Assembly (NCBI GenBank): GCA_027063865.1
Contig: JAMOQT010000028.1
Span: forward strand, 1 to 43,136
Source of the DNA: Nautiliaceae bacterium
GTDB taxonomy: Bacteria > Campylobacterota > Campylobacteria > Campylobacterales > Nautiliaceae
Length of the DNA: 43,136 nucleotides
Reading direction: 5' to 3'
Under the pieces are notes generated by a model. The model made no database searches. It saw nothing but the letters and a program-made list of their open reading frames with translations, and was not told the DNA's origin. Position numbers and translations under genes: made by a program. Shown piece by piece: positions 1-43,136 of the stretch (position 1 is its first letter; each line of letters begins with the position of its first letter).

Positions 1-1
1 C

Positions 2-745
2 AAAAATGAATATACAAAAAGATTTATTTCAATTTTAAAAGCCAGAAGCAAAATTAAATATATTTCAAACTATCAGTATAAGACGCCTTATAATCCCGTT
101 AATTCCCATAATTCTAAAAGAATCTCTTTTACTTTAGGGCATGATGATATTAATTATGTGAAAATGGGACTTAGACTTTCTTATCATACGTTGATTGATC
201 CTATTGAAGGTTATAAAGTAGGCTCTTCTCTTGCATTTGGAAATTTCGAAGCAATTTTCAAAAATAACGAATTAAAAGTCAATAGAATAGGCCTAGTGGA
301 AATAGAATCCTTAACAAAAAGGGATGAATTTTTTAAACCGGTTTCGTGGAAAGTGTTTGCCGGTTTTTACAGGAAAAACATACATAATAAAAATAAACTC
401 GTATTTGAAATAAACCCCGGCGGGGGATTTACGTATGAGATTAAAAAAGCCTTGGTTTACGCTATGATAAATACGGATATTAATCTTAATTCAGATTACA
501 ATAAAGGTTATAGTTTCGGTGTGGGGATTGAAAGCGGAATTGTTAAATATGACGGTAATAACGCCATAATAATGAATTTGGGTATAAACAGATATTTCTT
601 AGGCGATATTCACACTAAAAGATATTTTAATTTTAATTATAGATTCACGGTAAACGTTCAAAATGCTCTGGCTTTGGATTATAAATTTGAGGATGAATAT
701 CAAATAAACAGAAAAATTGAATTAAATATTTTTCACTATTTTTAA
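2..745 (+). CDS. C-terminal part of a DUF4105-type membrane/periplasmic protein (5' truncated by window edge)
   Basis: Frame stays open upstream of the listed ATG to base 2; 'SHNSKRISFTLGH...LRLSYHTLIDPIEGYKVGSSL' resembles the C-terminal region of DUF4105 proteins. Confidence 0.6.
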   Translation, partial: KNEYTKRFISILKARSKIKYISNYQYKTPYNPVNSHNSKRISFTLGHDDINYVKMGLRLSYHTLIDPIEGYKVGSSLAFGNFEAIFKNNELKVNRIGLVEIESLTKRDEFFKPVSWKVFAGFYRKNIHNKNKLVFEINPGGGFTYEIKKALVYAMINTDINLNSDYNKGYSFGVGIESGIVKYDGNNAIIMNLGINRYFLGDIHTKRYFNFNYRFTVNVQNALALDYKFEDEYQINRKIELNIFHYF

Positions 746-1440
746 TCAATTTCGCAGACAATTTCTTTAACTTCCTTTTTTTCCTGTATTTCAATGATTT
801 TAATTCCCTCAAACGGGATTTTGAGTACGTCTTCAATTGCTTTTGGCTTATGTTTTGCAATAATTGCGGTTAGTTTTCCCCTGTAGGCTTTTGCAAAATG
901 GCTAATTACTTTGCCATTTTTTATAAATTTAAAAGTAATTGCGTTTTTCGGTTTATAGATTTTTTCATAAAACTTAGCCCTTAAATCGATAAAAGGTTCG
1001 TTTTCGTTTATTTTTTCAAGTATCGGTGCAAAAACGTTATGATGATATGAATATATGTCAAATCCGGGTTTGGAGCCTTGTTTTAAAGTATAATGCGGTA
1101 TTAAATCCCCCGCCCTTATCACCCCGAAAAGATTTGAAAATATAAAAACGTTTTCATCTATCCATTTTTGGGAATTTTTATCAAGGTCTGTATATTTTAA
1201 GTGTTCAAACGCAACTCCTCTATATCTTAAAACGGCTTTTTTGGAAGGTCTTTCAAAAACGCTCGTTTTATCGTCTCCGAAATTTTTAACATCCTGAGTT
1301 GTTTTTAGAAATTCGTCGTATTTTTTAATCGCTTCAATTCTTTTATCGTAAATTTCCGGAAAAATAAAAGAATCTTTTGAAATAGGAGGATTGTCCCCTC
1401 CTAAAGTTTTTCTCTCGCTTGGTGCTAAAAGTATTTTCAT
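742..1440 (-). CDS. yaaA: Peroxide stress protein YaaA family (DUF328)
   Basis: MKILLAPSERK start; family-like 'RYRGVAFEHLKYTDLD' and 'FSNLFGVIRAGDLIPHY'. Confidence 0.8.
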   Translation of the reverse strand: MKILLAPSERKTLGGDNPPISKDSFIFPEIYDKRIEAIKKYDEFLKTTQDVKNFGDDKTSVFERPSKKAVLRYRGVAFEHLKYTDLDKNSQKWIDENVFIFSNLFGVIRAGDLIPHYTLKQGSKPGFDIYSYHHNVFAPILEKINENEPFIDLRAKFYEKIYKPKNAITFKFIKNGKVISHFAKAYRGKLTAIIAKHKPKAIEDVLKIPFEGIKIIEIQEKKEVKEIVCEID

Positions 1441-1441
1441 T

Positions 1442-2827
1442 TTATAACTGGACTATAAAAATTGAATTTTCTCTTTTTATTTCAAGCAAAGCGTCGCCTC
1501 TGTCAAGGTCTTTTAACTCTTTTTTAAGCTCATCAATTGATTTTACTTCAATCCATTTGCCGGTTTTTACCGTTTTAACTTTTAATATTATGTCGCCTTT
1601 TTTTAATCCTGCTATTGCCGGATATGTATTAGGTGAAACATTATCGATTACGATTTTGTTTTTATCTTCTTTGAGTGTTACGCCTTCAAGAAGTTTTATG
1701 TTTTCAACGGTTTCTTTTTTTGTTTTAAGCGCTTTTAGTTTTGCGGTTAATGTAATGTATCTGCCATTTCTGTAAACTTTGATATTTACTTTTGTATCGG
1801 GACCTTTAAAGGCAATTTTGTTTCTAAGTTCTCCTGCATTTTTAACCTCTTCACCATCAACCGCTACTATAATGTCCCCCGGTTTAAATCCGGCGGCCTC
1901 GGCTGCGCTTTTAGGTTCTACTTTGTTTACTAGTACACCGTGGTCTATTCCGTAAAGTTTTGCTTTGGAAGAATCTATATTGCTTATCATTACGCCTAAA
2001 TATCCCCTGACTACTTTTCCGTGTTTGATTAGGGATGTAATTACAAATTTCATCATATTGCTTGGAATTGCAAAACCTATACCGTTATTTCCACCGCTTC
2101 TACTGATAATTGCAGAATTTATGCCTATAAGCCTTCCTTTTAGGTCAACTAATGCCCCTCCGCTGTTTCCGGGGTTGATGGCGGCGTCCGTTTGAATGAA
2201 GTTTTCATAATCGTTAAGTCCTATTGACGTTCTATTGAGTGCGCTTACAATTCCGTGTGTAACGGTTTCTCCAAGTCCGAACGGATTTCCGACGGCAAGA
2301 ACGATATCTCCTACTTTTATTTTGCTTGAATCGGCAATTGTTATGGGTTTTAAATCTTTTGCGTCTATTTTAATAATTGCAATATCCGTTTTCGGATCCG
2401 TTCCTATAAGTTTTGCTGTGTATTTTCTTCCGTCATGAAGTTTTACGATTATTTTTGTAGCTCCGGTCACTACATGGTTGTTTGTGACGATATAACCGTC
2501 TTTTGTAACTATAACACCGCTTCCAAGAGCGTGTTCTTTATGCTCTTTGGGCTCTTTTGGAATTGTGCCGAAGGGTCCGAAAAATTTTTTAAAAAAGGGG
2601 TCTTCAAAAAATCTTCTGAACTGTTCGGGGATTTTAGTTTTTACGATTTTTTCCGTTGAAATATTTACAACGCTTGGGATTACTTTTTTAACCACCGAAG
2701 AATATGACATAACGGGGTTGTTTAAATTCGGTGCAATTCTTTGAATATCTGAATTATCGGTTTGTAAATTTAAATTTCCCGCCATTAAAGCCACACTTAC
2801 GCTTACAGCTAAAATCAGTTTTTTCAT
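1442..2827 (-). CDS. htrA: Do/HtrA-family periplasmic serine protease with two PDZ domains
   Basis: Signal peptide; catalytic motifs TNNHVV, TDIAIIKID, NPGNSGGALVD; PDZ regions. Confidence 0.95.
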   Translation of the reverse strand: MKKLILAVSVSVALMAGNLNLQTDNSDIQRIAPNLNNPVMSYSSVVKKVIPSVVNISTEKIVKTKIPEQFRRFFEDPFFKKFFGPFGTIPKEPKEHKEHALGSGVIVTKDGYIVTNNHVVTGATKIIVKLHDGRKYTAKLIGTDPKTDIAIIKIDAKDLKPITIADSSKIKVGDIVLAVGNPFGLGETVTHGIVSALNRTSIGLNDYENFIQTDAAINPGNSGGALVDLKGRLIGINSAIISRSGGNNGIGFAIPSNMMKFVITSLIKHGKVVRGYLGVMISNIDSSKAKLYGIDHGVLVNKVEPKSAAEAAGFKPGDIIVAVDGEEVKNAGELRNKIAFKGPDTKVNIKVYRNGRYITLTAKLKALKTKKETVENIKLLEGVTLKEDKNKIVIDNVSPNTYPAIAGLKKGDIILKVKTVKTGKWIEVKSIDELKKELKDLDRGDALLEIKRENSIFIVQL

Positions 2828-2940
2828 TTCCGCTCCTTAAAAGTTGTTTTTATACCGTCAGTATATAACAATAGGGTTAAAAATGAATTAAAAATATTAA
2901 ATTTCTTAAAGTTTGCTTAAAGGAATATAATGACAATTCC

Positions 2941-2965
2941 AAAAATAAATGTAACATTTATTTTT
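2941..2965. terminator. Perfect 11-bp AT-rich inverted repeat (AAAAATAAATG taa CATTTATTTTT), possible ribE terminator or operator
   Basis: Read directly; lies downstream of ribE and upstream of htrA (both minus). Confidence 0.35.
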
Positions 2966-3030
2966 AGAGTGAAAGAGGGTGAAAAAAAGATATTTTTCAG
3001 AGGGTTCAATTCATAATTATTTAGCCTCTT

Positions 3031-3642
3031 TCACCACCAGGCAAGTATTTTTTCGTTTATATCTTCGGGAGAGTGTTTTAACATATGATAGATATACCTT
3101 GCAAACATATCGGTTTCGATGTTTACTTTTTGGTGGAGTTTATAAGTTTTAAATAGAGTGTTTTCAAATGTATGCGGGATAATTGTCAGTCTGAATCTGT
3201 CGGTGAAAACTTCGTTTACGGTAAGACTTACACCGTCAATTGCAATCGAGCCTTTCGGGGCTATGTATTTCATAATTTTCGGGTCCGTTTTTATAATTAC
3301 ATCGTAAGAATTTGCGTTTTTTTTGATTTGAAGTATTTCGCCTGTTGCATCCACATGTCCCTGAATCAGATGACCGTCTATTCTGTCGCCAAAGCGCAGG
3401 GCCGGTTCGATATGCACTTCTTTACCCGTCTGATAGTTTTCAAGAGGTATAATTTTTTGGGTTTCGGGGGATAATTCCACCTCAAAACCGTCAGGGTATA
3501 TTTTCGTAGCTGTCAGGCACACTCCGTTTATTGCGATACTGTCTCCAATTTGAGGTCTGTATTTTGACAAAAGCCTTAATTTGTTGTTTGAAAAACTTTT
3601 TATTTTTGCCTTTTCTCTTATAAGTCCGTTAAACATTTTCAC
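3031..3642 (-). CDS. ribE: Riboflavin synthase alpha subunit
   Basis: Duplicated lumazine-binding repeats; 'FNGLIREKAKI', 'SIAINGVCLT', 'HLIQGHVD', 'SIAIDGVSLTVNEV'. Confidence 0.9.
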   Translation of the reverse strand: MKMFNGLIREKAKIKSFSNNKLRLLSKYRPQIGDSIAINGVCLTATKIYPDGFEVELSPETQKIIPLENYQTGKEVHIEPALRFGDRIDGHLIQGHVDATGEILQIKKNANSYDVIIKTDPKIMKYIAPKGSIAIDGVSLTVNEVFTDRFRLTIIPHTFENTLFKTYKLHQKVNIETDMFARYIYHMLKHSPEDINEKILAWW

Positions 3643-3681
3643 CTCTTGATATTATTTTCTAATTATATTATAATTCAAATA

Positions 3682-3723
3682 ATGGGTTGCGGATTCGCGG
3701 CCGCAGGGTGCTTACCCTGTTAG
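3682..3723. other. GC-rich island with two adjacent hairpins; + strand also reads as 13-aa Cys-rich ORF MGCGFAAAGCLPC*
   Basis: CAGGGT-gctt-ACCCTG and TGCGG...CCGCA stems in an AT-rich intergenic region; contains a NotI site. Confidence 0.5.
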
Positions 3724-4445
3724 GGAAATATCTTAATTCCGTAGTTTTTATATGTTCCATTGACTTTTCTGAATTTACTCTTAATTATTTCAAATGCTTT
3801 ATTATTTTGATCAGGTTTTAAGTATTTTCTGCCTATTGGTCTTGCTATTAAATTAGCTAGTTGCATACCGTCGGAGTTAATTTGTTTATTCGCGATTATA
3901 AGCTCGAAAGGTAAAATAGTTTTAAAATAATTATTGTTAATAATATTTTGAAATTCTTTTTTAAGTTCTTCGTCCTCTTTTCGTCCTCTGGCTTCAACGA
4001 TTATATGTGTTGTTTTGTTTATCTGATTTTTTTCTCGTAAAAACAAATATAATCTTTCAATTAAAAATTTCAAAGAAATATCATATGGGTTTTCAGGAGT
4101 TTCGTATTTTGTCTTTAGTTTATTTTTATCTATTATACAGCCCAGAATGGTACATTTTGTTTTGTCTATAATTTCTGTTAATTCGGAAAGAAACAGTTCT
4201 TTTTTTTCTTTTGTTTTTAAAATTTTAAACGGGCCTTTTTCTCTTCTTATCTCATTTTCATGTAAAATAACCGTATCGTATCCGAAATGTTTAAATTTGA
4301 AATTTTTAAATTCTTTTACAAGCTGAAGGTAGTCATTTTTTTTAAAGATTACAAATACCAAAACAAATATGGGATAATCTTTGTCTATAGAAGTTAAAGA
4401 ATGGTCGCCGCTTTCATCGACATAAACTATATAATCGCTAAACAT
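3720..4445 (-). CDS. DUF3800 domain-containing protein
   Basis: 'YIVYVDESGDHSL' N-terminus and '...NSDGMQLANLIARPIGRKYL' typical of DUF3800. Confidence 0.8.
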   Translation of the reverse strand: MFSDYIVYVDESGDHSLTSIDKDYPIFVLVFVIFKKNDYLQLVKEFKNFKFKHFGYDTVILHENEIRREKGPFKILKTKEKKELFLSELTEIIDKTKCTILGCIIDKNKLKTKYETPENPYDISLKFLIERLYLFLREKNQINKTTHIIVEARGRKEDEELKKEFQNIINNNYFKTILPFELIIANKQINSDGMQLANLIARPIGRKYLKPDQNNKAFEIIKSKFRKVNGTYKNYGIKIFP

Positions 4446-5383
4446 TAAAAATACTCCTCAATAAGCTCTCTTGCGGTATCCGGGTCTTTTACGCTATTCA
4501 TTTTGCTTCTAAATTCACTGGCTTTTGCAATGCCTTTAGAATATGCATGGGCGTGTTTTCTAAAGAGTATCACGCCGTATTCCCCGTACCAGTAAATCAT
4601 CTGATTGAAATGTTCGAGTATTACTTCTTTTTTCTGTTCGGGGGTAATGCTGCCTTTTTGTTTCATTTCAAGAAATATCCAAGGTTTTCCAACAGCACCC
4701 CTTCCGATTGAAACACCTGCTGCCTCTGTATAATCCAAAACAAATTTCGCTTTTTCATAATCGGTAATGTCTCCGTTTGCGATTACAGGAATATTGACGG
4801 CTTTAACACCTTTTTTTATTTCGTCATAGTTGGCGTTTCCTTTATACATCTGTTTAACGTATCTTCCGTGAATTGTTAAAAATGTTATGCCTAAATCTTC
4901 AAGCAGTTTAGCTCTGTCTTCTACCACGCTTTTGTCAAATCCTATGCGCATTTTTGCGCTTACCGGTTTTTTTGAAGTTTTGACTATTGTATTTACTAAT
5001 TCTTTTAAAAAATTTCTGTTTTCATCTTTAAGAAGCACTCCCCCAAATCCGCTGCGTCTGGCTTTATTTACGGGACAGCCGAGATTGATGTCAATACCGT
5101 CTATCCAATCTGTTTCGTTTATAATTTCGACGGCTTTTACGGCATTTTCAATATTGTTTGCGGCGATTTGAATAAAATAGGGCTTTTCAAGGGGGGATTT
5201 TTGCATCATTTTTGTTGTTTTTTCATTATGGTAGGCAACGGCGTTTACGTTTATCATTTCTGAAAAAGTCATATCGCATCCGAATTTTTTAACAACGCTT
5301 CTAAAAGGCAAATCCGTATACCCTGCAAGGGGGGCTAGGAAAAAATAGGGAGGGTCAGATTTCAGAATCGATATATTCGTCAA
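4445..5383 (-). CDS. dus: tRNA-dihydrouridine synthase
   Basis: 'LAPLAGYTDLPFR', 'GIDINLGCPVNKARRSGFGGVLL', 'IPVIANGDI', 'VSIGRGAVGKPW'. Confidence 0.92.
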   Translation of the reverse strand: MTNISILKSDPPYFFLAPLAGYTDLPFRSVVKKFGCDMTFSEMINVNAVAYHNEKTTKMMQKSPLEKPYFIQIAANNIENAVKAVEIINETDWIDGIDINLGCPVNKARRSGFGGVLLKDENRNFLKELVNTIVKTSKKPVSAKMRIGFDKSVVEDRAKLLEDLGITFLTIHGRYVKQMYKGNANYDEIKKGVKAVNIPVIANGDITDYEKAKFVLDYTEAAGVSIGRGAVGKPWIFLEMKQKGSITPEQKKEVILEHFNQMIYWYGEYGVILFRKHAHAYSKGIAKASEFRSKMNSVKDPDTARELIEEYF

Positions 5384-6278
5384 TATCAGCCTTTATTCCG
5401 GCTTCACGGAGTTTTAAGAAAAATTCGAAAAATTTCAGTTCGTTTTCTTCTATAAGCTCTTTTGCTTTTTCAATGTGTTCATATTTTAATGCAAGATATG
5501 CGCTTCCCCATTTTAGAGGCTCTATAATTTCAAATTCCCTGTCTGGGTCAAGCGTTTGATGAATGCTTTTAGCTATTTCTATCTCCTCTTTAGGAGTAAG
5601 TTTTGCTTTTTTAAGCAACAATTTAACATCGCTATCTTTTAAATGCGCTTTTATAATTTCAATGTCTATTTCATAGTCATATTTTAATATTTCACTAATA
5701 TTAGCGGTTTTGGCGTATATCTTAAATGCAAGTTTTTTCAATTCTTCATTTTTATATTTCTTAAGTACCTCTTTGGCAAAGTTTTCGTCTTTATTGAGTC
5801 TGTTTTTTATGTTTTGAATAAACCACGGATTGTTTTCGTTTAATTTATATTTGCTGATTTCTATAACTTCTCCGTTCATAAGTTTTTCAATGTCTTCTAA
5901 AAATTCAAATTTTTCACATTTTTTGGGTTCGATTTGCAGTCCCTTGATGTTATTTACGAAATTGTTACAGTGTTTTAAAATTTTAACCTCTTTTTTGAGA
6001 GGGTCCTTGTAAAGAATTCTGTTTTTAATGTTTGTTGTTAAAATTTCTATCTCTTTTTGGATGTTTTTTTTGTAAAAATACTCTTTTATATTCAATATAC
6101 CGAAAAATATCAGTGAAAAAAGAAAAAATATACCCAAAAATATCGCCGTCCATATGGCGTTTGGCAGTGTAACGGGTATGCCAAATAGGTTAAATGTCGT
6201 AAAGGCGTTGTTTTCAATATAAACAAGCAGTGTGATTAAAGCAATTAGTATAATGCTAAAAATGGTGTATTTTTTCAT
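5355..6278 (-). CDS. Hypothetical membrane protein with two N-terminal TM segments
   Basis: Long ORF, hydrophobic N-terminus, sits between dksA-like and dus genes. Confidence 0.7.
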   Translation of the reverse strand: MKKYTIFSIILIALITLLVYIENNAFTTFNLFGIPVTLPNAIWTAIFLGIFFLFSLIFFGILNIKEYFYKKNIQKEIEILTTNIKNRILYKDPLKKEVKILKHCNNFVNNIKGLQIEPKKCEKFEFLEDIEKLMNGEVIEISKYKLNENNPWFIQNIKNRLNKDENFAKEVLKKYKNEELKKLAFKIYAKTANISEILKYDYEIDIEIIKAHLKDSDVKLLLKKAKLTPKEEIEIAKSIHQTLDPDREFEIIEPLKWGSAYLALKYEHIEKAKELIEENELKFFEFFLKLREAGIKADIDEYIDSEI

Positions 6279-6283
6279 TTTTG

Positions 6284-6637
6284 TTATTTTCCTTCTTTTT
6301 CGATAATTTCTCTACATATTATACAATATTTTGCGTAAGGTTTGATTTTAAGTCTGGCTTCTTGAATAGGGTCTTCACACATTTCACAAATTCCATAAGT
6401 ACCTTCATCTATTTTTTTTAGGGCTTCATTAATCTCTTCAAGTTCCTTTTTTTGATTTATATATATCTGGTAATCCCTGCCGCTGTCCATGCTTGCCGCT
6501 GCAAAATCGGCTTCATCGTTTACTTCGCATTTGTTTATGTCTTTTATTTCGTTTGAAAGACTGCTTAATATTTTTTCAAGTTCGGCTTTTCTTAAAAGCA
6601 GCATTTCCTTGTATAAGTGATACTTTTTCATATTCAT
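6284..6637 (-). CDS. dksA: DksA/TraR-family RNA polymerase-binding zinc finger protein
   Basis: 'GTYGICEMCEDPIQEARLKIKPYAKYCIICRE' four-Cys zinc finger. Confidence 0.88.
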   Translation of the reverse strand: MNMKKYHLYKEMLLLRKAELEKILSSLSNEIKDINKCEVNDEADFAAASMDSGRDYQIYINQKKELEEINEALKKIDEGTYGICEMCEDPIQEARLKIKPYAKYCIICREIIEKEGK

Positions 6638-7023
6638 TCCTTCTCCTTATTTGTGATATGGGTGATTGTTTTTTATGCTTAACCCCCTGTATATTTGCTC
6701 AAACAGTACTAATTTTGCAATTTTATGGCTCATGGTAAGAGGACTCAGCGATATATTGATTCCGTTTTTTTTAAATTCGTCCTCAAAGCCCCAGGCACCC
6801 GCTATAAAAAAGTTAATTTTAGAGTGCTCGAAAATATTTGCAAATTCATAAGAGTCCATTAACTTTCCATCAGGAGTCAATATAACGTTATATCCGTCAT
6901 TAACGTATTTTGCAAACATTTTAGAATACTCTTTTTGAGGAGTGTCTGATTTGGCAAGTTTATTGGAGTATAAAGTGTGGTTTTTTATATTGGCAAAAGG
7001 TTTTGATTTTTTTATAAAATCGT

Positions 7024-7710
<687 letters not shown>

Positions 7711-7739
7711 AAGCAGCCTTTTTGGGAATTATAGTATAA

Positions 7740-7803
7740 AGTTGTGAAGTTGTGAAGTGGATAAGTTGTGAAGTTGTGAAGTTGTGAAGTCGTGAAGTTG
7801 TAA
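7740..7803. repeat. Octamer tandem repeat (AAGTTGTG)n with variants, intergenic thiE/accD
   Basis: aagttgtg/aagtggat/aagtcgtg units in 8-bp register. Confidence 0.9.
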
Positions 7804-7860
7804 AAGCAATTATAAAAGACAATATTGCATATATTTTGCTTTAAGCTATGGTGGGGTTGG

Positions 7861-7876
7861 CCACACTTTGGTGTGG
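7861..7876. other. Perfect hairpin CCACAC-TTTG-GTGTGG downstream of accD
   Basis: 6-bp perfect stem read directly; no clear U-tract, so terminator role unproven. Confidence 0.4.
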
Positions 7877-7930
7877 GGGCTTTGTGCTTTCAGCTTTTAG
7901 TATGTTGTGAAGGGAAGCGGTTGGAAAAAA

Positions 7931-8779
7931 TTAACTTGCTTCTTTTAAGGTGTATTTTAAGAGGTTACCGATAGTGTCTTTTAGTTCGTTTCTTTTTATA
8001 ACCATGTCAATCAGTCCATGTTCGAGCAGGAATTCAGCTCTTTGGAATCCTTCGGGCAAATCTTCGCCTATTGTCTGTTTGATAACCCTAGGACCTGCAA
8101 ATCCTATAATGGCGCCGGGTTCTGCTATTATAAAGTCTCCTAAAAATGCAAAACTTGCACTTACCCCTCCGAATGTCGGATCTGTTAAAACGGAAATATA
8201 AGGCAGGTTGTGTTCAGCAAGACTTGCAAGGGCTGCCGAAGTTTTCGCCATCTGCATTAGAGAAAACGTACTCTCCTGCATTCTAGCCCCGCCTGACGTT
8301 GATACGATAACAACTCCCTGATTTTTTTCAATAGCCCTGTTTACGGCTCTGACAATCTTTTCACCTTCAACGCTTCCCAAACTACCTCCCATAAAAGCAA
8401 AATCAAACACCACAAGTTGTGTGGGAATATTGTTTATTTTACACTCTCCGCTAATAACGGATGATTTTCTTCCTGTTTTTTTGAAATTTTCCTCTATTCT
8501 TTTTTTGTAGCTTTTTTTATCCACAAAATGTAGCGGGTCGTTGGGTTCAAGGTTTTTATCCATTTCTACAAAAGTCCCTTCGTCTGTAAGAAGCTTTATT
8601 CTGTCTTCCGCATTCATTCTGAAATGATATTCGCATTTAGGACATGTGTTGAATTCTTTTTGCACCTCTTTATAAAAACTAATAGCACCGCATACGGGAC
8701 ATTTTATCCATGTTGTGCTTTTTTCCTGTTTGGTTGGTTGAGGTTTTTTGAATTTTTTTAAGAAACTGCTAAATCCCAT
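7931..8779 (-). CDS. accD: Acetyl-CoA carboxylase carboxyltransferase beta subunit
   Basis: 'WIKCPVCGAISFYKE..NTCPKCEYHFRM' zinc ribbon; 'STSGGARMQE', 'LTDPTFGGVSASFA', 'GFAGPRVIKQTIGEDLPEGFQ'. Confidence 0.96.
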   Translation of the reverse strand: MGFSSFLKKFKKPQPTKQEKSTTWIKCPVCGAISFYKEVQKEFNTCPKCEYHFRMNAEDRIKLLTDEGTFVEMDKNLEPNDPLHFVDKKSYKKRIEENFKKTGRKSSVISGECKINNIPTQLVVFDFAFMGGSLGSVEGEKIVRAVNRAIEKNQGVVIVSTSGGARMQESTFSLMQMAKTSAALASLAEHNLPYISVLTDPTFGGVSASFAFLGDFIIAEPGAIIGFAGPRVIKQTIGEDLPEGFQRAEFLLEHGLIDMVIKRNELKDTIGNLLKYTLKEAS

Positions 8780-8782
8780 TGT

Positions 8783-9472
8783 TTATTCCTTTATAATGCT
8801 TAAAACTTCCTCTAAATCTTTTTTTTCAGGACTCATAAGTATTAAATCGTCTTCAATATGCCAGTGACACTCACTGTTGTAAAACCGTGCGCCCGCTATG
8901 TCGAATTCCCTTATTTCACCTTTGTAAATTACCGCTTTTGCGAATTCTCCGTAGCAAAGAGAGAGGCTTAATGCCCCTGGTGCTCTGAATTTAAGATTAT
9001 GATTGCTTAATTTTTGGACAATATCGGGATTTTTATACGCTTTTTCAAAAATAATAACATCGTGTCTGTAGTTTGCGGCAAACGGTTTTCTGAATAAATT
9101 TTCAAATCTTTTACCATTTTTGTCTTTTACGAAATAATCGCCGTTACTGAGATTAACGACAACGGACGCTTCGTTTTCCAAATATACGCTGCATCCGAAA
9201 TACGGAATATGGTTTGATACGTTGTAACTTCCGTCAATCGGGTCGATTATTATTTTTTTGTCTTTTCCGTTATCTATAAATCCCGATTCTTCACTTAAAA
9301 TGTTTCCGTAATCACTAAGTGCTTTTATAAATATTTTTTCGGCAATAAGGTCTATATTAAGGCTTCTGTCCCCTCCGAAACCTATGCCTTGTTCTTCAAA
9401 TATGTTTTCCTCTTCGTGCAGTGCCCTTATGATTTTAAGACTCGCACAAAGCGTTGCGTCTATAAAACTCAT
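8783..9472 (-). CDS. Inositol monophosphatase family protein
   Basis: 'IIDPIDGSYN' motif, 'LSEESGF', adjacent to accD as in other Campylobacterota. Confidence 0.82.
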   Translation of the reverse strand: MSFIDATLCASLKIIRALHEEENIFEEQGIGFGGDRSLNIDLIAEKIFIKALSDYGNILSEESGFIDNGKDKKIIIDPIDGSYNVSNHIPYFGCSVYLENEASVVVNLSNGDYFVKDKNGKRFENLFRKPFAANYRHDVIIFEKAYKNPDIVQKLSNHNLKFRAPGALSLSLCYGEFAKAVIYKGEIREFDIAGARFYNSECHWHIEDDLILMSPEKKDLEEVLSIIKE

Positions 9473-10205
9473 TTTTTACCTTTTGGAACTAAGTTTCCCC
9501 AGTTTATCTGATTGAAGTTTTTATCATATACGCTTGGTGTCCCCCTGGCTCCCAGTTCTTCAACAGCTTTTTTGGAATTGTTTAATATTTTATCAAATTT
9601 TGCTTTTTCCTCTTTTGTAGGATGATAGTTTTTCCATTTATCGCTTCCGCTTAATGTTTCCCGTAATCTTTTCGCTTTTTCTTCATCGGTTTTTCCGGCT
9701 AATATATAATATGTCATATCTTTTGCGTGTTTATGAAATGAAAGCGGAAATAAAATTACATGCACTTTATAATTTTTTTCCAAATTTGCTTTTGTTTCTT
9801 TTTCCATCATTCTGCAAAAAGGACATTCGGGGTCTGTTATTAAGTATATTTCTTTGTCACCTTTTCCGAAGGTAAATATAACTCCGTTTTGAACAATATT
9901 TTTATTTACAGGAAAATTTGCTCTAAGAGGTTGTCCGTTTTTATTGTTTATCACATTTCCTAAAATTGTATATTTTTTGTCTTTTGTAATGTATATGTTA
10001 CCCGCACCTCTTGGGGTTTTGATGTTTATTATGTAAAAACCGTCTTTAAATACGCCTCTGACTTTAACTATTCCTTTTTTAAGGTCTTTTGAAAGTTTAG
10101 GGTATATGAAACTAGCTTTTAGCACATCATTTAACTCTTTTTGAGATAGCAGTTTATCGCTTGCGAATAAACTTGCGGCAATACTTAAACTTAAAATAAT
10201 TTTTT

Positions 10206-10209
<4 letters not shown>
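9469..10209 (-). CDS. DsbC-like thiol:disulfide interchange protein
   Basis: Signal peptide; '[17 protein letters not shown]' CxxC thioredoxin-fold motif; '[10 protein letters not shown]' cis-Pro region. Confidence 0.82.
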
Positions 10210-11494
<1,285 letters not shown>

Positions 11495-11607
11495 TATATA
11501 CCTTTTTTATAATGTAGAGATGAGGGAAAAACACTCTTTTTCAAAATTGTATCAAATTTATGTTATTATTTTAAAATATTAAATATTATTTTTACTAAGG
11601 AGTATTC

Positions 11608-12063
11608 ATGGACTTGAGAGAAATAAAGAAGCTTTTAGAAGCGTTTGATAAATCCACTACAAATATTTTGGAATATGAAAATGAAAAGTTTAGAATTTAT
11701 TTGGATAAATCCGGCAGTGTGCAAAATGTTGTTCAAAATACCGCTATACAACCTGCCCAGTCTGATAATGCCGCTTTACCCGTTTCTCAGAAAGTTGAAG
11801 CTAAAGTCGAATGTGAAGTAGAAGGAGAGATAATTACATCTCCGATGGTGGGGACGTTTTATCAGGCTCCAAGTCCCGATTCTCCTCCGTATGTAAAAGT
11901 AGGGGATAAAGTTAAAAAAGGCCAGACTCTGTGTATAATCGAAGCTATGAAGATTATGAACGAACTTGAAGCCGAATTTGACTGCGAAATTGTTGAAATA
12001 TTGGTTGAAGACGGACAGCCGGTAGAATTTGACACTCCGCTTTTCAGGGTAAAAAGGGTATAA
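11608..12063 (+). CDS. accB: Acetyl-CoA carboxylase biotin carboxyl carrier protein
   Basis: Biotinylation motif 'IEAMKIMNE'; '[32 protein letters not shown]'. Confidence 0.96.
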
Positions 12064-13398
12064 ATGAAAAGAATTCTAATAGCAAACAGGGGAGAAATCG
12101 CCCTTAGAGCCATCAGGGCTATACATAAACTTAACAAAGAAGCCGTTTGTGTATATTCAAAAGCCGATAAAGAAGCTATATATCTTAAATTTGCAGACGG
12201 TGCCGTATGCGTAGGACCTGCAAAAAGCCAAGAAAGCTATTTAAATATCCCGGCGATAATTACCGCCGCGGAAATGACCGAATGCGACGCAATATTTCCC
12301 GGATACGGGTTTTTAAGCGAAAATCAGACGTTTGTGGAAGTATGCAAAGCGCACAATATCGCTTTTATAGGTCCTTCTCTTGAAGTTATGGAATTAATGG
12401 CTGATAAATCCAAAGCCAAAGAAGTTATGAAAAAAGCCGGAGTCCCAGTAATTCCGGGAAGTGAAGGGGCCATAACTTCGGTTGAAGAAGCAAAAAAAGT
12501 GGCTCGTGAAATAGGATATCCTGTAATTTTAAAAGCCGCAAGCGGAGGCGGCGGAAGAGGAATGAGGGTTGTAGAGGATGAAAGCTATATCGAAAACGCA
12601 TTCCTTGCAGCGTCAAGCGAAGCCGAAAGCGCATTTGGTGACCCTACCATTTATATGGAAAAATATATCGAAAAACCTCGCCACGTTGAGGTTCAGATTT
12701 TAGGGGATAAACACGGAAACGTAATACATTTAGGAGAGAGGGACTGTTCGCTTCAAAGAAGACACCAAAAGCTTATAGAAGAATCCCCAGCTAATATTTT
12801 AGACGAAAAAACTAGGAAAAAACTTCACGAAACCGCCGTAAAAGCCGCAAAAGCCATAGGGTATTACAGTGCTGGGACTATTGAATTTTTGGTGGATAAA
12901 AATCTCAATTTCTATTTTATGGAAATGAATACAAGACTTCAGGTTGAACATCCTGTAAGTGAAATGGTAACGGGGCTTGATCTTGTCGAATGGATGATTA
13001 AGGTGGAAGAGGGTGAAAAAATACCTTCTCAAGACGAAGTTCAAATAAAAGGCCATGCAATTGAGTGCAGAATTTTAGCTGAAGACCCTGAAAAATTCAT
13101 ACCAAGTCCCGGTAAAATTCAAAAACTCTACATTCCGGGAGGCAAAGACGTAAGGGTTGATACTCACGTTTATGCGGGATATGTCATTCCTCAGTATTAC
13201 GACAGCCTGATTGCAAAAGTAATTACGTGGGGTAAAGACAGGGAAGAAGCTATAAACGTAATGAAAGAAGCGCTTAAAGAATTTCAGGTAAGCGGAATTA
13301 AAACTTCAATACCGTTTCATTTAAAAATGCTTGAAAATGAAGATTTTATCAATAACGATTATGATACGAAATATCTCGAAACTAAGGGATTAGTTTAA
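12064..13398 (+). CDS. accC: Acetyl-CoA carboxylase biotin carboxylase subunit
   Basis: 'ILIANRGEIALRAIRA', 'KAASGGGGRGMRV', 'FMEMNTRLQVEHPVSEMVTG'. Confidence 0.97.
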   Translation: MKRILIANRGEIALRAIRAIHKLNKEAVCVYSKADKEAIYLKFADGAVCVGPAKSQESYLNIPAIITAAEMTECDAIFPGYGFLSENQTFVEVCKAHNIAFIGPSLEVMELMADKSKAKEVMKKAGVPVIPGSEGAITSVEEAKKVAREIGYPVILKAASGGGGRGMRVVEDESYIENAFLAASSEAESAFGDPTIYMEKYIEKPRHVEVQILGDKHGNVIHLGERDCSLQRRHQKLIEESPANILDEKTRKKLHETAVKAAKAIGYYSAGTIEFLVDKNLNFYFMEMNTRLQVEHPVSEMVTGLDLVEWMIKVEEGEKIPSQDEVQIKGHAIECRILAEDPEKFIPSPGKIQKLYIPGGKDVRVDTHVYAGYVIPQYYDSLIAKVITWGKDREEAINVMKEALKEFQVSGIKTSIPFHLKMLENEDFINNDYDTKYLETKGLV

Positions 13399-14116
13399 AA
13401 TCTTTAATCCCTCCTTTTAAATCCCCTATTTTAAGAACGTTTTTAACCATGCCTTTAAGTGTAACCCAGTTTTTTGGCTCTATTACCAGATATAAAATAC
13501 CTTTATCCCCGGCAAAAACTTTATTGTATAGATTTGCCTTGATATAAACCCCTTTTTCATTGTCAAAAGTCTTTTTTACTTTTTCAAGTTCTTTCCCTTT
13601 TGGAAAGGTTACATCGATTTTGCCGTCGCTTTTTCTACCACCGAGTGCGTAAAAGGTGTAAATTTCTTTTTTGGGCAGTTTTTTTAAGTAGCTTGGAAGG
13701 TTAAAATATAAACTCAATATATCATCAGGCGTGTAATAAGGCAGTGTCTCTTTTACTTTCAGTTTGCCGTTTTTGTATTTAAGGCGGGTTATTTTTTTGT
13801 TTTTATGATCAAACAGGTATATTCTTTTGTAAAAATCATTCCCCTTTTTTCTTGTGGAAATGTAAGCTTTAGGAATTAATATATTGTTTTTGACAACGCC
13901 GATACTCGAATAAGTTTGGACCATATGTTTTGAAAGCGCAGCGGCAAGTCCCAATGCCTTGCTTTCGGTGTAGATTTTATAATTTGTGGCGTTTACTTCA
14001 TATATTGCGTTTGCTTCGGCAATGGTTCCGAAAATCCCGTATTTTGCGTAATAACTTGCTATCATTGTTTTTGCGTTTAAAAATAGCGCTAAAATCAACA
14101 CTAAAAATATTCTCAT
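13382..14116 (-). CDS. DUF3108-like exported protein
   Basis: Signal peptide; 'YYAKYGIFGTIAEANAIYEVNATNYKIYTESKALGLAAALS' resembles DUF3108. Confidence 0.65.
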   Translation of the reverse strand: MRIFLVLILALFLNAKTMIASYYAKYGIFGTIAEANAIYEVNATNYKIYTESKALGLAAALSKHMVQTYSSIGVVKNNILIPKAYISTRKKGNDFYKRIYLFDHKNKKITRLKYKNGKLKVKETLPYYTPDDILSLYFNLPSYLKKLPKKEIYTFYALGGRKSDGKIDVTFPKGKELEKVKKTFDNEKGVYIKANLYNKVFAGDKGILYLVIEPKNWVTLKGMVKNVLKIGDLKGGIKDFKLIP

Positions 14117-14326
14117 TTATAACCTTTTTGATAATTATAGCACAGAGTCGGTTGTTAGGGTTTGAATATTAATTAAGTTCTTGAGGTTTTATGGTTAATT
14201 AGGTTTGTTAATTGTTTTTTTCAAAATTCAGGTCATTATACGGCAGATGTTTTCTCAAAATGATATTTTTTCAGAGGGTTCGATTACAAAAATACAAATA
14301 AGCTTAATAATTAATATCAGTGCCAG

Positions 14327-14353
14327 ACACTTAGTGTAAGTGTTTGATATAAT
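14327..14353 (+). promoter_or_regulatory. Inverted repeat ACACTT-agtgt-AAGTGT just upstream of a TATAAT -10-like hexamer (14348-14353)
   Basis: Read directly; ~25 bp upstream of the hydroxyacid dehydrogenase ATG. Confidence 0.45.
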
Positions 14354-14377
14354 TGTCATAAAAAATAAAGGGTTGCA

Positions 14378-15298
14378 ATGAATATCGTTTTTTTGGATGC
14401 GTTAACGCTGGGGGATGTTGATTTTAAAAGGTTTGAAAAATTCGGAGAGGTTAAAATTTATCAGACAACAAAACCGTCTCAGACGCTTGAAAGGGTGAAA
14501 AATGCGGATATTGTGGTAACCAATAAGGTGGTAATTGATAAAAATATAATGGATAATTCGGATATTAAATTTATTCAAATCGCCGCAACGGGTATGAATA
14601 ACGTGGATTTGGAATATGCCGAAAAAAAAGGAATAACTGTAAAAAACGTGGCCGGGTATTCCACAAATGCGGTTATTCAGCATACGTTTGCGCTGGTGTT
14701 AGGGCTTATTAACAAAATCTGTTATTTTGACAAATATACCCGCGAAGAATATCCCAAAAGCGAAATATTTACACACATTCAAAACTGGTTTGAAATATCG
14801 GGGAAAAGATGGGGTATAATAGGGCTTGGTGAAATCGGAAGGGGCGTTGCCGGTATTGCAAAAAGTTTCGGTGCGGAGGTTGTGTATTACTCCACAAGCG
14901 GAAAAAACAACAACCCAGAATATAAAAGGGTCGGGCTTGATGAGCTTTTAAAAACAAGCGATATAATTTCAATACACGCACCGCTAAATGAAAACACCAA
15001 AAACCTTTTAAATTATGAAAAACTCTCATTAATCAAAGAAAACGCAATATTGGTAAATGTAGGAAGAGGCGGTATAATTAACGAAAAAGATTTGGCAAAG
15101 ATTTTAGAAAAAAATGATATTTTCGTAGGGCTTGACGTATTTGAAAAAGAACCGGTAAGCGCCGATAATCCTCTTTTGAAATTCAAAGATAAAACGCTTC
15201 TAAGCCCTCATGTTGCATGGACAAGCATTGAAGCAAGAAATAAACTGATGGATGGTATTTATAACAATATTAAAGAAGTTGTAAAAAATTGCGATTAA
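14378..15298 (+). CDS. D-2-hydroxyacid dehydrogenase (NAD-binding)
   Basis: 'WGIIGLGEIGRGVAGIAKSFGAEVVYYS', 'LVNVGRGGIINEKDLA', 'GLDVFEKEP', 'LSPHVAWTS'. Confidence 0.92.
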   Translation: MNIVFLDALTLGDVDFKRFEKFGEVKIYQTTKPSQTLERVKNADIVVTNKVVIDKNIMDNSDIKFIQIAATGMNNVDLEYAEKKGITVKNVAGYSTNAVIQHTFALVLGLINKICYFDKYTREEYPKSEIFTHIQNWFEISGKRWGIIGLGEIGRGVAGIAKSFGAEVVYYSTSGKNNNPEYKRVGLDELLKTSDIISIHAPLNENTKNLLNYEKLSLIKENAILVNVGRGGIINEKDLAKILEKNDIFVGLDVFEKEPVSADNPLLKFKDKTLLSPHVAWTSIEARNKLMDGIYNNIKEVVKNCD

Positions 15299-15318
15299 AT
15301 TTTTTGGGTAATACCAAT

Positions 15319-15346
15319 CCCCAAAAATTGAACATTTATTTTGGGG
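15319..15346. terminator. CCCCAAAA...TTTTGGGG stem-loop in convergent intergenic region
   Basis: 8-bp perfect stem; no clear U-tract. Confidence 0.35.
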
Positions 15347-15360
15347 AAAAATGTGAAAAA

Positions 15361-15597
15361 GGTGAATGTAACAGGGCTGTTTCACGCTGAAGATATTTAA
15401 ATAACGAAAAAGTAAAAATATGACAGCGTTGTGGATTTTAACGAAAATTTTGCGTTAAAAAAAGTGCGTCTACCCGTTAGGGCGCTTGCCGTTCGCACTT
15501 TTTAGCAAAATTTGAGTGTTGCGCAAGCAAAAAGGAGCACGAAGCTGTCATATTTTTATCTTTGTAGTTTAGCATGAAACAACCCTGGTGAATGTAA
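15361..15597. mobile_element. MITE-like nested inverted-repeat element flanked by 11-bp direct repeats (GGTGAATGTAA)
   Basis: Outer IR cagggctgtttca/tgaaacaaccctg; inner perfect 15-bp IR taaaaatatgacagc/gctgtcatattttta; aaattttgc/gcaaaattt; core aaaaagtgcg/cgcacttttt. Confidence 0.65.
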
Positions 15598-15609
15598 GAG
15601 TTGGTATGA

Positions 15610-16302
15610 TTATTTATCGTATTTTTGCCAGCGGTTTGATTTAATCATGTTTTTTAGCAGTTTTATATATTCTTCTTTTTGTTGGGAATAGTTTATCATA
15701 GTATCGGCAGCTTCCAATCCGGTAAAACGTCTTTTGTTTTTTGTGTATCTGTATCTTAATTCCCTGAATTTTTTATATGCGGGGTTTCTGTTGAGGTTAC
15801 GCATATATGCGGCAATTGACGCTTCGAGGGAAGGAAATATTTTAATGGAGTAGTTTATGTCTATATCTTTATATTTGCTTTTTGGGGCGAGTCCTTTATT
15901 GGAATATTCCCAGTGTCCGAAAATATTGTTTGCTTCTTTTACGAACCTGCTTTTGCCCCAGCCGCTTTCTATTGCAGCCTGGGCTAAAGCTAAGGAAGGT
16001 GGGATGGTGTTTATTTTTTTTAAAAACTCTTCTTTATCGGTGATGTTTTTTATTTTGTATATTTTGGCGATTTTAGATAAAAAAGCTATTTTTTTGGGAT
16101 TCATTAAATAATAGGGGTCGTTGAAAATATCTATGATTAATTTTCTTAAATGCGCTATTTTTTTGTTTTCAGTCTGGATTAAAGGCAGCATAATTTCGAC
16201 AAAAGCTTCTTTTTGCTGTTTTGTGTCTTTGATTTTATAATACCACGAAGGAAAAGCACCGTATAAATTCAGTGCTAGTGCAAGTGAAATGAGTTTTTTC
16301 AA
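15610..16302 (-). CDS. Glucosaminidase-domain (Bax-like) exported protein
   Basis: Signal peptide; 'LALAQAAIESGWGKSRFVKEANNIFGHW', 'FPSLEASIAAYMRNLNRNPAYKKFRELR'. Confidence 0.82.
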   Translation of the reverse strand: MKKLISLALALNLYGAFPSWYYKIKDTKQQKEAFVEIMLPLIQTENKKIAHLRKLIIDIFNDPYYLMNPKKIAFLSKIAKIYKIKNITDKEEFLKKINTIPPSLALAQAAIESGWGKSRFVKEANNIFGHWEYSNKGLAPKSKYKDIDINYSIKIFPSLEASIAAYMRNLNRNPAYKKFRELRYRYTKNKRRFTGLEAADTMINYSQQKEEYIKLLKNMIKSNRWQKYDK

Positions 16303-16311
16303 AAAATCTCC

Positions 16312-16893
16312 TTAAAAAAGTGTCGGTTCTAGCGCTTTTAGTCTGTAACTTTTTCGATGAATATCGCTAAAACCGTGTTTTTTAATCTCTTCTATGTGCT
16401 CTTTTGTGATATAGCCTTTGTGTTTTTTGAAATTATACATTGGATAATTATCGGCAATTTCAATCATATATTTATCACGGCTGACTTTTGCCAGAATGCT
16501 TGCTGCGCTTATCTGCTTTATTTTACTGTCTCCCTTTATTATTGTTTCAATTCCTTCGACGCCGAAATTAGAATTGCCGTCAAACAGATATTTTTCGGCT
16601 TTCAGGGTGTTTTTTATTTCTTTTAATGCGTAATTTATTGCGTAAGAGAGTCCCTTTTTGTCGATTATTTTGTTATTCACAAACACTATGTGGTATTCAC
16701 AGGTTTGTTTAATAACCTCAAAAAGCTCTTCCCTTTTTTTCTCACTTAGTTTTTTTGAATCATTAATATCTTCTAAATAATTTTCCATTTTCCATTTTCC
16801 ATTTTCTATTTTAAAAATGCACCCCGCCACTACAAGTGGTCCGGCTATAGGTCCTCTTCCTGCTTCGTCTATTCCGCAAATCTCCACTGCCAA
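16312..16893 (-). CDS. rnhB: Ribonuclease HII with repeat-derived insertion
   Basis: 'CGIDEAGRGPIAGPLVVAG', 'NDSKKLSEKKRE', 'AASILAKVSRDKYM'. Confidence 0.93.
   Translation of the reverse strand: MAVEICGIDEAGRGPIAGPLVVAGCIFKIENGKWKMENYLEDINDSKKLSEKKREELFEVIKQTCEYHIVFVNNKIIDKKGLSYAINYALKEIKNTLKAEKYLFDGNSNFGVEGIETIIKGDSKIKQISAASILAKVSRDKYMIEIADNYPMYNFKKHKGYITKEHIEEIKKHGFSDIHRKSYRLKALEPTLF
16780..16810. repeat. Heptamer repeat (TTTCCAT)n inside rnhB
   Basis: attttccattttccattttccattttct; translates as [10 protein letters not shown] on minus. Confidence 0.88.
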
Positions 16894-17834
16894 AACGGTG
16901 TTACCTCCACTTCAAAATTTTTCCATTCAAATTCGAATTCGTTTGAAATCGTAATTACCTGAACTTTATCTACGTCTTTTACTTTTTTGAGTTTCTCTTC
17001 AAGTATCTCTTCGTTCGCAAAAGGCATAACCATTATACCCAAACGTTTTTTCGGAATATAAAAACTCAAAGTGTCTTTGTAAAAAATTTCATCTTCATTC
17101 AGTTCTAAAAAAACAATGTTTTCAAATGTTAAAAGTATGTTTTTTCTGTTGGTGAGGATGTTTTTAAACGCAAAGTTGTATGCATAAAACTTTTTGGGAG
17201 ATTTTGGAGAGTTGAATTTATTAACTTCGAAAATCACTCTTTTTTCTATAAGTTCGTTTGTTGTTTTGTAAAAGCTGTCTTTACTGATTTTTATGTGTTT
17301 TTTTAGTATCTGATATATCTGATAGAGTGTAAATTTTTCGCCTATATGAGAAAAATAAAATTTTAAGATTTCTTTGTTGAACGGGAGCAGTTCGAAGAGG
17401 TCTTTTAAATATTCTTCTTTAAAATAGTCTTCAAGGTAGATACTTCTTGGCAAATTTCCCGTTTTTAAAAATTTATCAAAACTGTGGGTTATGCTTTGAG
17501 AGTTGTCGAAAGAAAAAAACTCTTCAAAATCGAGCGCTTTTAATTCAATGTTTTTAAATCCTTCAATGTCTGTTTTTTTATCCGTAATAATAAATGTCGT
17601 AACAGGGGGAATGTCTATCGAGAAATCGAAATTGTCAAGTATTAAAAGGTCAATTCCCGAAAAATCGAAATTTTTTTCTCTGTAATCGGAAAAATCCATA
17701 TATTTGTATTTTCCTTTGAAATTTTCCAAAAAATTAAACACCAAAAACGTTTTTCCCACGCCTTTAGGTCCTGAGATTACAGTGTTTTGAAAATCGAGTT
17801 TAACTTTTCTGTCATGTATCTTTTTTGGAAGCAT
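16869..17834 (-). CDS. P-loop ATP-binding protein (AAA/archaeal ATPase-like)
   Basis: Walker A 'ISGPKGVGKTFL'; Walker B-like 'IDLLILDNFDF'. Confidence 0.75.
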   Translation of the reverse strand: MLPKKIHDRKVKLDFQNTVISGPKGVGKTFLVFNFLENFKGKYKYMDFSDYREKNFDFSGIDLLILDNFDFSIDIPPVTTFIITDKKTDIEGFKNIELKALDFEEFFSFDNSQSITHSFDKFLKTGNLPRSIYLEDYFKEEYLKDLFELLPFNKEILKFYFSHIGEKFTLYQIYQILKKHIKISKDSFYKTTNELIEKRVIFEVNKFNSPKSPKKFYAYNFAFKNILTNRKNILLTFENIVFLELNEDEIFYKDTLSFYIPKKRLGIMVMPFANEEILEEKLKKVKDVDKVQVITISNEFEFEWKNFEVEVTPFWQWRFAE

Positions 17835-17862
17835 TAAGCTCCTTTAATTTTATCTTAATGTA

Positions 17863-18909
17863 TTATAGCATAATCAAAAATCCAAAAAGCGCTATAATGC
17901 TTTCGTATAAAAACAGACTCTCTCCGTATATAACACCTGAAATGATGCTTCCTAAAAATGCCGCCATGCCGTATGCAATTCCGGCGTAAAACTGCTGGGC
18001 AAGGGTTTTGTTGGTGTAGTGTTTGGAAATGTAAAGCAGGGCTGAGGTGTGAAATATGGCAAATGAGAATGCATGAATAAGCTGCGAAAGAGCCACCATT
18101 ATTAAATTTCCCGGGAAAAGATAGAGCATAAACCATCTGATTGCTGTCAGAAGTATTGAAATTTTAAGTAAAAACACAGGCTTAAAGCCGCTTATAAAAC
18201 GGTGTTGGAAAATAAATATAAAAATTTCCGCAATCACGCCTATAGCCCACAGCCATCCTATGTATTCTTTAGAAATTCCATGATTTAGGTTGTATATTGT
18301 AAAAAAGTTGTAAAACCCTCCGAAACTTATCTGTAAGAATACGACTGCAAGCCAGAATTTCCATTCTTTAATTAAATTAATTGACGAAGATGATTTTTTA
18401 ATGGTTTTGTCTTTAAGAAAATAGAGTGCCGTAATGTTTGTAAGTATCATTAAAATAATAAAAAGCCAAACTAAATCGCCGTTGATGTATGAAAAAACTA
18501 TTCCAAAGAGCATAAACCCGATACTGCCGTAAACCCGGGTTTTGCCGTATTTTTCTTTTAACTGTTCAATTGCAATAGCCTCGATATAAGGGAAAACCAC
18601 ACTGAAACTTACACCTATTAAAAAAAACGCCATTAAAATCAAATAAAAATTATGAGTCAGCAGTAAAAACGAGGCGGCTGTGGAAATTATAAGTGCAGCA
18701 ACGTAGTCTGTTTTACTAAGCGGTTTTTTGAGGTAAATAAAAGGTGTTAAAAACCTTGCAATCGGAAGCATTGAAAAAATAACGCCTATTTCTTTAGGGC
18801 TGAAACCTATTTGTTTGAAAAATTTAGGCATAAAAATAACATAATCGCCTATAAGAGTGAAAAAAAGAAAATAAAAAAGGCTTAAAATAAAAAAGGTTTT
18901 ATTTGCCAT
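17863..18909 (-). CDS. MFS transporter (12-TM, MFS_1-like)
   Basis: Multi-TM hydrophobic pattern; 'FKQIGFSPKEIGVIFSMLPIARFLTPFIYL', 'KTRVYGSIGFMLFGI'. Confidence 0.82.
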   Translation of the reverse strand: MANKTFFILSLFYFLFFTLIGDYVIFMPKFFKQIGFSPKEIGVIFSMLPIARFLTPFIYLKKPLSKTDYVAALIISTAASFLLLTHNFYLILMAFFLIGVSFSVVFPYIEAIAIEQLKEKYGKTRVYGSIGFMLFGIVFSYINGDLVWLFIILMILTNITALYFLKDKTIKKSSSSINLIKEWKFWLAVVFLQISFGGFYNFFTIYNLNHGISKEYIGWLWAIGVIAEIFIFIFQHRFISGFKPVFLLKISILLTAIRWFMLYLFPGNLIMVALSQLIHAFSFAIFHTSALLYISKHYTNKTLAQQFYAGIAYGMAAFLGSIISGVIYGESLFLYESIIALFGFLIML

Positions 18910-19303
18910 TTAGCTCTTTTATGGAATTGATGAGGTTTTGGATTTGGCTTTGGGTTACGGGGTAGTCAAATTCTCTTTGTTTTTCACAAAAGGTAGCCCC
19001 CGGCCACCATGGGTCGTTTTTAAATCTCGGAATGATGTGGATGTGAAGGTGTGGGACTAAGTTTGCCAGCATTGCTATATTTACTTTGTCGGGATGCAAA
19101 GTGTTAATTAATATTTTTTCTATTTTTTTTGCCAAAAGCATAATTTCACAAGCTTCCCCGTCACTTAAATCACTGAATTCTTTAATGTGTTTTTGGGTGA
19201 TGATACGTATGTATCCCGGTATTTCATCTACGAGTATAACTCTTAAAAAATCATTTTGGAAAATTATGTTTTCGTTTTGAGGGTTGCAAAGGGGGCAAAG
19301 CAT
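18899..19303 (-). CDS. HIT family protein
   Basis: 'HLHIHIIPRFKNDPWWPG'; start trimmed to MLCPLCNPQ, which overlaps the pyrE stop as TAATG. Confidence 0.88.
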   Translation of the reverse strand: MLCPLCNPQNENIIFQNDFLRVILVDEIPGYIRIITQKHIKEFSDLSDGEACEIMLLAKKIEKILINTLHPDKVNIAMLANLVPHLHIHIIPRFKNDPWWPGATFCEKQREFDYPVTQSQIQNLINSIKELNGK

Positions 19304-19911
19304 TAATTCCCTCTGCTGCCGGGTTTGATTGGAGTGCTTCCGGCTTTGCACATAGGGCAATTTTCCGGGTCGTAAACTTCAAAATCAAAATCCTCAAGCG
19401 CAAAAAACGGTTTATCCTCAGGCAGTTTGCACTCACTTTTTCTTTCGCTTTTGCCGTTTACCCTTTTACACACGCCTCTGTTGGCAATTGCGGCAAACGC
19501 CACAACCTCTGCGCCTCTTTTTTCAACTTCCCTTGCGGCTTCCATAGCTGACCCGCCCGTTGTGATGATGTCTTCGCAAATTAGGATTTTTTCACCTTTA
19601 CTGACTTCAAATCCACGTCTTAAGCTCATTAGCCCTTTAACTCTTTCGGTAAAAATAAATCTCACACCAAGAGCCCTTGCAAGCTCATACCCTGCTAAAA
19701 GTCCCCCGATGGCAGGTGAACATACCGTATCAACTTCAATTCCTGCTTTTTTGATTTGATTAGCGAGTTCATTTGCAAGCTTTTCGGCAACTTCGGGATG
19801 CTCAAGCACCCTTGCGCTTTGAAGGTAATATTCGCTGTGTTTACCGCTGCTTAAAAGAAAATGTCCTTTTAGAAGGGCTTTGTATTTTTCATATATTTCT
19901 CTTACGTTCAT
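19303..19911 (-). CDS. pyrE: Orotate phosphoribosyltransferase
   Basis: '[18 protein letters not shown]', PRPP motif '[17 protein letters not shown]'. Confidence 0.95.
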
Positions 19912-19921
19912 TTTAGCTTCT

Positions 19922-20476
19922 TTAGATTTTCATAACGTCATCAATTTTTTTATTTACGATTTCATCCACTTTTGCAACGTATGAATCGGTAATTTCCTGA
20001 ACTTTTTCAAGTCCTCTTTTTTGGTCGTCTTCGGTAATTTCTTTATCTTTGAACATTTTTTTAATATCGTCGTTTGCTTCGCGTCTTATATTTCTGATAG
20101 CAATTTTTGCTTTTTCTCCGAATTCTTTTGCTTTTTTTGCCTGTTTTTTTCTCTCTTCCTCAGTCATAGGAGGGAAATACATTTTAATAACATCACCGTC
20201 GTTGTTAGGGTTTGCACCAACATTTGCTTCCTGAATTGCTCTTTCGATATCGTTTATGATAGATTTATCCCACGGACTTACCACGATAGTCGTCGCATCC
20301 ACCGCATTTACGTTGGCTACCTGATTAAGCGGAGTCGGTGCGCCGTAATATTCAACTTTTACCCCGTCAAGCACGTGGATTGAAACTTTCCCGGTCCTTA
20401 GGGTGTTTAAGTCTTTTTTAAGGACTTCGATACTCTTTTCCATATGCTCTTTGGCAAACTCAAATACTTCTTCCAT
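19922..20476 (-). CDS. frr: Ribosome recycling factor
   Basis: '[34 protein letters not shown]', '[10 protein letters not shown]'. Confidence 0.96.
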
Positions 20477-21399
20477 TATTCCTCCTTTAGAATTAATTTT
20501 GAAATCATTTCATAATTATAACTTATGATTACCCTGTTTCTGTATTTTTTCAGTGTGAAATTCGGTTTATATTCAAAATACCCGTTTTTAACCTTTACGC
20601 CTTTCCATCCGAGCTTTGTGATGTAGATGTTTACGTAAGGTTTTTTAGTATATCCGCTGATTTTGGTTATTTTATTTTTATCTCTTTCAATTTTAAGGTT
20701 TTTTATATTTAAAACTTTGATTTTAAGTTTTTTTGATATGTCCACCGTGCCTGTGAGGGCGATTCTGTCTATGTTGTTTTTAGGTGAAGTGATGGCGTAT
20801 GCGCCCGGGTTTTGATTGGCTATTATAGGAAAAAAAGAATTGATTATTTTTTTAACCCTCTCATCGTATTCACCGTAAGGGTATGCATACATCTTTGGGA
20901 CGTATCCAATATATTTTTTAAATGCGTTAACCGCTTTTTTCGTATCTTCAATTATTTCTTTGTCGCTTAATTTTGCAAGATGAGGGTGCGCCCAGCTATG
21001 AACTCCGAGCTCACCGTATTTAGCACAATCTTTTACCTGCTCCCAGTTCATAAAATCACCCCATTTCTGGGTCGTGGCTTTAGTATAAACAAAAAGTGTG
21101 AAAGGGATATTGTATTTTTTAAAAAGAGGCAGTCCGTTTTTGTAAAAACTTTTGTAACTGTCGTCAACTGTAAACACTACTATTTTATCAATGTTTTTGC
21201 CCTCTTTTTGCATTTTTATAAGGGTTGAGAGTTTTACTGCTTTGTATCCGTGGGATTTCATGTATTTGAAATATTTGATTAATTCTTTTGAAGATGTGTT
21301 GGTATAAGGATGTCTGCTGTCGTCGATTCTGTGCAGGACAAAAAGATGCGCCTCGGCAAAAAGCCAAAGCGGTAAAAAGAATAAATAAAGATATCTCAT
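20476..21399 (-). CDS. Polysaccharide deacetylase family protein
   Basis: 'VVFTVDDSYKSFYKNGLPLFKKYNIPFTLFV', 'GVHSWAHPHLAKLSDKEI', 'YAYPYGEYD'. Confidence 0.9.
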   Translation of the reverse strand: MRYLYLFFLPLWLFAEAHLFVLHRIDDSRHPYTNTSSKELIKYFKYMKSHGYKAVKLSTLIKMQKEGKNIDKIVVFTVDDSYKSFYKNGLPLFKKYNIPFTLFVYTKATTQKWGDFMNWEQVKDCAKYGELGVHSWAHPHLAKLSDKEIIEDTKKAVNAFKKYIGYVPKMYAYPYGEYDERVKKIINSFFPIIANQNPGAYAITSPKNNIDRIALTGTVDISKKLKIKVLNIKNLKIERDKNKITKISGYTKKPYVNIYITKLGWKGVKVKNGYFEYKPNFTLKKYRNRVIISYNYEMISKLILKEE

Positions 21400-21725
21400 T
21401 ATTTTGCCGGTGCCTGAGGAACGCTTGGAATGGCAGGTGTTTTAGGAGCGGTTGTTTTTGTTGTCTGAATTTTTACTTCGTCAAGTGCCGAAGTGTTTGC
21501 CTCTTTATTGTAAAGATATACAAGGGTTAGTGTGTTTAATACGAATAAGAGTCCGAGAATCATCGTAGCTTTTGTTAAAAAGTTCATAGGACCTTTGGCA
21601 CCAAATACTGTATTATTTGAGCTTGAATATGCACCTAATCCCATTGATTCGGATTTTTGAAGCAATACCAGAATTACTATCGCAATAACTAAAATAATCT
21701 GAACAGTGAATAAAATACCGGTCAT
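21399..21725 (-). CDS. secG: Preprotein translocase subunit SecG
   Basis: Two TM segments; 'ILVLLQKSESMGLGAYSSSNNTVFGAKGPMNFLTKAT'. Confidence 0.9.
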   Translation of the reverse strand: MTGILFTVQIILVIAIVILVLLQKSESMGLGAYSSSNNTVFGAKGPMNFLTKATMILGLLFVLNTLTLVYLYNKEANTSALDEVKIQTTKTTAPKTPAIPSVPQAPAK

Positions 21726-21760
21726 TTTTTACCTTTTTTGGGTATAATTATATCATAAAT

Positions 21761-21859
21761 AAGTAGTTAAGTTGTGAAGTTGTGAAGTAGTTAAGTTGTG
21801 AAGTTGTGAAGTAGTTAAGTTGTGAAGTTGTGAAGTTGTGAAGTAGTTAAGTTGTGAAG
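21761..21859. repeat. Octamer tandem array (AAGTTGTG/AAGTAGTT)n between divergent secG and bioC-like gene
   Basis: About 12 units in strict 8-bp register. Confidence 0.93.
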
Positions 21860-22546
21860 GGGAATAGAGAATTGAGAATTGAGAATAAAGCGTTAATAAG
21901 TTTTAATAAATTTGCCCATACTTACGGTGAATATAATGTAATTCAAAAGAGGATTATTAAAAAATATCTTCCTTTTGTAAAAAACAGGATTGTTGATTTG
22001 GGCTGCGGAAGTGAAGGGCTTTGCGTTTATAAAAAATTTGATTTTTATCTGGGTGTGGACGCATCCGAAGAGATGCTAAAAAGAAACCCCTGCAATACTT
22101 TAAAAGCCGATTTTAATACAAAGAAATGTTTTGAACTGATAAAAAAATATGATTTTGACCAGATTGTTTCATTTTCGGCACTTCAGTGGGCGGATGATTT
22201 GGAATTTGTATTCAGGGAGATTAAAAATTTAAAAAAAGAGTATCTGCTTGCAATATTTACATCAAATACCTTTAAATCCCTCCATAAATTTTTAGGTGTA
22301 AACTCCCCTATAGTTTCAAAAGAGCGTTTGATTGAGGCTTCCAAAATTTTAGAGCCTACGCATTTGGAAATACTAAGCTATGAAATGAGTTTTAAATCCC
22401 CAAAAGAGCTTTTGGAATATATTAAATATTCGGGAGTCGGAGGCAATGTCAGGGTCAGCCCCGCTAAAATCAGGGAGTTTTTAAAAAAATTTCCCGTTGA
22501 TTTTTTGGAGTTTGAAATTGCTGTTTTATATGGACAGTTTATATGA
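21854..22546 (+). CDS. SAM-dependent methyltransferase, BioC-like
   Basis: 'RIVDLGCGSEGL' motif I; 'FDQIVSFSALQWADDLEFVFREI'; start GTG lies in the octamer array, alternative TTG at 21872. Confidence 0.75.
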   Translation: MKGNRELRIENKALISFNKFAHTYGEYNVIQKRIIKKYLPFVKNRIVDLGCGSEGLCVYKKFDFYLGVDASEEMLKRNPCNTLKADFNTKKCFELIKKYDFDQIVSFSALQWADDLEFVFREIKNLKKEYLLAIFTSNTFKSLHKFLGVNSPIVSKERLIEASKILEPTHLEILSYEMSFKSPKELLEYIKYSGVGGNVRVSPAKIREFLKKFPVDFLEFEIAVLYGQFI

Positions 22547-23501
22547 GGCAGTCTGAATAATACTCTTTTGTAACGCAGTGAATAGAACCGTGCTGTTTTA
22601 TAAGCGTATTTGCGTTTATGGGTATTATATTCCTGTTAGGAAATATTTCACAAAAAAGGTCATAAACATACCTGTCTTTACTGTCGTCATACACGGGGAG
22701 TAAAACTGCGTCGTTTATTATTAAAAAATTGGCATATGTGGCAGGCAGACGGTGATTTTCCCAGATTTTTGGCTTTGGTAGCGGCAGAGGTATAAGGTCA
22801 AATCCTGTTTTTTTAAGTTCTTCTTCCATTTTTGCAAGCTCTTTATAATGAATGTCGTTTTTATTGTTGCATTTACAATAGACTATTGTATTTTCATTCA
22901 CAAATCTTGCAAGGGTGTCTATATGCGAATCGGTATCGTCACCTTCTAAAAAGCCGTGATTTAGCCAAATAATTTCATCTACAAATAGTTCCTTTTTTAA
23001 GAAATCATCAATTTCCTCTTTTGTTAACGGATAGTTTCTGTTTGGTTCTAACAAACACTTAGATGTGGTAAGCAGTGTTTTACCGTTTGTGTCAATACTT
23101 CCGCCCTCTAGTACAAAATTATAGCTTTTATCGATATGAAACAGCGTGCGGGATATCTGATTGTCCAGATTTGCCGGAAATTTCAGTCCCCAGCCGTTGA
23201 ATTTAAAATCAAGCAGTTTAATGCTGTTTTCTTTTTTTACGCTTATAGCTCCAAAATCCCTTGCCCATGTGTCGTTGTTTTGAATTTTGCGGAAAATAAA
23301 GTTTTTATGTTTTAAATGTGAAATTGTGTTTTCATCTTCATAGCAGATTAAAACTTTTTCATACTGTGCTATGGCGTAGGCAATTTCACTAAAGGTATTA
23401 ACTGCATCTTTTAAACAGCATTCCCAGTCCGTGTTTTTATGGGGAAACACAAGCTGGATGAATTCCTGCTTTTCCCATTCGGGTATTAAATAATTTTTCA
23501 T
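22539..23501 (-). CDS. Agmatine deiminase / peptidyl-arginine deiminase family protein
   Basis: 'NDTWARDFGAISV', 'LEGGSIDTNGKTLLTTSKCLL', 'WLNHGFLEGDDTDSHIDTLARF'. Confidence 0.9.
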   Translation of the reverse strand: MKNYLIPEWEKQEFIQLVFPHKNTDWECCLKDAVNTFSEIAYAIAQYEKVLICYEDENTISHLKHKNFIFRKIQNNDTWARDFGAISVKKENSIKLLDFKFNGWGLKFPANLDNQISRTLFHIDKSYNFVLEGGSIDTNGKTLLTTSKCLLEPNRNYPLTKEEIDDFLKKELFVDEIIWLNHGFLEGDDTDSHIDTLARFVNENTIVYCKCNNKNDIHYKELAKMEEELKKTGFDLIPLPLPKPKIWENHRLPATYANFLIINDAVLLPVYDDSKDRYVYDLFCEIFPNRNIIPINANTLIKQHGSIHCVTKEYYSDCLI

Positions 23502-23527
23502 TTCCGCTTTTAAAATTAGCTAAGAGA

Positions 23528-24805
23528 TTATAAATCTCTCGGGTCTGCTATTTTACCGGCTATTGCGCTTGCTGCGGCAACCGCAGAGTTTGAAAGATAA
23601 ACTTCGCTGCTTCTGCTTCCCATTCTACCTCTAAAGTTTCTGTTTGTGGTTGCAACCGCCCTTTCGCCGTCACCTAAAATTCCCATATATCCTCCAAGAC
23701 AGGCACCGCAAGTTGGATTTGCCACAACTGCACCTGCGTCAATTAGAATGTCTAAAATTCCTTCATGTTCGGCCTGTTTGTAAATTCTTTGCGTTGCAGG
23801 GGTCACGATTAGTCTTACTCTTCTGTGGACTCTTTTACCTTTAAGGATTTCTGCGGCTATTCTGAGGTCACTAAGTGTTCCGTTTGTACAGCTTCCGATA
23901 TATACCTGGTCTATTTCGATGTCGTCTTTAACAGCCTGAGATACAGGTTTTCCGTTGCTTGGCAAAAACGGATATGCAACAAGCGGTTCGAGTTTATTAA
24001 CGTCTATTTCGATAATCTGTGAATATTTTGCGTCAGGGTCTGAATAGTGGATTTTTGGCTCGCTTCTTAAAGGATTGTATTTTTTAACTTCTTCAAGGAA
24101 ACTTTCCGTAATTTTGTCGTATGCGACAATACCGTTTTTAGCCCCGGCTTCAATTGCCATGTTGCATAGACTCATTCTGTCATCCATCGGAAGATTTTCA
24201 ATAACTTCTCCCGTAAATTCAAGCGCTTTGTATAACGCCCCGTCAACTCCGATTCTTCTGATTAGTTCTAATATTAAATCTTTTCCGTAAACGTGCTGTT
24301 TTCTTTCGCCTTTAAACACTACTTTGATACTCTCGGGAATTTTAAACCAGCTTTTGCCTGTAATCATACAAAACGCTATATCGGTACTTCCCATTCCCGT
24401 AGAAAACGCTCCAAGCGCCCCGTGCGTACATGTATGTGAATCCGCCCCGATAATAACGTCCCCCGGAATTACAAGCCCTTTTTCAGGAAGCAGTCTGTGT
24501 TCTATTCCCATGTCTTTTTCGTCAAAAAAGTTTTTGAGGTTATGTTTATATGCAAAATCTCTGTTTATTTTGGCCTGGTTTGCGCTTGCTATGTCTTTTG
24601 GCGGAATGAAATGATCAAGCACTATCGCAAAATTGTCGGGTTTTGCTAGTTTTTCTGCACCGCTTTCCTCAAAAGCCCTGATTGAAATGGGCGTTGTTAT
24701 GTCATTTCCTATTGTCATATCGACATCGCACATAATTATTTCGCCGGGTTTAACCTCACGGCCGATATGTTCGGCAAATATTTTTTCGGTAATAGTCATA
24801 GGCAT
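23528..24805 (-). CDS. leuC: 3-isopropylmalate dehydratase large subunit
   Basis: 'VIGADSHTCTHGALGAFSTGMGSTD', 'YIGSCTNG', 'GACLGGYMGIL' Fe-S cysteines. Confidence 0.93.
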   Translation of the reverse strand: MPMTITEKIFAEHIGREVKPGEIIMCDVDMTIGNDITTPISIRAFEESGAEKLAKPDNFAIVLDHFIPPKDIASANQAKINRDFAYKHNLKNFFDEKDMGIEHRLLPEKGLVIPGDVIIGADSHTCTHGALGAFSTGMGSTDIAFCMITGKSWFKIPESIKVVFKGERKQHVYGKDLILELIRRIGVDGALYKALEFTGEVIENLPMDDRMSLCNMAIEAGAKNGIVAYDKITESFLEEVKKYNPLRSEPKIHYSDPDAKYSQIIEIDVNKLEPLVAYPFLPSNGKPVSQAVKDDIEIDQVYIGSCTNGTLSDLRIAAEILKGKRVHRRVRLIVTPATQRIYKQAEHEGILDILIDAGAVVANPTCGACLGGYMGILGDGERAVATTNRNFRGRMGSRSSEVYLSNSAVAAASAIAGKIADPRDL

Positions 24806-24876
24806 AACAGTCCTTTTTTAATGAAATTATAGCTAATTTGGTATAATTAATGAAAAAGAGGTACAGAGGAGGAAAA

Positions 24877-25086
24877 ATGGCTAAGATTTTTATTTTTATC
24901 GGTTTAGTGTTTATTTTAATGGGAATTGTTTTATATATTTTTAAAGGATTTCCGCTTTTTAGACTGCCCGGGGATATTGTAATAGACAAGGGAAATTTTA
25001 AATTTTATTTTCCTATAACTTCATCTATAATAATCAGCATAATTTTAAGTGTACTATTTAGTATCGTATCAAAGTTTTTAAAATGA
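24877..25086 (+). CDS. DUF2905-like small membrane protein
   Basis: 'GLVFILMGIVLYIFKGFPLFRLPGDIVIDKGNFKFYFPITSSIIISIILS'; start trimmed to the ATG after GAGGAGG. Confidence 0.78.
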   Translation: MAKIFIFIGLVFILMGIVLYIFKGFPLFRLPGDIVIDKGNFKFYFPITSSIIISIILSVLFSIVSKFLK

Positions 25087-25559
25087 GACTATTTATAGCT
25101 ACGCCCGTGAGTATTCCGATTTACGGTGCGATAAAACAAGACTTAGGACGGTTTATAGAAGGTAAATGGGTTGAAGGGTGGAATTTGCATCTAACGCATA
25201 AATTCATAGGTGAGGACGAGCCTGAAAAATATAAAATAAAATTAGACATTCCCGATGAAAAAATTATAATTGACGGAATAGGGATGTTTGGAAACAAAAT
25301 TTTGTATTTAAAGGCAAATAGCGGCAAAATAGATAAAATAAATACACAAATTAACGAAAAATTCGGATTAACAAACGAAAAACCTTTTAAAGCGCATATA
25401 ACTTTGTGCAGAATAAAGAGTATAAAAGATAAATCATTGTTTAAAGAGATGAAAAAGTGGGATAAAAAGCTGGCTGAGGTGCCTTTTGAAGTGTATCTTT
25501 ACAAATCGACTTTAACAAAAAAAGGACCTGTTTATGAAAAAATCCACAAATATGAATAA
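25083..25559 (+). CDS. thpR: RNA 2',3'-cyclic phosphodiesterase (2'-5' ligase family)
   Basis: HxT-like motifs 'LHLTHKFIGE' and 'FKAHITLCRIK'. Confidence 0.8.
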   Translation: MRLFIATPVSIPIYGAIKQDLGRFIEGKWVEGWNLHLTHKFIGEDEPEKYKIKLDIPDEKIIIDGIGMFGNKILYLKANSGKIDKINTQINEKFGLTNEKPFKAHITLCRIKSIKDKSLFKEMKKWDKKLAEVPFEVYLYKSTLTKKGPVYEKIHKYE

Positions 25560-25815
25560 AGCCGTGGCGCTTAAATATAAAGCGTACGAAGAAAATGCAC
25601 CGAGGGTTTTGGCAAAGGGAAAAGGCGAGCTAGCCAAAAAGATTATTGAAAAAGCAAAACGTTACGATATTCCTCTTTTTCAAAACGAAACTCTTGCCGA
25701 TATGCTATTAAATGTTGAAGTAGGAGAAGAGATACCTCCGAAAATGTATAAGGCGGTTGTTGATGTTTTTATATGGCTTTACAAACTTGAAGAAAAGGCG
25801 CAACTTAGTAGATAA
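25534..25815 (+). CDS. FlhB/EscU C-terminal-domain-like small protein
   Basis: 'AVALKYKAYEENAPRVLAKGKGELAKKIIEKAKRYDIPLFQNETLADMLL'. Confidence 0.82.
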   Translation: MKKSTNMNKAVALKYKAYEENAPRVLAKGKGELAKKIIEKAKRYDIPLFQNETLADMLLNVEVGEEIPPKMYKAVVDVFIWLYKLEEKAQLSR

Positions 25816-25868
25816 TTTAGTGTAAATGACTAAAGAATTATGATATAATAAATAAAAAAGGAGGGGAA

Positions 25869-26438
25869 ATGGAAGATTTGAAAATTTTACTTAAACTTGC
25901 AAGAATGTCTATATTGGAAGAATTTGAAGGTAAAAAACTAATAGATAAAGAAGAATGGATTAAAAAATATCCGTTTTTAGAAGAAAAAAGGGCGTGTTTT
26001 GTAACATTAAAGATGAAAGACAAACCCAAGGGAAGTAATTTAAGGGGATGTATAGGTTCAATACTTCCATACAGACCTTTAATAGACGATGTTGTTGCAA
26101 ATGCTAAAGCGGCGGCTTTTGAAGACCCGAGGTTTCCCCCTTTGAGTCCTGAAGAGTTTGAGAGAATCAAAATAGAAATAAGCGTACTTACAATTCCCGA
26201 AAAGCTTGAATATGAAGATAAAGAAGATTTAAGAAAAAAAATACGTCCGGGAATTGACGGGGTGATTTTACAACTTGCTAACCATCAGGCTACTTTTTTG
26301 CCGAGTGTATGGGAAGAACTTCCCGCATTTGATCAGTTTTTTGCACATCTTTGCATCAAAGCCGGGCTTTTGGGGGATTGTCTTATGTATCATCCGATAA
26401 TTTATACGTATCAGGCGATTGAGGTGGAAGAGGAATAA
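25869..26438 (+). CDS. AMMECR1 / AmmeMemoRadiSam system protein A
   Basis: 'LRGCIGSILPYRPLIDDVVANAKAAAFEDPRFPPLSPEEFERIKIEISVLT'. Confidence 0.92.
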   Translation: MEDLKILLKLARMSILEEFEGKKLIDKEEWIKKYPFLEEKRACFVTLKMKDKPKGSNLRGCIGSILPYRPLIDDVVANAKAAAFEDPRFPPLSPEEFERIKIEISVLTIPEKLEYEDKEDLRKKIRPGIDGVILQLANHQATFLPSVWEELPAFDQFFAHLCIKAGLLGDCLMYHPIIYTYQAIEVEEE

Positions 26439-27401
26439 ATGTTCACTCCGCCTTTTGAAATAACCCCTGAAATTATTAACCTAATTAGTGAAATATCAGA
26501 AAAAATAGGTTCTCTTAATACAAAAAAAGTGGTGAAACTCAGAAAAATATCAAAAATCCAAACTTTAATAGGCACTCTTAAAATTGAAGGAATTGAAGCA
26601 GACGAAGAAAAGGTTACGGCACTGCTTGAAGGTAAAAGAGTATTGGCAACTCAAAGAGAAATTGCAGAGATTAAAGGTGCTATTGCACTGTATGAAAACA
26701 TTGATACATTTGACTATAAAAATGAATTAGATTTATTAAAAGCTCACAAAATTTTAATGCAGGATGTATTAAAAGATGCTGGAAAATACAGAACTAAAAA
26801 CGTAGGTGTCGGAAACGAAAAAGAGATAACCCATATTGCACCTCCCGCAAGAAATGTTCCTAAATTAATGAGTGATTTATTTGAATGGTTAAAAGTTACT
26901 AAGTTACACCCGTTGATTGTCAGCAGTGTTTTTCACTATGAATTTGAATTTATTCATCCTTTTGTTGATGGAAACGGAAGGATTGGAAGATTTTGGCAGA
27001 CGTTGATATTATATAATTGGAAAAATGTTTTTGAATATTTACCGATAGAATCATTAATTTATGAAAATCAAGATGAATACTACTCGGCAATAGAAAAATC
27101 CACCCAAATCGGAAGTTCAACGCCTTTTATTGAGTTTATGTTAAAAATTATACTTGACACTTTAAATACCCCACAAGCTACCCCACAAGCTACCCCACAA
27201 GATGAAAAAGAGAGAAAAATTATTGAGTTTTGCCAAATTCCAAGAAGCAGAAAAGAAATTGCTGAATATTTAGGAATTAAGGACAGAAAATATTTAAAAG
27301 AGATTTTAGACAGATTAATCAATAAAAATTTACTTCAGATGACAATTCCTGATAAGCCGACTTCTCCAAAGCAAAGATATGTAATTAACCCAAATTGCTA
27401 G
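26439..27401 (+). CDS. Fic family protein
   Basis: Fic motif 'HPFVDGNGRIGRFW'; C-terminal winged-helix-like region. Confidence 0.93.
   Translation: MFTPPFEITPEIINLISEISEKIGSLNTKKVVKLRKISKIQTLIGTLKIEGIEADEEKVTALLEGKRVLATQREIAEIKGAIALYENIDTFDYKNELDLLKAHKILMQDVLKDAGKYRTKNVGVGNEKEITHIAPPARNVPKLMSDLFEWLKVTKLHPLIVSSVFHYEFEFIHPFVDGNGRIGRFWQTLILYNWKNVFEYLPIESLIYENQDEYYSAIEKSTQIGSSTPFIEFMLKIILDTLNTPQATPQATPQDEKERKIIEFCQIPRSRKEIAEYLGIKDRKYLKEILDRLINKNLLQMTIPDKPTSPKQRYVINPNC
27168..27200 (+). repeat. 12-bp tandem repeat (ACCCCACAAGCT)n encoding TPQATPQATPQ linker in Fic
   Basis: Read directly. Confidence 0.9.
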
Positions 27402-27526
27402 TATAATGTCCTCAGAAAAAAGACCGAGAAGAGATGTTGAAATAATGATAGAGGGTTCAGATGGTATTATTTACCTTCTGTTAACTTATAATATTTAAAA
27501 TTTCATAAATTACAAAAGGAGCGATT

Positions 27527-27763
27527 ATGCTGTTAAACGAAATGGTTATAGATGAAAACAATATGGCGTTTATTCCTTCGCTTGGAACGTCTTATCAGCT
27601 GAATGAAACCGCAAAAGAAATAATAGATTTGATTAAAGAGGGTAAAAGCAAAGAGGAAATAGTAAAAATAATTGCAGAAAAAAGCGGGAAAAGTTGGAAA
27701 GATGTATATATTGATGTTGAAGATTTTTTTCAAAAACTTAAAGTTTACGGACTTGTACAATGA
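27527..27763 (+). CDS. PqqD-like (RRE-fold) small protein
   Basis: 78 aa; 'GTSYQLNETAKEIIDLIKEGKSKEEIVKIIAEK...VYIDVEDFFQKLKVYGLV' matches PqqD-family pattern. Confidence 0.78.
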   Translation: MLLNEMVIDENNMAFIPSLGTSYQLNETAKEIIDLIKEGKSKEEIVKIIAEKSGKSWKDVYIDVEDFFQKLKVYGLVQ

Positions 27764-28770
27764 AAATAGCAATCAGCGGGCTTAACAATACCGATAATCC
27801 GGCTCCGGGAATACCTGTTGCAAAAAGTTTAAAAGATGAGTATTCTCTGGTAGGGTTAAGTTATGACCCGAATGAGCCAGGTGTATATCAGGGAGTGTTT
27901 GAAAAAGTTTATTTAATGCCTTATCCCACACTCGGATATGAAGAGTTTAAAAAAAGAATAACCGAAATTAAGCAAAAATCGGATATTGATGTAATAATAC
28001 CGAATTTGGATGCGGAGCTGCCTTTATATATAAAATATCAAAACGATATTGAAAAACTGGGTATAAAAACATATCTGCCGAGTTTAGAATGTTTTGAAAT
28101 GAGGGATAAAAGCAAACTGCCGGAATTTAGTAAAAAAATAGGAGTCAAACATCCTAAAACCATTGAAATTGTTTCATTAGACGATTTGATAAAAGCAACC
28201 AAAGAGCTTGGTTTTCCGGTAATGATTAAAGGAAATTATTATAAAGCCTATAAAGCTTTTAATTTGGACGAAGCTATTGAATTTTATTACAAAATATCGA
28301 ATGAATGGGGTTTTCCTTTATTAGTTCAGGAAGTTATAAGCGGTATCGAAATAAATTTTGTGGGAATTGCAGACGGTGAAAGACTGATAGCAGGTGTGGG
28401 GATGAAAAAACTAACAACCACGGAGCTTGGCAAGGTATGGAGCGGGGTTAGCATAAAAAACAACGCTCTTTTTGAAGCGAGCAAAAAATTTGTACAAACC
28501 GCAGGATGGCGCGGGGCGTTTGAATTTGAGGCTATGAGCGACGGAAAAGATATTTATTTGATAGAAATTAACCCGAGATTTCCGGCATGGGTATATTTTG
28601 CTACGATGCTTGGTATTAATTTGCCAAAAATTATGATTGATTTACTTAACGGAAAAAAAGTTAATGAGAATTTTGAATATCCGGTTGAAAAAATGTATAT
28701 AAGATATACGGATGAAACAACGGTTGATTTTAATAAATTTTCCACTTTAATATCGAAAAAAGAAATTTAA
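27760..28770 (+). CDS. ATP-grasp domain protein
   Basis: 'FPVMIKGNYYKAYKA', 'LVQEVISGIEINFVGIADG', 'LIEINPRFPAW' (CarB-like ATP-grasp motifs). Confidence 0.85.
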   Translation: MKIAISGLNNTDNPAPGIPVAKSLKDEYSLVGLSYDPNEPGVYQGVFEKVYLMPYPTLGYEEFKKRITEIKQKSDIDVIIPNLDAELPLYIKYQNDIEKLGIKTYLPSLECFEMRDKSKLPEFSKKIGVKHPKTIEIVSLDDLIKATKELGFPVMIKGNYYKAYKAFNLDEAIEFYYKISNEWGFPLLVQEVISGIEINFVGIADGERLIAGVGMKKLTTTELGKVWSGVSIKNNALFEASKKFVQTAGWRGAFEFEAMSDGKDIYLIEINPRFPAWVYFATMLGINLPKIMIDLLNGKKVNENFEYPVEKMYIRYTDETTVDFNKFSTLISKKEI

Positions 28771-28779
28771 GGAGATAAA

Positions 28780-30114
28780 ATGTATGAAAAACCTACGATA
28801 AACAGGGTTGATTTTGCAATGGCGAGCAAATACGGAAGCCCCCTAAAAACGCAAAAAATAAGAAGTGAAATAGACGGGGTGAATGTAAGGGAACTTACTG
28901 AAAAATACGGCTCTCCTCTTTTTGTGTTTAGCGAAAGAGTTATAGAGGATAAATATTTGGAATTTAAAGATGCTTTTTCAAGCAGATATCCGGAAGTTGA
29001 ATTTTGGTGGAGTTATAAAACGAATTATCTTGATGCAATCTGTAAAATTTTTCATAAACTCGGAAGCAAAGCCGAAGTGGTGAGCGAATTTGAATATCAG
29101 AAGGCTAGACGCCTGGGAATTGAAGGTGAAAATATAATTTTTAACGGTCCGTATAAACCTAAAGACGCCCTGAAAACCGCCGTTAAAGAAGGGGCTAAAA
29201 TTCATATAGACCATTGGTATGAAATTAATGATTTGGAAGAAATAGCAGAAGAGCTTGGAATTGAAATTCCGGTAGCCATCAGATGTAATATGGATACGGG
29301 TGTTTTTCCTCAATGGAGCAGGTTCGGGTTTAATATAGATAACGGTGAAGCGTATGATGCAGTAAAAAGAATATATGAAGGAAAAAAATTATATTTAAGA
29401 GGACTTCATTCTCATATCGGGACGTTTATGCTAAGCGCAAACGCTTACGCAAATGAAACTAAAAAACTAATAGAGCTTAAAAACAGGGTTGAAGAGGATT
29501 TCGGTTATCAAATAGAATATATAGACATCGGCGGAGGATTTGCAAGCAAAAACAGATTAAAAGGCGTATATCAGGCACCAGAGGTTATCGTTCCGAGTGC
29601 CGATGAATATGCCGAAGCCGTAACAAACGCCATTTTTGAAAACAATAAAGGAAAACTCCCTAAACTTTATCTTGAAACGGGAAGGGCGTTAATAGATGAA
29701 GCGGGATTTTTATTAACAAGCGTGTTTGCCGCTAAAAGAATGCCTGACGGGAAAAAGAGCTATATCGTAGATGCCGGGGTAAATCTTTTATATACGGCGT
29801 TTTGGTATAATTTTGACATTGCGCTTGATAAAAGATATGAAGGACTTAACGAACCTTCTCAGATAAACGGTCCTTTATGTATGAATATCGATATAATTGC
29901 CGAAAATATTATGTTGCCTCCGCTTGAGAGGGGAAGTGTGCTAAGTATTTGGCCGGTGGGTGCTTATAATGTTACCCAAGCTATGCAGTTTATAAGATAC
30001 AGACCGAGAATTGTACTTATTGATAAAAATTCAAATACGCATATTATTAAAGAAGCGGACGATTTGGAATATGTTGTAGAAAAAGAAATGATACCGGATT
30101 ATCTTAAAGGCTGA
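28780..30114 (+). CDS. Fold-type III PLP-dependent decarboxylase (Orn/DAP/Arg decarboxylase 2 family, LysA-like)
   Basis: 'WWSYKTNYLDAIC' PLP-Lys region, 'AEVVSEFEY', 'LRGLHSHIGTF', 'YIDIGGGFASK', 'LYLETGRALIDEAG'. Confidence 0.86.
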   Translation: MYEKPTINRVDFAMASKYGSPLKTQKIRSEIDGVNVRELTEKYGSPLFVFSERVIEDKYLEFKDAFSSRYPEVEFWWSYKTNYLDAICKIFHKLGSKAEVVSEFEYQKARRLGIEGENIIFNGPYKPKDALKTAVKEGAKIHIDHWYEINDLEEIAEELGIEIPVAIRCNMDTGVFPQWSRFGFNIDNGEAYDAVKRIYEGKKLYLRGLHSHIGTFMLSANAYANETKKLIELKNRVEEDFGYQIEYIDIGGGFASKNRLKGVYQAPEVIVPSADEYAEAVTNAIFENNKGKLPKLYLETGRALIDEAGFLLTSVFAAKRMPDGKKSYIVDAGVNLLYTAFWYNFDIALDKRYEGLNEPSQINGPLCMNIDIIAENIMLPPLERGSVLSIWPVGAYNVTQAMQFIRYRPRIVLIDKNSNTHIIKEADDLEYVVEKEMIPDYLKG

Positions 30115-30116
30115 TA

Positions 30117-32138
30117 TTGCAAAAGATAAATTTTATTTTCAAGCCATACGTTTCGATACTTTTTTTAAGGGATGTAAAAGCGGGGGCGATTTTGTTTTTC
30201 CTCTCTTTTTTATTGCCAAGTGTCGGAATTTTAGGGCTTGTAGGGATTATAGCCACGGTTTTGTTTGCCGAATTTATTAATGTAAGGGATGAGTATTTAA
30301 AATACGGCTTTTATCTTTACAATTCTTTATTGGTGGGGATGGGGGTCGGATATTTTTTTGATGTCAGTTTTATAACCGTTGTTTTAACGGTTATGCTATC
30401 AATTCTTACTTTTTTGATTTCTTTCAGTATAAACAGGGTTTTTGTTAAATATGCTTTGCCCCTTTTATCTTTACCTTTTGCATTTGTCAGTACGTTTTTT
30501 TATTTGGCGAGTTTAAAATATACATCGCTTTTAAGTAATATTCTGCACAGGCAGCCGCTTTTTGATATTACACTGCCTTTGGATTCTTTTTTTAAATCTC
30601 TCGGGACAATTTTTTTCTTGCCTTACGGAATAGCGGGATTAATTATAAGTTTGATTATTCTGATTTATTCAAGAGTTTTATTTTTATCGGCTTTTACTGG
30701 ATTTTGGGCGGGGGTTTGGTTTCATTCGTTATTTGTCCCTTTTTATGAAGCATTAAATTCCCCTTATAATTTTAATTTTATTTTAATCGCAATGGCGCTT
30801 GGAGGAGTGTTTTTAATTCCTAATGTTAAAAATTTTGTTTTGGCGCTGTTAGCCGTTTTTTTATCCGTTGTTTTTATCGATGCTATGGAAGTGTTTTTTA
30901 ATATATATGCACTTCCCGTATATACGTTACCGTTTAATTTTATTACGCTTTTATTTATAATGATTTTATATACGCTTGGGTATGTCTATTTTAACTATGA
31001 TATTAAAGAAACACCCGAAAAATCACTTATCGCTTTTTTAAGTAAATTTTACCGTTTCGGCGGTAATGATATAAAGATAAATTTGCCTTTTATAGGGGAA
31101 TGGTGCGTTTATCAGGAATTTGACGATAAATGGACACACAAAGGAGAGTGGAAATACGCATATGATTTTGTTATTGAAAAAAACGGTAAAACATACGTAA
31201 ATGAAGGTCTTTTTTTGGATGATTATTATGCTTTTGGAAAACCAGTAGTTGCCCCAATTAGCGGTTATATTGTGGCATTGCGCGATGATTTACCGGATAA
31301 TATAATAGGGGAAGTTGACAGGGAAAACAACTGGGGTAATTACATTATAATCAAAAGCGATTACGGATATTTTGTGGAAATATCACATTTAATGCAAAAT
31401 TCCATTAAGGTTAAGATGGGGGATTATGTAAAAGCAGGGGATATAATAGCAAAATGCGGTAACAGCGGCTATTCTCCGGAACCTCATATTCATATCCAAG
31501 TGCAAAAATACGGAGTGCTTGGAAGCGAAACTCTGCCTTTTAAATTTGTCGATTACTTAAAAGGAAAAAAACTTTATTATTATTCCCTGCCAAAGAGAGG
31601 TGAAACAATTAAATCTGTTTTAGCAGATAAATCTATGAAACTCAGGCTTACTTTTATTTTAGATGATAAATTTAAATATGAAGTATATAAAAATAAAATA
31701 AAAGTTGATGAATTTACCTTGAAAGTAAAAATGAACGATAAGGGCGAATTTTATTTTTTTGATGGAGAAAACAGGCTTTACTTTTATACGGATGAAAAGC
31801 TTTTTTATTTTTATGAATATGAAGGTAAAAAAGGCTGGTTGAAAGAGATGTTTAAGTTAGCCCCTAAAATTCCTTTGGTTTCAAATGAATGCGAATATGA
31901 AGACGTTTTGCCTCCTCAGTTTAAATACGGTTTATTTAAGCGTGTTTTATTAGAGCTCATTTTGCCTTTTAATTTTAAATTATTTAATAAAAAGATTTTA
32001 TATAAAAAGGAAAGTTTAAAAATAAAATCAAAATTTGGGGAAGTTTATTTTTCTTTTTATGAAAAAGGCATTGATAAAATAGAAATGAAGGATGTGGAAT
32101 TAAGGAGAGTATATGAAAAAAATGCTTTTAATAATTAG
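30117..32138 (+). CDS. Urea-transporter-like membrane domain fused to M23 (LytM-type) peptidase domain
   Basis: ~10 TM N-terminal half; C-terminal 'GNYIIIKSDYGYFVEISHLMQNSIKVKMGDYVKAGDIIAKCGNSGYSPEPHIHIQV'. Confidence 0.82.
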   Translation: MQKINFIFKPYVSILFLRDVKAGAILFFLSFLLPSVGILGLVGIIATVLFAEFINVRDEYLKYGFYLYNSLLVGMGVGYFFDVSFITVVLTVMLSILTFLISFSINRVFVKYALPLLSLPFAFVSTFFYLASLKYTSLLSNILHRQPLFDITLPLDSFFKSLGTIFFLPYGIAGLIISLIILIYSRVLFLSAFTGFWAGVWFHSLFVPFYEALNSPYNFNFILIAMALGGVFLIPNVKNFVLALLAVFLSVVFIDAMEVFFNIYALPVYTLPFNFITLLFIMILYTLGYVYFNYDIKETPEKSLIAFLSKFYRFGGNDIKINLPFIGEWCVYQEFDDKWTHKGEWKYAYDFVIEKNGKTYVNEGLFLDDYYAFGKPVVAPISGYIVALRDDLPDNIIGEVDRENNWGNYIIIKSDYGYFVEISHLMQNSIKVKMGDYVKAGDIIAKCGNSGYSPEPHIHIQVQKYGVLGSETLPFKFVDYLKGKKLYYYSLPKRGETIKSVLADKSMKLRLTFILDDKFKYEVYKNKIKVDEFTLKVKMNDKGEFYFFDGENRLYFYTDEKLFYFYEYEGKKGWLKEMFKLAPKIPLVSNECEYEDVLPPQFKYGLFKRVLLELILPFNFKLFNKKILYKKESLKIKSKFGEVYFSFYEKGIDKIEMKDVELRRVYEKNAFNN

Positions 32139-32703
32139 TGTTGCTTTGTCGCTTTTTGCGCTTGATGTAAAAAATGCTTATTATAAATCGTATAATTATG
32201 AAAAAATGGGGGATTATAAGGATGCTATAAAGGTTTTGATTCCGGTGTATAATAAATATCCCAATGGATATACACTTAATTTAAGACTTGGATGGCTGTT
32301 TTTTCTTAGTAAAAAATACAACAATGCCCTTATTCATTATAAAAAAGCTTCTTTAGCCGTTCCTTATTCAATAGAGGCTAAATTAGGGATGATGAGGGTG
32401 TATCTGGCTTGTGGTGATTATGACAGTGCTTTAAAAATAGGAAATGCCGTTTTAAAAACGGATTATTACAACTATTACGGCAACTATTATGAAATACTCT
32501 CTTTAACGGCAAAGAAACGCTATGATGAGGCTTTGAGTCTGATTAACAAAATGCTAAGCCTTTATCCTACAAGCGTAATGTATTTAGTGGAACTTGGCAA
32601 AATTTATTATGTAAAAGACAGGCAAAAAGCCAAAAAAATTTTTGAGGATGTTTTAATTTTAGACCCTAACAACATAACGGCAAAAAAGTATTTAAGCAAA
32701 TGA
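32113..32703 (+). CDS. Exported TPR protein
   Basis: Signal peptide; repeated ~34-aa helical pattern ('YNNALIHYKKASLAVPYSIEAKLGMMRVYLACGDYDSALKIGNAVL'). Confidence 0.78.
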   Translation: MKKMLLIISVALSLFALDVKNAYYKSYNYEKMGDYKDAIKVLIPVYNKYPNGYTLNLRLGWLFFLSKKYNNALIHYKKASLAVPYSIEAKLGMMRVYLACGDYDSALKIGNAVLKTDYYNYYGNYYEILSLTAKKRYDEALSLINKMLSLYPTSVMYLVELGKIYYVKDRQKAKKIFEDVLILDPNNITAKKYLSK

Positions 32704-33290
32704 GGATTTTGTGTTATTTAAAATATGAATTGAATTTTAAACAATTTGATTTTACTTATGTAAAAGATGAAAACGATTTTTACGAAAAAATATTAAATAA
32801 AAAATATGACGTAATAATTATTGATTTTGATTTTTACGCTCAGTTTCTGAATGTTAAAGATTATATAGATTCAGAGGTGATTTTTTTAAATTTTTACTGT
32901 GATGATTTTATATTTAAAAAGGTCTTAGAAGCGGGAGATTTCTGTTATACGTATGAAGAATATGAAAAACTTTTGCTTCGTCTTAAATATTTACAAAAAA
33001 AATCTATTAATTCTAAAACAACGGTATATAAAAAGAATAATATTTTATACAATTTCAGTACAAATACGTTGTATATCGATTCAAAACCGGTTAAGTTAAG
33101 CAGTGCCGAAAACGAGCTTTTAAAAACGCTGATAAAACACAAAAACAGATATCTCTCAAAAGAAGATATACTGAGTGAATGTGATAATATAGAAAGCATA
33201 GATTCAATAAAGGTGCTTGTTTCCCATTTGAGAAAAGTGGGGATTAAAATAGAAAATCAAAAAAATCTAGGATATAAAATAAAGGAGTGA
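32700..33290 (+). CDS. OmpR-type winged-helix regulator with degenerate receiver domain
   Basis: 'LYIDSKPVKLSSAENELLKTLIKHKNRYLSKEDILSEC...SIKVLVSHLRKVGIKIENQKNLGYKI'. Confidence 0.75.
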   Translation: MRILCYLKYELNFKQFDFTYVKDENDFYEKILNKKYDVIIIDFDFYAQFLNVKDYIDSEVIFLNFYCDDFIFKKVLEAGDFCYTYEEYEKLLLRLKYLQKKSINSKTTVYKKNNILYNFSTNTLYIDSKPVKLSSAENELLKTLIKHKNRYLSKEDILSECDNIESIDSIKVLVSHLRKVGIKIENQKNLGYKIKE

Positions 33291-34126
33291 TTATGAAAAA
33301 ATTATTAAGCATAGCTTTACTTTCAACATTGGGATTTTCAGCGGATATAATGCCTTACGGGGCTTATATGGATTATTCCTCTGCCGCTTATAAAGATAAA
33401 GGATATATTGCCGGAATTTACGGCAGTTTTACAAAACTTCCTTTTAAAGCGGAAATTGATGCCGAACATACAAGAATTAAATATAAAGATAAATTTAATA
33501 TCGATGATTGGAAACAGACCGATTTAACACTTATAGGACACTATTTTCAAGGCTATAATTTTGCGTATAAAGCCGGTATTCATAATATATGGGTTAAACA
33601 GGGAAGTGAATCGGATTATGATAAAGTGTTTATTTTAGGAGCCCTTTATTATAAATATTTAAAATATAATGTTGGAATTGACGCTTATTATTCGGATTAT
33701 GAAGATAACGGAGGGTTTAACGTATTTCAAATATCTCCTAAAATCGGATTTAATTTCGGAAATTACTATTCTGAGACAGGGTCTTTTTACGGAGAATTAA
33801 AATATAATCATATTCATATTAACAAAGATAATATTACTCCTAAAAGCAATTATTCGAATGTGGATATAAAATTACAAAATTTTAAAGGTCCATGGACAAC
33901 TACTGTAAATGTTTCATTTGGTAAAAGCGCTTATAAAGTTGCAAATGACGGATTTGTGGTATATACGACAGGGGATGAGTATAAATATTCCGCAGGTTTG
34001 TCCGTAAATTATGCTTTGAGTAAAAAAGAGAGTATAAAAGCAGGATATACAAAAAGCAAATATAATAACGGAACTGATGACTGCTATTCGAATGTATATA
34101 CGCTTTCTTATTCAAGAGCTTTTTAA
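33287..34126 (+). CDS. Outer-membrane beta-barrel protein
   Basis: Signal peptide 'MKKLLSIALLSTLGFSA'; alternating aromatic beta-strand pattern, C-terminal 'YTLSYSRAF'. Confidence 0.72.
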   Translation: MIMKKLLSIALLSTLGFSADIMPYGAYMDYSSAAYKDKGYIAGIYGSFTKLPFKAEIDAEHTRIKYKDKFNIDDWKQTDLTLIGHYFQGYNFAYKAGIHNIWVKQGSESDYDKVFILGALYYKYLKYNVGIDAYYSDYEDNGGFNVFQISPKIGFNFGNYYSETGSFYGELKYNHIHINKDNITPKSNYSNVDIKLQNFKGPWTTTVNVSFGKSAYKVANDGFVVYTTGDEYKYSAGLSVNYALSKKESIKAGYTKSKYNNGTDDCYSNVYTLSYSRAF

Positions 34127-34194
34127 AAAAGTTCTTTTCTTCTTTTAAAAAAATCTATTTTTGCCGATTTTGTTTAAAACAAACGGGAGTAAAA

Positions 34195-34698
34195 ATGCTA
34201 AGTATTGACAGATACGGATTAAATTCGGCAAGTTTTAATTTCAGTTTTACGACAAGCGACGGTGATAAAATAGATTTAAAAATGTTTGATTCCGTTGAAG
34301 CCGGCAGCAGCTACAAAAAAGGCAGGGGCTTTGAATCTGAAGAATTTACATTAAAACATATGTACGGGTATGAGTTTCATTATGAAGGGAATGGGCTTAG
34401 CGAGCAGGATAAAAAGGAAATAAAAGAAGCTTTTAAAAAAATAAAACCGCTTTTTGAAAAGTTTATAAAGCAAAAAGAAGCAAACGAAAAAGTAATGGCA
34501 AATACCGCTCAAATGCTAAAATCTTTCTTGCCAGAACCGAAAAACGAAAATCATACAAACGCTATTAAAAGTGAAGGCGTAAAAACATTTGATGATGTGC
34601 TTAAACAGATTAAGGCGACTCTTGAAGAGGTAAGAAAAGCAAAAGAGTTTTTTGACAGGCTTTTTGACAATTCTAAAAAATTGGAGCTTTTTGCTTAG
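34195..34698 (+). CDS. Hypothetical protein
   Basis: Intact ORF; no recognised domain. Confidence 0.65.
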   Translation: MLSIDRYGLNSASFNFSFTTSDGDKIDLKMFDSVEAGSSYKKGRGFESEEFTLKHMYGYEFHYEGNGLSEQDKKEIKEAFKKIKPLFEKFIKQKEANEKVMANTAQMLKSFLPEPKNENHTNAIKSEGVKTFDDVLKQIKATLEEVRKAKEFFDRLFDNSKKLELFA

Positions 34699-35534
34699 AG
34701 TTTATAAAATTTTACAATCATATACGAAAATATTACGGCCAAAACGAGCCTTATTCCTATAAGCACCCAGAAATTTGCACCGAAAAGTACGAATAGAAGA
34801 GGATCTTCAATTAAAGAATGGGCAATCATAAGAAACGTTCCCACAAACAAAAGCTCTTTTTTGGTTAGTTTGTCTTTTTCGGCTATAAGCACCCCCGCAC
34901 CGTATGTAATCCCCAAAATAATTCCGGTAATAATTGAAAATGATGCACTCAGGTTTTTGTTTTTGAAAAGTTTTTCTTTTAAAAAGTGCATTATAAAAAT
35001 AATTATTGTAATAAGGATAATAATTTTAATTGCTAAAACGGATGCGTTGTATAGGGATGAGCCTATCATATTCCAAAACGAATCGTAATGAGGAAGCGTA
35101 ATTTCTTTTTGAAGCGTTTTGCCTTCTATGTGAATCGGAAGAATTCTTAAAATAATTACCGCAATAATCCCCACTCCAATTCTCAGCAGGGTTGAATACC
35201 AGTGCGGCATTGAGAGTTTTTTCATAATGGTGTTTTCCACTGGCAGGGCATGGGCTATTCCTAAAAAAAGTCCCAATATCGTCCATTCATAAGGAGTGAG
35301 TCCCAAAGGTGCGGCAAAGGCGATGGCAGCATAGAGGTTAAATAAAACACCTGCGGCGATTGAGAGGGAAACTTCGGGGGATAGGCCCATAATAGAAGTA
35401 ACCGGCTCAAAAATAAAGGATATTTTTTGCAGTATTCCAAGATAAATCAGAATATCGGCCAAAAGATAAAACGGTATAACAAGTTTAATAATTAAAAGAG
35501 CCGTTTTTAGAGAGGATTTTATTATTTGATTCAT
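34695..35534 (-). CDS. Nucleoside-recognition (Gate) domain membrane protein
   Basis: Multi-TM; 'ILIYLGILQKISFIFEPVTSIMGLSPEVSLSIAAGVLFNLYAAIAF'. Confidence 0.75.
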   Translation of the reverse strand: MNQIIKSSLKTALLIIKLVIPFYLLADILIYLGILQKISFIFEPVTSIMGLSPEVSLSIAAGVLFNLYAAIAFAAPLGLTPYEWTILGLFLGIAHALPVENTIMKKLSMPHWYSTLLRIGVGIIAVIILRILPIHIEGKTLQKEITLPHYDSFWNMIGSSLYNASVLAIKIIILITIIIFIMHFLKEKLFKNKNLSASFSIITGIILGITYGAGVLIAEKDKLTKKELLFVGTFLMIAHSLIEDPLLFVLFGANFWVLIGIRLVLAVIFSYMIVKFYKL

Positions 35535-37117
35535 TATATTTCCACCCTGTTTTTACCGTTTCTTTTAGCTTCATAAAGATTAATATCCGCTCTTTTTATT
35601 GCATCAAATATTGAACTATCGCCCTCTCTTATCTCACTTATACCCAAACTTATTGTAAATTTCAGATGTTTTTGTCCAATTTCAAGTGTAATATCCTCAA
35701 TATGTTTTCTGATTTTTTCAGCAACTATGTATGTATTTTCTATGTTGGAATTCGGTAAAATGATTAAAAATTCCTCACCCCCGTATCTTATGAACAAATC
35801 CTCTTTTCGGATGTCGTTTTTAATTGTTTCGGCTAATTTTATTAAAACCATATCTCCGACATCATGTCCGTATGTGTCGTTGACTTTTTTAAAATCGTCA
35901 ATATCAAGCATTATAATTCCGACCGGTTTTTTGGAAATTTCAAATTTAATAAAAAGTTCATGGGCTTTTTCCTCTAAAAAGTTTCTGTTTAGCGTTTTTG
36001 TTAAAACGTCCTGATAGGCTTTTGAGCTGTATTCTTCAATTTCGCTGTTTAAAAGGTTTATATACGCTTTTATACGCTGTGCCACGTCGATGAGGTTGTT
36101 TTTATATACATTTAATTCGTCTTTTTCTTCTGTTTTTTTCGGAATTTTGTCAAACTGATATGTTTTTATGTAATATAAGATACGGTTCATTTCGTTTATT
36201 TGGTTTAACATCCATCTGAATAATAAAAACATCGTTATGAATGTCAATATAAAGGAGAGTATTTCCAGACATAATAAAAATAAAGCTTTGTATTTTATTT
36301 TGGTTAAAAATGGAAAAATGTTGTCTCTAATAATTAAGTATGCCATTGTTTTGTCAAAAAAATCTTTAATTTCTATTTTACTGAAAATATATCCGTTTTG
36401 AAGTTCCCGTCCGGGTTTTAGCGTTATGTTATATACGTTTCCCAAAACTTTCCAGTTTTTGTATGAGGGAAGTTTTTCATAATATTTGTATTTTTCGGGA
36501 AGCAGGGATTCTTTGAGCTCGTTGTCGTTTAGATAGATGCTTACATTTTCCGCGTTTAATTTTTTAAACAATTCCCGAAATACTTTTATATGTATTCCAA
36601 AAGAGACGCTTCCGAGCAATTTATTTTTGTATTTTATCGGATAAGTAGCCCTCAAACCCGGATATAAACGGCATATATAGAAATGAACGGAAGGGGAAAA
36701 AGAGGTGCTTACCCATACAATGTCCGCCCTGGCTTTGCTTACGTCCATATTAAAAGCTTTCAGATTCGCAAAATTTACAAAACTTTTTGCGGGAGGTTTA
36801 AAAAAATGGATTTCTTCCAATAAACCGGAATCGTGTAAGTTTTTATAAAGAGGCATTATAAAATTAATAAGTTTTTCTCTGTCGTTTTTTAAATAAGAAT
36901 CTATAACTATATTGGAAGAAGAAAGAAATTTCGTAAAGGAAGCGAGATAAGCTTTTTTGTCTTCCAATATGGTTTTAAACTCTTTTACTCTGGTATTGTA
37001 AATTGGTTTGCCCAATTCTTCTTGTATAAAATGCAGATTTTTATTTACAACAAATACCGTTGTAGCAATTGCCATAGCAAAAATTGCAAATATAATCGTA
37101 TAAATTTTAAATCTCAT
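35534..37117 (-). CDS. Membrane diguanylate cyclase (sensor + GGDEF)
   Basis: 'RYGGEEFLIILP' active site; N-terminal TM-flanked periplasmic sensor region. Confidence 0.92.
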   Translation of the reverse strand: MRFKIYTIIFAIFAMAIATTVFVVNKNLHFIQEELGKPIYNTRVKEFKTILEDKKAYLASFTKFLSSSNIVIDSYLKNDREKLINFIMPLYKNLHDSGLLEEIHFFKPPAKSFVNFANLKAFNMDVSKARADIVWVSTSFSPSVHFYICRLYPGLRATYPIKYKNKLLGSVSFGIHIKVFRELFKKLNAENVSIYLNDNELKESLLPEKYKYYEKLPSYKNWKVLGNVYNITLKPGRELQNGYIFSKIEIKDFFDKTMAYLIIRDNIFPFLTKIKYKALFLLCLEILSFILTFITMFLLFRWMLNQINEMNRILYYIKTYQFDKIPKKTEEKDELNVYKNNLIDVAQRIKAYINLLNSEIEEYSSKAYQDVLTKTLNRNFLEEKAHELFIKFEISKKPVGIIMLDIDDFKKVNDTYGHDVGDMVLIKLAETIKNDIRKEDLFIRYGGEEFLIILPNSNIENTYIVAEKIRKHIEDITLEIGQKHLKFTISLGISEIREGDSSIFDAIKRADINLYEAKRNGKNRVEI

Positions 37118-37149
37118 CTTTTGCCTTTATGCCCAAAAGGGCAAAAACT

Positions 37150-38847
37150 CTATTCAGCCCTTAAAACAGCACCGTTGCTTGCGTTGGTTACAAGCATTCT
37201 GTATTGTTTAAGCCATTTGCCCGGCACTTCTTTTTTAATAGGGGTGAATTCTTTTTTCCTTTTTTCAATCTCTTCATCAGATAAATCGACATTTATTGAG
37301 AAATTATCAACATCTATTTCGATTATGTCGCCATCTTTTAAAAGACCTATCATTCCGCCTTCCGCCGCTTCAGGGGATACGTGACCAATGCTTAGTCCCC
37401 TTGTGGCTCCACTAAATCTTCCGTCAGTAATAAGTGCCACTTTATCACCGAGTCCCATACCCATAATCAGACTTGTAGGGGCGAGCATTTCCTGCATTCC
37501 GGGGCCACCTTTTGGTCCTTCGTATCTGATTACTACAACGTCGCCTTCTTTTATTTTCCCGCCTGTAATTCCCTCGATTGCTTCTTGCTGAGAGTTAAAG
37601 CATACGGCTTTTCCTCTGAATTTTCTCTCGCCTGTAATCCCTGCGGTTTTAATAACGCATCCTTCTTCAGCAAGGTTACCAAAAAGCACGGCAAGGCCTC
37701 CGACTTTGCTGTAAGGGTTTTCTATAGTGTGAATAACGCTTGTGTCTTTAACTTCTGCGTCTTTGATCCTGTCGGCTACGCTGCCTCCTTCGATTACTGG
37801 GTTGTCAAGGTATAAAATAGTATCGCTTCTTCTGCTGATTTCTTTCATAACCGCGCTCATTCCGCCGGCTCTGTGGATATCTTCCATATGAACCGTTTGA
37901 AGAGAAGGAGAAATTTTGGCAATATGCGAAGTATGACGTGCGATTTCGTTTAGTTTGTTTAAATCAAAATCAACTCCCGCTTCTTTTGCAATAGCCATCA
38001 TGTGAAGCACGGTATTTGAGCTTCCGCCCATAGCCATATCAACTACAAACGCATTATGGACGGCTTTTTCATTTATGATGTTTTTGATTTTATATTGTTC
38101 TGTCAGTTTTTCGTCTTTAGCTATTTCGCATATTCTTCTTGCAGCGGCTCTTAAAAGCTCTTCCCTCTCAGGTGTAAGCGCTAAAATTGTCCCGTTTCCT
38201 TTTAAAGCAATTCCCATAGCTTCAATTAACGTATTCATAGAATTTGCAGTAAACATTCCGCTACAACTTCCCCCTCCCGGACACGCCAGGCATTCAAGGT
38301 TGTAAAGCGTATCTTCGTCAATTTCGCCTTTTTCGAATTTTCCGACACCTTCAAACACGGTAGCTAAATCTATCGGAGTGCCGTCGGGCATGTGTCCGGC
38401 TCTCATCGGTCCGCCGGTAACGAAAATCGTAGGTACGTTAACCCTAAGGGCTCCCATAACCATACCCGGTGTGATTTTATCGCAGTTAGGGATACAGATA
38501 AGAGCGTCGAGTTTATGCGCGTTCATTACTGTTTCAACCGAATTTGCAATAATCTCACGGCTTGGAAGGGAATAAAGCATACCATCATGCCCCATCGCAA
38601 TACCGTCGTCAACGCCGATTGTGTTAAATTCAAAAGGCACGCATCCGTTTTTTCTGATTTCATCTTTTACGATTTCAGCGTATTTGTTTAAGAAGAAATG
38701 TCCCGGAATTATTTCTATAAAGGAGTTTGCAACACCGATAAACGGTTTTTCAAAATCTTCATCTTTAAGACCTGTGGCTCTGAACAGACTTCTGTGAGGG
38801 GCTCTGTGCCAACCTTTTTTAACTTCGTCACTTCTCATTTTAAACAT
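37150..38847 (-). CDS. ilvD: Dihydroxy-acid dehydratase
   Basis: '[29 protein letters not shown]', '[19 protein letters not shown]', '[20 protein letters not shown]'. Confidence 0.96.
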
Positions 38848-38926
38848 CCTTTTTTTACACTATTTTAGCACATTTTGAGAAAAATTATATTAAAATTACA
38901 TTAAGTGTACGGAGAAAGGGTGGAAA

Positions 38927-39730
38927 ATGGATGTTGATAAGTTTTTAGAGGAATATTTTAATCTTATTAAAAAGGTTAACGATTTTCATTTCTCGTATTT
39001 AGTAACTAATAAATTCAAATTTCCTAAAACGAATTATCTTGAATTAAAGCGTTTTATTGATACCGCAACGAATTTTTTACTTGATTTAGACGAGCATATT
39101 TTAAACGGACTTGCCGGAAAACTGTATCAGGATATAGAGTCGCTTTATACCTTTTATAAGGATTTTACAAAAAAAACGAAATATGTAGAAGTTGTTTTTT
39201 ATCATGAATATCTGGAGAATTTAGATAATTACAAAGCTTTAAAAGACGAATATGAACAGTTGCAAAAAAGTATCGAAGAATACAATAATACCATTGTTTC
39301 AAGTGAAGAAAAATTAAAGAAGATTTCCGAAAAAGACCCCTCATATAAAAGGCTTAGAAAACTGTATGTGGATTCGATATATGAGCTTTCCAAAAACAAA
39401 GACAGGTTTTACGAAGTGAAAAAAGAGCTTGAAGCTATCGAAAAAAGGGAAGAATTGAAATTTTTTCCTAAATTTAACAAACTAAAAGAGATGCATATTT
39501 TAAAGCTTGAAAAAATTCTTAATTGCAAATTGTATTATTACGACAAATTGCTATGCTATAATGCATCAAAGTCGCAGCCTGTGATAGACTTTTTTGTAAA
39601 ATCGAACATTGAGGGAGATTTTTCAACAAAAACATTTATCGATTATTCATTAAAAAATATTGATTTATCAAAATCCCATAACAGCGAATGGTTAATGTAT
39701 CTTAAAAAAATTTCAAAGGTGATTGAATGA
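38927..39730 (+). CDS. Hypothetical coiled-coil protein
   Basis: Long intact ORF, heptad-rich central region. Confidence 0.7.
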   Translation: MDVDKFLEEYFNLIKKVNDFHFSYLVTNKFKFPKTNYLELKRFIDTATNFLLDLDEHILNGLAGKLYQDIESLYTFYKDFTKKTKYVEVVFYHEYLENLDNYKALKDEYEQLQKSIEEYNNTIVSSEEKLKKISEKDPSYKRLRKLYVDSIYELSKNKDRFYEVKKELEAIEKREELKFFPKFNKLKEMHILKLEKILNCKLYYYDKLLCYNASKSQPVIDFFVKSNIEGDFSTKTFIDYSLKNIDLSKSHNSEWLMYLKKISKVIE

Positions 39731-40128
39731 ATCTGTTTACATCTTACACACCCGAAGAGACTAAGTTTTTACTTGAGGTGGTACAAAAAAAGATTGAAAT
39801 AAAACATGATATTTTTACCGGCGTAAACAAAGATAAAATAGGATATTTTAAACAAATAAGGCTGTCGAAAAAAGAGGTTATTAAAGATTATGATTTTGTT
39901 TTTGTAAAAAAAGGAAAGCTTGGCGTAATTTCAGGCGGTAAAGTAGTTAAAACTTTAAAAGAAGGCGAATGTTTCGGATATGCGAAGAAGTTTTTAGGCG
40001 AAGAATATGTTCTTTTGGTTATGGAAAATTCAGAAGTAGTTTTGTTTGATATCGGAGAGGACGTTATTCTTGCTAAAAATTTATTGAAATATGTTTCAAA
40101 ACACGCAGTGAAATGTAAAATTATTTAA
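39727..40128 (+). CDS. Hypothetical protein, possible cNMP-binding-like beta-roll
   Basis: 'YDFVFVKKGKLGVISGGKVVKTLKEGECFGYAKKFLGEEYVLLVMENSEVVLFDI' resembles CRP-type beta-roll; weak. Confidence 0.5.
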   Translation: MNLFTSYTPEETKFLLEVVQKKIEIKHDIFTGVNKDKIGYFKQIRLSKKEVIKDYDFVFVKKGKLGVISGGKVVKTLKEGECFGYAKKFLGEEYVLLVMENSEVVLFDIGEDVILAKNLLKYVSKHAVKCKII

Positions 40129-40129
40129 A

Positions 40130-41233
40130 ATGAAGATGTTTTATTTACCTAGTAAAAAAGAGTGTGACGAAATAGTTGCGGCTTCTAAGCAGTTTTTTTG
40201 TAAAAGTTTTGAGTTTCAAGGCAGAAAAATCGCCGTATATCACTATAAACAGGGAAATTTTGAGGAGTTTGAAAAATTTAACGCATGGGAACTAAGAGGT
40301 CTTACGTTTGTTAAAGAAGGGAATGAATGGAAAAGATTTCCTGCAATTCATAAGTTTTTTGAGCTTAATCAGGTGCCCGGATGGATGGAAGAGAATCTGA
40401 AAGATAAAAAAGTTATAAAAGTTAGTGAAAAAATAGACGGGACGTTAGTTCATCCCGTAATTGTGGGCGGAGAAGTTTATTTTAAAAGCAAGCTTAGGTT
40501 TGATTCCTATCAGGCGATGAGGTCTCAGACAATTTATGAAAACAGTGAAAACATTAAAAAATTTGTAAAGTACTGCTTTGATAACGGGCTTTTTCCGATG
40601 TTTGAATATATTTCGGAAAAATCGCAGGTTGTAATGGATTACAAAAAAGAAGCTCTGATTCTCATACAGGTGAGGGATGAAAACGGAAATTATATTTTGA
40701 ATTTTGAAAAAACGGCGGAAAAATTCGGTGTGGAATATGCCGGAATATGTGAAAACAAACCTTTAAGCGAATATATCAAAAACAGAGGCGTGTGTAAAAG
40801 CAAAGAAGGCTGGGTTTTGGTTTTTGAGGATATGAAGTTTGTAAAAGTAAAGACGGACGAATATTTAAAAAGACACAAAATATTAGGGGATATAAAAGAG
40901 CACAACATTATTCAAATGACCCTGAGCGGTGAGATAAAAAATCTCTTTGAAATACTGAATCCTAAGAGCGAAAAGTACGAATTCGTAAAAGAAATACACG
41001 ATAGGTTTAACGAAAAATACGACAATTTGCAAAAAGAGCTTTTGGGAATAATAGATTCGTTTGAGGGAACACTCAAAGAATTTAAACAAAAGTATCAAAA
41101 CCATCCGTTTTACGCAATATTAAGCGAAGCGTATAAAAAAAGAAAAAAACAGCCGCCAAAAGAGACAATCAGGCAGTGGGTTGAAAACAACACCAAAAAA
41201 CTAAAAAACGCTAAGAGGTTTTTAGGGTTATAA
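40130..41233 (+). CDS. RNA ligase, T4 Rnl1-like nucleotidyltransferase
   Basis: Motif I 'KVSEKIDGTLV'; 'WELRGLTFVKEGNEWKRFPAIHKFFELNQ'; 'FPMFEYISEKSQVVMDY'; 'KEGWVLVFEDMKFVKVKTDEY'. Confidence 0.85.
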   Translation: MKMFYLPSKKECDEIVAASKQFFCKSFEFQGRKIAVYHYKQGNFEEFEKFNAWELRGLTFVKEGNEWKRFPAIHKFFELNQVPGWMEENLKDKKVIKVSEKIDGTLVHPVIVGGEVYFKSKLRFDSYQAMRSQTIYENSENIKKFVKYCFDNGLFPMFEYISEKSQVVMDYKKEALILIQVRDENGNYILNFEKTAEKFGVEYAGICENKPLSEYIKNRGVCKSKEGWVLVFEDMKFVKVKTDEYLKRHKILGDIKEHNIIQMTLSGEIKNLFEILNPKSEKYEFVKEIHDRFNEKYDNLQKELLGIIDSFEGTLKEFKQKYQNHPFYAILSEAYKKRKKQPPKETIRQWVENNTKKLKNAKRFLGL

Positions 41234-42914
41234 TTCCTTTGTTTTTGATCATCAGAATCTCTTCGGCTTTTGCAATAGTTTCGGCCCTGTGGGCTATGAT
41301 AATCGACGTTCTGTTTTTGAGGAAATTTTCTATGTTTTTAAAAACTTTCTCTTCCGTGTCTATATCAAGGGCTGAGGTTGATTCGTCAAGTATTATGATT
41401 TTAGGTTTATGCAAAAGAGCCCTTGCTATTGCAACTCTTTGTTTTTGCCCGCCGCTAAGCTTAACACCGTTTTTACCTACGTAAGTATTTAATTTCTCAG
41501 GCCATTTTTCGACTGTGTCTTTAAGCTCTGCGAGTTTTAAAGCCTCCCATATTTCATTCTCTTCAAACTTTTTTCCGAGTGTCAGATTAAATAAAAGCGT
41601 ATCGTTAAAGAGTCTAGTTTCCTGCAGTATCAGGCTGACGTTCTCACGTATTTTATCAAGCCCTATTTCTTTATAACTAATTCCGTTATATTTTATATCC
41701 CCATCGTTTGGTGTGAAAAATCCCGCTATTATTTTTGCGAGCGTCGTTTTCCCGCCTCCGCTTGCACCTATGAGCGCTGTAATTTTATTCGGATGTATTA
41801 TGGCAGAGGCGTTTTTTAAAATCCAGTCGCTTTCACTGTATTTAAATGAGATGTTTTGCATTTCAATTTTTACCGGAGTTTCAAACGGGTTTTGTTTATG
41901 AGGAAATTTCGGTTCGGTTTTAAGCTCCAGTGTTTCGTTAATTCTATCAAGTGCGGCTTTTGCGGCGAAGTAGCTGTATTGAATGGAGATAATATCCTGA
42001 ATGGGAGTCATCATAAACCACAGATAACTGTAAACGGCAAGCATTAATCCGATTGTAAGGTTATCGTACGCCACGGCTAAAATTCCTGCGGCTCTGAATA
42101 TTTCAAATCCTATTAAAAATATCAGAAAACTCAGTTTGTTAAACGCTTCTACCTTATAACTGAAATCAAACGCCTTTTGTTTGAGTTCTTTGGTGAGATT
42201 AAAGAGTTTTTTGAAAAAGAAATTTTCTTTATTGTAGGCTTTTATCTGCTCAAACAGCTCAAGCGTTTCGATAAGAGCTTCTTGAAATACAGAAATGGAG
42301 CGGTTTTGGGCGGTTTTGTATTTTTTGACTTTTCTTGCGATTTTACCTGAAAGTACAACTACAAAAGGATTGAGTATTAAAATGAAAAGCCCGAGTTTCC
42401 AGTTGATAAGAAGCAAAACTACGGCCACTCCTATTAAAGTAAGGGCTGAAATTACAAAACGTGAAACCGATTTAATTAAAAATTCTTCGACCGTATTTAC
42501 GTCGCTTATAAGACGGCTTGCAATATCTCCGGTTTTAAGGTTTTCGTATTCATTGATGGAGAGGTTTTTAAGATGACTTAGCACCCTTAGTCTGATTTTA
42601 TAAGTTATATCTTTTGTTATTTTTTCAAAAAAATAACTCTGCGCTACGTTTAGGGCCACAAACAGACTTCTTAAAACAAGTACGGTTATAAGCGTAACAA
42701 TTACATAACAAAATGCTGAGCATTGCCCAAATATTCTGCTTAAATTCTCAATCCAGACCCCGGGTTTGTTTAATAACACTTCGTCAATTAACAAAGGCAT
42801 AAGCATAGGAATCGGAATTGATATAATGGTGGCTATCAGTGCAATGAGCTGAGCGGTAATAAATTCACGTTTATATTTTTTGATATCGGTTATCAAGTGT
42901 TTGAACGTATACAA
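41211..42914 (-). CDS. ABC transporter, fused permease and ATP-binding protein
   Basis: Walker A 'GASGGGKTTL', signature 'LSGGQKQR', Walker B 'IIILDES'; proposed TTG start at 42914 preceded by AAAGG. Confidence 0.88.
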   Translation of the reverse strand: MYTFKHLITDIKKYKREFITAQLIALIATIISIPIPMLMPLLIDEVLLNKPGVWIENLSRIFGQCSAFCYVIVTLITVLVLRSLFVALNVAQSYFFEKITKDITYKIRLRVLSHLKNLSINEYENLKTGDIASRLISDVNTVEEFLIKSVSRFVISALTLIGVAVVLLLINWKLGLFILILNPFVVVLSGKIARKVKKYKTAQNRSISVFQEALIETLELFEQIKAYNKENFFFKKLFNLTKELKQKAFDFSYKVEAFNKLSFLIFLIGFEIFRAAGILAVAYDNLTIGLMLAVYSYLWFMMTPIQDIISIQYSYFAAKAALDRINETLELKTEPKFPHKQNPFETPVKIEMQNISFKYSESDWILKNASAIIHPNKITALIGASGGGKTTLAKIIAGFFTPNDGDIKYNGISYKEIGLDKIRENVSLILQETRLFNDTLLFNLTLGKKFEENEIWEALKLAELKDTVEKWPEKLNTYVGKNGVKLSGGQKQRVAIARALLHKPKIIILDESTSALDIDTEEKVFKNIENFLKNRTSIIIAHRAETIAKAEEILMIKNKGIITLKTS

Positions 42915-42977
42915 TTTTTGCCTTTGGGAGTTTTTATGAAAATTATACAAAGAAAAATAAATATTGTAAAAAGTTGA

Positions 42978-42992
42978 AGGTGACAGACACCT
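42978..42992. repeat. REP-like hairpin AGGTG-acaga-CACCT
   Basis: 5-bp perfect stem; resembles CAGTGCCAGACACTT at 14318-14332. Confidence 0.5.
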
Positions 42993-43009
42993 AATAGCTA
43001 GATTTTGAG

Positions 43010-43094
43010 TGGTGCGGGAGAGAGGACTCGAACCTCCACGCCTTGCGGCACTAGATCCTAAGTCTAGCGCGTCTGCCAGTTCCGCCACTCCCGC
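43010..43094 (-). tRNA. tRNA-Leu (anticodon UAG), CCA encoded
   Basis: Minus strand GCGGGAG...CTAGA-CTTAGGA-TCTAG...long variable arm...GGTTCGAGTCC...CTCCCGC A CCA. Confidence 0.95.
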
Positions 43095-43104
43095 ATATGA
43101 AAAG

Positions 43105-43136
43105 TGGTACGCCCTGCAGGACTCGAACCTGCGACC
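43105..43136 (-). tRNA. 3' end of a second tRNA truncated by window edge; identity not determinable here
   Basis: Minus strand GGTCGCAGGTTCGAGTCCTGCAGGGCGTACCA: T-arm, acceptor strand, encoded CCA. Confidence 0.88.

Follow-up and report, generated by a model that had tools for sequence, protein, structure and literature searches.

In lasso systems such as TbiB1/TbiA, TfuB1/TfuA and the LPP pair LppB/LppA, a discrete PqqD-like RRE protein is paired with a precursor peptide that bears the motif [Y/W]xxPx[L/V/I/F/A], the one that discrete lasso RREs recognize (PMC13381572; also PMC12710340). The residues of LppB that contact the YxxP leader are N33, D70, F74, M78 and L83 (PMC13381572). A second set of described systems is centered on the fold-III PLP decarboxylases of the clade that includes SbnH, BtrK, MccE and the rhizoferrin enzyme FslC/FigC, an N-citrylornithine decarboxylase. 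This FslC/FigC-like clade has been placed in specialised metabolism, and the specificity determinants of FigC, including the citrate-binding H357 and R387, served as our reference; in other members of the family an acidic residue binds the free side-chain amine, and a carrier-bound substrate is known within the clade, BtrK acting on glutamyl-BtrI (PMC7857480). The locus considered here shares the discrete RRE and the leader motif with the lasso systems, but the motif lies on an active-type enzyme rather than on a precursor peptide, and neither a lasso-type cyclase nor a leader peptidase accompanies it.

The locus comprises seven plus-strand genes that overlap or nearly touch one another in the ORF list (Table 1), at positions 27527-34126 of the window, by which we mean the whole analysed stretch of 43,136 nucleotides from a Nautiliaceae genome (assembly 57% complete). 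The ORF coordinates, strand and overlaps agree with an original prediction made from the DNA letters, and the families that it named for genes 1 to 6 are borne out by Pfam matches. Gene 7, which finds no match in Pfam and none in the PDB, was also plausibly called as an outer-membrane protein (OMP), given its signal-peptide-like N-terminus, alternating hydrophobic segments, C-terminal Phe and conserved slot. Upstream of gene 1, the claimed AGGAG SD is present. The TATAAT hexamer is likewise found at 27487-27492, but the claim that it is a promoter is weak: no sigma-70-like pair is called there on the plus strand, and promoter-like sites are no more frequent than in shuffles (36 vs 31.9).

Table 1. 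Features of the seven-gene cassette, in positions of the window; gene boundaries are those of the ORF list
Gene	Feature	Position	Strand	Evidence
1	PqqD-like discrete RRE (peptide-binding) protein, 78 aa	27527..27763	+	Pfam PqqD 1.4e-10
2	CPSase/PylC-like single-domain ATP-grasp ligase, 336 aa	27760..28770	+	Pfam ATPgrasp_Ter 6e-10
3	Fold-III (alanine-racemase fold) PLP decarboxylase, 444 aa, FslC/FigC-like pocket	28780..30114	+	Orn_Arg_deC_N 2e-29 and C-terminal domain
3	Leader-like N-terminal tail, residues 1-26	28780..28857	+	Motif conservation; AlphaFold pLDDT < 50 over residues 1-21
3	YEKPTI, matching [Y/W]xxPx[hydrophobic], the lasso-leader RRE recognition motif	28783..28800	+	Published motif definition
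4	Urea-transporter (UT) channel, M23 peptidase and C-terminal beta domain, 673 aa, TTG start	30117..32138	+	UT 8e-58, Peptidase_M23 4e-14
4	M23 domain, residues 374-466, predicted cytoplasmic	31236..31514	+	Pfam, residues, charge bias
5	Periplasmic TPR protein, 196 aa, signal-peptide-like N-terminus	32113..32703	+	Pfam TPR repeats
6	OmpR/PhoB-type DNA-binding domain with degenerate (pseudo) receiver, 196 aa	32700..33290	+	Trans_reg_C 7e-8
7	Predicted outer-membrane beta-barrel, 279 aa (277 from in-frame ATG)	33287..34126	+	N-terminus, segments, slot

Judged by comparison of gene neighborhoods, the seven genes are a real operon and one functional unit, the core of which recurs across phyla. The core order, namely PqqD-like RRE, ATP-grasp, fold-III PLP decarboxylase, UT-M23, TPR and OMP, is found in more than 20 phyla, and because it is conserved across phyla it lies far beyond chance. 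The cross-phylum co-occurrence on which the original prediction had staked itself is thus borne out, and this conserved core supports its view of a biosynthetic trio joined to an envelope part. When 85,462 species genomes were scanned, the decarboxylase found at least 545 relatives, and the cross-phylum locus set was built from the 80 best. The phyla are those labelled in the records, and some MAG labels may be wrong; the labels of these best 80 include Campylobacterota, Aquificota, Thermodesulfobacteria, Gemmatimonadota, Ignavibacteria, Calditrichota, Verrucomicrobia, Cyanobacteria, Myxococcota, Planctomycetota, Cloacimonadota, Omnitrophus, Bacteroidota, Francisella and Thiomargarita, among others. 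Counting only where the contig reaches far enough, the decarboxylase of the best 80 loci is adjoined by ATP-grasp in 71/72, pqqD in 69/70 and UT-M23 in 67/73, while profiles detect TPR in 44/57 and OMP in 35/57, part of the distant loci being without them. When UT-M23 does not stand beside the decarboxylase it is still encoded elsewhere in the genome (5/5; four checked genomes and G049).

Within the Campylobacterota, whose loci were retrieved after a search of 60 relatives, about 27 genomes carry the pqqD, ATP-grasp, decarboxylase and UT-M23 genes in this order, followed by TPR, regulator and OMP genes in either order, and these cassettes sit among differing flanks. Hits to the decarboxylase (E <= 1e-80) and to the UT-M23 fusion (E <= 1e-20) fall in identical sets of genomes, 19 of the 398 compared from this phylum; in two of the 19 the cassette genes (G008) or part of them (G094) are decayed and the neighbors are intact. 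Of 58 cyanobacterial genomes, the same 5 likewise carry both genes. Neighbors outside the cassette (87) are not conserved (152 families, none in more than 5), response regulators being the commonest class at 5/87. Two other settings were considered and rejected: mobile plasmid cargo, the decarboxylase being absent from 72,556 plasmid records (matches to UT-M23 on such records are limited to the M23 part, reaching no further than the last stretch of the UT part), and an anti-phage defence system, no match to the PADLOC models having been obtained.

Gene 1 supplies what RiPP loci are recognized by, an RRE or other leader-binding domain, and the best solved relatives of the cassette PqqD profile are the lasso RREs TbiB1 (3.6e-7) and TfuB1 (1.3e-5). 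The leader-contacting residues of LppB listed above correspond, in order, to N26 (conserved in 81/88), D63 (85/88), F67 (85/88), L71 (83/88) and L76 (79/88) of the cassette RRE, the correspondence being drawn from identical spacing and not from structural alignment; these pocket residues may also be general traits of PqqD folds. A LysW-like carrier, with which the original prediction had compared the system, would end in Glu, and the C-termini of the PqqD-like proteins are variable, with no conserved Glu; LysW-like carrier logic as such may or may not apply.

A candidate ligand for this RRE is found within the operon itself. The decarboxylase begins with about 25 extra residues ahead of the part shared with LysA, and the motif [YW]xxPx[ILVMF] is present in this tail in 97/97 family members (Y in 96, P in 97, hydrophobic residue at +5 in 97), a count that includes 80 loci ranked by similarity to a tail-containing query, the scan patterns lying elsewhere. 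The motif is followed at constant spacing (74-78 residues) by the SYKTN active-site motif, and is seen in 0/20 LysA paralogues. Past the YxxP element, K (86/97), [FY] and G (81/97) recur in the tail, evenly placed from one sequence to the next, and the tail consensus outside the Campylobacterota reads YEKPxIxKLxxGxMNKFGxSPxYxRKxR. The AlphaFold model suggests that residues 1-21 are probably disordered. When 8 genomes were searched by pattern, the decarboxylase was the only ORF to begin with the strict motif; the other matches were tiny frames or lay in mid-protein, and were about as many as those of a reversed-pattern control. The original prediction had remarked on the lack of a radical SAM enzyme and of an obvious separate precursor, and the cassette indeed encodes neither. 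The ligand of the RRE is probably not missing: motif conservation points to the decarboxylase's own tail, so that the precursor-like element would be a tag carried on an enzyme, and we regard docking of this tail by the RRE as quite likely. The combination of RRE and ATP-grasp, a RiPP signature, could also be read as a classical RiPP system, in which these proteins and the decarboxylase modify a small peptide encoded elsewhere; this is very unlikely, since neither the operon nor its surroundings hold a conserved small ORF and the motif-led ORF of the pattern search is the decarboxylase alone.

The sole W-type tail (L136) pairs with one of the 3/88 RREs that do not have Asp63. The other two RREs of this kind (L118, L150) are accompanied by Y tails, and covariation between tail and RRE is therefore only suggestive.

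The nearest solved relative of the decarboxylase is FslC/FigC, with which it shares the fold, the catalytic Lys, His and Cys, the Met beside the Cys and the Thr and Tyr of the specificity helix. In terms of FigC numbering, K63, H198, C354, M355, T327 and Y331 are kept as K80, H210, C367, M368, T339 and Y343, whereas H357, R387 and T330 are changed to I370, Q400 and W342; all of these cassette residues are almost invariant over 97 sequences, and R168 is conserved as well. The enzyme differs further from FslC/FigC in its N-terminal tail and in its partner, an ATP-grasp ligase with conserved motifs KGNYYKA and EINPRFP (15 sequences) in place of an NIS synthetase, and it scores below the FslC cut-off (221 vs 500 bits). 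It resembles LysA in fold and overall sequence (about 30% identity), but falls short of the LysA equivalog cut-off (TIGR01048; 228.1 vs 297.9 bits), lacks the acidic residue next to the catalytic Cys (M368 in 96/97) and has no counterpart, at the specificity-helix positions examined, of the Arg of RPaLY that contacts the distal carboxylate (determinants from PMC7857480). A separate LysA is encoded in the cassette-carrying genomes. Residue comparison thus finds the traits of clade-2 fold-III enzymes, with catalytic Lys, His and Cys retained and the acidic specificity residue lost.

At the level of residues, the pocket is shown to be intact, FslC-like and citrate-blind. Such a pocket, with Met beside the catalytic Cys, speaks against the earlier proposal that the enzyme acts on free basic amino acids. 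Because the acidic residue for a free amine and the DAP-type Arg are both absent, the enzyme probably takes a side-chain-acylated amino acid, the acyl group being neutral; and the lack of variation in the pocket among 97 sequences of many phyla makes it likely that all carriers form the same product. The kinship with the rhizoferrin enzyme also raises the reading that the ligase and an N-acyl-amino-acid decarboxylase make a siderophore or metallophore, exported or re-imported by the barrel and TPR protein under a two-component metal sensor, and two-component genes and LTXXQ/Metal_resist or DUF2202/DUF4405 genes do lie beside some copies. We consider this unlikely: such flanks are few, neither a TonB-dependent receptor nor an NIS synthetase is conserved, and the citrate-binding His and Arg of FigC are replaced by I370 in 94/97 and Q400 in 97/97.

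The UT-M23 protein was modelled by AlphaFold with a pLDDT of 88, and Foldseek matches the model to dvUT and to M23 folds. It shares the UT fold with dvUT (TM 0.8 to target), but differs in its fused C-terminal M23 and beta domains and in having no urease partner. The metal and catalytic residues of the M23 domain (H341, D350, H424, H457, H459) are invariant in 16 sequences, H341 and D350 being spaced more widely than the classic HxxxD motif has them. The loops facing the same side as both termini hold 11.0 Lys and Arg per sequence and those opposite hold 2.25, a bias seen in 16/16 sequences, and no further hydrophobic segment precedes the M23 domain. UT-homology topology and the positive-inside rule both place this domain, by prediction, in the cytoplasm. 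Such a location is unusual, and the domain would then probably not act on peptidoglycan at the envelope; the earlier suggestion that the last four genes could process the product at the envelope is to that extent revised. That the operon merely takes up urea or another small amide, its other genes being unrelated passengers, is scarcely credible: the UT part does keep the fold and both LPxxTxPF-type motifs, but it co-occurs perfectly with the biosynthetic trio, and the positions aligned with the dvUT lid residues Q24 and E187 are not conserved as Q/E. Urease_alpha over cut-off is absent from 18/20 cassette genomes; the matches that do occur, two over cut-off and one below, are short and partial, in ORFs of about 400 aa. 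Urease-linked urea uptake was rejected, there being no convincing urease in cassette genomes.

These observations are consistent with a single conserved pathway that would make a small molecule and move its product across the envelope, a chain to which, taken whole, we assign about an even chance. Its putative steps are: 1) the PqqD-like RRE would bind the decarboxylase tail and tether the decarboxylase to the ATP-grasp ligase, the RRE and ligase genes being operon-coupled by an ATGA overlap. 2) The ligase would use a carboxylate to acylate an amino acid at its side-chain amine or hydroxyl. 3) The decarboxylase would strip the alpha-carboxyl from the acylated amino acid, yielding a neutral-acyl amine. 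4) The cytoplasmic M23 and C-terminal domains may mature or release the product, which would pass the UT channel. 5) Transit of the product through the outer membrane, or back across it, would fall to the TPR protein and the beta-barrel. 6) The response regulator would control the operon. Export rather than import is a guess, and an acylated amine sits awkwardly with UT channels, which pass very small solutes. The proposed order, ligation first and decarboxylation of the attached amino acid afterwards, resembles the butirosin ligase-carrier-decarboxylase scheme (BtrI/BtrJ/BtrK), although butirosin has an acyl-carrier protein and the cassette has an RRE instead.

The tail might alternatively be the substrate or carrier itself, presented by the RRE, loaded by the ATP-grasp enzyme with an amino acid (for example on the Lys of x-K-[FY]-G), acted on by the decarboxylase while tethered and released by the cytoplasmic M23 domain. 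We know of no ATP-grasp/RRE pair that modifies a fused enzyme tail, the tail Lys is not universal and there is no evidence of cleavage; we therefore hold this to be unlikely, even though the conserved K, [FY] and G exceed what docking alone needs, the M23 domain is predicted on the appropriate side of the membrane, and BtrK provides a precedent for carrier-bound substrates (PMC7857480). A broader formulation, covering the tail as docking tag or as loaded carrier, is a pathway spread across bacteria, whose RiPP leader-recognition machinery acts on a leader-bearing enzyme and whose UT-fused cytoplasmic M23 peptidase releases and exports the product; this we advance tentatively and with some doubt. 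If true, it would take the RRE/leader code outside RiPPs and reveal a channel-coupled peptidase of a new kind. Should docking as such hold, RREs would also wire ordinary enzymes together, and genome mining for short precursors beside RREs would miss such pathways; an enzyme-borne leader could explain some RREs that lack any found precursor, and the leader-like tag offers a directly testable handle on the pathway. That more than 20 phyla retain these six genes in one order, and with them an unvarying active site, implies that the metabolite is in wide use. The open-access literature searched contains no description of the cassette and no paper pairing PqqD with a urea transporter, or ATP-grasp with a urea transporter and DAP decarboxylase, while an earlier description in a subscription journal is possible.

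The envelope part of the cassette recalls exporters of the AlgK/AlgE, BcsC and PgaA types, in which a periplasmic TPR protein accompanies an outer-membrane barrel, and in two copies (L115, L128) TPR and OMP are fused into one protein. It differs from them in lacking a polymerase or glycosyltransferase and in its small barrel without sequence match. As regards the regulator, the original prediction holds for the DNA-binding domain, which is kept, but the receiver is degenerate, its acidic pocket and Lys being lost. In two other loci (L067, L069) a full response regulator and a histidine kinase, a normal pair located upstream, replace the pseudo-receiver regulator, and L082 also has a histidine kinase upstream. 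An apparent UT-M23-TPR-TPR fusion in L132 was not counted, as it retains a signal peptide inside and probably reflects a lost stop. In one cyanobacterial copy an OprB porin directly follows UT-M23, in the slot of the OMP.

Among the 97 decarboxylase family sequences compared, only that of cassette locus L136 has a W-type tail (WVKPSI) in its N-terminal leader-like segment, and the PqqD-like protein of the same locus has Glu in place of Asp63, one of the residues of the proposed pocket. In Verrucomicrobia, the TPR and outer-membrane barrel regions are combined in a single protein, at L115:11433-12887 and in L128 (an ORF of 530 aa). The search of plasmid records with the urea-transporter/M23 fusion recovered M23 proteins on NZ_AP025604.1 and Listeria plasmids, which match query residues 265-479. 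This span takes in the end of the transporter part besides M23, and these proteins may have the linker, or some of the membrane segment, in common with the fusion.

Decaying cassettes with intact flanking genes were observed in two genomes, G008 (L041), where the decarboxylase through outer-membrane protein genes are broken, and G094 (L070), where the decarboxylase, fusion and sensor pair are broken. In L092 the full cassette is immediately preceded by an extra pqqD and a shortened ATP-grasp gene, a partial duplication.

Upstream of pqqD in L093, L095 and L119 lie genes for membrane proteins of the DUF4405 family, accompanied by genes for secreted DUF2202 or OB-fold proteins and, in some copies, by a histidine kinase gene. 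Cyanobacterial copies adjoin LTXXQ/Metal_resist and YHYH genes. The context may be one of envelope or metal stress.

Genes 5' of the cassette in the window
Gene	Position	Strand	Placement
PAD_porph family (agmatine-deiminase type)	22539-23501	-	~4 kb upstream of cassette
AMMECR1	25869-26438		precedes Fic/DOC-family gene
Fic/DOC family	26439-27401	+	directly upstream of cassette, downstream of AMMECR1 gene

The PAD_porph family gene is not a conserved neighbor of cassette copies elsewhere. In the Fic/DOC-family protein, a TPQATPQATPQ repeat precedes the C-terminal winged-helix domain.
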